DNA from: Edaphochlamys debaryana | Lineage: Eukaryota; Chlorophyta; Chlorophyceae; Chlamydomonadales | Assembly (NCBI GenBank): GCA_016858145.1 | Contig: JAEHOE010000102.1 | Location: 248,001 to 312,000 of the forward strand | Length of the DNA: 64,000 nt | Reading direction: 5' to 3' | Shown here: positions 1 through 64,000 of the stretch, in pieces | Numbering within the stretch: the first letter of the stretch is position 1 | Layout of the letters: each line of letters opens with the position of its first letter | Position numbers and translations under genes: made by a program | Notes under the pieces: model-generated | Told to the model about the DNA's origin: nothing | The model's input: the letters and a program-made list of their open reading frames with translations, nothing else | The model's database searches: none

Positions 1-848
1 CCGGGCACCGAACCGCGCCTGCCACCTCCTCCATAGCAGCCGACGTCAGTGCTTCCCAGTCCGTTCTACGCTCGCAATACGCCCGAGCACCGGGGTATGA
101 CCAGAAGTGTCGCTCCCCAGGCTCCCCAGGGCCACAGGGGCAGCGGGGAGCACCGGACCGGAGTCATGACGCTTGGCCCCAGACTGGCCCCGCCCTCGGC
201 CCCGACCCCGACCCCGACCCCGCCCGCGCCCATGCCCCCTGCGCCCCCGACCCGGACAAAATGCCCCTGCGCCCGCACCGCCCTCGTGCATCGATGGCCA
301 ACGCACACACAGCGCCGTTGCCTTTCAGGCATAGCATGGCGGGGTCAGCGGCTGGCTGACACGCACGGACGACGAACACCATTCGAGCTCTTGCTGTACC
401 TACGGAAAGCCCGCCTGCCCCAACCGGATACGACCCATGCCGACAGCTGCTGCAAGGCGCATGTGGGCGGATATGCTCAGCCCTTCCAGCTGCTAGTTCT
501 TCTCAGCCAACCCAAACTTATGACATTGACGAGCTCTCCAGGACACACTCCAGGTCTGGCTTCAACGCTCTCTGACGACACGCCAGGGCCCGACGCCTAT
601 CAGTCTCTCCAACAAGTGCCCACCTACCTACCTACCCACCGCGTAGTTTACCGGTACCTAACCCCACAGAGGTCATTTAAAGGGTGCGCCCGCCACCGGG
701 GCCTAGCCCGAGCACCGTGTCATCAATTCATCATACAGTCCTAGCCAGGGGTGTATCTTCCGAGAGATTATCAATGCATGAATGAAGCTAAGCTGATCTA
801 AGCCGCGCAGGCCAACGTGCGGGCCAACGCAAGTGCATGACGCACACA
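1..848. other. Gene-free stretch downstream of MT-A
   Basis: This is the 3' flank of the methyltransferase that ends at 849. It holds a short CCCCGA tandem run near 204-225 and an ACCT run near 617-635. Open frames exist on both strands, but none has splice-supported homology or a recognisable domain. I see no supported gene. Confidence 0.5.
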
Positions 849-3548
849 TTACAGCCGGCGGATGGTGAAGAGCCGCGCCCTGGCCTTGCCGCCCCAGAAG
901 GTGGGGTGCAGCTCCTCGACGGTGTCCTCCACGGCCTCCACCTCCCAGCCGGTGGAGGGGTTGAAGGTGGCAGTCATGTCCGCCACAGGCACGCGCCTGC
1001 ACGGGTGACATGGGAGCCGAGGTGGGGCCCAGTGGTGGGAAAGTTGCTTGGAGATGCGTTGCTGAAGGGGTGCGAGCCCATAAGCCGTATGATATCGGTA
1101 CAGGCCAGTGGCAGTAGAAGAGACTCGTACAATGCACCCCCGGGCGGAGGGGACAGTGTGCATGGTCGACATGGGTCTGCGCCACGCACTAGGCTGCCAT
1201 GCATGACAAGGGTGCGTACGCGGGCAGGGCAGCTCAGGGCAGGGCAGCTCAGCTATGCAACAAGCGCTCACCTGGGCCCCCCGGGGTTTTGCTCGTCCTC
1301 GTGCATGCAGCTCACGAAGAAGTGGCCTCCCTGCCGCAGCCAGCGGCGCAGGTTGGACACGTAGCAGGCGCGGGCCTCGTCGCTGCGGGTCGTATCAGGG
1401 CAAGCAAGCTGAATGAACACAACACGACCGCACGCCACACGACAGTACGGTACACAGTGGCGTGTGTGCCGCAACCGCTAGTCTCGCCCGATGTTTGTGA
1501 CGCAGGACCAGAGCAGGTAACTGCCTCTTTATCTGGCTCCCAGCTCGCCTGAGGCAGTGGAAGGTGGCGGCATCCAACACGACATCGACGGCCCCCTCCT
1601 GGTTGAGCGGCGGAGGCAGCCTGGAGGGGTCGGCCTCGGCCACGCTGGCGACCTGCACGGCCAGGGACGGAGGGAGGGAGCAGGGTTCAAGAGTATGACT
1701 GCTTGCCACAAACAGAGGCACAGACGCTGTGCGTCGGCGCTCAGCCCAAGACATGTACGCGCTAGCATGTGTGAGGGGGCAGGGAGTACGACGTCCGTGC
1801 TTCCCCGAGTCCCCTTCCCGGATGGCTCCCTGGAGCAGTCCCCAGCTACGCGCAGTTTGGGCTTCGGCTCCTGTGGGCCCCAAGCCCCAAACCCTAAGCC
1901 CCAACTCCCAGGCCTGATGAAGGGGGCGGGACAGCAGAGTCAGCGCCCCGCCATTAGCTTGCGCTGTTGCTCCCTACTGCGCAGTGCGCACTGCGGGCAA
2001 GGCATCCCGATAGTGTTACCGAAGGAGCAACACGTTGGCCCTTGTGCTGCGAGGTCCCTGCCGCCCTCTGCAACCCCAACAACCCCTGTAGGCTTATTGT
2101 TCGCACGCGCGCAACCCAAGTGACCCTTGACAACGCCGGACAACTTGCCCCTTTGCGATTGCCCACCTTGTTGACTGAACCTACGCCCTCGCCCTTCCCG
2201 ATTTCTCACCCGCTTCCTTCCCGGTGGTGGCCCTCACGCTCCAAACCTACGCCCCAGCCCCAACCCAACACACCGTCCAGCCCATCTTAGGCGGCTAGTC
2301 CGCCCAGCGCCCCTGGGAATCCATCTTGCGCGGACGGACTGCCCACACCTGACCGCCGACCGCTGCCCATGCTGCTTCCTGGTACCCCATCTTCTCTCTG
2401 TATACACCCCCGGGCTCCCTAGCCCCAACTCACCACGAAGTCCACCTTGCCCCGCATGTTGCGAATGCCCGCCTTTGCGTGCGCGAACTCCAGGCAGCGA
2501 GGCACCTAGGATGGCGTGGGGGCGCAAATTTGAAGGCGGGCAGGGGGCAGGCGAGCATGAGCCTCGGGGGCGAGGACAGCTTCGGATTGCTGGAGGCAGT
2601 GGTCATAGACTCCAGTCCGCAGCAGCCAGGCACTGCTCCATGGGCCGGTGTAGAGACCGCGTGGAGGTGCCCACTCGACTCTGGCCACCCAGGATGGTGT
2701 GCGGCATGCCACAAGCAGGGAAGCAGTGTCCCTGCTGCGCCGCCGCTTCCCGCTTCCCGCTCCCTTTCCCCCGCTTCCCCCGCCCCCCCTCACCACGTCC
2801 ACCGCCGTCACCTCCGCCGCGGGGCAGGCCTTGGCCACATAGAGCGCATTGTCGCCGATGCCGCAGCCGGCGTCCAGCACACGGCCGGAGAAGCCGCGGC
2901 GGAGCGTCAGGTTTCGGACCCACTTTTGGGGCCTGTCGGGGACAGACGGGGCACGGGAGGGCACAAGCAAGGCACTCGCACACCGCTTGCTCTGACACGC
3001 TCTAACCCGGCCGCCAGCCCGCCACATGCAGTTCTTGCCCTCCCCACATGACGTCCAACCCTTGTCACGCAATACCCAGCCCCCACCTGTGAATCTCCCA
3101 CGGCGCCAAGCCGGTGCCGGCCACCCGGGCGTTTACCTGGAGGACGAAAGAAACCAAGGTCAGGGTTTTTCACGTGACTGACACATTGTAAGGCCCAACT
3201 GGCCACCACTGAGCTCCTACCCACCATTTCGTCTGGGACTCCAGCAGCAGTGTGGTACCTCGGGCTGCCCATGAAACGATGCACGGCGTCGATGTTGTTG
3301 AGGGACTCCCCGTCCAACAAGGGCTCCTGACTCTCCTCGTCAGGTGAGACCGCTTGTATGGTCGCGAGGGCCCCAGGCACACGCTGGGCTCCGTCGCTCG
3401 AGCGGCGGTCTGTCCGTTGGCATGACAGGGAGCACGCCCGCGAACCGTTAGCGAGTGGGCCCGCCTTACACGAGTTATTTGCGTTCAGCACTTTGGAGCA
3501 CATTTCAGGACCCGAGATCGCCCTCACAATGGCATCTGCCGCGGGCAT
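849..3548 (-). CDS. Class I SAM-dependent methyltransferase, paralogue MT-A
   Basis: Predicted soluble S-adenosylmethionine-dependent methyltransferase; the acceptor substrate is unknown. Exons (minus, in order): 3548-3225, 3136-3087, 2932-2794, 2505-2434, 1652-1549, 1382-1272, 996-849, giving about 315 residues. Seen: the segment AGTGLAPWEIHRPQK, motif I VLDAGCGIGDNAL near residue 144, the acidic end of strand 2 (VTAVDV), motif II DVVLDAATFHC, a GGHFFVSC strand, and the C-terminal FTIRRL shared by all four copies. The APWEI..RPQ plus GCGIGDNA pattern fits the Methyltransf_25-like family. Exon 1 carries no family domain beyond a short IDAVHRF motif shared with MT-C. The donor of intron 5 appears to be GC (AG|GCGAGC); it is chosen because it restores the phase seen in MT-D. 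A GTTACC donor 31 nt further on is the alternative. Start chosen as the ATG of the open exon-1 frame; upstream exons are possible. Confidence 0.82.
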
Positions 3549-4370
3549 GGTTGCTTGTTTGCCCCGAACACGTGTGGCGCTCTGGCGTACTCAAGCGAAG
3601 CTATCGCTGCTCAAGCAACTAAGGCAAGGGTGCCATAGGCTAAGGCTGTCGTGGCGAAAAACGCAATACTGGACTCCTGACTCCGTCCTGACGGATCCCG
3701 ACTCGACAGAGCCCCATTCGACCGCGTAATTGCCATGCCATGCGACCCCGCCTGCCCGCAGGCGCCCGCGAGCGGAACCAGGCGGTCAAGAACGGGTACG
3801 GAGCTAGGGAGGGCCTTGGCGGGGAGTGTAGTGACCTCACTGCAACCCCCGCCAAGGCCTTCCCTAGCTCCGGGGAACGGCGAAGCGGGGACGGCAAACT
3901 GCGCCTGCCACACCCCTCTGAGCGCCGAGCGTCTTTATATTCTCACGCCTGCCCTCCCGCACCCCTGACGCCGCCGCCGCCCAGCTCTCGCGCCGCATGC
4001 CAAACAGCTCCTTGAGCTTCGCCTCGGCCATCCTTGGCCAGCCTAGCGCCCACGCACCTCAGACCGCATCCAACCACCTGCAGCGTAGAGCCTGATCAAT
4101 CCGCAACACCGAGCCTTCCACCCTGCCAGATCCGAGCGTACACACTAGATTGTCTACATCGTCTAGCGGTGGTCTCGGCTCCACGCCGACCTGTACTTGC
4201 CCCGGGCAGGGCCGGTCAGACACGTTCCCCTCGAGGTCGCCTCTTTACGCCCTGCAGCCGCCGGTGTTCACTGCAGTGCCACCCCCACCAACACACGACG
4301 CTGCCTCCCTACCAGCCCTAGCGTTAGGAGCTTCATGAAGACTGCCAGGTCGCGGCGCGCTCAGCCGGCC
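3549..4370. other. Intergenic, MT-A 5' side and ORF-E 3' side
   Basis: No supported gene. It contains the 25-bp inverted repeat at 3800-3871, listed separately. Both flanking genes are transcribed toward lower coordinates, so this interval holds the MT-A promoter and the 3' end of the membrane-protein gene. Confidence 0.5.
3800..3871. repeat. Near-perfect inverted repeat (hairpin)
   Basis: Arms 3800-3824 and 3847-3871 are 25 bp with one mismatch, separated by a 22-bp loop. The left arm begins GGAGCTAGGGAGGGCCTTGG. In RNA it would fold into a stable stem. No clear target duplication flanks it. It could be a small-RNA precursor, a foldback element remnant or a transcription-termination structure for the gene on its right. 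Confidence 0.8.
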
Positions 4371-7066
4371 TCACCACAGCACATGACGGCGCCGCCGCGG
4401 CTCCTCCACCACTGACGCTCCCCTGGGCGACGGCAGCCTGCGTCCGGGCCGCGGCGACGGCTGAGGGCTGCCCGGTCTGGATCCCGTTCCGAAGAGGGGG
4501 TGCAGCCTCGCCGGATCTCCGTCGCTGCCGCCGGCCCCTGCAATGCCCGGAAGCCTAGGCCCTGGCGAGGCTCCGCCGGCAGCGCCCAGCCCTGGCGAGA
4601 GCGCATGGGCGGATCCCAGGGCCGCCCGTGACGGCGTGCCTAGGGGTGACGCGCGCAGGTTCCCTGCCCCGGCTGCCCCAGCCAGCGCTGCATGCGCCGG
4701 CAAGCGCCGCGGCTCGGGTGTGCACGGCGGTGCACAGGGCGTGCCTGGACCCGGGCTCGCCAGGCCTCCTCTCCCATCGCTCCCTACCGCCTGCGCCCGT
4801 TGGAGGGCGGGCGGCCCCGAGGTCTGCGGCTCTGCGCTGGTCGTTGCGTTTGCGGCACGGTCCGCCAGCAAGGTTTCTGTGCTTGAGCCTCCGTGCTGTG
4901 CAGCAGTCGCCAGGGCCCAGCCCCCCGCCGCCAGCACTGCCGCAGCCGCCAGAGCACGGCACACCGCCGCTAGCATCCAGTTCACAGGCAGCAACGGCAG
5001 AGATCCGGCCGCTAGGGGCCCTGCGTGGAGCCAGACCGCCGCCAAAGCCCACTGCAGCCACGCCCCAGGCACTGCTGCAGCCACCGCCGCCCATGGCCCT
5101 GGCCTGAGCGCCTTCGCTGGCCCGCACGCCGCCTCAGCCTCCGATGCTCCTGCAGGTGCACCTTGCCCCTGGCCACAGGGCCCCGGCAGGGAGACCGCAT
5201 CCGCGGCAGCGCACACAGCGTACGGCAGCAGCGCGTGCCACGTCAGCTGCGCCGCCACCGCCGCGCCCGCCGCTGCCTTGGACCCGACCACGAGCGCAGC
5301 CGCCGTCGCCAGGACGGGGCCGTGCCAGAGCAGCTGGCGCCCCGAGGCCGTCCACATTGCGGGGGCCAGGCGTGATGCGGCGGCCACCCATGGCGCACTC
5401 TGCCACGATGTGGGTCGGGCACAGGAGCTCGTCCCGGTGCCGCTGTGCTGCGGGCCCGGCCATGCTGGCCCTAGAGCCGGGGCGAACGCAGCGGGCGGAG
5501 AGCACGCGCCCCCTCGAGAGGCGCCCCCGTGCAGGTCGGCTGTTGCGGCCGCGGCAAGCGGAAGGCGCATGCACCCGAGCCGCTGGAGTGGCGGGGGTGG
5601 CGCGGAGGCGCCGGAAGCTGCGCTGGGACGTGGGCGACCGCTGGATGCGCCGGCGGAGGGCGCCGCGGCCGAGGGCAGCAGGCGTGGGAGCAGCAGGCCC
5701 AGGGCGGCCCAGGCAGCGAGCAGGAGCACGCCCGCCAGCACGCCGCCTGGGGGCGTGGGGGGTGAGTTGTGCGGGCGCGCACGAGGTTGGATACAGCAGC
5801 GTCCGGAGGCATGTCAAACAACACAGCAGGGCCAGGAGTTTCACCCCCGTAAGCCGCATCCCTGGACCCTGCTATGTCAACAGCATGTCGCGCGCAGTTT
5901 CTTACCCACCGCCCCCGCGCGACACGTCCAAGCTGCGAGCATGCCGCCGTTCCCGCCAGTGCTGACGCCCGCGCTCCAGCCCAGTTGCGCTGGCAGCCAC
6001 GCTGCGATGCCTCCGCCTGGCCCTGCTGCTGTACCCCCGTTGACCCTGCCAGACGCGACGGGGTTTAGCCGACCCCAGTCCCAGATCCAGCTGGTCGGCG
6101 GCTGCAAGGCCGCGGGGCCCGGTGACACGCTTTCCCTCAACAGCGAAGCCAGCCATCCCTGCCAGGCGCCCCAGAGCCACGCCGTTGGGCCGGAGTGGTG
6201 CAGGGGGACGCCACATGCCCGCCACCTGTCAAGCAATGGACCATGGGAGAGGAGAGGCATGAGTGATAGAGTGGCAAGCAGCAAGTGCTTGGGACGAGTA
6301 CCGGTAGCTGCGAGGGACGAGCCCTGTTGTTGGGGAGGAGCAGGAGCAAAAGCAGGGAGAGACGACGTGGGCTGGAGCAACACCGCGCAGGTTCACCTGT
6401 AGGGTAGGCCCACGGCGATGGCCGTGAGCGCACAGGCGAGGGCGGCTGACTGCATGCCACGAGACGCTGCGGTGGCGTGGGCGTCGAGCAGGCCCTCGGC
6501 CGCTGTCTCAGCGGCCAGGCGTTGCAGCATGGACAAAATGTTGCGGAGGACAGCGGCGCATTCCTGTATTGCGCGTGGGCACATAAGGGAAGTAAGCCCT
6601 CTAAAGAGAGTGAAGCCTAGGCTGAAAGAGCACCCAACAGCATCCGTTCTTGGGGTGCGTCAGTAGTCTGAGGACACGACTGGCACAAGCGCAAGCGAGC
6701 GAGCGGAAGCCCCCTGCGAATAGCTCCCCTACCCTACCCACTCAACCCCACCCACCTGCAGCAGTGGGGCCGTGGCGGTGCATGCCTCCGCTAGGTGCTT
6801 CACGTAGGTCAAGAGGCTCTCACAGCCGCTGTGCAGACGGAAGGCATGCGCAAAGTGTGGTGCGAGATGTATACCCCTGAGCCGGCTACATGATCAGGCC
6901 CTCAGGCCTCTTACTCTCGTATGCGTCGCACAGGCACGAGCATTTGCTCCAGGAGCTGATTCGTCCGCGCCTGCTCCTGCCGCAGCGCCGCGAGCGCGTT
7001 CAGGAGGGCGTCGGTAGAAACCGACGAAGACCCGCTTAGTTCCTTGTCGCTACTTGTATCAGCCAT
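4371..7066 (-). CDS. Unrecognised multi-pass membrane protein (ORF-E)
   Basis: I do not recognise this protein. Exons (minus): 7066-6915, 6828-6756, 6563-6397, 6225-5906, 5746-4371. All junctions keep phase, giving about 695 residues. The N-terminus (about residues 1-50) is polar and starts MADTSSDKELSG. It is followed by Leu/Gln/Ala-rich helices (LLNALAALRQEQ, LRNILSMLQRLAAE) that may form a coiled coil. Several hydrophobic segments follow, mainly in the last exon: one starting at its first codons (GVLLLAAWAALGLLLP), one around AVLATAAALVVGS-type sequence, and a Trp/Leu/Ala-rich pair before a Ser/Pro/Arg-rich, low-complexity tail of about 150 residues. Intron 4 (5905-5747) contains a short hydrophobic open frame starting at an ATG at 5859, so an alternative exon is possible. 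The antisense strand is also open for 619 codons, a GC-bias artefact. Confidence 0.68.
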
Positions 7067-8752
7067 CTCGCCTCTCCCGTCTCCGTTTGTGAGCGAGCTA
7101 CCTCAAGCTGTCCATGTTGCCGTCAAAGTTTGGGCGAGCGCAAGCACGCGCGTGTGTGAAGACGTAGAGCTTGTACAAGCGGGTGCATTGCGCAAGGCTT
7201 CAAGGCAAGCCTTGCGGTCTGCGACGCGGCCGACGCCCCGAAGTCTTCGTCCCGGATCCAAAATGGGATCATGCGTTGCGGGAAGCTGGGCTGGGCTGGG
7301 CGTTGGGCGGGCGGGACGCTGATGGCCGCTCTGTGCTTGCTTGTGATGTCGCAGAGCAAGCCCTGGGCCTGACCGCTCGCGGTTGCAGTGTGGGTCTCTG
7401 CAGCCCGCCATTCGCGACTTGCGTGTGGTACTTCTAGCCGCTCTTCCTGGTAGCAGCCGATACACGTAACGATCTGGCCACCGAGAGATAAGAGCTGCCG
7501 GCCGAGCTCTCGTGTTGCCGGCTTCGACAAGTTCGACAGCCGGCCTCGCTGGAATGCACCGACTGCGCGCGGTCAGCCGCCTCAGAACTGTACCGACTGA
7601 GTGCGCAACCGCATATTAAGCTGATGAGTTTACAGTATGCCCAACTGGGCTTGCGAGGGAGTTCCCCCCTCAAAAACGGCGTGCCCTTCCGGCACACGAG
7701 AACGAAGAGAATCCCATCCAACGCCGGGGACGATGGCCCCCTGAAACGATAGCAATCGCGGGCGTTAGAGTGTAGACCAAGAGAGAGCAAAGCCACCCAA
7801 CCCCAACAAGTCAAAGATAGGCCAGTTGGTGGCACGGGTTCTCCTGAGCGCCTGCGTGGCGCTAGGGCCCCACCGCAGCACTATCCCAGACCTGTGTCCA
7901 CGCATCGCAGCCAGCCGCTACCGAGTCCCCGCCCCCACACCACTACCGAGATGCTAGGCGGCACGTATCAGCACAGCAGGGCTGGCGCACGCACGCTCCA
8001 GTGCTAAAGTCCGGGGGTGACCTTCCTCATAGCCACCCCAAATCGCTCGGGCCCGGGGGCGCGCGGTGCACATATGCTAAGTCAGGTCAAACACGCACGC
8101 CACACGCGAGGGAAGATAAGCAAGAGAATAGACGCCGCCCGACAAGTGGCACACCTTTGCTTGCGGTGCCTTGCGAACACCGCCACCCATAGCCACGCGG
8201 TGACCAAATGACAGGGTTGCAAGGTGCGAGTTCGCCGGGCCAAGCCAACGACAGATAAAGCCGAAAGAACCCTCAGACGGGAGTAAGTCAGACGTGATGA
8301 GTAGACCCATACGACAGGACCGTACGGGGCCATCCACCACGGGACGGGACGGCGGTAGTCGAGGCTATGTATAATGGCCCGTGCACAGGGAGGGCGAACA
8401 AATAAGGAAGAAGACTGAGCGCGGGTGGCTGAGGCCGGCTCGACCACCGTCGTGCCACCCTACTGCCCTGATGCGAAGTGGCCTTCGGCTGAACATCCAC
8501 GCGCCCCCGGGCTCACCCCCATGCCACTATGTCCGATGGTCATGATCCCCGGTCTGCCCCAATTAACCCCAGCAGTTAGTCAGAGCCCACTCCCCCCCCA
8601 GATGCCAGCCATTTCGCCAGCAGCCTGGTCTGTCACAAATCTTCGAGTCTCCCGCCGCCCGCCGCTTGCCGTACACGCGAGATGTTGTACGCGTGTGTAG
8701 ACGTCCTAGACGCACGACGGCGTGCGGGCCAACGCTGTCCGTATGTGTCCGC
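7067..8752. other. Intergenic between PHE-1 and ORF-E
   Basis: Contains the ORF-E promoter and the PHE-1 3' flank. A 10-bp stem (CGCAAGGCTT with its complement) lies at about 7188-7213. No gene is supported; the open frames here have no splice or domain support. Confidence 0.45.
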
Positions 8753-11700
8753 TTACGGCAGTGGCGTCGTGCGCACTGGGCAGCACTTTGCTGCGGAGCC
8801 GACTCGCGAGTTGAAGATGGCGTAGGTGCAGGTTTCGGAGCCGCACAGGGCAGTCAGCGTGTCGCAGGGCGGGCGCAGGACCAGGCACACCTGAGGTGGT
8901 ACGGCGACAGCGACAGGGGAGGTCAGTTCATGAGGCGTGAAGTTGTATGACCAGGCTCCGTGCTATGCGTGAGCCAGCCGAAAAGCAACGCGCAAGGAGC
9001 TCGCTTCAGGTGCACGAAGAGGCCGCGCCTACAACCGGCTCTCACCTGAGACCCGGCGATCTGGTCGTGGGTCTTGTAAATCTGGTTAACCTTGACGGTT
9101 GGGTACGGCTGGATCTGGTACTGCGCGGGCCGCTGGATGCCGTCCGTCACCGAGTAGGCCACGGAGCCGGCGCACTGCGGCAGCACCTCAAATTCGACCT
9201 TGGTGAAGTCCTGCATCGGGTTCAAGCAGCGGACAGCACAACGTTAGGCACAAACAGCGTGGTAAACGCGTCACGAACGGATTGCCGTGAAACACCCGAA
9301 GAGGAGCGGAGGGAGAGCATAACCCGACGCCTAGCTCGACGCCTCTCCATCATGCTACTATATCTCGGAATCAGAAGCAAACCAGCGCTGCGCGCACCTG
9401 GGTGCAGCAGGGCGACTGGCGGCCGCACGAGGGCAGCAGGCCGAAGTTGAAGCAGTACATGCGAAGTCCGTCGGGCATGTCGGTAACGTTGGTCCAGGCA
9501 ATGGTGGCGGTTGAGGAGGTGCCGCGCTTGTCGCACTCGCACAGCGGGAAGTCGGACTTGGGAGGGCGATACTTGGGGGGCTGGGGGGGCTTGGGCGCGG
9601 GGGGAGGAGGAGGCGGGGGGGGCGGCGGCGGGGGCGGGGGCGGGGGCGGCGGGGGAGCCTGGTTGGAGCACTGGCCGCTCGCGCCGCCAGTGAGGCACGT
9701 GCTGGGCGTGCCGTCCGCGGCAACGGCCTGGATCGAGAATCCAACGCCGGGCCACACGCCGCACTGCTGGTTCATGATCTGGGCCCAGGCCTGGAACGTC
9801 TCGTCCAGCCAGGTCTGGATCTTGGCGGCCTCTGCGGCTGACGCGTAGGATCCGCAGACCTTGGCCTCGTAGTCAGAGCAGGGCTCCTTCTCCCACGGCT
9901 CCACCATGGCAGCGGGGGGCGCCTGCGAAGAATGCATTTAGGGGCAGGGATTGGGGCGGGAGCGTCAGGGCGGGGTGGCGTTTGGGCCGAAAGGGGCGTC
10001 GGGGCAGAGAGTCCGGAGCAGCTAGTGCACAATCGCCTCGGGTGACCCGCAGCCCGGCGGGAGGCGCCAGAACTCACGTTCTCGAGGTCAGACAGCATCT
10101 GGTCCTGCAGAGCCGCGCACAGGTCGGCGGGGAGAGTGAAAGTGGTGGAGGTGAAGAGCCAGCGCAGGCAGACGGGGCAGGGCGGCGCGCGGGGCGGCGG
10201 CGGGGGCGGGGGCGGCGGCGGGGGTGGCGGCGGGGGCGGGGGCGGCGGGTGGGCCATGTTCTCAAACTCCTGGACCGGGCAGCAGTCGAAGGGGTCCGCG
10301 TTGAACAGGGCCAGCTTGCAGCGCCCGGTGGAGGGCCAGCACCACTGCTCGATCTCTGAGCAGCCGTCCGCGATGCCGAGGCACACGCTCTGGCCCTTCG
10401 CCGTGTTCTTGGCCAGGCGCAGGTTCGTGATCTTGAGGTCGATGCGCTGCGGGTTCTGGCTGACGATGCCGGGCCCCCAGGTTTGAGACTTGTTGGCGCC
10501 CTGGTACTCAATGTACTGGAGGCTGCCTCTGCAAGCCAGGGCTGCGAGGGAAGGGGTGGAGATGGGCAGGGGCGATGCGGGTTGACGTGGGTCGATGTGG
10601 GTCGAGCGAGCGGGGCAAGGCGGCGCGCGGTATGCATGGACCACACTGCGCCGGCGCTGTAACAGCTGGCTTCGTTTGGTGCGGCCTAGACTCCGGTTGC
10701 AGGGTCACCAAGGGGAGTCAAGCAACCCGCTGCCGCCGACGCCAGGTCTCCAGAGCTCTGGCCGGTGGTGACTGCCTGCCACCCAAGCTCGCTGCGCCGG
10801 CAACTCCAGCGAGTCCACGGCTCAACAGCTGACGGCAGCGACCTCAGGCTGGAAGTGCGTCTCCCGGCGCCTCATGGGCAGTGGTGCGGGCTGCCGCGGC
10901 TGGTGGGCCACACGTGCTCCAGGCTCCAAGCTCCAGGCTCACGCAATGAGGTCCGCTGGGGGCCTGAAGAGCTGCTTCATCCCCTCTGCCCCGCTGCCGC
11001 CACTCCAGCTCCGAGCCCCGCTGCCCGTCCGCCCAGGCTACCGTCCGTAGAATCCAGCAGTCACACGCAATCTGGCCGATCAGTGTTTTCAGCCCTACTA
11101 CCCAAACGCGAGCTGGATCAGCATCCACACCAGACCCTCGTCCCCCCTGCAATCCCCTGCCCCGGGACCCCAAGGCAGACTCACTGAAGGGGAACTCCAG
11201 CTTGTACAGATTCGCCTCGCAGCACGGGCTGTTCATAAGGCAGTTCACCACGTCAAACGTAAAGCAGTAGCGCTTCCCGCCCGTGTACGGCGTGACGCTC
11301 GTGAGGGCTGCACGGTAGGGCGACATGCGCTCATCCCGGTAGCATTTGCAGTCGGGGAATCTATGGCAGGCGGGGCAAGGAAGCGAGGGGAGGGGGGTAA
11401 GTGAGGCAGGGTGGGCTGCGCAGGGCCAGCTGGGGTTAAGCCCCCCTTAAGCGCCTGGCGATAAGAGGTGGGGCGGGGAAGTGCGTAGCCGGCGGCGCAC
11501 GCGGACGTTAGCGCGGCTCGGTTCACGAGCGATGCGGTCCAGAACAGTCTAGGGCGCAGCGCGGAAGCTCCCGAGTTTCTGTCGCGGTTGCTGAGCCTGG
11601 CCCGTCGCTTCGTCTCCGACGGACCTCCATGGCCGACTCGACACCCTCCCAGGGGCCCTTCTGCCCTGCGACTCTCGTACAGCTCCTTGAGGGCCCTCCA

Positions 11701-12467
11701 CACCCTCAACGGCTGCTCGCGGACGCATAGGGAGGGAAGCGTGCCCAAGCGGCATGCGGGCGGCGGATCGCGCTCTGAGGCTGACTGAAGCCCCCCGACC
11801 ACCCGCCTTTCACGGTCCTCAGCTGGAGGCACACGGCGCTGGATGCTGGGCGCGAGGGCTAGCTACTTGGCCAGGCAAGCCCGCGCTCGCGACGTGCAGG
11901 TGGAGGGGTCGGGTTCCAGTGGCCGCCGCGGTTTGGCAGTGCAGACGCGGGTCGGTGGGCCCGAGGGTCCCACCCGCGACGGCCTGGGCTTTTAACCATT
12001 TCGCCTTACGCTATAACACTGGTACTGTGCGGCGTAATGCCAGACGGGGTCCTCAAGCACATGTCATGCTGCTCTGCCAGCTAAACACGCCACCTTGGCT
12101 AAACTCACTGGAGCAGCCCGTTGGCGTTTGTTACGCCAGTTGGTGTTTGACCTGTTGCAAGAAGCGGCGCAAAGTCGGCAACACGGTCAGGTAGAGCTGG
12201 GACGGGCGAGTTCGGGACTCCAGCAACACAGGGCAGCATGCCTAGCGAAGAAGCCTGACCACAGCAGGAGCCAACATCAAGTTTCCCAAGAGCTGACAAC
12301 AACGAAGTCGCGGTTGCTCGCTCACAGGCGAGCGGTGATGAGGAGGCGCATGCCGAGACCCAACGCTAGGGAAGAATGTCTAGGCATCAGGCTGGACGCT
12401 TACCTCGAACACAAGCCACTGCTAATACAAGCCCGAAGGCCACTGCCAGCAGGGATAGCCGCGCCAT
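8753..12467 (-). CDS. Pherophorin with three globular modules (PHE-1)
   Basis: Secreted hydroxyproline-rich extracellular-matrix or cell-wall glycoprotein. Exons (minus): 12467-12404, 12365-12326, 11360-11185, 10526-10078, 9922-9398, 9210-9046, 8890-8753; phases close to about 518 residues. Exon 1 encodes a signal peptide (MARLSLLAVAFGLVLAVA). Module 1 is a pherophorin domain from FPDCKC to PFDCCPVQ. A proline rod follows (encoded near 10190-10250). Module 2 is a second Cys-rich type (CPVCLRW...VCGSY...WLDETFQAW...ASGQC). A second rod follows (near 9590-9655), and module 3 is another pherophorin domain from FPLCECDKRG to AAKCCPVR. Conserved paired cysteines lie throughout. The rods would be prolyl-hydroxylated and glycosylated. 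The 40-nt exon 2 is the weakest part of the model, but it gives the right phase and has a counterpart in PHE-2. The gene lies head-to-tail with PHE-2, which is upstream in the same orientation. Confidence 0.9.
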
Positions 12468-14465
12468 GGCCACCACTACTGGCGCGGAACGGTCGGAGGA
12501 GGAGAGGGACTAGGTGCCAGCGCTAATGGACGGCCGTGGTGTTGTTGCAGCCTCCAAGCGCGGCGTGAGAAAGCGCAGTCTAAACGGCCCAAGAGCCGGG
12601 GCTCAGCGCGTGGCGGGCGCTAGTCGCCGAACTCGGTTGCAGCCTCTATGAAAGCCCTTCTGCGATTGTCTGAGCAGAGGGTCTAACTTTCACAAGTCCG
12701 CTCAGCCCGAGTGCAGAGAGCCCGGGGTGCCAACTCGTACGGCATTGGTTCCAGTAGCCACTCTTTGCGCCATCCTGTCATCCGCTCTCCACGAATAAGC
12801 GCTGATTACCCTGTGCAACACAGGATGCCTCCTGGAATTGCGCGGCGGCAATTTGTTGCATTTGGTCGCGGTAACCTCGCGCTCCCACCCCTACCGTGGG
12901 AGCATGCTCGTACAGCAGCTACTGTACAGGTAAGGGTAAGACATAACGCTGCGAGCGGGGCTGCAGTACGTTGTGCGTTTGCCGTTACCCTAAAGTTACT
13001 GAGACATGCCGCATGTCGTCCGCCAAAGGCTCTGCGCGGATAGCGCGGTGTGGGGGCTCTGGTCACCAATTACAGTCTCAACTTCACAGGGTCTCGGTCC
13101 GGCAAGCTCTGGCCAAACGTAGTTACTACGCCGCGTTGCAGGAGACCGATGCGATGGGAAGCGGCCAGCAAGAACGCCTAGCTTCGCTATGCGCGTCAAA
13201 TCACGCAGGCTTAGAGGCGTTGATGTCATAGCAATGCGACACGCCGACCCCAGAGCCGACCGCCCTCAGCCGACCGCTTCCCTTCCCGGCAACCACGCAC
13301 CACCACGCACCCAGCCTGGCCGACGGCACGGCCTCTCGCCATGACTCAGCACGGCTGTACTCAAGTACGTTGCACTGAAATCATGTCGATCCGGCCTAGA
13401 CTCCTCCGCCGCTTAGCACGCAGGGCATCCTGCGAGCCGGATGCACGCCTTCCCCGCGGCGCTTCCCGGAAGCAGGGGACCGGCCGCGCCCAGCCGTGAC
13501 GTAGCAACAGGGGCATGGTTGTCAACATTCATCTGCATTGCCTGTATGCCCAACACCCCTCCCCGTCGCCCTGGTATCACCGCAAAAGCAGTTTGGTCCC
13601 CAGACCCAGTCCAGCAGAGCCCCGAAGCATGAGGCCGAATGTCCTCGGCTCAGCCAACCCAGACGAGATGGAAAGACAGAGAGTAAACGTGGGGAGGCAG
13701 AGCCAACACCGGTCTTATTGCTTGGGGTCCCTCGGCAGTTACTGGAAAGACGGGACGGACACTCCACACGCTGTCTTCACCCACACACAGTCACACACTG
13801 ACACGCCGCCCACCTGCCAAGGTCAAGAGTCAACAACAATTCAAAGAGAGAGAAAGAGAGAAAGGCGAGAGATAGAGAGAGGGCAGATGTCGGTCAGAAG
13901 ACGTCCTCAGTCGGATATGGTGATCACGCGGACGCCGTACCGTCAAACGCCCAGTCATGTGCACCTATGTATCAAGTCAGATAGAAACGAGAGAGAGAGG
14001 TAATTAAGGAAGAAGCTTTGGTGCTCACGTCTTGCCCATCATTTCCAAGGCCACCGATCCCTGGGTGCGAGCGGGAGAGCCGCCGAGAACCCACACATCA
14101 TCGGCCCAGCGCCCACCACACCCCACACCCTCCACCCTTCGCCCCATCCTTGCGGCGATCACCCCACGCGTCAAGCTTAGGCCGCTGTGGGCAATGAAAC
14201 GCCCGATGCATACGCCCGATGCGGTACGGTCCTTGCGCAGCCCCCACTCCTCGAGCCCGGATGGGCCTGCGCCTCGTTTCCAGCGCAGCCCTTTGCCGGG
14301 GCAGCCCTGCGCCATCCATGCCACGGCAAACCATACTGCGTCGGTCCGCTTCCACCGTTCGATGCAGCGGTCCCGCCGCTTCCGGCAGCACTACTGCTGC
14401 TGCTGCTGCTGCCCGGCTGTTCGAAGACATGTATAAGCTCGGGTGCGCTTCGCGCTTGCAGCCCT
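12468..14465. other. Intergenic between the two pherophorins
   Basis: Upstream region of PHE-1 and 3' flank of PHE-2. It holds GA-rich simple sequence at about 13840-13890 and 13988-14000, and a CTG run at about 14395-14412. No gene supported. Confidence 0.5.
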
Positions 14466-17400
14466 TTACGCAAGCGGGTCAAAAACGGAGCGCACGGGGC
14501 AGCACTTGGCTTGGTCGCTGACTCGAGAGTTGAAGAGCGAGTACAGGCAGCTCTCGCCACCGCACAGGGCCTGGAGCGTTTCACAGGGTGGGCGCAGCAC
14601 CAGGCACACCTGCACAGGACGAGGGGAGGGCAGCAGTGAGCGGGGTGGGGGGGGGACGGAAGATGCGGTAGACCCAGCGCTGCGTGCCTCCTGCCCCCAC
14701 ACTCCTCCGAACAACCAGACCCGCTGACATCGCAAGCCCACTCGGCACATCCACTCGGAAACTCCCACTCTCCGTGCAACCTAAGCCGGGGAGCCCGGGG
14801 CACCCAACTTGTGCCAGCCCAGACCGCCGGGTCCCGCAAAGCCTTGCCGGCCAAGCCGAACACCGCCATCCCAAGGACCCTGCTGCTCCCTTAAAACGTC
14901 AAGTCTGCTCACCACAGTGCCAGGCACGTCCGTGAAGCGCTTGTTGACTTGGTTGACCTTGACCGCCGGGTACGGCGACAGCTGGTACTGCGCGGGCCGC
15001 GTGGTTCCGTCCGTAATCGAGTAGGCCACGGACCCCACGCAGGCCGGAACCGCGTTGAACTCGACCTTGATGAAGTCCTGCGAGGAAGGCAACGCAAGGA
15101 GGACACGTGCTAGACTCAGGTGGCGGCGAGAGCAGAAGAAGTAAGGAGCTGAGACGGTGTGAGGTGCTGAGTTGACTGAGTTAGCGGCCGAGCAACAGAT
15201 GGCAGTGTGTAGCGGCAAGCAATGGCTGCGAGCCGACAAGGCCCCGAGACTGTGGGCGAGCGGACCCGGTCGAACCCGCCCTTATTCCAGCCTTGCGCGC
15301 TTGCCTGGGAGCAGCAGGCCGAGGCACGGTTGCATGTGGCCAAGAGGCCGAAGGTGAAGCAGTACTCCCGCAGACCCGAGTCGAGGCTCCGCGTGGTGGT
15401 GTTCGTGATCGTGAGCATGGACGACGTTCCGCGCTTGTCGCACTCGCAGATGGGCCAGTCGAGCGGCGGCGGCGGCGGCGGGCGGCGGCGCGGCGGCGGG
15501 TTGCGGTTGGGCGGCGGCGGGGGCGGCGGGGGCGGGGGCGGCGGAGGGGGAGGAGGCGGAGGCGGGGTGCCACGGGCGCAGGCGTTCGGGGTCCAGTCGC
15601 CGTTGAGGCAGGGCGTCTCGGCGTCAACGTCCGGAAGTCGAAGGAAGAAGCGGAACGAAAAGTTCTCCGGAGGGCAGCCGTCAGGGAACAGGATCTGGAA
15701 CCACTCGATGAAGGGCGCATCCGAGTCAACCCATGGCTGCAGCTTCTCGCCGTCTTCGTTCGAGAAGAAGACGCCGCAAACGTAGATGAAGCCGCTGCCG
15801 TCGCACGTGTCTACGTTTGGCTCGTACTTCGAGATCAGCTTCGCGCCGACGTCCGCGGCCTTGTCGTTGATGTCGTTCGCCATGGCAAACTGCGCGCGGA
15901 AAGGCGGGCAAACACGAGTGCATGATCGGTCAGTGAGGCAGGGCATAAGGACAAGGAACGCCGTGTTAGGGCGTAAAGATATCGGTCCCAAGTGCTAGGC
16001 GGCGCGGGCACGGCGAGCAGGGCAGCAGGGTTCAGCTCCGACAATGGCCGTATGTTCCGCCGAGACCCGCCGCCTCACCTGCAGCTTGAAGCACTCGGTG
16101 GTGGTGAAGGGGTAGATGGGCGAGGACTCAAAGTAGAAGCACACAGCGCAGGGCGCGGGTGGCCGAGGCGGCGGCGGACGCGGCGGCGGCGGGCTGGGGG
16201 GCGGGGGGCGGGGAGGCGGAGGGGCCGGCGGCGGGGGGCGCGGCGGGGGTGGGCTGGGTGGCGGGGGCTTCGGCGGCGGCGGGCTGGGCGGCGGCGGGCT
16301 GGGTGGCGGGGGGCTGGGCGGCGGAGGCCGGGGGGGTGGTGGGCTGGGCGGCGGCGGGCGTGGGGGCGGGGGACGGGGCGGTGGGGGCTTGGGAGGGGGC
16401 GGCGGCCGGGGCCGGGGCGGCGGCGGCGGACGAGGGCTCGGGGGCGGGGGTGGCGGCGGCTTGGGCGGCGGAGGGCTGGGTGGCGGGGGACGGGGAGGAG
16501 GCGGGCTTGGTGGCGGGGGCTGGGGCGGGGGTGGGCTGGGCGGCGGCGGCTTGGGAGGCGGCGGGCTCGGAGGGGGAGGGGGGAGCGGGCCAGGGGGCGG
16601 CGGGCTCGGCGGCGGCGGCCGTGGTGGCGGCGGGCTGGGTGGCGGCGGGTGCGGCGGCGGCGGGCTGGGTGGAGGCGGGTTTGGCGGCGGCGGACGCGGC
16701 GGCGGAGGCCGGGGTGGCGGCGGGTTGGGTGACCGGGGCTTTGGCGGAGGAGGTGGTGGGGGTGGTGGCGGCGGCGGAGGTGGCGGCGGAGGGGGTGGCA
16801 GGACCGAGCACTGGTACTGCTTGCGACCCCACAGGCAAAAGCCGTCCGATTCCTCAATGTACGAATTGCCGTCCGCATCCACGACGCCAATCTCCACAAA
16901 GTAGCCCGTGAGCTCGGGCCGGCAACCGCCGCCGTCAACCGCTCCCGTAATCAGGTCCAGCCACTGCTGCAGCGCAGTGTCGAGCCAGTCCTGGATCTTG
17001 GCGGCTTCTGAGTACGAAAAGAAGGTGCCGCAGACCCAAACCTCCGTGTCGCTGCACTTGTCAGGCTCGAAAGGCTGAGTCATGATGGCTCCCACGTTCT
17101 GAGCCTCGCCGTTTGTCTCCGTGATCATGCGATCCTGGATCGCGGCGCACTGATCCGGCGTGATCACGTAACTGCCGCCGAAGGTCGGCGGCGCGACCCG
17201 CAGGCGCAGGCAAACCTGGCACGTGGGCGGCGGCGGCGGCCGCTTGTTGGGCGGCGGCGGCGGGGGCGGCGGCGGCGGCGGTGGGGGCGGCGGCGGCGGG
17301 GGCGGCAGGTCCGGCGGGAACTCGTCCGGCGGCGCGGGCGCGCCGAAGGGCTGGATCGGGCAGCAGTCGAAGGGGTCGGCGTTGAACATGGCCGCCTTGC

Positions 17401-19216
17401 ATGACCCTGTTGCTGGCCAGCACCAGGTCTTGAGGTCGCGGCATGTGTCCGCGATGCCCAGGCACACGGTCTGGCCCTTGGCCGTTGCCTTGTTGAGGCG
17501 CAGGTTGGTGACCTTGAGGTCGATGCGCTGGGGCGTGGCCTGCAAAGAAAAGGACGCAGACGAAAGGGAAAGCGGCTTGTTTGAAGCTATGTGTGAAAGT
17601 GTGAGGGTGGGTGGGCGGGCTGGGCTGGGCTGGCGAGGCGCAAGTGAGCAAGGCAGGGCCGCAGGGGCCGCAGCACGAGCGGGTGCACGCCTTAGGCTTG
17701 AGGGCTGAGGAGCAGAGCGCGAGTCTGGGCTCACCGCAATCAAGCCTGGGCCCCAGGTGATGGACTTGTTGACGCCTTGCAACTGCACAAACTGCAGAGA
17801 GTCTCGGCAGCTCAGGGCTGGCGGGGCGGGGGCGCACAGGGAACGGGCGGTCAGTGCTCTGTCAGTTGGGATCATTAACTCTTCGTCCAATCGCTTTCGT
17901 GACGGCTGCCGGCCAGAAGGCAAGGTCTTTCCTGACAGGTGCTCACTAGACAAGAGCCAAAGGGCTTCTCCCGCCTGGCCCCCAGTAGTGCACGTGCCCG
18001 CCACCCCCCAACACTGCACCCTCCGCTTCACCCTTGCGCGGGTCCCTGCCCGCCACCCCTGCCCCCTGCCTCCTGCCCCTCCTCCCAGTCGCCCGCGATG
18101 CCCCAACTGCCCAATCATGCCCTGGCTCGCAGGCCTCTCCACCTCCCCCCGTGCATTCGCAATATCAGCACCCTTGCTCGTCACAGACCCCACTGCCCGC
18201 GTGTGCCCCACTCACTGAAGGGGAACTCCATCTTGTAGAGGTTGGCGTCGCAGCATGGCGAGTCCATTTGACAGTTGACCACGTCAAACGTGAAACAAAA
18301 CTTCCGGCCGCCGGGGTACGATGTGGCGCTGGTGAGCGCGACGCGGTAGGGCGAGGTGCGGAGGCTGCGCTGGCATCGGCAGTCCGGGAACCTGGGGCGG
18401 GAAGGACAGAGGGGGAGGAAGTGGGGAGGGGAGGGGAGGGGAGGGGAGGGGTCGTGAGAGGGGAGGGGTCGTGAGAGGGGAGGGGTCGTGAGAGGGGTGA
18501 GGGCGAAGGTGGGGCTAGTTTTGGGCTTGGCGCCTGGACTTGGAGGCTGGGCCGTGCGGTGAGTCAGGCTCGTGCTCCTGGGAGCTTTCACTGCGGTGTC
18601 CTTCATGCGGACGACGGGGCTTCAGTCATGCTGAGTTCGTATCCCTGGTGCTTCGCTTACAGGGGCTGGCCAAGCCCACCGCCCAGAGACCAATGCCCTA
18701 TCACCACTTCCCCGATCGCCCAGGGCTCGATCATAGAGGTGCCCCCTCGCGTTCCCATTGTTCATGCTATATGCGGTCCCGCTACGGACGGCACTTCGCG
18801 TCTTGACATCACAGGCATGCCCACGCGAAGGCACTCACAGTGGGTTTGGATTTGTTGCCGCATCACCCGCCGCTGTAGTAGGGGGGCAAAATGGGGGTGG
18901 AAGGTCAGGGATTTGCGAACGCGGGAGTTCGGCAACGTGGGCGCGAAGTGTCGAGTGGCCGTTACCGGCAGACCGTGCGGTTGCCCGCACCCCGCAGCAG
19001 GCTTCAAGGCCACCCCTGCGCCTGAGCGCCATTGCTCTCCGTTACATGCATCTCCTGAAGCCCTCACGCGATGTCGCCGGTCCCGCGCGGCGCTCGCCGT
19101 GGTGCAAGCCCCATTCCCACCCGAAGCCCCACCAGAGGCGACAGTCCTTGCTCACCTTGCGTTTGAAGGATTCCTATTGCGAGCCAGCACGCCGCAACGA
19201 GCAGCAGGCGCGCCAT
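14466..19216 (-). CDS. Pherophorin with four globular modules and three proline rods (PHE-2)
   Basis: Secreted extracellular-matrix glycoprotein. Exons (minus): 19216-19156, 18872-18839, 18391-18216, 17802-17735, 17539-16079, 15889-15305, 15077-14913, 14609-14466; about 897 residues. Exon 1 encodes a signal peptide (MARLLLVAACWLAIGIL). Module order: pherophorin domain (FPDCRC to DCCPIQP); short rod; Cys-rich type-II module (CQVCLRL...VWVCGTFFSYSEAAKIQDWLD...YQCSV); a rod of roughly 220 residues rich in SPPPP, RPPPP and KPPPP units (encoded about 16160-16800); a second type-II module (CAVCFYF...YVCGVFF...NACA); a third rod; then the C-terminal pherophorin domain (WPICECDKRG to AKCCPVR). PHE-1 lacks one type-II module and the long rod. 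Intron 4 (17734-17540) is absent from PHE-1. Intron 6 has a GC donor (CAG|GCAAGC), where PHE-1 has GT. Confidence 0.9.
16160..16800 (-). repeat. Proline-rod coding repeat of PHE-2
   Basis: A run of degenerate 15- to 24-bp units encoding mostly (S/R/K)PPPP. On the plus strand it is an almost uninterrupted GGCGGCGGGCTGG-type sequence, so it is also strongly G-quadruplex-prone. It forms the extended hydroxyproline-rich shaft between two globular modules. Confidence 0.9.
18420..18500 (+). repeat. G-rich minisatellite in a PHE-2 intron
   Basis: GGGGA repeats run into three copies of a 17-bp unit (GGGGAGGGGTCGTGAGA). It lies in the intron between exons 2 and 3 of PHE-2, on the non-coding strand of that gene. 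Confidence 0.85.
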
Positions 19217-21030
19217 GGCTGCACGCCTGCCCGGAAGGCATCAATCGCCAGGTACGCAGCTGGTTGTTAGCACGGAAGCGCTTGAGAACTTCTCTGGAGG
19301 CTACAGGTTAGGCTGCTATGCACTCGCGGGGCAAAACTGCTCCAAGTCGCGTGCGTAACACCGCGCAGCTCGGTGCGGGCGTCCCAGGTGTCAGCTCACG
19401 AGCTGCTCTTCTTATCCCTTTAGTCCTTCAAGATTTGCCTTCACTATCTACTCCGTGGAAGGTGCGTCGGTGCGTCGACCCGGCCCGGCGTTGACGACTC
19501 TCGGGCGCCCGCAAGCAAGGTCGTTGCCGTGTGTGGACTTGCAGCAAGCCTCACCTGCTGCCTATCAAGTCTTCTCCGCGGCGCCCTGGGCCCTAGGCTG
19601 AGCCCAAGGCAATAACGTCCGCGCCAAGGGAGTTACTATCGTAGGCCGACCATGGCCTTTGGCTGGGTGTGCCGTTGCCGGAAGCGCAGGTCAGAAGCTA
19701 TGATAGAGTGGTAACTGAGCAGAAGGGCAAGTCCGTCAGCGGGCCGTGGTGGGGGCAGCCCTTGGTCAATTTGCGCGGTAGTGCACTTGCTGAAGTTTAG
19801 CGGGCAAACGTCACATGCGCCGCGTCACCAGCAGCTCGAAACGAAGTATGCCGTGTGTGCTAGAGAAGGCGATGCGTCGCGCGTCCACACCACGCCGCGA
19901 CGTCGCCAAATTGCGGTACACACGCGAGTCGGCGGGCGGTCCTTAACCCCGCTACTGGGGTCCGTCACTCGTCAGGCGCACCTTGAAGCAGTAGGTATAC
20001 CATACAGAGCGTGATCGGGTATTTGTGTGCGAAGGCCCGGCCTAGGTTAGGGGCGTTGCTCGCGCCGATGCCCCGCCGCGGTGGACCCAAAGCCGCGAGC
20101 GCAAATGCGGCCACGCGAGCAGCCCCACGTGGTCCCAGTGCGCAAATGAAGCGCATCTAGGGGAGCACCAGCCTGCTGGAGCCTGCCCGGAAGGTAGACC
20201 CGCGCCGATGCGCTCAGCTCTACCTTGGGAATTGACTGACCGTGTGGCGAAGTGCATTGGGGCTGGCCCAACTGAGCTTCTCAATGGTCTTCTACGGGGA
20301 AGAACCGCGCAAGTGGTTCGCGCGAACATGCGTCAGCCAAGCACTGTGGCGGCGCATGGGTCCGACCAGGTCCAGTCGGGCCCGAACGCAGCTCACTGCC
20401 CGCCAGGCAGCTTCTCGGGGAAAGGGAATCTCCTGGCTAGAGCTGAGGGACACTGGGGAGAGACAGCTCCACCCAGCTCCTGGGGACAGCTCGGGATAAC
20501 GGTAGCTTGGTGCCGGGGTCTACGGCCACCGTACCGTCTGCGCTACCCCCCACGGCACAGCTGCACACTGCATTGACCCCCACGGCCTTGAGCCGCTGTT
20601 GTCGCGGGAACAAGAGGAAACCCCGCTGGACGTTGCGGGTGTTGGACTGAAGCTCCCACGGGCTCCCGTCCCCCAGGGTGCGCGGGGGCTAAGCCCCCCA
20701 CCCTGTCTCCCTGTCTGCTTACAGTCCTGGGCCAAGGGTCAAGCCATAGTGCAGCTATCCGGGCCAGGGGTGATCCGACCTTGCCCAAACTGTGGGCCTT
20801 GAGAAACTTCCCTGGGCAGCCGGTATGTGGGCAAGAAGGGCGGGGCGCCTGACTATGCACGATGCCCCAGAAGCTGAGGCACGGCAGCTTGACGTCCTTG
20901 CGGCGCTCTGCTCCCTTGCTTCAACGATACATTTCACCACAGCTCGGCTCATGACATCACGACGGCTGCGTTCTATCGGGGATGGGCACGGATGAGGCGC
21001 CTTATGTCACGCATGAGAGGGCCCTGAGAG
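19217..21030. other. Gene-poor stretch upstream of PHE-2
   Basis: Contains the PHE-2 promoter. I find no supported coding exon. Near 20559-20577 is a diverged copy of a short dispersed sequence also found at 42616 and 50374. Confidence 0.45.
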
Positions 21031-21488
21031 CAGTGTTGCTATCTTGTTTCGATTTCAAGAAAAAGTTTACGTCGGTTGTAACTTTTCCGGCAAAGTTGGG
21101 CGGAAAGATCTGGGCAAATAGAACATTTTGCTTGGAATCCGCGTAAAAGTTCTGTCCGCCAAAGAACTTTTGAGCTCTGCGCTGCCCAAAAGTTCTGGGT
21201 GCAGAGCCAGCCCGGGGGGTATGGGCCCTTGGGGACTGCTGCGGGTTAAGTGAAAGACGGTGTGCCACAATGCGCTGGCCGCCAAACGTAGGGTTGTGGC
21301 GGGCGCATGGGGGTCTGGGCGGGGGAGGTGCCTGCTGTAGCCACGAACCCCACCTCGAAGGGGTCGGGGACGTAACGTTTGACCCATACTGGCGCAAAAA
21401 GATCTGTCCGCCAGCGAACATTTCGGCCCAGCCGACCGGGAAAGATCTGGGATTTTCGAAACCCTCGCCACGGAAGATAGCAACGCTG
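21031..21488. mobile_element. Non-autonomous hAT-like DNA transposon (MITE)
   Basis: The element is 458 bp. Its ends are CAGTGTTGCTATCTT (21031-21045) and, read in reverse complement, CAGCGTTGCTATCTT (21488-21474): 15 bp with one mismatch. It is flanked by the direct repeat CCTGAGAG at 21023-21030 and 21489-21496. An 8-bp duplication and ends starting CAG are the known signature of the hAT superfamily. Subterminal AAAGATCTG and AAGTTCTG motifs recur inside (about 21104, 21149, 21186, 21397, 21440), as is usual for hAT transposase-binding regions. No transposase frame is present, so it must have been moved in trans. Confidence 0.88.
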
Positions 21489-23934
21489 CCTGAGAGCTTG
21501 CAGAGTCCAACGTCACATTTGCAAGCGCTGGCTGCATGAAGCGGGCCTTGGACGTCCGATGTGCGGCCGGTCAGGCCCGGGCGCATGAGTAGGCGGAAGC
21601 CCGCTCTGTACTGGTGTCATGGCTGCTACAACCAGTTAACACCTGCCTGGTCCTACCTTCGCCACCAGCTGTCAGACGATCCAGACAAAGCCAACCGTGG
21701 CACAAAGTGGGCATACGTAGCCCCTAACTGACTTATTCGCATTCTCCATCGCCAGAGGAGCGTGGCTTCCTTGGCTTCAGCCTCCCTGGCGCTCCCGAAC
21801 ATGGCCTTGCCCTCCCTGCAACTTGCCGTCTGGCCCGTCAACGGCCAACCGTTCTCCTCGGGCAGGCCATACGTGTCGGGAGAATCAATAGCTCCCGTCA
21901 CAGCAGCAATGCCTACGCAGCCAAGGCGAGGTAACTCCCCGCATACCGCTCCGTGTGGTGCTAGAGATAGCCTCTCTGCTTGTGTACCATTCGGGGGCTA
22001 TGCCCACCGACCCCGCACCTCCCGAAAGCACCGTCCGCTTCGCCTCAGCGAGCCCACACCACAACCAGGCCCCCCGTACAATGCCTGACCAGTAGTCTGC
22101 CTGGCACGCGACAAAGGGTGCCCGAGGGCAGGAAGAAGGCTGAGCCCGTTACTGCCCCCCAGGAAGTCCAATGTTCGAGTCTGGCTCCGTGGAAGCTTCT
22201 GCCCCTCCCAACCACCAGCCAGCACCACGGCACACAAGCCAACACGGTAACCTTAGGGGCGCCCCCGCCTGACGTCTGACGGCATGCGCTACACATGGGA
22301 AACGGACCGACACGACAAGCGCTCAGCTCACCGCTCGAACGCCGATAGGATAGAATGACCGCGTCCAGCTGTCAGCGGAAGCGCAACGCAGCCGAAACAT
22401 AGCTTGTAATGATCATGCGCCACGCGAGGAAGCCCTCGGACTGCATCACAGTTTACTCATCTCAGGCCCGGGGCCGACAAGGCAAAAGACCTCACGCCCG
22501 GTCACTGCGCGAAGGCGCTTAGGTGATGACTGATAAGGTTTGATCACCCCCAAACACCACCTCCAGGAAGCACAACCGCTGCGGTGATGTGAGCCCGCCA
22601 TTGCGCCACCGCAGGACCCGCATGGCGAGCCCCGGTCGTGTGGGTATGAGCACCGACCTGACCAGCATGCTTGTTGAATAGGCGCTTAAAGGCGCGTCCT
22701 CCATCGCCTGAATGGCCGAAGCTGTCAAGAACGCTATCGCCTTCGTCTGGAAACGATCAGCGGCGAATCATGCGCTCCCTCAAGGCTCTGCAATTGTGCC
22801 CCAAACCTTTCGCGAAACACTCCCTTGCCACTCACGGCTGTAACTGCCAGCTGGCGTCACTTCCAAACACCTTTCCATGGAGCTCAGCCCCACTGAAGAG
22901 CCGCTCTGCAATACTTTGATGCCCTCATCATTCCCCCAGCGCCCTCCCAGTCCCCCAGCGCCCTCCCAGTCAACCCTCGAGCTAGCCCGCGTATAACACT
23001 TCCGATTAGGGCTTGAGCAACCACATTGGTAGAGCCTAAACTTGTGCGGGTAGGGGGCACATCAAGGCCCAAGCCCGCGATGAACACATGTAAGCCCGAA
23101 CAACCCATGTAGACCGTAAGGCACACGAACGGTATGATCAACAGCCGGCAACAGCCGGGCATCAACAGCCGAAGTATGCCGGAGCATAGGGTGCAGCAGT
23201 ATCCTTTAGTAATTCAATAGATCTCGTTTGTGCGCAAGCCGATGCACCTGAAACCTCAAGCGCAAGCGCAGTACTGTTGTGATGCCGATGGCCCCACAAA
23301 ACCCCCTCATCCGGGCCCAGTAACGGAAGGCAATGCAATCGTCCCTGTCCCAAGCTTATTGCCAAACTACGACTGCTACCACACGTACCCTTCGACTAGC
23401 ATCCCTTAATTATGGCCGCGGATCGTTTCGTCATCGCGATGCCACTGCACAGCTGTGCAGTTGCATACGCATCGCGGGGTTACATGAGCGCAAAGCCCCC
23501 TCCTTCAGTTGAGCTGCCGCGTTGCAGTGGCCTGGCCGCGTTGCAGTGGCCTGGCAACGACTCGGTGCATGTACCTCCCCAGGTGGGGAGAGACGGAAGG
23601 CAAGTGGGGTGCGCAAGTAAGCCGTGTCTGGTCGGCCGTGAGCTTTCAGAGCGATGGGCGACCCCAGAAGAGGCGGAGGTAGCGACGGACGCGCTCCCCA
23701 GGCCGAGGGCGGACGCAGGCTGAGGTCGTGAGGAACAGGGCCCCCCGCGGTCACCCCTCCTGACACCTCCAGTCCGTGCTTGTGGAGGCCGGCTGCTGAA
23801 ACGGCGGACCTTCGGCACCACCCCGCCATTCCCAGCTTGCAACCGCGAACCGGCAGCTGATGGCCACCTAGCTACGCAGCCGCAGGCCTCGCAGGCGGTG
23901 GTTGCTGTAAAGCCGCGCCTTGGCATTCGCCCGA
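21489..23934. other. Gene-poor stretch between the hAT element and MT-B
   Basis: No supported gene. It contains a tandem duplication of about 20 bp near 22935-22972 (CCCCCAGCGCCCTCCCAGT units), another at 23514-23558, and the palindrome at 23435-23476. Confidence 0.45.
23435..23476. repeat. Nested palindrome (cruciform-prone)
   Basis: An 18-bp perfect palindrome, ACTGCACAGCTGTGCAGT (23444-23461), sits inside 8-bp outer arms CGCGATGC (23435-23442) and GCATCGCG (23469-23476). No flanking target duplication was found. Confidence 0.85.
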
Positions 23935-24104
23935 CATCTGGGTCGGTCCGGCCCGAGTCCGGGACCCATCTGGGTCGGTCCGGACCGGGTTTGGCCCACT
24001 CTGGGTTGGTCCAGCCCGCGTCCGGGGTCCATCAGAGTCAGTCGAGCCTTAGTACCGGGCCCATCTGGGTCGGTCCCGACCGCGTCCGGACGGCCCCCGG
24101 GGCC
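23935..24104. repeat. Minisatellite directly 3' of MT-B
   Basis: Degenerate units of about 35 bp, containing GGACCGACCCAGATGGG in the sense of MT-B, begin within about 15 bp of the stop codon. The same repeat family follows the stop of MT-C and MT-D but not MT-A. Confidence 0.85.
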
Positions 24105-27100
24105 TCACAGCCGACGGATGGTGAAGAGCCGCGCCCGCCCGCACCCACTCCAGATGGTGGGGTGCAGCTCGATCGCGGACGCCTCGATTGCCTCCACCTG
24201 CCAGCCCTGCCCGGGGCAGAACACGGACCGCATGCCGGCCTCTGTGTAGCGCCTGTGTGGGGTCCGGGACAGGCGGCGGGAGGGAGGGCGGAGGCCGTGT
24301 GGGAATGAGGGATGAGCGCCGGTAAAACATCACGCGGGCGCAGGTCCTTGTCGAACAGCTTCGAGGCTATGGGCTTGAGGCTTTCAGCCCCGTGTTCCCT
24401 GCAGAAACGCGCTTGTTGCGAGGGCAGCCTGCCCCTGGCGGATGCAGTGACAACATGACCAGGCAGCCCAACCAGCCCTCCCGACCGCCCCGCCAACCCG
24501 CACTTAAGCCACCCCGGTATGGCCCCTGCCGAGCCCCCCCACGGCCCCGCCCCCTTCCCGCATCCTCACCGCGGGCCCCCGGGCTGCGCCTCGTCCTCGC
24601 TCATGCAGTTCACGTACACCACGCCCCCCGGCCTGACCAGGCGGTGCAGGTTGGAAACGTACAGCGCGCGCGATTCGTCCCTGGGCGGGTGGTGCACAGG
24701 GGGGCAGCAAGGGGTGCATCCGGTTACGGCGAGACCGCGACTGCCACAGGACAGACCCGCGTGCCCGCAACCGCCGTACATGCGTGCGTGCCGTGCACGG
24801 TGTGCAAGGTGTGCACGGTGTGCTAGGGCCTTCCAGGAAGGAGCAGGGAGAGCGCGTTAGGAGCGTCCCCAGGCGAGGGTGCCCCACGTTTCCCCCCCCA
24901 CTCCACACGGGGCGCCTCAACGAGCCCCGGCCCCAAACACCGCCGCCGCCCAGGGCCCCACCCGAAGCAGTGGAAGGTGGACGAGTCCAGCACCACGTCG
25001 AAGGCGTGGGCCCGCTGCAGCGCCGGCGGCAGCTTGGCGGGGTCCTGCTCCGTAAGGTCGGCCACCTAGGGGGGGCGTGGGGCGGAGAGAGGGTGTGAGC
25101 GGGCGGTGGCGGTGGGGGTGGAGGGGAGGCGCGGAGCGTGCGCACGCCGGGAAGCTAGGCGCGCGCTGTGAGCGGCATCCCTTGATCGCGCGGCGGAGGC
25201 AAGCGTCCCAACCTTACCTGGCACCTGACTCCCGCCACCCAAGCCTCTACACCACTTTTCACACCACTTCCAAAGGCCTGCGCATGTTTTAGCACCTAAC
25301 CCTTGAAAACTCTTCGCAACTTGCCGCTGCTGGCTACCCTTCTGCGTTAGCCCTTGGGAATCGGCGTTTAGCCTCGCCTGCACAGCCGGACTTGCCGCGC
25401 CCTTCTGGGACCTCCAAACCCGGTCGTCACCTCGAGCAGCCCCATTGGCCCAAGCCTAACCACCGCATGCCCACCCACCCGCATTCCCACCGACGCCTCC
25501 ACGTACCTGGCCGCCCAGGTACCGCCTGCTTGCTTTCCGCTCTCCTCACCCCTGCATCCCTGACCGCACTTGCCCACACGCATGCCCATCCCCGCACTCA
25601 CCACGAAGTCCACCTTGCCCCGCATGCCCCTCAGCCCCGCCTTGGCGTGCGCGAACTCAAAGCAGCGAGGCACCTGGGGTGAAGCGGGGCGTGACATTGA
25701 GCGCAGGCAGGGGACAGGCGAGCATCAATAGGAGATGCCAGTCCGGAGCAGTAAGTGAAGCCCCGTGGGCTGGTGTCGAGAGACCGCGTGCACGCAAGTA
25801 CCCGCTCGACTCCAGGTACCAGGCGCGCCGTGCCGCGGTGCACAACCATAGCCGCCTCCGTAAATACCCTTTGATCCGCCCTACCTAGGTGCCCACCAAT
25901 CGCGCTGTCGCGCTCCTCTCCGCTCGCCCTCCCCTGGACCCTTGCGTTCTTGCGCACACTCCCTCCCCCGCTTTCCCCCCCCCCCCTCACCACGTCCACC
26001 GCCGTCACCTCCGCCGCGGGGCAGGCCTTGGCCACGTAGAGCGCATTGTCGCCGATGCCGCAGCCGGCGTCCAGCACACGGCCGGAGAAGCCGCGGCGAA
26101 GGACCAGCTCGCGAACGAACTTCTGGGGCCTGAGGGAGGGGGGCATGGGGAGCATGGGGAGGGGCCGGAACGACATACGACATGCAATTGCGGCGTGCGC
26201 CCACGCCACCTACACCCTCCGACACCCTGCTAGCACCAGCTGCTAGCACCGCGGGAGAGGGTAGCCCTCACCTGTGGATCTCCCACGGCGCCAGGCCGGT
26301 GCCCGCCACGGCTTGGATCACCTGCGCAAGGAGGGGCGCACGTGTGCTGCTGCTCAGCCCTCCGCCTAGTCGCGTCTCACTGGCAGCCAGCATCGACTGC
26401 TTGTATTGACATGACTTTAAGCCCCGATTGCCTTCTGCAGACCAAGGGGCCCGCTAGTGCCCCCAAAGCGCCTCTGCTGCCCCTTCATCTTTTGCTCTGA
26501 GTCCTTCACGTCAAGGGAGGGTCAAGGTAATGACATCCGCCGGGAGCCGGCACAACGCCAGCAGTGGCATAACCGCATGCCCGCCTCCTGACTGCCCTGG
26601 GTGGTGGCCCTCCGCCAGGCCTCCTGCCACCCTGCCTCAGGGCACCCTTCCCCGCCCTGCCTGGCTGGAAACCCTGTTTGCGATTGCCTCCAGCCGCTAC
26701 GCCGGCCCCTGAGCACCGCAGAGCAGGCAAGGGTGTACACACCTGCTCGTTGGGCTGGGCTGGGTCTTCCTTCTGACGCACAAGGCCCGAAGCTGCACGC
26801 AACAGAGAGCAGGACTGATCAGGCGGACCGGCCGAACGACAAGGGGGAAGGGGCAGGCTCGGCCAGGCCGGGAGGTCGGGGCCCTGCGCCAGGTGGACCG
26901 TGCACCGCCGAGACCCAGGCCTTTCGTCTCCTCACCGAAGATAGCAATGACGCCATCAATCGACTGCAAGCGTTGATGCAACCCGACGGCGTCTAACGAG
27001 CCCGCCTCGGCTCTCTTCTTCATGCAGGCGCATCCGACGGCCCCGCAAGGCAGAGCCGCACAGACGCTTGAGATGTCGCCTTCAAGTGGGAAACTGACTG

Positions 27101-27197
27101 TGGCAGCCAGGTCTCGGTCCACAGGGAGCGGAGGAGCTCCAGGCGCGGCCATGCTCGAGCCTCGAGCGGTACCGGTCATAGGCAACAGAACAACCAT
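24105..27197 (-). CDS. Class I SAM-dependent methyltransferase, paralogue MT-B
   Basis: Exons (minus): 27197-26936, 26792-26743, 26321-26272, 26129-25991, 25673-25602, 25065-24962, 24680-24570, 24252-24105; about 311 residues. It has the same fold markers as its paralogues: AGTGLAPWEIHRPQK, VLDAGCGIGDNAL, VTAVDV, FDVVLDSSTFHCFG, GGVVYVNCMSEDE and the C-terminal FTIRRL. The N-terminal exon contains FPLEGDISS and LQSIDGV, matching MT-D. Exon 2 (SGLVRQKEDPAQPNEQ) is separated from exon 1 by an intron that MT-A and MT-C lack. The intron after WEIHR is nearly identical to that of MT-D, which lies 18 kb away on the opposite strand. The last exon is the most divergent of the four copies. Substrate unknown. 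Confidence 0.85.
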
Positions 27198-29526
27198 GCA
27201 GCCGCTGTTGCTTGTGACCTTTGATGCTGCGCGCGCGAAGTGCCCGCCTGGAGGCTAGCCTGCAGGGCGCCCACTACGTCCGACCGGCAAAGCCTCTGAC
27301 AGGCGCCCTACCAGTCTGCTAGCAGTCTCTTCAGTATAACAGAAGCTGAGGCTGCCCGTTGCTTGCGCAAAGGAGCTCAACGAGAACTAGGGCCTCCGCG
27401 CTTCTGCGGCTCAGCAGCAAGAAACTGCTTTGTGAGGTGAACAGCGGCGCTGCAAATGTCGCTGAGCGCACAAGGCGTGTTTGTTGCGCGCGCTGGAGGC
27501 ACGGGCCGTGGCCACGGGGCCCGAACGACGCCGTCCGTACGCGGCAGTACTTTCGCCTCTCCGGTCCAGTTCTCTAGGGTTCTGTTGCCCCTTACAGCCC
27601 CTTACCTCCTAGCCGCGCAGTCCCTCCCCCGCGCTTTGTTGGCCAGGAGCGCTGCACGTCTCATAGAGGATAGGGGTATGAGCTGGGGCAGGGGTGGGGC
27701 TTGAGCAAGCAAGTTGAGGCTGTTGAGCTCGAGGCCGACTTGGGGTCGGCTGGACCAAGGCTCGCACATATGCCGTCGTCACATGTTCGGCAGCGTCACC
27801 CTGCTTGAGTATGGCTCGCATTAAGGCGGGGTGGTCGACTGCCGGCGGCGTGCCGCTGCGTGCTACTTGCTCAAGCCCACCGCACCGTGCACCCTTCGAC
27901 TGGTTGTGGGCTGGTTGTGGGCCACATCGGCGGCCACCACCGGACCGGCGTTACACACGTCATCGCAACGAAACCTGACAGCCCACAGCAAGCGGGCGAG
28001 GCCGGCAGCACTGAAACTGTGCGGCGCACGTAAACATTGCCTTTACCCTGCACTGACGGACCCCCGCTTGCCTTCCACTGGCTGTATTCGCACCTCACCC
28101 AGGTGACCCCCTCAGTCATACACACCTCCCTCGTATTTACATTGCCCCATGCGTTTACGGTAAGACAACAACCGAGATTAGATCCCCCAAGTGATGCGAG
28201 ACAGGACGTTGCGTGCTACGGTAGCCCCTCGGCCACCCCATCAAAGACTGACATTAGACCATGTTCTTGGAATTGGTAACGCAAGCTGCCAACCCCAGCT
28301 TTACGAACGCAGACTATGTACACCGGCGAAAGACAGAGGACGCCGGGCCGACCACCACGTTCCTCCAGCACCATCGGCTTGATTGATTGACCAAGGGCGA
28401 AACAGCGCCCCCCCTCTCCCTGGGCGTCGCGCGTGCCGGTACTCAGGAAACCCCACCCGACCGCCCACAGCATTGATAGGAGGAGTGCAGTGCTCTCCGG
28501 GTACTAACATAACAACATTTACCGCAGTTAAAGTCTACGTATGCGAGACAAGGAAGCCCCACAATTGCAGCACCTTTCGGGTTTGCATACATACCCCGGG
28601 CGCGCAGATCGCTGGCCGTTTGGCGACCCCTTCCCGCCAGTGCGCGGATAGGGCCTCCCCTTCAAGGCGCAGTGTCTGCGCGCTCACTTGAACCCGAACA
28701 CCACCACCGCCATTCCCCCTCACAGTGCTTGGCCGCCGGGCACGGACACGAGCTCCGGCCCCACCATCACAGGTACAGCGCATTCTCATTACCAGCAGCA
28801 ACGTTTGACCCCTATCAGTACTAGACTTGGACTGATAAAGCTCCGAGCATTCACCCGCTCTTAACACCGTTAGGCTCCCCAGCCACCAGCTGCTGCTTGC
28901 CCTCAGATCTAAGGCTCCGAGCATGGCCGCTCTTGACATCGCTAGGTAGGCTCCCGCGCCAGCTTCTGCTCACCGCCAGCCAGCCGCGTCCTGCAGCCGC
29001 TGTATGTGGCCGCCGCAGCAGGCAGCAGCAGCCCCGGCGGCGGCGGACCCAGCCTGCGCAGTGCCTGCCGCTCAGCGGACGGCGCACAGCCGCTCGCCAA
29101 AACGTGGTCGTGGGAGGCTCCTTAAGGACACAGCTGAGACCCACACCTCGCAAAGACAAGCATTACGGGATGCCCATCCCGGTAAGGGGCTGAGCCGTTT
29201 CACAGGGCTCAGCCCCAGAAAACGTCCAGCAGAACAATACTACCTCGGGAAAGACACAGAACTCCGGGCGCAGATGCCCCTACCGACCACACCCGTACTC
29301 GCATGAGTCATTTGTAGTGGCTTCAGATCTGATGGCTCCTTACGCCTGCAACTGCCGGTCGCTAACTCAACGCGCCAGGGCCCCGCACGTGGTGTGTGCG
29401 TGGCGCGCGGTCCAGGCCTTGGCTTCCCATGCCTTGAGCTCGTGGCCCTGCGCCCTCTTCCCAGCCACCTCCAGCGCCCGGTGATGGGCGGAATGAACCG
29501 AAGCGGCTGCCCCGGAGCACGTGACA
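27198..29526. other. Intergenic between MT-C and MT-B
   Basis: MT-B promoter region and distal 3' flank of MT-C. A perfect 11-bp stem with a 9-nt loop lies at 29186-29216. A CTGGTTGTGGG duplication lies near 27899-27920. No gene supported. Confidence 0.45.
29186..29216. repeat. Short perfect hairpin
   Basis: Arms GGGGCTGAGCC (29186-29196) and GGCTCAGCCCC (29206-29216) with a 9-nt loop. Function unknown. Confidence 0.7.
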
Positions 29527-29692
29527 CGGTGGTCCGGGTCCATGTGGGTCGTCCGGCCGGTGTCCGGACCCATGTGGGTCGGTCCGGCCCAGTCCGGTCC
29601 CATGTGGGTCGTCCGGCCGGTGTCCGGACCCATGTGGGTCAGTCCGGCCCAGTCCAGGACCTATCTGGACCGGTTCGGACGGCCCCGAGGCC
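29527..29692. repeat. Minisatellite directly 3' of MT-C
   Basis: Four to five units of about 32-38 bp built on CCCATGTGGGTCGGTCCGG (plus strand), abutting the MT-C stop codon. In sense orientation the first bases after the stop (GGCC..CGGGGCCGTCCG-like) match those after MT-B and MT-D. Confidence 0.9.
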
Positions 29693-32526
29693 TCACAACC
29701 GGCGGATGGTGTAGAGCCGCGCCCTGCCCCGCCCCGCCCAGAAGGTCGGGTGCAGCTCCACGACGCTATCCTCCACGGCCTCCACCTCCCAGCCGGTGAA
29801 GGGGTTGAAGGCGGCCTTGATGTCCGCCACGGGCACGCGCCTGCCGTGGCCAGAGCGGGCGGTTGCAAGGGGGTTGCCGGTACGGTTGAGATGCGTCAGC
29901 AAGCAATACAGTCTCAGGGCCTCCGCCTGCCTCGCAGGTGAGGCCCAGCTGTTGGGCCGAGCCGGGCGCCGGTCCGACTCGAGCCCGGGCCAGGGGCCAG
30001 GGGCCATCGGGGCCCCTTCGGGGCTCCAAAAGCCGCGGAGGGCCCCTGCCAACGCAGCGGTCACCGGCCCGACCCGAGCCGCCAGGCTCACTAGCTGGCC
30101 CCGTTCCTGCCCAAGGCTCCGCCTGCAAGCGCCGAGGCGCCTGCCAAGCCCAACACGACCCCGCCCCCGCCCAACATCCTCACCCTGGCCCCCCCGGCCG
30201 CGTCTCGTCCTCGCTCATGCAGTTCATGTACACCACACCCCCCGGCCGGACCAGGCGGCGCAGGGTGGACTGGTACCCTGACCGGGCCTCATCGCTGCCC
30301 AGGGGGCAAGGGACGGACACGGGGAACGGGAGGGGGCGGAGATGAGCGTTACATTAGTGTAAGGGACTGGAGTCCATTGACCGGCATGCAAATGCTCGGG
30401 ACGGTCACAGCCGGCGCAGCCGCTGGGACCACTCCAGCGCTGCTACAGCCCGTCCGCATGCATGCCTTGCGGCCCCTCAGCAACAAGCTGTTCCTTGACG
30501 CCTGTGGCACCCACACCCGCACCAGCGTCCCCCGGTAGGGTGCCCACCCCCCTACGGGTGCCCACGTTCCCCCCCCCCCACCCCCACACACAGACACATG
30601 GGCGTTTTGGCGAGCCCCAACCCACACCACCGCCGCCCAGGGCCCCACCCGAAGCAGTGGAAGGTGGACGAGTCCAGCACCACGTCGAAAAAGTGGTCCC
30701 GCTGCAGCGCCGGCGGCAGCTTGGCGGGGTCCTGCTCCGTAAGGTCGGCCACCTAGGGGAGGGGGCGTTGGCGGGCAGGCGGGCACGTTGTCGGGGCTCG
30801 CGAGTGGCTCGCCTCTTCTCCCATCCCTCAACTGCTCGGTCGTCGTTGGCCATGGGGCGTCAGCCTTTCCGACCTTTACAACTGGACTACTGCGCCCAGC
30901 GCCCCCTCGAAGCCCACTCTGCGCGGACAGAGAGCCCCCACCTGACCGCTGACCTGCTGCCCCTGCTCCTTCTTGGTTTCTTCTGACCCTCTCTTGATAT
31001 TCACCCCCGGGCTCCCTAGCCCCAACTCACCACGAAGTCCACCTTGCCCCGCATGTTGCGAATGCCCGCCTTTGCGTGCGCGAACTCCAGGCAGCGAGGC
31101 ACCTAGGGTGAAGTGGGTACATGCCGCAGGGAGGGTACAGCGTGGGAAGCGTGGCAGTCGTCAACGGCTCCAGGTGTGAGCCGGGGAGCTATGGGCGCTG
31201 GGAGGTCGCCGACTCACCAGGTTGCACCGCTCGCCCCGCCTGGCTTCTCGCCGCGTCCCCAGCCCCCTTCCTTCCAGCCACCAGGCTTGGCATGCCGTTT
31301 GGCCAAGTAAGCCTCCCACGCCCTTCTCCTCCCCTACCTCCCTCCCCCCCCCTCCCCTCACCACGTCCACCGCCGTCACCTCCGCTGCGGGGCAGGCCTT
31401 GGCCACGTAGAGCGCATTGTCACCGATGCCGCAGCCGGCGTCCAGCACACGGCCGGAGAAGCCGCGGCGAAGGACCAGCTCGCGAATGAACTTCTGGGGC
31501 CTGAGGGTGCGGGGAGGGGGAGCAATGAAGGGGTCTGGCAGCTCCTCCAGAGGAAAAAGCAAGCGGTTGCGACGAGCACGCTAACCACCGTTCACCCCGT
31601 TGAGCCCGCCCCTGAACCCCTCAAGTAGCGGCACGCCCCAAAGGACGGCAGCCCTCACCTGTGGATCTCCCAGGGCGCCAGGCCGGTGCCCGCCACTCGA
31701 GCCAGGACCTGCAGGCGCCAACCGGTGGGGCGCATCAGCACAGGGCAGCAGAGGGCGACAGATGGCTGGCGGCAGACGGCTCTTCGCGGACTGTGCCTGC
31801 CTCGACGGCCGGTGCCCGTTTGCTCCTCAACTGTTGAGGCAGAGACGACCGGAGCCCCCCGGCTGCGCAGCACCCCAGCTCCAGAGCGTGGCTCTGCCAT
31901 CGGATCCGTCTACCGATGCCCTTGGCGCCGCCCCTTGGCATGAGGTCTGTCTGAGTCTCACGGTCCGCCCACCAGCACCTTCTTGCAGGCCCTGACCACC
32001 GACCCACCCCCTGATGCGGGGCTCTTTGCCCCGCTCTGTGAAGCACCCCGCCTCCGGGTACCGCCGTGACAAGCCCCCCCCCCCCGCCGCGGCCCCCGCC
32101 CTTCCTGCCCGTCCCCGCTAACCCCGCCCCCCAGCTCCGACAACACAACCCCGCCCCACCTCGGCCCCTGCTTACTCCGTCTCCAGCCCCTGGCCCCACC
32201 TCGGCCCGCGGCACGCCGTTGCAGTGGTGCTTCTCAGAGCCAATGAACCGATGGACAGCGTCCACCGAGAGAAGGTCCAGGTCCTCGGGTTCCTGCTCGA
32301 GGTCAAAGTCGAGAGACTCCTCGCCTATGCTGCCGTACGCTGAATGATGGTAAGCCTCTGAGTCCCCATCCACAGAGGTGGGGTGGCTGCGGAGCCCTCG
32401 CGCGGCGGTGAGGAGGTGGAGGTCCTTGAGGCTGAGGCCATTGCCATTGGAGGGAGCCGAGTCGCTGCCGCTGGGCGTGCTAGGCTGCGGCTCGGGGTCT
32501 GCCGGAGGCTCCGGGCTGGTCGCCAT
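29693..32526 (-). CDS. Class I SAM-dependent methyltransferase, paralogue MT-C
   Basis: Exons (minus): 32526-32200, 31708-31659, 31500-31362, 31102-31031, 30752-30649, 30294-30184, 29840-29693; about 316 residues. The ATG at 32526 opens a long exon of 109 residues. It begins MATSPEPPADPEPQ and is rich in Ser/Glu/Asp, ending in the SVDAVHRFIG motif shared with MT-A. The core is LARVAGTGLAPWEIHRPQK, VLDAGCGIGDNAL, VTAVDV, FDVVLDSSTFHCFG, RPGGVVYMNCMSEDE and YTIRRL. Exon 4 and its flanking intron sequence match MT-A, whereas exon 5 and its flank match MT-B; this looks like a conversion mosaic. It is divergently arranged with the ITPase gene, with only 480 bp between the two start codons. Confidence 0.87.
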
Positions 32527-33006
32527 GTGCGCGCTTGGCGGGGCCAGGGGCCGGTCGCAGGGGCACGGCCGGGCACCACCCTCTACGGGGAGCGGGAGGG
32601 GCGGGATGTTGTGTGGTCTCGCCGCCCGAGTCGCCGGCGCCAGCCTCGCAGATGCTTTGACCGCGTATCCTAGGAGTTAAGGTCTACGGTCCACTGCTGA
32701 AGCAGCTTTCAAGGGCGGGTGCGACGTCTGAGGAGACCTGGTGGGCATGTTGCCCGTTCTGCCCAGCTTGGTTGATTATGCGAACAAATTGACTGTATGC
32801 GTATCTTGGCTAGTTGCCTGTGTAAAGGGCTGCCGCGTCTCTCCATATCCCAGAGCAGACATCTTGCGCAGCGCATCATGCATTGGTCCGCCCGCCCGCG
32901 CGCGCCTGCCGACTGCCTGCCAACGCGGATGCTCAAGCCGTTGCTTAGAAGCACGTGTATCCGTGCCCGGTCTTCCCGGCCCGGTCTTCGATCGACGACG
33001 CGCGCC
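32527..33006. promoter_or_regulatory. Divergent intergenic region, MT-C / ITPase
   Basis: The two start codons face away from each other across this interval, so it should hold both promoters. I see no clear TATA box for either. Confidence 0.5.
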
Positions 33007-36000
33007 ATGGCCACCCCCAGCAAGATAGCGTTCGCCACCGGCAACAAGAAGAAGCTGGAGGAGGTGGGAGGTCTGGCCAGCGGCGGCCGAACCCGCCGAG
33101 TCAAGCCCTGGCGCTGGTGCCAGTGCACGTGCAGTCGAGGGCGGGGCACGGCTGCGCCCTCCTGTGCCCGACCTCCTTCACCCTGCGCCCTTACTCATCC
33201 CCGATCGCGCCTCCGTGTTGCAGGTGACTGCTATCCTGGCCTCGGGTGCAGCCCTGCCCTTCGAGGTGGGTCAGGGCTACCAGCCTTACCAGCCTGCTCC
33301 TGCGGGGCGAGCCCGGGGGAGGGCAGGGCAGCCAGCGGAACGCTATCCGGGGGCGCCCAGCAGTCTGCGAGCAAGGGAGCTATCACACCAAGGGGTCAAG
33401 CGCATGATTTGGGACAGACCGCTGACTCCTCTAGGCCATGGACTGCGGCGGCGCGGGCACGAGAGCCGACAGCATGCCTTCCCCGCCCCTGCCTGCCTCA
33501 GGCCCTGTGCTTGCGGCCTTCAACAACGCCTGCGCTATCCATACTCCACACGAAGCGTGAAGGCCTCTAAACACCAAACACTGCTTAAACCCTCCGCGCC
33601 CCCCCCCTGCCAGGTGGTGGCAGCCAAGCTAGACCTCCCGGAGCTGCAGGTGGGGGCCGGCGGATGCATGTGCGGGGTGGGGGATGGGATGCAGGCTTGC
33701 TTGTGTTGGGGGCTGATCCAGGCGTTTGCCAGGAGCAGGCGTGGTGCGACCAATGCTGCTTGCGTGTGCCTCAGAGGCTGCGTGTGGGCTTCTTGGGCTG
33801 TTCATCAAATGCGCTCGAGGAGCTATCCCGGGGTGTTCACCGAGCATCCATTTGCTCTCCATGTGTGGGGCCAGGCGCCCTTGACTGCGGAGATTGCGGC
33901 ACTCCTCTCCCAGCTTCTAGCGCGTCTCCGCCATGCTTCTCCTGTGCTACCCGAGAGGACCCCCTTTCAATTCTGCTGTTCGTGTTCCTCACGCATGCCC
34001 GTATTGTGTTGCCGTACGCAGGGCGAGCCCGACGAGATCTCGAAGGAGAAGTGCCGTATCGCCGCTAAGCTGGTGGGGGAGCGCGGGGGGGAGGGAGGGG
34101 CGTGGGGAGGAAGAGGTAGGAGGAAGGGGCCAGGGGTCAGGGCATAGCTGCACGGAGGGGGCAAGGAGGAGGAGCGTTCGTGACGGGATTAGCAGGGGAG
34201 AGCGGGAGGGAGGGGGAGGGAGGCAGCGCGGTCAAGCGGTGAGACCAGCAAGTAAGCAAGGGCGCGCAAGCCAGGCGAGGAAGGACTTGCCGCAGGCTTG
34301 GAGGCTTTATGGTGAGGTGCGGAACCCAAGCAGCTGATGGCCGCCTTGCCTGCGGCGATGGAGGAGGGTTGCTGCTAGGACGAGGGGCTGGAGGGGTCAG
34401 CACCGCAGCCCCCCGGCCCACACCCCACACCATTGCCCCCCATCCCCACCCGCGCAGGTGGGCGGCGCGGTCATGGTGGAGGACACTTCCCTGTGCTTCA
34501 ACGCCCTCAAGGGCCTGCCAGGTGGGGCCGGGCAGCTCTGAATCCTTGGGTCAGCTGTTCCAGCGGTAGTGGAACCGGGGTCAGCTGTTCCAGGTGCTCG
34601 TGGTTAGGACGGTCGCGCGAGCGCGGGCCATAGCCCGTAGGCGGCATTGGCGCTCAAGGCGTCAAGGGCGTGCAAGGTGGGATGCAGGGCCGTGACGCGT
34701 GACGCGAACTAGTGTTGGTGTCCAGGAGTCCGCGTCTGTAGTCCGGAGTCCGGAGCGTTTTGCATCGGTTGGGGGTTTTCAGGGGCTGCCAGGGTGGAGG
34801 TGGTGGCAGGAGGGGATTGAGAGCTCGCCCCTCACGCCCCTCACACCCTTCGCACCCCTGACGCCCCACCGCGCCCCGCCCACGACGCTCCGCCCCCCAG
34901 GCCCCTACATCAAGTGGTTTCTGGAGAAGCTGGGGCACGACGGCCTCAACCGCATGCTGGGTGGGCGGGGCGGTTGGCGCGGAGCGGTTGGGGCGGGGCG
35001 GTTGGGGCGAAGCGGTTGGGGCGGGGCGGTTGGCGTGGGGCGGCCATGGTAGGCCTGTGGGGGCCTGTCGGAGGGGTGGTGAAGGCGCTCGGTCCTTGCG
35101 ACCCCCCTTTTCCCCTTGCAGCCGGGTTCGAGGACAAGACCGCCTATGCGCAGTGCATCTTTGCCTACACTCCAGGTGGGGCTTTGGCGGGCATTGGGGG
35201 GGCAGCCCTGGCTCCAGCCGGGGCCTCGGCGGTGGCTTTGGTGGTCCGCGGTGCGACGGAACCAGGGTCCTCGCCAACCTGTCCTGCGAGATGGGGACCG
35301 CACACCGGGTGGGCGCGCGCGGGGCCGTGGCCCAGTAGGGGCAGTGGGGTAGTCGTAAGCGAGGACACACGCCGCAGATGTGAGAGCACCCTCAGGCCTC
35401 GCTGAGGCTTTTTACCTCGCGTGCTGTGCTCGTGTGCTACCTTTTCACCTTCCGACCTTCCTAGGACATCCAGGTGACGCCGGCCGCCCATACTCTCCCG
35501 CTCCATCCAGACACCCCACTCCCACACGCTCCACCACCCCGATCTCTCCCACCTCTCGCGCCCTTACTCATCTTGACCCTCAGGGCCAGACACGGAGCCG
35601 ATCGTGTTCGTTGGGCGCACGCCCGGGCGCATCGTCCCCGCGCGAGGCCCGTCGGACTTCGGATGGGACCCCGTGTTCGAGCCTGAGGGTGAGGAGGGCC
35701 GGGGGAGGCGGGCAGGGGAGGTGCTTGTATCTTGCTATAAAGGACCAAAGCCCGACACAGGCCTGGCTGGGTTGCCAGGGTGGAGACCTAGGTTAAGAGA
35801 AGGCAGGGTGTGTGAGAAGGACAGCGGATACGGGGCAAAGGCGCCTGGTTCAGGACTTAAAGCAATGCTCTTCTTGGCGTGAGCACAGCGCTTGCCACAA
35901 GCTCGACGGAGCACGCTGTAGCTCCAACTCCAGTGCCTGTGCCCCGGCCAGATATGCCAGACACGACAAGGCCTTGCACCCCTCCGTGCGGCCTCGCCCT

Positions 36001-36404
36001 GCCCTCACGCGCTCGCACGCTCCCAGGGTTCAGCGCAGCGCACGGAGTGACGTACGCAGGAACGCCTCGACCCGCACCCAGCCCGCCTCTCCCTCTCTTT
36101 CACAGGCTTCAGCGAGACGTACGCCGAGATGGACAAGGACACCAAGAACAAGATCTCGCACCGGTGAGATCTGGATCTCGCGCGACCGCGTGGGCTGGAT
36201 GGGACCCGAGGGGCCCTTGGCTGTAAGCCCAGCGCTCGGCGGACAAACGCTTTGCTATCTACCGTGTCGTAGTGTTGTCACCTTCCGGACGCCCCACACC
36301 CCACCGCACCACGCCACGCCACGCCCCCCCGGCCCCGCGCCCCCAGGTACCGCTCTCTAGACCTCCTGCGCACCTACCTGCTGGAGCACGCGGCCAAGGC
36401 CTGA
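33007..36404 (+). CDS. ITPA: Inosine/xanthosine triphosphate pyrophosphatase (HAM1/ITPase family)
   Basis: House-cleaning nucleotide hydrolase that converts ITP, dITP and XTP to the monophosphate plus pyrophosphate, keeping deaminated purines out of nucleic acids; cytosolic in other eukaryotes. Ten exons: 33007-33063, 33224-33265, 33614-33649, 34022-34072, 34458-34521, 34901-34960, 35122-35175, 35584-35688, 36106-36163, 36347-36404. They join in phase to 194 residues, the typical length of the eukaryotic enzyme. Seen: the N-terminal nucleotide-binding [11 protein letters not shown], the GEPDEIS.EKC segment, [11 protein letters not shown] with the metal-binding acidic residue, [10 protein letters not shown], the FGWDPVFEP motif, and the C-terminal KISHR that contacts the base. 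No signal or transit peptide is obvious. All introns are GT-AG. Confidence 0.97.
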
Positions 36405-37750
36405 GGGACGCAGCCAGGGCCTGAGCGCCGGGCCCAGGACGTGAGGGACGTGGCCCGAGATGTGAAGGGCAGCGGCCGGGGCTGTGTGCGCCGCAGCCAC
36501 GGCCTTCGGCCGCGAGCCGGACCGTGGGAGGGAGGGCAAGCAGCTTGGGGCCCGGCCTTCGCCCGGGGCGCAAAGCCCGCCGGTGGGGGAGCGGTCGAGG
36601 CCCAGACGGGCCCGCCTGTCCGCCGGGCGGTCCGCCTGTGAGCGTGCAGGAGCATGCGGCCGAGACGTGAGGGCTGGGGGCGCCTGCGCGCCTGCCTGCT
36701 CGTGGGGCCTCGCAGCCAACGCGAACGCGCGGAGGCCGCGCCAGGCCTTGTGAGCGACAGGGCTCTGTTCGGCCCGACGGCCGCTTAGGGGCTGGAGTCC
36801 CACCTGGGATTGCGCGCTCGGGTATGTATGGCTGCGATGGAGGTGGCTCTGCGGGCGGCCTTGGGTCGGCTGGATGCGGGGATAAGAGGATGTACAACGT
36901 GGGTGCAGGGAGGTGCAAGCCGTGATGGGGGGTTGCACGAGGGCTGTGGTAGGTTGCCGGCTTGGGCGAGCACGTGGCACTGGCGAGCGCGCAGCGTGGA
37001 GAGAGGCTCGAGGACCAGACAGCTGAGCCCGCAGATGCGCCGTGCCCCTCTTTGAGAGGGTGGTGGGTGAAGGGGAAACGGGGACGAGCTGGTGGGTGCC
37101 GAGGGTGGTGGGTGCCGAGGGCGCACTGTGCTGAAACGGCTGGAAGCAAAGTGCCGTGGCGAGTGCGGATATCTGTGGGGACACTGGGACCGCCCGAGTA
37201 GTGGCTCTAGTGAGGGCCGGGGGCCCAGCTCCAACAGTCAGGACGAATGGCTGGCCTACAGGCGAGGCGGGGCGGGGCGGGTGGGCATGGCCCCATGAGC
37301 CCCTGCGACTGCACAATAGCACAGCGAGGCTCTGGGAAGGGCTGGCAGGTGCTGGTGGGCTGAGGCAGGGCAGTGCCGCGGGTGTGTCTATCTCCAGGGG
37401 TCGCGACAGACGGGCCTCAGCGCCGGCTGAGGTAGCTGTCATCTGGGCTGGCGAGCTGACTGGCGTCGTCTGGAGCGGCTGGTGTGGGGGCTGGCTGAGT
37501 GAGGGGGGGAAAGCAAGGGGTTGGTGAAGGGGACGGAGAAGACGGAGTGGGACGGAGGGATTGGTAAGGGGGACGGAGAGGACGGAGTGGGACGGAGGGA
37601 TTGGTTAGGGGGACGGAGGAGTTGGTGAGGGGGACGGAGGGGTTGGTGAGGGGGACGGAGGAACGGAGTGGGTGGACCCCGACCGATGTTGACCGACGTT
37701 GGGAGGCGGGGCAGCAGGGCGAATGAGTGAAGCCAGGCCAAGGTCAGTCG
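36405..37750. other. Intergenic between ITPase and the copia element
   Basis: Repetitive GC-rich sequence begins right after the ITPase stop. A tandem repeat built on GGGGGACGGAG and GGACGGAGGGATTGGT lies at about 37518-37670. Long minus-strand open frames here look like GC-bias artefacts. The last five bases (AGTCG) are the left target duplication of the retrotransposon. Confidence 0.5.
37518..37670. repeat. GGACGGAG minisatellite
   Basis: About four degenerate units combining GGACGGAG(A/G)(A/G)GACGGAGTGGGACGG with GGATTGGT. No coding role seen. Confidence 0.85.
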
Positions 37751-38014
37751 TGTGAAGCGGAACGTAAGAGCGCAGCGTATCCGTTACAGTGGGTTGGGCT
37801 CTAAGGTGCGGAGAAGGCTCAAAGTTGTTTGCTTAGGCTCAGTACAGTAGCTAGCACCAGAGCTCTATGCTCTCTATATACCAATAACACAGGGCCTAGC
37901 TCTCTCTAGACACAGGAGGAGCTACCTAGTTGCTGTACCGTACAGCACAGTCCAGAGTGTTCTGGACGAACCTAGAGCTGTCGCGCCTCTTCCAGAGCGC
38001 TCAGCTCCTCAACA
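37751..38014 (-). repeat. 3' LTR of the copia element
   Basis: 264 bp. It differs from the right-hand LTR at a single position within an ACACAGGG(C/G)CTAGC context near 37896. In element sense it begins TGTTGAGGAGC. Confidence 0.97.
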
Positions 38015-38057
38015 CGCCCCCGCGGACAGAACACTCTGTGCCGCAAACACGAGGGCC

Positions 38058-41000
38058 TCAAACTCTCAAACCCATCATCATGCGCCACTCCGCAAACTTT
38101 GCCTCGGGCAGCGCCTTAGTCAGCACATCTGCCAGCATGTTCTCCGTAGCACAGTACGAGAACTTCACATCTCCACACGCTTCTCTATCCCGTGCAAACG
38201 CATAGCGCACATCAATATGCTTTGTGCGCCGTGAGACCTGATTGTTGGATATCAGGCTCAATGTGCCCTGGTTATCACCGTGCATGGGCACACACGACAC
38301 CTCACACCCTAGCTCTCTCATCAGCCGCTTGAGCCACACAGCCTCGCGGGTGGCCTCAGAGGCAGCCACAAACTCTGCTTCTACCGTAGACAACGCTACC
38401 ACGTCCTGCAGCTTGCTCATCCAGCTCACTGCTCCTCCGTTCAGCATGAAGACATATCCGGTGGTGGACTTGCGGGTCTCCGCGTCTCCTGCCCAATCGG
38501 CATCGGCGTAGCCCTCTAGGTCCGTTGAATCTCCGCCGTACCACAGGCCGTAATCCTGCGTGCCCTTGACATAGCGCAGCACCCGAAGGGCCGCATGCCA
38601 GTGCTCAGGCGTTGGCGCGGACATGAAGCGCGCCAGGGCACCGACAGCAAACGCAATGTCCGGTCGAGTGCACACGGCCAGGTACAGTAGTCCACCGATC
38701 AGCGCACGGTACTGCCCAGCATCCGCAAAGGCAGGCCGTTCCTCGCAAGCAGCCGCTAGAGTGGCCGAATGCGACATGGGGGTAGGAGCGGGCTTCGCAT
38801 GGACCAGCCCAAAGCGCTCCACTAGCTCCCTGCTGTACTTCTCTTGTGACAGCTTGAGCGCCCCCGTCTTCCTATCTCGCCGAACCTCCATACCGAGAAA
38901 GAAGGATGCCTCTCCTAGGTCCCTCAGCTCGAACTTGGTTGCCAGCTTGCGCTTGATCTCGGTCAGGGCCGCTTGATCTCGTGCGGCCAACAGCAGATCG
39001 TCGACCCACATTAGTAAGACGATCTCAGTCTCTCCTTGTCGTAGTACGAACAGCGCCGGATCAGCCTCAGCTTGCTTGAAGCCTAGCTCCTCGAGCGCTT
39101 TCTTGAGCTTCTTGTGCCAGGCGCGGGGTGCTTGTCTCAACCCGTAGAGCGCCTTGAGTAAGCGGCACTTGAGGGACGTATCTCGAGTCTCAAATCCTGG
39201 AGGTTGATCAGCCCAGATCTCCTCTTCCAGGTCGCCGTTTAGGAAGGCGGTTGTGACGTCCAGTTGGTGCAGCTCCATGCGCCGTGCCGCCACCATGGCC
39301 AGATAGGCCCGCAGAGTTGCGTATTGGGCGGTTGGCGCAAATACCTCGGTGAAGTCGATGCCTGGTCGCTGCTTAAAGCCCTTAGCGACCAACCTTGCCT
39401 TGTGTCTCTCAATGGTACCGTCTTGGCATCGCTTGATCTTGAACACCCACTTGACTGGGATGGGCTTGGTACCGGGGGGTGGCGTTTCGAGGCGCCACGT
39501 GCCCTTGTGGGCAAGAGCCGCTAGCTCCTGCTCCATAGCGAGCCGCCACTCGGGGGAGCCAAGAGCTGCCTCCACGGTGGTTGGCTCCGCCTCGTCCTGG
39601 GGTGCAGCGCTGGCCAGGGCAGCGCCAGGGACGAAGCGCTGGGGTTCTCGCCGCTCACGTTGAGGGCGCGGTTTTGATTTTGTTGGCTCTGGGGGTTTGG
39701 GGTTTGGGGACTGGGGGGTGGAGACTGGAGCCGTCTCCTCACTCGCCCCCGCGGCGACAGGCTCCGCCGCCGCAGTAGTGGTGGACGCCCCTGCGCCAGC
39801 AGCCAGGGGTGGCGGTGTCGAAGCAGCCGCCACACGAGCGACAGGGGGTCGCTCATCAAAGGTCACATCGTTGCTCACGACGATGGAGCCGTCGACCAGA
39901 ATGCGCCACGCGTTGCAACTAGGCTCGTAGCCCATGAAGGTGCCTCGGCGGGCGGTGGGCTGCAGCTTGTTGCGGAAGTCCTTGGGCTTGTGCACGTAGG
40001 CGGTGCAGCCGAAGACGCGAAGGCGACTGACGTCAGGGGTGACGCCAAAGAAAAGCTCCCAGGGGGTCGCAGGCTTGCCTTGATGGGGGCACCGGTTGCG
40101 TGTCGCACAGGCGGTGCGTACGGCCTCTTCCCACCAGCAGGGCTTCAGGCCGCTTTCCACTAGCATAGCCCTTGCGCGTCCCACCAGCACTTGATTGAGT
40201 CTCTCAGCACGTCCATTTTGCTCGGGGGAATAGGGGGCGGACGTGTTGTGCTGGATGCCCTTACTGGCGAAGTAATCAGCCAGGGTGTCAGCCAGGTACT
40301 CTCCTCCTCGGTCCGACTGGGCTTGTTGAATCTTGGCTCCAGCTTGGTTCTCTAGGAGCGCGAAGGCCTGTTGTACGAGAGAGGGTACGGTATCTCGGGT
40401 CTTGGCCGTACAGATGTGGGAGAAGCCGCTGTACTCGTCCAGAAAGGTCACCATGTAGCGGGCCCCTGAGATGGCGGCCGTGTTGGGCATGGGGCCGCAG
40501 ACGTCCATGTGGATCCGCTCAAGGGGCCGCTTGGCCTTGGGATGCGGGGATCTTCGATAGGCACTCCGGTGTTGCTTGCCAAGAGCGCAGGCCTCGCAGA
40601 CGGCCAAGCAGGCAGCTTGCCGCTCGAAAGCCGAAGGGGGCACGGCCATTCCTAACACCAGCTCCTTGCGTGCCAGCAGGGCTAAGTTCTTGTAGCCCAG
40701 ATGCCCAAAGCGTCGATGCCACAGCTCAGCTTGCCGCTGTGCACTCGAAGGCTCGGGCGGGGTCTCGGGCGCCGGGGGAGGCGCCGGGGGAGGGGATGCA
40801 GGGGAGGGAAGGGGAGAGGGGGCCTCCGGGGTCTCGGGCACGGGAGGGGTTGCTAGGGCCGCCGCCGGATTGGTATCGCCGCCGGCTAGTCATTGAGCAG
40901 GCGTCCTGGGAGTCTCAGGCGGCGAATCCGGGGCAGGCATTGGCGTTGCGTTGACGAGGTACAGGCCCTCCGTCAGGTTGGCGGTGAGGAAGGTCTCGAC

Positions 41001-42203
41001 CCGCCGCGTGGAAGGGCACCAGCCCGTGATGCGGGCGGTTCCACGCTCTGTCATTACTCGCTGTCCTCGCCTGTCGAAGGCGCTTTGCGAGATGAGCTTG
41101 TAGTGCGCCTCGGGCACGTACTCCACGTTCGAAATCCGGATCGTGTTGACAACGTTGCTGGCGTTGTTGGTCCACGTCAGCACCAGCGTGCCGCGGCCTA
41201 GAGAGTGGGCCACGCGGCCGTCGCCCCACACCACGCGCGCTTGCGGCTGGGGGTATGGCTGGTAGTTGTGAAGGTGACTCCTGTTGTCCGTTATGTGATA
41301 AACGGCGCCTGAGTCGAGCACATAGGCCGAGCCTGGGGTGGCGGCGGCGCCGCCCGCCACCAGCGCCATCTGAACACTGCGCTGCCCGCCGTGCTTGGCT
41401 CCGCCGCTCCGCTGGGGAGGGCGGCTGCCCTGGTTCTGCGGCCTCCGCTGTCTGGCCTCATCGCGGATCCGCTTCTGGCACTCGCTTTTGAAGTGACCAG
41501 GCCTGCCGCAGTAGTAGCAGGTCTTGCCGGTGGGAGGGCTCTGGCCTCCGCCGCCGGTGCCGCCTGCCCTCGGCGCCGTGGCATGGGTGCCACGGCCCGG
41601 GGCTGCGCTGCCCATGGCCAGGGCCGGCGCTGCGGCATAGGGTTGCTGAAGCGGGCTGCTGTGCAGTAGGTCCCATGCTATCGTCAGCTCCGCTAGCGCT
41701 TCCTGCAGGGTCGCCACGCGCCGTGTGGCGAGACTGTACTGCGCCTGCCCGTATTCGGGGGAGAGCCCACGGGCTAGGGCAAAGACGACTTGAGCCTCCG
41801 TCACCGGCGAGTTGATCGACCGCAGCTGGTCCAGAAGGTCCGTTGCGCGCGCCACGTAATCGAGCGGTGCCTCGCCAGGCTCCATGTGCAGTTTGGCGAG
41901 GTTCGCCATCAGCACATGCTCATGAGCCTGAGTCTGCTGCTGATAAACGCCGCGTAGGGCATTCTATGCCTGCAGCGCTGTGTTACACCGACGGATGACG
42001 GTCAGTGCGCTGGCTGTGCAGTACTCGGAGATGACGCCGAGCGCTTTGACGGTCGTGAAGATGTTGTCGTCGCCGACCGGTTGGTTGTTACGGCCGTCCC
42101 AGCAGCCTTTGCGCATAAGTGCGCCACGGACTTGGTCTACCCAGGAAGGGTAAGGAACGGAAGGATCGCCGAGAAGAAGGAATCGGCTGGTGTCCTTGGC
42201 CAT
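38058..42203 (-). CDS. Copia Gag-Pol polyprotein frame, interrupted by two in-frame stops
   Basis: One reading frame of 1,382 codons starting MAKDTSRFLLLG. It is broken by TAG at 41964-41966 (codon 80, where the family usually has a Trp followed by xALxxxY) and TGA at 40890-40892. Seen in order: UBN2-type gag; CCHC zinc knuckle CYYCGRPGHFKSEC near residue 230; aspartic protease DSG (VLDSGAVYH) near residue 297; integrase with HHCC zinc finger (HRRFGHLG...CEACALGK) and catalytic core (IHMDVCGP, SDRGGEY); reverse transcriptase with MWVDDLLLAA (WVDD where YVDD is usual); and RNase H (YADADWAGD, STVEAEFVA). No frameshift was found. The single-frame layout and motifs resemble the Osser-type elements of Volvox. 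Neither stop necessarily blocks mobility, because copies can be mobilised in trans. Confidence 0.95.
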
Positions 42204-42272
42204 TTTGCGCTAGAGTGTGCGCGAGCGCCTAAAAGTTAGCCTACGTAAGCTTCTTGGTAAGGTCTATATAGT

Positions 42273-42295
42273 GGCGTGAGCCGGGGCTCATAACC
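42273..42295 (-). other. Primer-binding site matching the Met-tRNA anticodon arm
   Basis: Directly inside the 5' LTR the element sense reads GGTTATGAGCCCCGGCTC. Its complement contains CUCAUAA, the seven-base anticodon loop of a methionine tRNA, flanked by stem bases. This suggests priming by a 5' half of initiator tRNA-Met, as known for Drosophila copia, rather than by a tRNA 3' end. Confidence 0.7.
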
Positions 42296-42559
42296 TGTGA
42301 AGCGGAACGTAAGAGCGCAGCGTATCCGTTACAGTGGGTTGGGCTCTAAGGTGCGGAGAAGGCTCAAAGTTGTTTGCTTAGGCTCAGTACAGTAGCTAGC
42401 ACCAGAGCTCTATGCTCTCTATATACCAATAACACAGGGGCTAGCTCTCTCTAGACACAGGAGGAGCTACCTAGTTGCTGTACCGTACAGCACAGTCCAG
42501 AGTGTTCTGGACGAACCTAGAGCTGTCGCGCCTCTTCCAGAGCGCTCAGCTCCTCAACA
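42296..42559 (-). repeat. 5' LTR of the copia element
   Basis: 264 bp, identical to the left LTR except for one base. It contains ATATACCAATAAC-like AT-rich sequence (about 42420-42432) that may include the element promoter. Confidence 0.97.
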
Positions 42560-43207
42560 AGTCGCAGGGGCCCGATACGGACGTGTTCTCCGCTGCCTTA
42601 GTGCACCCACGGACCCGGCTAGCTGCACGTTGCATTGACCCACAGAGCGGCGCTGGGTTCACTCGGGACGATGGGAGTCGCTCGGGCCGTCGGGGCGGTC
42701 CGCCGCGGTCCGACACGAATAGGCTGGTGAGTAAGGCTAGCGGCGACATTTATCCTTTGTGTGAACACATCACCAATGTTTCAATTATAGCGCGCCGGGA
42801 GAACGCCGCACCTGCGAATGCCCCTTTTTGCCGAAACGCACTGATGTGATCAGTACAGGCCTGTCCCATTGCCCATTGCTTGCAGCTACGTTCTGCAAGT
42901 GTCGAGGTGGTAGAGGCTGTGCAGCCAAGGTGATGGAAGGGATCGGTACTGCGCACTCAAATCCTGCGCCTTCACTGAAATGAGCGGGGAATGCACACAC
43001 AGTTCAACACAGTCAAGGAGCGACAGGTACACCTACCTTGCAGGCTCAGTTGAGCCCTCTCGGTCTCCACTTGTCCAGCTCCTCTTCGAACTTGGCTCCT
43101 TGGCAGCATAGAGCCTGGATAACCACCATCAGGTTAATACAGTAGGCACCCGTCCTAGTCCTGGACTTGCTTGGCGCAACCCGGCTGGCAATGTCCCCGA
43201 GCTAAGC
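42560..43207. promoter_or_regulatory. MT-D upstream region
   Basis: This is the interval between the copia insertion and MT-D, so only about 0.65 kb of native upstream DNA remains next to the gene. At 42616-42639 is a 24-bp sequence repeated exactly at 50374-50397. No clear TATA box. Confidence 0.45.
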
Positions 43208-45848
43208 ATGACCGAAGTCAGCTGCTTCAGCCCCGATAACATGAAGGTAGTGAACCGCCTCAGCCCAGTCGGGCGATTTCCCTCGGCGTCGTTGGAGTAC
43301 AGCTCCCAACCGCAACCACCCGCGCCATACGCCGCGACGCACGGATTACCCCTCGAGGGCGACGTCGGTAGCTGTGGCGCCTCCGCGGCCTGCACTACGG
43401 CCTCAAGTGAAGGATCGGACTCGGGCGAGCTGCACAAGCTCCAGTCCATTGACGGGGTCCGGGCAGTATTCTGTGAGCTGAGGAGGGCTGGGGGGGGGGG
43501 GGGGGGGGGGGTTGCGGGGAACAGCAACGACGGTGTCGTCCGCAGGAGGCAAAGGGAGCCAAGGTGGATATTAAGGGAGCGCCATGCCACCATGTGACTG
43601 CCCTGAGGTCCCTGCGGGCCAGCACCCTGGTTTGGATCGTCTGTTGCTGGATGCACGCACGTCGAGTTCATGGGGAAAAGGCCACAAAGCGTCCGTCAGG
43701 CAACACTGACAGGCACACGCGCCCGTGCCCGTGACTGTTCCCGTGCAGGCTCTGACCTGCTCCGGCTGAGGGCCAATCCAGATGTGCCCAACCAGCAGGT
43801 AAACGGTGAGGCCGTGTAAGGCCGAGTTGGCGAGGGGGTGGCCACAAAAGGCCCCGCTCGCGCCGCGGACGCATCGCCTGAGGGCTCGTGCTCAACCCCT
43901 AACGGTTTAGAGAGGCTGAAGATGGCAAGGGCGTGCCGCGTGGCCAGGAAAGGCACCGGGCACGTGGCGATCAATCCTACTGCCATCCTCGCATCCTAAA
44001 CCCATAGCTGTGCCATGCGGTCCTATCGTCTCAAGCCAGGAGGACCATTAGAACAGCTCCGCCGCCGCCGAGGGCCTTTGCATTTCGCCAGTAGCAAGTG
44101 GGAGTAACTCAACCAGGCGTTCGCTCGAGCCAGTATGAGGGTCTCCCCCCTTGCCGCCTAGGTCATCCAAGCCGTGGCGGGCACCGGCCTGGCGCCCTGG
44201 GAGATCCACAGGTGAGGGCTACCCTCTCCGGCGGTGCTAGTAGCTGGTGCTAGAAGGGTGTTGGAGGGTGTAGGTGGCGTGGGCGCACGCCGCAAGTGCA
44301 TGTCGTATGTCGCTCCGGCCCCTCCCAATGCTCCCCCTCCCCCGCCCCCTCAGGCCCCAGAAGTTCGTTCGCGAGCTGGTCCTCCGCCGCGGCTTCTCCG
44401 GCCGTGTGCTGGACGCCGGCTGCGGCATCGGCGACAATGCGCTCTACGTGGCCAAGGCCTGCCCCGCGGCGGAGGTGACGGCGGTGGACGTGGTGAGGGG
44501 GGGAGCAGGAGGTGGAGGGGGGGGAGGAAAAGGCATACCACCAAGCCTGGTGCCCAGACTAGATGGGGTCCCATTATGTGGCCATGGCAACGACCCATGG
44601 AACACAACAGTACACGGCTCCACTGTATCAGGATCCAGAACCTAGAACCCATGCGCACCAGCCCCAGCTGGCCAGTGTCTACCGTTCCCCCGCACTTACC
44701 CTCATACATTCCCGTGTCCTACTGCCTCCTGCCTCCCACACGACCCCGCAGGCCCCCCGGTGTCTGGACTTTGTCGCCACAAAGGCTGGACTACGGGGCA
44801 TGCGTGACAAGGTGGGCATGGGGCCATGCGCTGGAAGTACAAGTGACTCAGGCCGCCGACCTTTCTGGGATGGGGATGTCGGCGACCGGCAATGTGATGC
44901 CGTAAATGCCGTACACGCGGCGGTATGGGCTGGCGCAACGCGTAGTTGGAGAGGTTCAGACGAGGATGGCTTTGCTGGCCTCAGGGCGAGGGCCAAAGTC
45001 TTGGCCGGTGCGTTGCAGCACTCAAGTGCAGCCGACGTCCCGTTGCTTTCTCTCTTTGTCTCGATGCTTTGTTCCCTTGCCGGATGGATTCGCAGGTGAC
45101 CCTGGCGGTGGGCGACCTGCGCTGCTACGAGGCCCTCCCTCCGCAGCTGCGTGTCGGCCCGCAGTACGACATCGTGCTCGACTCATGCACTTTCCACGCA
45201 TTCAGGTATAGTGGGTGCAGTTAGGGCAGCGGAAAGGGGGGCGTGCTCAGGAGTCAGGACAGGGCCGGACGGGCGGGACGTAAGGAGCCGCGCTTGCTTG
45301 GCACGCCCTCCTCGCCCCGATCAGGTTACCCTATGTGATTACCCCCCCTGCCCCGCTTTTTGCAGTGACCCCGACCGCCTCAGTTACGTAAGAACCCTGT
45401 CGCTCTTACTTCGGACCGGGGGCCTGCTGTACATGACGTGCATGAGTGAGGAGGAGACACAGCCGGGCGGCCCCAGGTGAGAGGTCGAGCAGGGGCGGCG
45501 TTGTTGTAAGGGCGGGGAGGGGGCAAGGGGGCGGGGATCCTCAGCGAGGGTCTGTCGGAACAGTGGGGCATGCCTTGCCCACATGTGTGCACTCCTGCTG
45601 GACCCAGACATGAGCCTGCCGAGTGCAAGACGCCTCGTGCGTTAGCAATCACGTGCGTTAGGAACCACGACCGCTAACTCCCGCCCAAACCGGTCTGCAG
45701 GCGCGTGCGGGTTGACGATGTCCACGCCTGCTGCAACCCCTCCACCGGCTGGGAGGTGGAGAGCGTGGAGGACACGATAATAGAGCTGCACCCGACCTTC
45801 TACGCCGGCCGAAGCAAAGCGCGGCTGTTCACCATCCGCCGGCTGTGA
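43208..45848 (+). CDS. Class I SAM-dependent methyltransferase, paralogue MT-D
   Basis: Exons: 43208-43472, 43749-43798, 44162-44211, 44354-44492, 44752-44811, 45096-45205, 45366-45476, 45701-45848; about 310 residues. Seen: LQSIDGVRAVF at the end of exon 1, AGTGLAPWEIHRPQK, VLDAGCGIGDNAL, VTAVDV, YDIVLDSCTFHAFS, GGLLYMTCMSEEE and FTIRRL. The intron after MRDK lies four codons upstream of the corresponding intron in the other three copies, with compensating exon sequence on the far side. Intron 1 contains a run of 22 G. Intron 3 and exon 4 are nearly identical to MT-B. It is the only copy on the plus strand and the one beside the copia insertion. Substrate unknown. Confidence 0.87.
43490..43511 (+). 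repeat. Run of 22 guanines in MT-D intron 1
   Basis: Uninterrupted G tract on the coding strand, 17 bp after the exon-1 donor. It is likely length-variable and G-quadruplex-forming. Confidence 0.9.
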
Positions 45849-46030
45849 GGCCCCGGGGCCGTCCGGACCGCGTTCGGACCGACCCAGATGGGACTGGACT
45901 GGGCCAAACCGACCCACATGGGGCCGGACTGAGCGGGACCGACCCACATGGCACCGGACTGGGCCAAACCGACCCACATGGGACTGGACTGGGCCGGACC
46001 GACCCACATGGGACCGGACCGGCGCTTGGC
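45849..46030. repeat. Minisatellite directly 3' of MT-D
   Basis: About five units of roughly 30-36 bp with the core GGACCGACCCACATGGGACCGG, starting just after the stop codon. It is in the same orientation relative to the gene as the arrays behind MT-B and MT-C. Confidence 0.9.
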
Positions 46031-48072
46031 CAGGCCAGAGCGAGTGTAGGAGCAGACACCCAGTCTGCCGCGCACTGACCAGGTTTTGGATGGCAACCGC
46101 GGTAGCGTGGCCTATACCCTGCAGGCCCTGACCCGGTTGTGGAGACGTAGCCCCACTGACAGCCAATTGAACCGGCGGAACCGAAGCTGCCATTGTGTGA
46201 AGGGATGCTCGCAGGAGCCAGGGAGTCGGAGGCACGGTGACTAGCCGGCCAGCCTTAGATACCGAACCGAAAGCCAGTGCCAGTATGGTGACTGGGTTCG
46301 GACCTTCGAAGCCTGAGGATGCTTAATTGGGAACGGACAAGTCAGCACTGCGCCTCACATTACTGTTGCTTGGAGCGCCATTGACGCAATCTGCACTTGG
46401 CATTGTTCTTGTAGCTGCTTCGCCGGTAGCGTTGAGGAGGTGAAGGCGTACCCTCGGAGGCGCGGGCGTGTGCTCAGTGCTTGAGTGCGCTGCCCCGGTG
46501 CTGCCCGGCCTCGCGGGGTTTGGGGCTTAGGCCTTTTCCCTGTTGGGTCCGCGCAGAGGGCGAGTAGCACAGACAGAGAGAATGGGCGGGTGGCGTCCCT
46601 GAGAAGGCCCATAATAAGCCACATGCATGGCCAGGTGGTGTGAGGGGCGATCCAGCGTGTGACTCAAGCCTGAACAGGCCTTTCATCTTGTCCTTGGTGG
46701 AGTGTTTCTTGGCTTTACTTGCATACGGGCTTGCCAGGGTAATGTTGCCTTTCCTTTCATCGGATACGAGGGCACTGTCATCGCTTAGTAGCTAGCGCGC
46801 CTGGACAACGGCAGCGAGGCAGGCGGCGGACTGGAGGGTCTGTGGCGGCAGTGGAGGGGCGCCCTTGCTATCAAGCATTGCATGCAGTTTTGCAGGTCAC
46901 TTCCCTACGGGCATGACATTTTGGCGTGCAAGGGTTGAGCGCAACCGTGGCATTCGAGGGTATTGCACGGGGGCAGTCGCGTCAGGCAGTGGGCTGTGGG
47001 CTGTGGGGAATTATAGGCGACTGCAGGTTTGTGTGTCACGTTTGACAGACTTGTGGGCAGTGCCCCAGGCGCACAGGAGCAGGTTGGGCGTGGGTTGATG
47101 GTGTGGGAGCTGAGGCCCGAGCTGTTGGTCCTTAGGTCTGATCTCTAACATCTGCGGCAAGCTCTAGAGATGGGTTGGTGATGTGCCGGTGATAGCAGCG
47201 CGGTGCAGACCTACGGCGGGCCGGTCCAGGGTGGGGTCGTGGAGCTTAAGGGCCATGAAAGCTATGGGGGCAAACTGGGGCAAAGTGAATTAGTCTCTCA
47301 CACGCCCGGCCGGTTGAAATGAGAGCTGAGGCCCGAGCTGTTGGCTCTCAAGAAATGCACTTGCGGGCAAAGGTGTCTGTAAAATCGAGCGCGTAGGAGT
47401 TCGGCCTCTGCACAGCCCCCGTGTAAGTAAGTGGGCCCCGCCCGCCTATTCGCTTGTTGAGTTATTTGTCGTCGACCATGCATGCCGGGCATGCCATGCC
47501 TCTGGGCCTGCGAGCCCTTCCTTCCCTGTTGGCGGTACTAAGGGGTCCAGTGGTCCGGCAGTCCCAGGCCACGTCAGCGCCAAGTCATGGGCGTGGTGAC
47601 TTAGCTACATGCCTGGACGCCCTCAACTCCATCAGCCTGTGTGAGCTCTCTCTCTCTCCTGGTGAGTGGTGACCCCTTCCCAGAGAGAGAGATAGGGGGG
47701 CACAGCAGGACAGGGGTACTGCAACGTGCAACCAGGCCCACGCTGGGCCCGTTAGGCCCGGCCGCTTGGTGCAGGGTGCAGGGTGCTTCGTGCCTGACCT
47801 CAGGCAACCTCAGCCAAGTCGCCCAGACAAAGCTGTTCCGCATGGCTCCTACCTGCAACGCTTGCAACGTCACAGACGGTGCCCGGGCAAGCCCTCGCCC
47901 CCGACCTCCCCCCTCGACCCCCGCCGTCCGCACGCAGGCCCGCCCTGGCCCGCTTTAGGGCTCGCACTCGCAAAACCCGATCACTTCCCAACGCTACCAT
48001 CCAGTCGCATCAATTAGATAGGGAGCGCGGCACTCTTGCCTATTGCCGTGCACACGCAAGACCTCGAAACGC
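46031..48072. other. Intergenic between MT-D and LBL-1
   Basis: No supported gene. A TTTGGGGCTTAGG-like tract near 46518-46531 resembles, in reverse, a tract near 1880; its meaning is unclear. Confidence 0.45.
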
Positions 48073-48321
48073 GCGACGACGGTGCGACTGCATCTGCGCC
48101 GCTCAAGCATCCCGGCCCATCTGCCGCTCTTTTAAGAGTGCCTGCCGTGTCGCGCTGCATAGTTAATTACACACTTGGCCAGCTGCACCGCTCTCCTCCC
48201 CATCAACGTTGACTGTGCAAGCTTTCGCTTCTTGCCAGCTGTCTCGCGTTGACCTTGCTGCTGCGGCAAGCGCCTGCGGCCGCTCCCTCTCCCACCTACT
48301 AGCTGTCGATATCGATCGACG
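48073..48321 (+). promoter_or_regulatory. Duplicated promoter/5' UTR block of LBL-1
   Basis: 249 bp ending at the start codon, matching 51126-51374 upstream of LBL-2 with only about four mismatches as I read them. It contains CTCTTTTAAGAGTG (possible TATA-like element within a short palindrome), TAGTTAATTACAC, and TCGATATCGATCGACG immediately before the ATG. Confidence 0.8.
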
Positions 48322-48996
48322 ATGACTGAGGAGACCAAGGCCCCGGAGCAGGCTTACACGCCTGCTCCCGATGCTCCAGTCGCGCCTCCTCCCGCGCCCG
48401 TGGCCCCTCCTCCGCCTCCAGCGGTCGGCGTACCTCCTTCCCAGCCAGCGTACGCCGGTCCGCCGGCGCCCCAGGCGATGGCGGTCCAGCAGCCCGCGAC
48501 GCAGGCTTCGTACAGCAATGGTGTCTGCATGTGCGGCGGGACGCTGGGCCCCGAGCGCTGGACGCTGACGGCGTGGGTGCTGTGCCTGTTCTGCTGTGAG
48601 TCCCGTTTCGCGGCATCTGGCATCTCGACCATCGCTTTTCGCTTTTCAGCGGAACCGTAGGCCGCGCTAGCGAACCTCGCAGGCTGACAAAGCCCACTAC
48701 AGGCTATCATACTTGCGGGGGTCTGGCATGGCGTGCGGCTGGACGACTGCCGTGCCCGGGGTCCGGCGGGGTGTTCTACCTCGCGAGTGTTCGCCTCATC
48801 TCCGGCCCCTCGGCGTGTGACCAACCTCTGCCCCAGCCCCTTCGACTTGAGCTGTTGCCCCGGAGGACCTGCCACCTGACCTGTGCCGTCGCCCCGACCG
48901 TCCCCCACAGGCCCCTTCAACTTCTGCTACCCCTACTGCATGCCGGCGCAACGGACCTGCACGGCGTGCGGCAACGTCGCCTACAAGGCCGTCTAA
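48322..48996 (+). CDS. Small proline-rich LITAF/BRI3-like membrane protein, LBL-1
   Basis: Exons 48322-48595 and 48911-48996; 119 residues. The first about 65 residues are Pro/Ala-rich (starting MTEETKAPEQAYTPAP) with no signal peptide. The C-terminal part is Cys-rich: GVCMCGGTLG, then the hydrophobic WTLTAWVLCLFCC, then PFNFCYPYCM, then RTCTACG. A cytosolic proline-rich tail, a CxC or CxxC pair, a membrane-inserted hydrophobic stretch and a second CxxC pair is the layout of LITAF/CDIP and BRI3 proteins, which bind zinc and sit on endosomal membranes. I infer a similar monotopic anchor, but sequence identity is low. Unlike LBL-2 it has no introns within the proline-rich part. Confidence 0.8.
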
Positions 48997-51125
48997 GCAT
49001 GCAACACAAGACCGCTGCTGCCACCGCGCAGCGTGCTGAGGACCGTGCGAAGGCACATGCCGTTGTTGTCCAACGAGCGTCGTGTGCTGCTGCCGCCAGC
49101 CCGCGTATGATTAATGTGCTGTAGTGCCTAGGAAGCGTGCACGGCACTGTGCGCGGTACCAAGGTGGAGGGCTGAGGGGCCGGAGTTAGCTGTAGGCAGG
49201 GGTAGGGCCCTGGCTTGAGGCGACGGCTGGTGTTGGGGCACGTTCATTGTGGGCGAGTGAACACCATGTTTCGTGTGCGAAGCCCAGCGTATAGCAACTA
49301 GGCAGTTCAGTCGATGGGCGTGCGGACTTGTTATGACCCAATTCATGTCCGGACGATTCTCCGCTCTTGGTGATACGAGGGTTTTGGGGCCGGGAGGACG
49401 CGAGAATTTGTCCGGACGCGGGCATCAACCTGCAAGTGCGAGCGGGGTCAGGAAGGGGGCAGGAGAATGCGGTGATATGCCTTGTGAGTCCCGTGTGGCA
49501 GACTCCTAGTACCGGTGCCGTGGTGTAAAGGCCGAAGGAACACCCAGGAGAACGGGTTCAATTCTGCCAGCCCCACACTTAAGCCGTGGCTGGTGGCGAA
49601 ACGCCGCACAGAGGCTTGGCGCCCGCCAGTCTGTTGAGGATGTGGAGGGCGAGACTGGATGACCCCAGGCCACAAGACAGCCGAGCAGATATGGCTCGTT
49701 GACGGGGCTCAAGCTTCCAGCCAGCAGCACGGCGTACAGCAGGTGGCCACACCCAGGCGTAACTCCGTCTCCGTCGTCAAGGCACGGGGCCGTGGGTCCG
49801 GGTCCAGCTGACTAGAGGCGGGCCCCTGCAGGGCTTCTCGGCTTTGCTTGCACCCGAAGACCGGGCTCAGGGCCTGCGGCTGGCTGGGGCAAGGCTCATT
49901 CTCCCCACCCCCTCTAGCCCCCATGTGGGAAGCTTAAGATTTGGGCCTCCGGGGTCGAAGCCGTGCTGACCCCTGTGCTGACAGCGGCGACCCTCTGTGG
50001 GGCTGCCCGGCGCCCAGGGGCGGCGCGCTGGCGACCGAGTGGGACTTACGGTGCCCTTGCCGTGTGCCGCTTACACCGCTCGCAACACCGCGTCGGCAGC
50101 ATCCCGCGCAACCCCTGACACTGTGAGGTTTGCTGCGGCCTGCAGGGGACACTGGCTGGGGCCAGCGGGCCCGGGGGCTACTGCCTGGCATGATGATCTA
50201 CACCCTTGCCGCTGCCCACCCCTATCCCTCCTATCCAGTCTACCGAATTAGGACTGCGCCCTGGCCTTGCTTTTCGCGTAACCTCGTCCCCGTTTCTCAT
50301 TCCCCCAGCCTCCCCGGCTCATGCAGATGCACGCGCCTGCTTTGCATACACACACGCTTTACCCCTCTGCCCTCGGCTAGCTGCACGTTGCATTGACTCC
50401 TCTGCCCCCTCCCCTACATCTGCCGGTTGGAGGGTGGCCTTTTGTCCCCTCTTTCTTTCAGGTGTCACAGGACATAGGAGTCAGACGGCCCTGGCCGTCA
50501 CTCGCCTGCGGCCGCATCGCTCTGCCTGCCCCCTTGCCCCCTGCCCCTGCCCTGTATCCCTTACCTTCCCTGGTGCCTGGTGGTGCCTGGGGCTGCATCT
50601 GCCCCCTCTGTGACTGTCTGGACCCTGGAGAGTGGTGGGCTTGGGCAAGCCTTTGGTCAGCGCTTTCTGAGCAGGCCCTTGCGCGTCATTACCCACTTTG
50701 TGTCTGTCGGTTGGACGCATCGATTAGCATAACCGGGAAACGCACGCCAACCGGTTGCACATCCAATACTGCAATACGTATGCGTTGGGCTGATAGAAGC
50801 CCAACGCATACATGTTGGAGAAATGCTGGCCCACACACAGTCTTCACCTGCCGCGGTACTGCGACGCATCGAGGTTCTACGTAAAGAAAGGTATTCTGAT
50901 AGACTGGTTGCTGGGTGAGTCCATCAGCCAGCGTGAAGGAGACTCGGGCTCGGGCATGTGCGGGACGTCGGTTGGGGAGGGGTGGCCTGGGGTGGGGGGC
51001 GGGGGGTGGCGTTGCGTGCCACGCTACGGCCTGCAATCCCAGCGAGCCCAAGTGGACTGAGCGGCGAGCGCTGCGCTCTTGCCTATCCCCGAGCACACGC
51101 AAGACTCTCGCAACTCCGCCAACTC
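48997..51125. other. Intergenic between LBL-1 and LBL-2
   Basis: No supported gene. It contains the 24-bp dispersed sequence at 50374-50397 and the perfect 14-bp hairpin at 50778-50811. Confidence 0.45.
50778..50811. repeat. Perfect 14-bp hairpin
   Basis: Arms GTATGCGTTGGGCT (50778-50791) and its complement (50798-50811) with a 6-nt loop. No gene association is apparent; it lies 0.56 kb upstream of LBL-2. Confidence 0.85.
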
Positions 51126-51374
51126 GCGACGACGGTGCGACTGCATCTGGGCCGCTCAAGCATCCCGGCCCATCTGCCGCTCTTTTAAGAGTGCCTGCCG
51201 TGTCGCGCTGCATAGTTAATTACACACTTGGCCAGCTGCACCGCTCTGATCCCCATCAACGTTGACTGTGCAAGCTTTCGCTTCTTGCCAGCTGTCTCGC
51301 GTTGACCTTGCTGCTGTGGCAAGCGCCTGCGGCCGCTCCCTCTCCCACCTACTAGCTGTCGATATCGATCGACG
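51126..51374 (+). promoter_or_regulatory. Duplicated promoter/5' UTR block of LBL-2
   Basis: The counterpart of 48073-48321, about 98% identical by eye. Similarity falls off upstream and also within the coding exon, so this block is the best-conserved part of the duplication. Confidence 0.8.
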
Positions 51375-52169
51375 ATGACTGAGGAGACCAAGGCCCCGGA
51401 GCAGGCTTACACGCCTGCTCCCGATGCTCCGGTCGCGCCTCCTCCCGCGCCCGTGGCCCCTCCTCCGCCTCCAGCAGCCGCTATGCCTCCTCCTCAGCCA
51501 GCGTACGCCGGTCCGCCGGTGCCCCAGGTCGGGTCTGGCAAAGGGTGATTAACTGCGTTAGCCCATTGCAGCCGCGTCGTAAGCCTCAAGCTAAGGTATT
51601 ATACTTCGTAACATTCTCCTCGCGTTGAAATTTCTGTGGCCGCTTGCCTGACCCGACCCAGGCGATGGCGGTCCAGCAGCCGGCGACCCAGGCAAACTAT
51701 GCGTGAGACAGTAGACTTGACTATGCAGGGGTCCAACGGGGGGTTGGTCCCTGTCCCTGTCCCCTCCCTGCCGGCCCCTTCGGGCCCTAGGCCAACAGCC
51801 TACCTGTGCTACCCCCCCACCCATACAGCAACGGAGTGTGCGTGTGCGGCGGGACGCTGGGCCCCGAGCGCTGGACGCTGACGGCGTGGGTGCTGTGCCT
51901 GTTCTGCTGTGAGTCTCGGGTTTGACTCCGTTCATGCGAGCCGGTCAATGCGGGCCTTCGCTGCTTCGAGGCCTCGGCCTAGGGCAGGACCGGGAGGCAC
52001 CGTTCAACATCCCTTCGACTGGCACTGCTGCCCCGAAGGACCTGCCACCTGACCTGTACCGTCGCCCCGACCGTCCCCCACAGGCCCCTTCAACTTCTGC
52101 TACCCATACTGCATGCCGGCGCAGCGCACCTGCACGGCGTGCGGTCGCGTGGCCTTCAAGGCCGTCTAA
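51375..52169 (+). CDS. Small proline-rich LITAF/BRI3-like membrane protein, LBL-2
   Basis: Exons 51375-51527, 51662-51702, 51829-51908, 52084-52169; 119 residues, the same length as LBL-1. The sequence parallels LBL-1: Pro/Ala-rich N-terminus, GVCVCGGTLG, WTLTAWVLCLFCC, PFNFCYPYCM, RTCTACG, ending FKAV. The last intron is at the same position and phase as in LBL-1 and LBL-3 (inside a Cys codon before PFNFC). The first two introns are absent from LBL-1. Intron 1 (51528-51661) is bounded by inverted repeats and appears to be an inserted transposon-type element; see the separate entry. Function is inferred from layout only. Confidence 0.82.
51528..51657 (+). mobile_element. Introner: intron formed by a short TIR element in LBL-2
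   Basis: The element starts GTCGGGTCTGGCAA (51528-51541) and ends TTGCCTGACCCGAC (51644-51657): 14-bp terminal inverted repeats with one mismatch. It is flanked by the direct repeat CCAG (51524-51527 and 51658-51661). The 5' splice site GT is the first two bases of the element. The 3' splice site AG is the end of the duplicated target. LBL-1 carries the uninterrupted site with a single CCAG (48471-48474) in the same reading frame. The internal sequence is non-coding. This matches the known mechanism by which DNA transposons generate introns in other algae. Confidence 0.85.
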
Positions 52170-53407
52170 GGGCGTAACACGTCGTCATAAAGACTCTCAC
52201 CGGCGGCATCATCTGACGGCATTGATACTCCCTTGGTGTGATCCCGACTGCAAGATGGCTGGTGCGCAAGGGGGCTGACACGTGCTTGACTTCTGAGGGT
52301 CTGTCTAGGACCAGCGCGCGGGGCTAATCGAAAGGGCATGACGACACTAGTGATCTACACGAGTAGAGGGGTGACGTGATGGTGGACGGGACAACCAGAT
52401 GGACTGAAGACGGACTCCTTGACTCAGGTAGGAGCCCAAGGCAGCATTACGGTAGCACTGTGAGCACCGGTAGGCAGGTTGGATGGTCCATACAGTCAGA
52501 TGCCAACGCAAGGGATGAGGTGGTGTATTCAGTCCTCGATAGGTGTAGAAGCTTGGACTGTGACTACAGGTGGTTCATGGCTAACTAATGCAAAGGAGCT
52601 GGTCCATGTAAGATCTACTGCAGATTCTGCCTTGTCAGTTCCTTGGCGATGCGTGGGCCTTAAATTCCCTGCCAGACACAGTCTGAGCGCTCACCAGTCG
52701 ATGAGGGAAGGGGGACCCGGGGACTAGTCGATGGGGGCCGGAGCAGTGAGGCTATCTACCGGTAGCACCACACGCAGCGGTCCACGCGGGGGTGAGGGAG
52801 TGGAGCAGCGGACTGCTCACAGCGAACTTGGGCGAGGTATGGCTCCACGTGCTCCACGGGTAGTGCAGCGCGTGCAGCGCACGACAGGTAGTGCGGGTTG
52901 GCCATCACGACAAGGGCTGAGCCGGTCAACGGCGAGGGGGCAAGTGTTCCAGCGTGTGGAGGCCCAGAGGGGGTTGTTACTGACTGTGGGACATGCGGAC
53001 TGAACTCACTTCCCTGCCAGCCAGGGGTTCCCCTGGTTCCAGCGTGCGGAGGCGACAACGGGGCGTACACGGGGCGCGGCAGGACGCGATGGTGTTCAAT
53101 GGAGGCCCAGATCATGACATGCAGGCCCGTGAGCGCCATACGCACATATGCGCACACACACATGATTAGCTGGCAGTCTGTAGCAGCTCACAACAAGGCT
53201 CAGCAAAGGCCTCGCCTCGGGACATTATTATCGCACCTCAACTGTATCGGGCGTGCCAGCAGCCTCGCCATACGGGAACTATAGAGCAGCACGCCAAGGT
53301 GTCAGCTTGTGAGGTTCGCTCGACGACTGGACCGATTGGAGCTTGAACATTTAGGTTTGAAGGCGCGCACCTTGCACTTTGCAGTGCTGCCCTGAACTTC
53401 GGCACCT
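52170..53407. other. Intergenic between LBL-2 and LBL-3
   Basis: No supported gene. It contains a duplicated TTCCAGCGTG(T/C)GGAGGC motif (about 52948 and 53037) and AGTCGATG(A/G)GGG repeats near 52695-52735. Confidence 0.45.
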
Positions 53408-55168
53408 ATGGCAGATCAGCAGCCGCCAGCTAATCAGATGGCGCCGGGCTATGGCGCGCCGTCTGCCCCGCCTGTGGCTCCGGCACCCAGCTACTCCTCC
53501 CCCAGCCCCTACGCACCAGGACCCAGCTACTCGGCCCCCTATCCTCAGCCCGAGGGCAAGGATCCGTACGCCGCGGCACCGCCGCCCGCAACTGGCACGC
53601 CCGTCTCTGGCTATCCCACGCAGCAGCCATACCCGCCGCCGCAAGCCCAGCCCCCGCCCGCTGCGTACGCCCCGCCTCAACAGCCCGGCGCTTATCCGGC
53701 TCCACCTCCGGGCTACCCTCCCCAGGCGGCGCCCTACCCACCCCAGGCCCAGCCGCCTTACCCGGCGCAGCAGCCGTACGCCCAGCCCCAGCCGCAGCAG
53801 CCCTACCCGTACCCCCAGCAGCCGGCTCCGCAGATAATCTACGCGGCACCCAACCCGCCCCAACCCTACCCGGCAAGTCCCACCACTGCCACTCGCCACG
53901 CTATTAACATGAACTCAGGGCCCCATACATGCGCACAATCCGTTTGTCTCAACCGTCTCTCCACCTGACCCACAAAGCGCCAATTTCCTTCCTCAATCCC
54001 CGCTCCTTGCTCCCGTGTGCCTGCAACACAGGCTAATGTGGGCTACGCGGGCGGACAGTGCACGTGCGGCGGCACGCTGGGCGCAGCGCACTGGACCCTC
54101 ATGGCGTGGCTCATCTGCCTCGTGTGCTGTGAGTGCTGGGGCCGAGCCGCGAGGGGCGGGAGGGCGGGGGTGGACTGCTGCGTGGCTTCGTGTGGGCGGC
54201 CCCGGGGCGTGCCTCATCGAGGCGGGGTGGGGCGCTATTGGAGCGCGCGCGTAGGGGCGGCCGCTCGAGAGTCGAGACCACCGGAGCGACCGACGGACGA
54301 AAGCGGAAGCTGGAGTCTGCCCTGTCTCAAGCTGAGGCAACCACGAGCCTACCGGCTGGGGTCGAGACCGTAGTCTGCGGCGGCACTGAAACCGTTGGGG
54401 GGGGGTGGCGTCATGCTACAGCACCGCACAGGGCTTGTGGCAAAAGCCAGCGGAGCTCTTGAAGCGCGACGCTGTGTATCATACCAGAACAACGGGGGTC
54501 GGTCGCAATGTGGGTCGGCCGTGAGCGGTGCGTTCGAGCTAGAGCCGACTCAGCAGCACTGAAGAATTGAGCTGTGGGCACCAACCAGCTTCTTGTGAAG
54601 CCATCCAGTGGCCAGCCGATGGCCAGCCTTGCTGCTGCTTGAGCGGGGGGCGGGGGAGGCTCATGGTGTCATGGTGGGCCGATGTGGGTTGAGCTGGCGC
54701 AACACCAGATGCTTTGGAGGGCCCCATCTTTCGCGCGAGTGTCTCCATCGCTTGGGGTGGATGCGGGTTGGCGGGGCCTGCAGTGACTGGACGGTTGAAG
54801 CAGAAGCCAGTTGCAGTGCCAGACGCGTCGGGATGCGCGTGCCTGAGCATGTTGGCATCGCTTTGGGCGGCCGTGTGCTTTCCTGTAGGGTGCATCCCTT
54901 GCCCTGCAGTTTCCATGCAGACCTGACCTAAGCCCGTGCGACCTCCACCCACTCGCAGGCCCCTTCAACTTCTGCTACCCGTACTGCATGGTACGTGTAG
55001 GGCCGGGGGAAGGCACGCGGGCTTCGGCGCTGCATCTGAGCATGGGAACGCGAGCAAACTGCTTGGCGCGGCTGTTGCAGCGGCTGAACGGCACCAACCC
55101 ACATGCCCATCCCGCAGCCGATGAAGCGCGTCTGCAAGCAGTGCGGGAAACTCTACTACAAACCCTAA
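53408..55168 (+). CDS. Proline-rich LITAF/BRI3-like membrane protein, LBL-3
   Basis: Exons 53408-53872, 54032-54128, 54959-54990, 55118-55168; about 214 residues. The N-terminal 155 residues are rich in Pro, Tyr, Gln and Ala with many PYPxQ and YPPQ units. The C-terminal module is GQCTCGGTLG, WTLMAWLICLVCC, PFNFCYPYCM, KRVCKQCGKLYYKP. This last part is the closest of the three to the CxxCG ending of BRI3/LITAF proteins. Intron 1 has a GC donor (CCG|GCAAGT); the ORF reads into the intron and stops at 53966 if it is not removed. Intron 2 is unusually long at 830 bp. It is more diverged than LBL-1/2 and has no copy of their shared promoter block. Confidence 0.8.
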
Positions 55169-56712
55169 GCCGGTGTGCCTCGTACGGGTGGTCACTCCGC
55201 CGTACCAATGACAATCGTACCGGCCGCCTGATTCTACATGAACTGCTGTGAGCATTGCTTGTGGCGGCAGCTGTGGGCCCTGGGTGGTGAAGATCAAGGC
55301 AGGGGTCAAGCGATGTTGAACCGCCTGCATGCTCATGGGCTTTTGGATTTCCAATGAATTGGCTCGTCAAGGGGGCTTGTGAATCCGCGCGTGTTCTGAA
55401 CAGGGAGTATATTACGATCTTCGGTGCATGAGGGGGAAGATACTGCAGGTGTCAGTAGGGCACCCGTCCGTGAGCTAATCATGCTGGTGCTTACCGTTGC
55501 TAGCGGCTGGGCGTGATGCTCCAAGCCGAGCGACAAGCGGGGGAGGGGCAAGCGGCGTGGGGGCCGCGGGTGATGCGAGGACAAGGTAGATAGCCGTCGT
55601 GGAGCTGCGGTGAGAGTGAGGGGGGAGGGCCCAGAGGTGACGTGGAGGTACTACAGTACGAGGACACTTGACGGGGCTGTCTCTGGGATGTAGGATTGCG
55701 GCCGTATCCTTTGCTCTGAGATTTGTGTCGACTGTGGACGTTATCATCCTTGCTCCTGCCACTGAGAGCTGGGAGCTGCGTCTTTGGGCCTGGGGCCACC
55801 CACGCGCCTATTCTTGCTGACGGGCGGGGCGGGGGTACGATGTGCCCTGGCGGCCCCAACCCAAGCAGCCTGTGTAAGCAATGGCTGTGATCCCCGTGTC
55901 AAAGCTCCTGTAACGCGCGGTGTGCCGGGGCGGACAGCCGAGGGGCCCCCCACGCAGACCCCACTCCCGTCGGTAGCGCGTGACGTGGTTGAAGGGGGCG
56001 CAAGGCAACGCCTGCGTCGCTGTTGGCTGTGTTGCCACACGAGCAAGAGCAGAGGTAAACCGGGGGCTCGGAAGCACACACATTGGGACCTCACAAGCCG
56101 ACGTGCCCGCAGGCAGTACGGAAACCGGCAGGCGAAGCGGTGCGAGGAAGCGGCCCTCGGCGCGCACTCGCACCTCAGTCGCCACTGGTCCCAGAGAGGT
56201 AGTTTTTGTGCTCTCTTCCTTGTGCACTAGGCTGGCGATGAAACACAGCAGGCGTAACCCCAGCTTCGTGCGCGTCGTCCGACGTCCTACCGTGTCGGAC
56301 CAGCGCGATGACGGGCAATGCGCGGGGGCCCGCCTACTTAAAGGCCCTCACCAATTGCCAATCATCAAATAGAACACATTCTAAGTACTCATTGAACGAC
56401 TCCGTATCAGCGCATAACTCGGCCAAACGCGTACCCCCGAAGTTTTTATAGGCGTGCCTTTTGCCCAGTTTCTGAATAACAACAACTTCTATTTACATGC
56501 TGATAGATAGCGACAGGCCTGCGGCGCCCCTCTGAAGGTAGGCGTTCGGTCGGCGAAACCGGCTGATATTCACGGACTGTTTGTGAGCGACACCGGGTAG
56601 AGACGCATACACGTACCTCCAAACTACTGCTAAAATCACGCAGACGGCTGATGGCGTGCCGTCGACGCGGGGCGCATGCTGATTCACACCATCCTACCCT
56701 GCAGGTCCCAAG
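55169..56712. other. Intergenic between LBL-3 and CP-1
   Basis: No supported gene. The right-hand end is less GC-rich and holds a possible TATA element (GTTTTTATAGG, about 56442-56452). A possible 5'-UTR intron acceptor (TGCAG before GTCCCAAG) lies just before the CP-1 start codon, and the same sequence precedes CP-2. Confidence 0.5.
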
Positions 56713-59700
56713 ATGTGTCGCCTGACCAGCGCCCCGATGCTGCTCGCGGCATCACTTATTGCCCTGGCCGTCGTGGCGCAGGCGCAAGGTGCGTCGGAGG
56801 GTGACTCTTGGTGACTCGGCCCGCGTAACCGCGCTCAGGGTGACCCGCGACGTGCACCCCCGACCGTTTCTCCCCCGCTTCACACGCTCCTTGCCCCGCC
56901 CCCCGTCCCCTCTCCCGCAGTCTCCTGCCCCGCCGTCCCCACCGGCTACACCTTCTACCGCCTCCAGGACACCCCCAGCGCCTTCGTCATTCGCACCGTG
57001 ACCGCCGCCGGCACCACCCCCGCGACCCTGGCCGCCGCCTGCGACAAAACGGCTGTGTGCAACGCCTTCAGCACTAACGGCGCTCTCAAGATCGTGCCCT
57101 CCGCGCCCGTCTTCGAGGTCCTGGATGTGGCCGACGCTGCCGTCAAGGACTGCGACGGGGTCTACATCGCAGACCGGGCCAAGACCAGTCTGTCGGGACT
57201 GCTGATGCGGGTGCGTGTGGCACAGGGCACAGGGGTTGGGGGGGGCCTCAGGCAGCGGGTCCGCAGCAAGAGGCGGAGGACGGTGCTACGGTCAGCGGGC
57301 ACCCTCCTGACGGCACTGCACCTCCCCTCCTGCCGCCCTCTCCCCTCAGGACGGCGTGAATGCCGACGTGCTCCGTGCACGCGAGAAGACCGCCCTCAAG
57401 AACCTGCGTGCCGTGACCGCCGCCGCAAAGCGGGTGAGTGCCCACGCCTAGGGGCTGGGCACGCCTGGTGCAGAAGGCCTGACAGGGAATGGGTGCCTGT
57501 TGACTGAGGGGCTGGCAGCCCACCTCCCAACCTCACTCTGCGCCCCATCCCCGTCGCCCTTTCCCCCGCCAGGTCGCCGCAAAGCTGAGCGCCAAGGGCG
57601 TTGACCCCAAGAAGGCTGCCCAGCTGCCCCCCGCCCAGCTCACCGCAGCGTTCACTGAGGCTCAGGTGCGATTGATTGGGGGATTCCGGGCTGATGCGCC
57701 GCCTTGGCCGCCCTCCTGCTCCTGCCTCTATGGGCGTACGCAGCCGCGCACACCAGTTCTCACCTGAAGCCTTCATTCCTTTCCTCCCCCTCCCTCCCCC
57801 AGGTCCCCCTGTCCCAGACCAGCGACCAGCTCGGCTCCTACACGACCTCCAACGTCATGGCGGCCCTGACCTACCCCGTGTGGGACTCGCGCGCTGCGGA
57901 CGGCACCGGTGCCAACGTCATCTCCCCCGTCAAGGACCAGGGCGGCTGCGGATCGTGCGTGTCCTTCACCGCCGTTGCGGTGGCCGAGGCGGCGGTGGCC
58001 TCTGCGCTCAAGCAGAGCAGCAACAGCAACGACTATGCGGAGGAGTGGTGAGGGGTCCGCAGGGTCTGCAGCGGGGTCTGTAGCGCTGAGGGCTTGGCGT
58101 GGGATGTGAGTGTATGGGCTAGGTGGGCTGGGAAGCCCCCAGGCGCTTGCATTCTTCAACGCGTGTCTCTCGCCTGTGTGCCCCCAGGCTGCACTTCTGC
58201 AACCCTCTTGCCAAGAAGCGCTGCGATTGGGGCTGGTACGCCGACCAGGCCGCACAGGTGGCTACTTGCGGGGGGAGGGCTTGGCAGCGCAGGCAGCAAC
58301 ACCCTGAACACGGCTACTTTCCTCTACAACCCAACACCTGCGCCGCCGGCTGACCCACGCATGCACCCACGCTCACGCCCTCTCCTCCGCCCCCTGCCCT
58401 CAGGTCATCACCACTTACAACCTTCCCACCGAGCGCAACTACCCCTACACGGACGCCCTGCTGTACGGCAACTGTAACCTGGTGGCCTCGCCTGAGGTCC
58501 GCACGCCGGGCAAGTTCACGTCCACCAACCTCATTGACATTTCCCTGGTGAGCGGGATGGAGAGGCTTCATTCCCTGGTCTGATTGAAAGCAGATATCCA
58601 GGAAAGGGGCCCGCGGCACGCATGAACCACTGCGCCCCCCACCCCCACCCCCACCCCAGGCCAAGGACATGATCCGTACCAACGGAGCCCTCATGTCCTC
58701 CTTTGCCGTCTACAACGACTTCTTCAGCTGGGGACCCACCAAGGCGTGAGTTGAACAGCACTGCGCCGTGTCCTTATTGGCCTTCGCTTGTTGGCGCTCC
58801 TTCGGTGTTGCCTCGTCCTGACTCCACGGCCCCTCCGCGTTTCCCTCTGCGCAGCCCCTACGCCTGGGACGGCAGGTCGGGCCTGGCCGGATATCATGAG
58901 GTCACCGTTGTCGGTTACAACGACACCGGGTGAGCGGGGTCAAAGCTTGAGACTTGCTTGCTTCTGTTGGCCTTGTCCCCTAGCCTCGTCGTTCCGACCT
59001 TGCCCTGAGCCTCTTGGCCCCCTTCTCCCTCCCCCTACCTGCCATCCTCCCTCAGGTCTTTCTGGCTGGTGAAGAACAGCTGGGGCACGGGCTGGGGCGA
59101 CAAGGGCTACTTCCGCATGTCGTACTTTGCCAACGTCGGGTTCATGAACGCCGCCGAGGACAGCATCGTGGCGCTGACGTGGACGTCGAACAACCCCCTG
59201 CCCTCGCCGTCGCCCTCGCCTTCCCCGTCGCCCTCGCCGTCCCCCACGCCGGACCCCGTCGCGGCCGTTTGCGGTGACAATGTTTGCAACGGTGAGCATG
59301 TCTTGCTGTGCTGCTAGCTACCTTCGGTGCTTGGCATTGTTTGCCCCTGTTGACGGGACCTCTGTGCGTGCCCGCCCACCCTGACGTGTCTCCCGCCCTT
59401 CCCCGTCCTCCCGCCCGCAGGCGCTGAGACTTGCGCCACCTGCCTCAACGACTGCGGCGTCCGTAACGCCGCCGGACAGCTCACGTGCTGCGGCGACGGC
59501 ACGTGCGACGCCACGGGCGGCGAGAGCTGCGGCACGTGCGCTGCTGACTGCGGTGCCTGCCCCACCTGCAACAACAACGGCGTGTGCGAGCCGGAGCTTG
59601 GAGAAAAGTGCTCTTCCGGAAGCACCGGCTGCTCGGACTGGTGAGCGCGGAGTGGGGCACAGGACTGATAGAGGTTTGCGTTGCACTGCCGGCGTGTGAA

Positions 59701-60076
59701 GGGAGGAAGAGCTGCCCCATCAGCCGGTCTGACCCCCCCCACCGCCTCTTCCTCCCCGCCCCTCCCCTCCCCCAGTGGCTCTTGCACCGGTGCCTTCTGC
59801 GGTGACGGCAAATGCACGTCGGCACGCAAGGGCTACACGGAGAGCTGCGGCACTTGCGCCAAGGACTGCGGCGGCTGCAACGATCCCCTCTTCTGCGGTG
59901 ACGGCATCTGCAGCTCCTCGCGCGGCGAGACGCCCGGCAACTGCTCGCGCGACTGCAACAAGAGCCCTAGGAAGAAGGCCAACCGGGGCGTTGCAGAGGC
60001 GGCTAAGACAACTGGCAACGGTAATGGCAACAAGAAGGCAAGCATGCGCCGTGCTCTCCAGCACGTGCGCGGTTAG
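56713..60076 (+). CDS. Secreted papain-like cysteine protease with Cys-rich tail (CP-1)
   Basis: Twelve exons: 56713-56788, 56921-57210, 57350-57433, 57573-57665, 57803-58047, 58188-58257, 58404-58547, 58660-58745, 58855-58929, 59056-59291, 59421-59640, 59776-60076; 639 residues. A signal peptide ([24 protein letters not shown]) is followed by a Cys-containing region (about 26-120), a helical propeptide-like stretch (about 123-181), and a C1A peptidase domain. The catalytic residues appear as Cys233 in DQGGCGSC, His377 in [12 protein letters not shown] and Asn395 in [14 protein letters not shown]. The Trp usually following the catalytic Cys is Val. A Ser-Pro repeat linker (about 430-450) leads to about five Cys-rich repeats of the CGDGxC...GExCxTCxxDCG type, then a basic tail. 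Expected location: secretory pathway, vacuole or extracellular matrix. It is in tandem with CP-2. Confidence 0.92.
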
Positions 60077-62176
60077 AGGGCCCCTGAGGCTGCGTTACTA
60101 GGTTAGATCTCACGCAGCGTGGCGAGGGCGAGCAGCCCTCAGCAGCAGCTAGCTTTCTCCCGCTCACAAGATTCATGGAAACACGGGTCTGCCATTTATC
60201 CTGGTTTTAAGAGATTTAGAGGCCCGATTCATCCCTGCCGTGCCTTATGGTGTGTTCTTTCTACTACCTGAGCGTGTGTTGTACATCGTACAACAGGCTG
60301 CTGCAAGTGCAAACCTGCGGCCGCCTTCCCTCTCTTGAGTGTGTGCGCCACTGTTCGGGCACTGCAACTAACACTCTCGGCGGGCTTGATGCTCACTGAA
60401 TAATACGAACGAACCTAGCTACGAGAGAGCTGACCTGAGGCCGTGCATGTGTATGTGGCCAATAAGCGGTCTCTTCATTTGTGTTTCTTTGTGCTATGTG
60501 AAGAAGCAGTTGAATGCCATTCATCCCTGCAGTTATGTGACAGGCGAAGAGTAGTAGCTGGGTCAGTTTAGAGGAGTAGAGTAGAGTAGAGGCAGGCTGA
60601 TCCGGCCGCTCGTGCACAGCAGGATTAGAAGGGCAGGCTCGTTTTGCGAAGCACGGTGGACGGTGGATGACATCCCAATCAACACTGCGGTGTGGCGGCG
60701 GTTGGCTGCGGCCGCCCTACCTCAATCACAGGAGGCTGCCAGGTTACCGGAGTATCCTATCTGCGCCTCTCAAGGATTGATGACACCCCTGTCAGCATAC
60801 GGTTGTCCCTTGAGACACCCCTGCAAGCATTCGATTGTCCCTCTGCGAAGCGCGAAAGGCCACTCGTGATCCTTAATGCAATGTGCGCATATCCGGGTAT
60901 GGCCACTCGGGGGCTGCATGGACAATGGGGCAGGGGTTCGGTGGTCAGAGCCCCTCGAGGCAGCCTCATGCAGTTCACAAGCAGCAAGGCTATCCATCCA
61001 CTGTGCCCCTGTCCAAGCAAGGGCCGGCAGAATATAGCGGATGCCTGCAGTGCTCTCAGCAACTTACCCCTGAAGCCTTCGTCGGCTCCGCAAGACCCCG
61101 GCTTGACCGGTGGGACGTGGGGCTGAGGAGACGGAGAGAACTGATGGGGGTTGAGAGTAACAGTTTGTAATATCAGATGCCTCTGCGGCTCAGCTCTTGA
61201 CCGGCTGCTGAAGAAGAAAAGGGGTAGTAACGCTGCGCCCGGGGGTCAAGGGGGCTCCGGGGGTGGTACGTGCCGAGCGATGCCGAGTAGAGAAACGCTT
61301 CAAGCGACCCCCCACCTCCCCGAGCAGCTACCTTGCGGCTGTGTGCATTTGGTCTGTATTGGCTTCGGGAATGCTCCAGAGGGCGATGCGGCACCACGGT
61401 CCGCCCGGGTCCCCAAAAGCGCCATGTCGTCACCCAATCACCGCGGCAGTCCCCTCGCAGGTCGGACGCCGCTGTCCGAGCTGACTCTCCTCAATTCGTT
61501 TGCTTGCTCTGAACATTCTGGCGAAGCGCGATGGTCCGGCCTGCGCGGCTGCGCGTGTCAGCTGCGTTTGCAGGTCGCGCGCGGTTCAGCTGGTTGGACA
61601 AACGGCCCGGCTCGGCCACCGCGCGTCCTTCTCCGTGGCCCCACGAAAGAACGCGCATAGCACAACCCCGCGAGGGCAAGTCGGCCGGTGTTACGACAAC
61701 GGGTTTCTAAGCCGAGCTGCTGCTCGGCCCGAGTGACCTTCGCGTGCGACGCCGGATTGATCTGCGCCGCCCCCTATAAGTGCCGCATACGTACTCACAG
61801 CTCAATCAGATCATACAAGCTTGCAGAACAGCAGACCAAAGACACGCGCATTTCAAACACGCTTTCGCCGGCGACCTCAAGACAGCTAGCCTCGCAGCAG
61901 CCGCACATCCCCAGAGCATTGCGCTGCGCTTCATGCTATCGCAGACGGGAGCTATACAGTAGCCACTCACATAAACAGCGCACGAGCGCAGGTGCGTCCA
62001 TGCTCAGCGGTACTCGGCCGACCACCGCTGGGGCTTCTCAATCGCCCAGTGATAGCATCACCTGACTCTCGTATGCACCATGGCCTCTGCTCGGAGCTTG
62101 ATGCCTGTCGCCCGGCCTGCCGGACATGCTTACGCATGCCACATGCTGTCCTCGCTCGCGCTCTGCAGGTCCCAAG
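60077..62176. other. Intergenic between CP-1 and CP-2
   Basis: No supported gene. A TATA-like element CCCCTATAAG lies at 61771-61780. The sequence TGCAGGTCCCAAG before the CP-2 start codon is identical to that before CP-1 and may be a 5'-UTR intron acceptor. Confidence 0.5.
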
Positions 62177-64000
62177 ATGTGTCGCCTGACCAGCGCACGC
62201 ATGCTGCTCGCAGCATCACTCGTAGCTCTGGCCGTGGCGGCGCAGGCAGGGGGTGAGCCTTCATGGTTCCAGGCACGAGCCAGGCGCGCTGCCCACCTAG
62301 CCCGGCCTTGCTCCCCCGATCCACAGCCCCCTCCAGGCCCCGGCCTCTCCCCTCCCCCTCGCTCTCCCCTCACGCGTCCCCCGTCCCCCCCCCCGGCAGC
62401 CCCCTGCCCGCCCACCCCCGCCGGCTACTCCTTCTACCGCCTCCAGGACACCCCCGGCGCCTTCGTCCTCAGGACCCTGCCCGCCGGCTCCCCGCCCGCC
62501 GCCCTGGCCGCCGCCTGCGACTCCGCCACCCTCTGCAACTCCTTCTCCTCCGACGGCCAGCTCCGCATCGTGCCCTCCAGCCCCATCTTCTCTTTCTTGG
62601 ATGCAACCGACCCCCAAGTCTCCGACTGCGACGGAGTCTACATCGCCGCCCGCTCCCTGTCCGGGCTCGAGATGCCGGTGAGCAGGGCAGGGCTGGCCTC
62701 CCGCCCCCCTAGCATGGGGGGCCCACGGTCCGTCTCAGTCAGATCTTGCTAGCCGATACGGCAACTTACCCTTCTGCACATGAACCCTGGCCCTCCCCCA
62801 ACAGCCCGGCGTTGATGTTGACGTGCTCCGAGCCAAGGGCGAGGCGGGCCTCCGCAACATGCGGGCTATCGACGCCGCCGCCAAGCGGGTAGGGCCGAGA
62901 GGGCAGGGAGCGGCACCAGCCCAGCATCTGTAGCAGTGTGTGAGGGTCCGTGCGAACACGCTTCGAGGGCCCGCCCGTCTCAACGCGTCTTCGCCTGGCC
63001 CCATCCTGCCCCTCCCCAGGTCGCCTCCAAGCTCCGCGCCGAGAATATCAGCCCCGAGGCCCTTGCCCACATGTCGCCCCAGGCCCTGGCACGCGTCTTC
63101 AGGGAGGCAAACGTGAGAGGGCGGGCGGTTAGAGCTGTGTTGTGCCATATGGCGAGGTGACCCTCTTTCTCCAGCACCAGCTTAGCATCCCGAGCTCATC
63201 TGCCGAGATCAACCTCTGGCCCGCCCCCTTCCCTTCCTTCCCCTCCCTCCCCCAGGTCCCCCTGTCCCAGACCAGCGACCAGCTCGGCTCCTACACGAAC
63301 TCCAACGTCATGGCGGCCCTGACCTACCCCGTGTGGGACTCGCGCACCGTCAACGGCACAACCCTCAGCTACATCTCCCCCATCAAGGACCAGGGCCGTT
63401 GCGGCACGTGCGTGCACTTCACCGCAGTGGCTACGGCCGAGGCGGCGGTGGCGGTGGCTCAGGGTCAGGCGGTCAACACAAACGATTACTCAGAGGAGTG
63501 GTGAGGCCGGGAGCGGAGGGCGGGAGGGCGGTGGGGGAATGAAGGATCGGACAGCGGGCCAGTGTACCCTGCTGAGGCTTTTGGTCACGCCCCCTGTGCC
63601 TGACATGCCTCCTGCGCCCATCCCGCCTGCCCCCTCACCTTCCCCCCAGGATGCACTTCTGCAACCCCGTCTACAAGCTCACGTGCGGCAGTGGTTACTG
63701 GGCCAACCGTGCCGCCGCGGTGGGTCCCGTGTGGGCGGGCCAGGGGCGTGGGCCAGGGGCGGGGCACATGCCGGGGCACATGCCTTGGCGGTCCTGTCCT
63801 AACACCACTGCCCTACCTCTGCCGCTGCAGGTCATTGCTCAGTACAACATTCCGTACGAGAAGAACTATCCGTACACCACTGCGTACGACGCCGGCAACT
63901 GCAACCTGTACAACCCGCCCGAGGAGCGCTCGCCGGGTACGTTCAAGTACTTCTTCATCACTGATCTGACCAAGGTGGGAAGCGTCACGGCCGGCGCCTG
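62177..64000 (+). CDS. Secreted papain-like cysteine protease, tandem copy (CP-2), partial
   Basis: Visible exons: 62177-62252, 62400-62677, 62805-62888, 63020-63112, 63256-63500, 63650-63719, 63831-63974; the gene continues past the window edge. Exons 3 to 7 have exactly the same lengths and phases as in CP-1. The signal peptide (MCRLTSARMLLAASLVALAVAAQA) is followed by the same N-terminal Cys region, propeptide-like region and start of the C1A domain, with the catalytic Cys (about residue 229) in DQGRCGTCVHF. Again Val replaces the usual Trp after the Cys. His and Asn of the triad and any Cys-rich tail lie beyond the window. Confidence 0.92.

Follow-up and report, generated by a model that had tools for sequence, protein, structure and literature searches.

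The window analysed here is a 64-kb stretch of Edaphochlamys debaryana DNA (positions 248001-312000 of the 478,567-bp contig C102). It carries the paralogous genes LBL-1 and LBL-2 and a more distant paralogue, LBL-3 (Table 1). The name LBL was coined in a first reading based on the sequence only, referred to in the following as the initial annotation. The LBL-1 protein is identical to HYH03_014310 of E. debaryana. Apart from LBL-3, the genome gave no further clear paralogue, only one weaker match (C16, E 0.006). Regarding relatives, the nearest Pfam family is BRI3, far under its cut-off (12.7 vs 25.9 bits), and protein searches, one of which scored only the 7,993 candidates with the most shared words, found none outside E. 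debaryana at E ≤ 1e-3. A comparison of LBL-2 exon 1 with a phage collection gave no match, which is uninformative.

Table 1. Positions in the window of the LBL genes and of the parts of LBL-2 intron 1
Feature	Position	Strand	Remarks
LBL-1 paralogue	48322-48996	+	exons 48322-48595, 48911-48996; 119 aa
LBL-1 unoccupied site, single CCCAGG	48470-48475	+	CCAG at 48471-48474
LBL-2 gene	51375-52169	+	predicted exons 51375-51527, 51662-51702, 51829-51908, 52084-52169; 119 aa
LBL-2 intron 1, predicted	51528-51661	+	134 nt, phase 0
MITE-like element, 4-bp parse	51528-51657	+	130 bp
MITE-like element, 6-bp parse	51529-51656	+	128 bp
Left terminal inverted repeat, GTCGGGTCTGGCAA	51528-51541	+	its start is the GT donor
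Right terminal inverted repeat, TTGCCTGACCCGAC on the + strand	51644-51657	-	
Direct repeat CCCAGG, upstream copy	51523-51528	+	final G is also base 1 of the donor GT
Direct repeat CCCAGG, downstream copy	51657-51662	+	provides the AG acceptor
LBL-3, more distant paralogue	53408-55168	+	predicted model

Structure and predicted splicing of LBL-2 intron 1

The first intron of LBL-2 contains a MITE-like element whose two arms, GTCGGGTCTGGCAA and TTGCCTGACCCGAC, are complementary at 13 of 14 positions. This bears out the initial annotation, which had described a 130-bp element in the same place with 14-bp inverted repeats and one mismatch. It had also given the flanking direct repeat as the 4-bp CCAG. 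Both copies of CCAG are present (51524-51527 and 51658-51661), but they form the inner part of a longer repeat, the maximal direct repeat around the element being the 6-bp CCCAGG. Because of this, two symmetric parses can be drawn, either CCAG with 14-bp arms or CCCAGG with 13-bp arms. The target duplication may comprise 4 to 6 bp, its boundary with the inverted repeat being ambiguous. The further claim that the element supplies the GT donor and the target the AG acceptor holds in the 4-bp parse only: in the 6-bp parse the donor G and the AG acceptor are both target DNA and the element gives only the T. Among the features of a MITE, terminal inverted repeats and a target-site duplication (4-6 bp) are thus present. 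The G+C content of the element is 52%, vs 65% in the window and 65-66% in the other three introns of the LBL-1/LBL-2 pair.

Removal of the predicted intron restores the 119-aa reading frame, giving a product 92% identical to LBL-1, and its retention leads to a stop at codon 58, after six element codons. The splice sites, as predicted, are drawn from the element and the duplicated target. The other two LBL-2 donors read GTGAG; compared to them, the donor of intron 1, CAG/GTCGGG (the slash marks the splice junction), is weaker. The acceptor reads CCCAG/G. Inside the right arm lies CTGAC, which we take from the consensus to be a possible branch point. The initial annotation had counted exact splice usage among the things seen directly. 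This was overstated, as the splice sites derive from the reading frame and from the alignment with the paralogue. Entry P0001 represents 2 sequences from one contig, possibly because LBL-2 was annotated as spliced, and was given no weight here. The predicted RNA fold of the intron joins its two ends at -41.5 kcal/mol, with 5 of 200 shuffles equally stable; folded as DNA, the element is equalled by 11 of 200 shuffles. That the element is a known RNA family was rejected, since zero matches at gathering score were found within 47501-55500.

Comparison with the LBL paralogues

At the position of intron 1, LBL-2 and LBL-1 are separated by a clean 134-bp difference. As had been annotated, the alignment shows the same codons uninterrupted in LBL-1, with CCAG in a single copy. 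Assuming that LBL-1 represents the unfilled state and is not a gene that lost the intron, the element was inserted into exon sequence at an unoccupied site.

The promoters of the two genes had been described as about 98% identical. This figure stands for the upstream region, where 4 of 242 nt differ, but the identity is local and does not extend over the coding sequence that bears the insertion. The 98% tract covers 48080-48423 and 51133-51476, i.e. the 5' flank plus the first 102 coding bases (2/102 differences in CDS nt 1-102; 1 of 25 fourfold sites). In CDS nt 103-360, which holds the insertion site, 29 of 258 positions differ (about 89% identity), including 9 of 45 fourfold sites. The high identity therefore appears to be a local 5' mosaic, perhaps left by gene conversion. 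Given the 11% divergence of the rest of the coding sequence, the duplication of LBL-1 and LBL-2 is not very recent and is older than the 98% suggests.

This age fits an alternative in which the insertion predates the duplication and LBL-1 later lost the intron, by cDNA conversion or by precise excision. LBL-2 intron 2 is also absent from LBL-1, so that two neighbouring introns are missing together, as replacement by a cDNA tract predicts. However, LBL-1 has kept its last intron, and the last intron is the one most exposed to cDNA-mediated loss. Moreover, the site of intron 2 is unlike a clean cDNA join, in contrast to the clean site of intron 1: differences cluster at CDS 185-193 (0-based), where the LBL-1 exon reads TACAGC and LBL-2 intron 2 ends in TACAG. 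This contrast weakly suggests separate events rather than one cDNA replacement. LBL-3 also argues against a loss, as its predicted model has no intron at the corresponding place, although the alignment is weak there, in a proline-rich stretch. Finally, loss requires two events where gain requires one. Altogether we regard loss in LBL-1 as unlikely. Gain in LBL-2 is the simplest reading and is favoured, not proved: LBL-1 also lacks LBL-2 intron 2, and some of what distinguishes the two genes may thus go back to intron loss on the LBL-1 side.

Two further observations concern the other introns of these genes. Firstly, the untidy junction of LBL-2 intron 2 (48504-48525 compared to 51690-51840) suggests either that an intron was lost imprecisely or that a further, different gain took place; as a copied intron it was rejected, its sequence occurring only once in the genome. 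Secondly, the predicted intron 1 of LBL-3 (53873-54031) has a GC-AG pair of splice sites (CCG/GCAAGT ... CACAG/GCT).

Chance expectation and search for further copies

A single arm of the element is unremarkable, with 11 matches in the window (at most 3 mismatches) where 9.7 are expected. The combination of features is rarer. Scanning the window for 14-bp arms with at most one mismatch plus a 4-bp duplication returned the LBL-2 element and one short hairpin, listed twice, and the same scan on dinucleotide-shuffled windows returned zero in 20 of 20. For the gap aligned to LBL-1, pairing of at least 13 of 14 bases has a chance of 4.5e-7 per placement from base composition, with 7 placements possible. 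These numbers bear on a non-transposon origin, in which break repair captured filler DNA with staggered ends and the inverted ends arose by chance or by fold-back synthesis. Repair of a staggered break would also be expected to leave direct repeats, and the direct repeats taken by themselves fit it, as does the single-copy state of the element, for which a family was not found (see below). Against it stands the 13/14-bp inverted repeat placed exactly at both ends, at the low chance just given, and we consider filler capture improbable.

The scan for the intron architecture was extended to 284 kb, made up of the window, two 10-kb stretches flanking it and 20 further ones of that length, and no other convincing case was found in this sample. 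With 8-bp arms and one mismatch, it returned the LBL-2 element, seven units of one tandem array (L020) and one further match (L012), compared to 0, 2 and 3 matches in shuffles; under stricter settings it returned the LBL-2 element by itself or together with the L012 match. In a broader scan, which asked for arms and a duplication of at least 4 bp, 27 rows were obtained. Many of these are GC-rich repeats, and the splice-site architecture was present in one row, the LBL-2 element. A clear excess of such introns in the sampled genome was therefore rejected. Since the sample covers about 220 kb beyond the window, the result would still be compatible with as many as roughly 2,000 cases scattered over the genome. 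The tandem array (L020 4992-9466) has a period of about 702 bp, and each unit contains a GT...AG stretch that has short inverted ends as well as a TCAG repeat. Another stretch, L029 8314-8859, comprises 546 bp, has GCCCTTTGCGCAGG / GCTGCGTAAAGGGC as its inverted ends along with a direct repeat of 7 bp (GGCTGCA), and is possibly another TIR element.

Next to these scans, the 141.9-Mb, 502-contig assembly was searched for sibling copies. The initial annotation had set beforehand a genome search with the ends and the internal sequence, naming uniqueness as the result that would count against it, and uniqueness is what was obtained: the whole element and both of its halves gave self-matches only, at E ≤ 10, and the ends were not enriched beyond controls. 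As a positive control, the same tool placed a MITE-like element of the window (21031-21488) at 40 scored places, self included, out of 123 candidates (79-100% identical), and a query with the LBL-1 intron recovered 73 bp at 92% in LBL-2. The control element is 458 bp long, with ends CAGTGTTGCTATCT / AGATAGCAACGCTG and an 8-bp duplication CCTGAGAG; many of its 40 scored places lie in arrays on C250, C272 and C328, where the spacing is often about 2.2 kb. It is presumably hAT-like.

The ends were compared to reversed controls and to a third-order Markov model trained on the same 284 kb. Paired 8-bp ends spanning 77-137 bp in total occur at 3 places in the genome, including the LBL-2 element, vs 61 with the pattern reversed as a control. 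In neither of the other places do the ends agree at more than 1 base beyond the 8 required by the pattern. Since the 61 is probably inflated by the composition of the control, more weight falls on the absence of a longer end match. The 13-bp end within one mismatch was found 274 times, vs 282 for the control (model 217 vs 270). Exact 13-bp ends number 8, of which 2 belong to the LBL-2 element itself; around each of the other six, 250-451 bp were examined and contained no inverted partner with 3 mismatches or fewer, the search reaching farther only at C205.

For the outer 20 bp, at most 3 mismatches were allowed. The left end gave 37 matches vs 61 for the control (model 23 vs 35), and because the control itself exceeds its model, the 37 lies within the scatter. 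The right end gave 100 vs 54 (model 62 vs 45), an excess that speaks against a plain statement of no enrichment until the matches from a dispersed repeat are set aside. These comprise 15 that read exactly GTCGCGTCAGGCAAGTGGGC and about 11 near variants; without them, the remainder (about 74) is near the model. The TCGCGTCAGGCAA repeat was rejected as a parent of the element, since an inverted partner was absent from all 4 of its loci that were read. Around TCGCGTCAGGCAAGTGGGC, the dispersed repeat was read at L041 209 and 388, L042 236, L043 234 and L044 242, four loci in which such a partner is lacking. Its likeness to the right arm may be either chance or distant kinship.

Variable base aside, the left 20 bp recur at one other place, G000:C205:48855-48874 (L051 2856-2875), a sequence for which composition predicts about 0.04 genome matches at one mismatch or fewer. 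Among the inverted 13-mers within 6 kb of this copy, none comes closer than 3 mismatches on the upstream side, where the order is wrong, or 4 mismatches on the downstream side. The copy is a weak lead to a possible decayed relative. The C205 recurrence and the right-end excess are also what a true multi-copy introner family would draw on, its siblings having diverged past recognition or lying in unassembled or other-strain DNA, but with about 26 of the 100 right-end matches traced to the dispersed repeat, the left end within scatter and 4 mismatches in 13 in the best downstream partner at C205, such a family is very improbable.

As a whole, several similar copies lying as introns in unrelated genes were not found, nor were the multiple genome copies usual for a MITE. 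Membership of an introner family was rejected, the element being single-copy by similarity and its ends showing no enrichment beyond the controls. The initial designation of the intron as an introner is therefore kept in part: the inverted ends, the target duplication and the empty site in a paralogue stand, and the proliferating family does not.

Proposed origin and relation to known introners

What the sequence shows directly is the pair of inverted ends, the direct repeat around them, the clean 134-bp gap against LBL-1 and a reading frame restored by removal. Taken together with the comparisons above, we think it likely that a MITE-like DNA transposon, present as a lone copy, inserted into LBL-2 and so gave rise to intron 1 as a new intron, predicted to be spliced CAG/GT...CAG/G. 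In detail, a transposase acting in trans would have cut the target at CCCAGG, which contains a CAG/G proto-splice site, with a stagger of 4-6 bp, and repair would have duplicated the target. CAG(G) would then end the upstream copy, the first base or two of the element completing the GT, and the downstream copy would provide the CAG acceptor. With the splice sites placed at the target copies, splicing would excise the element and exactly one target copy, and the mRNA would stay as it was before the insertion. In the RNA, base pairing between the inverted ends could also draw the two splice sites together.

The use of transposon ends and target duplication as splice sites is known from introns made by Ds in maize, and in the 2016 work of Huff et al. 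it is reportedly found also in the introners of Micromonas and Aureococcus. LBL-2 intron 1 appears to share this use of splice sites with all three, but no family was found here, and no partner carrying the same ends in the stretches read around the exact end matches. The insertion would thus work like an introner insertion, without demonstrated membership of an introner family. The mechanism itself is already known; having the empty site at a distance of about 3 kb makes this an unusually clear setting.

Similar structures have been described in surveys. According to Gozashti et al. 2022 (PMC9860276), the G+C content of introners is generally below that of the host exons, and TIRs and/or duplications, the latter reported earlier at 3-9 bp, are present in many families. 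In some of these one splice site is carried by the element and the duplication provides the other. Most introners do not alter the length of the mRNA, and copy numbers per genome run from 5 to over 2,000 in the families described. LBL-2 intron 1 shares this TIR/TSD structure, but with one copy compared to families of at least 5. As that survey starts from introns similar to each other, a lone intron of this kind lies outside both its definition and its reach.

In the case of Amoebophrya, introner elements carry 8-20 nt inverted and 3-5 nt direct repeats at the exon/intron boundaries and form predicted hairpins; family-specific inverted repeats were not detected, and the elements account for 11% and 30% of non-canonical introns in two strains (PMC7789003). 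LBL-2 intron 1 resembles them in its boundary repeats and hairpin, and differs in being a single GT-AG case. The symmetrical stwintrons of Hypoxylaceae and the introns derived from them also have inverted ends and occupy new positions, but their repeats are 45-55 nt long, with no target duplication (PMC8469720), in contrast to the 13-14 bp inverted repeats and the duplication found here.

The volvocine algae are rich in introns, E. debaryana having a mean of 9.31 per gene (Craig et al. 2021), and a retrogene comparison between Volvox and Chlamydomonas counted fourteen likely intron gains, its text making no mention of inverted repeats (PMC4972966). Searches of open papers by title and abstract beginning gave no report of introners in volvocine algae.

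The origin of new introns is a long-standing question, and here an insert, its duplicated target and an empty site lie about 3 kb apart in one genome, in a case that a search based on families would miss. It is tempting, if speculative and on balance doubtful, to propose that volvocine algae gain introns singly, from orphan MITE-like insertions into CAG/G proto-splice sites whose duplication supplies nearly both splice sites. If true, intron births of this kind would escape surveys for families of similar sequences, and would be visible only where a paralogue keeps the empty site.
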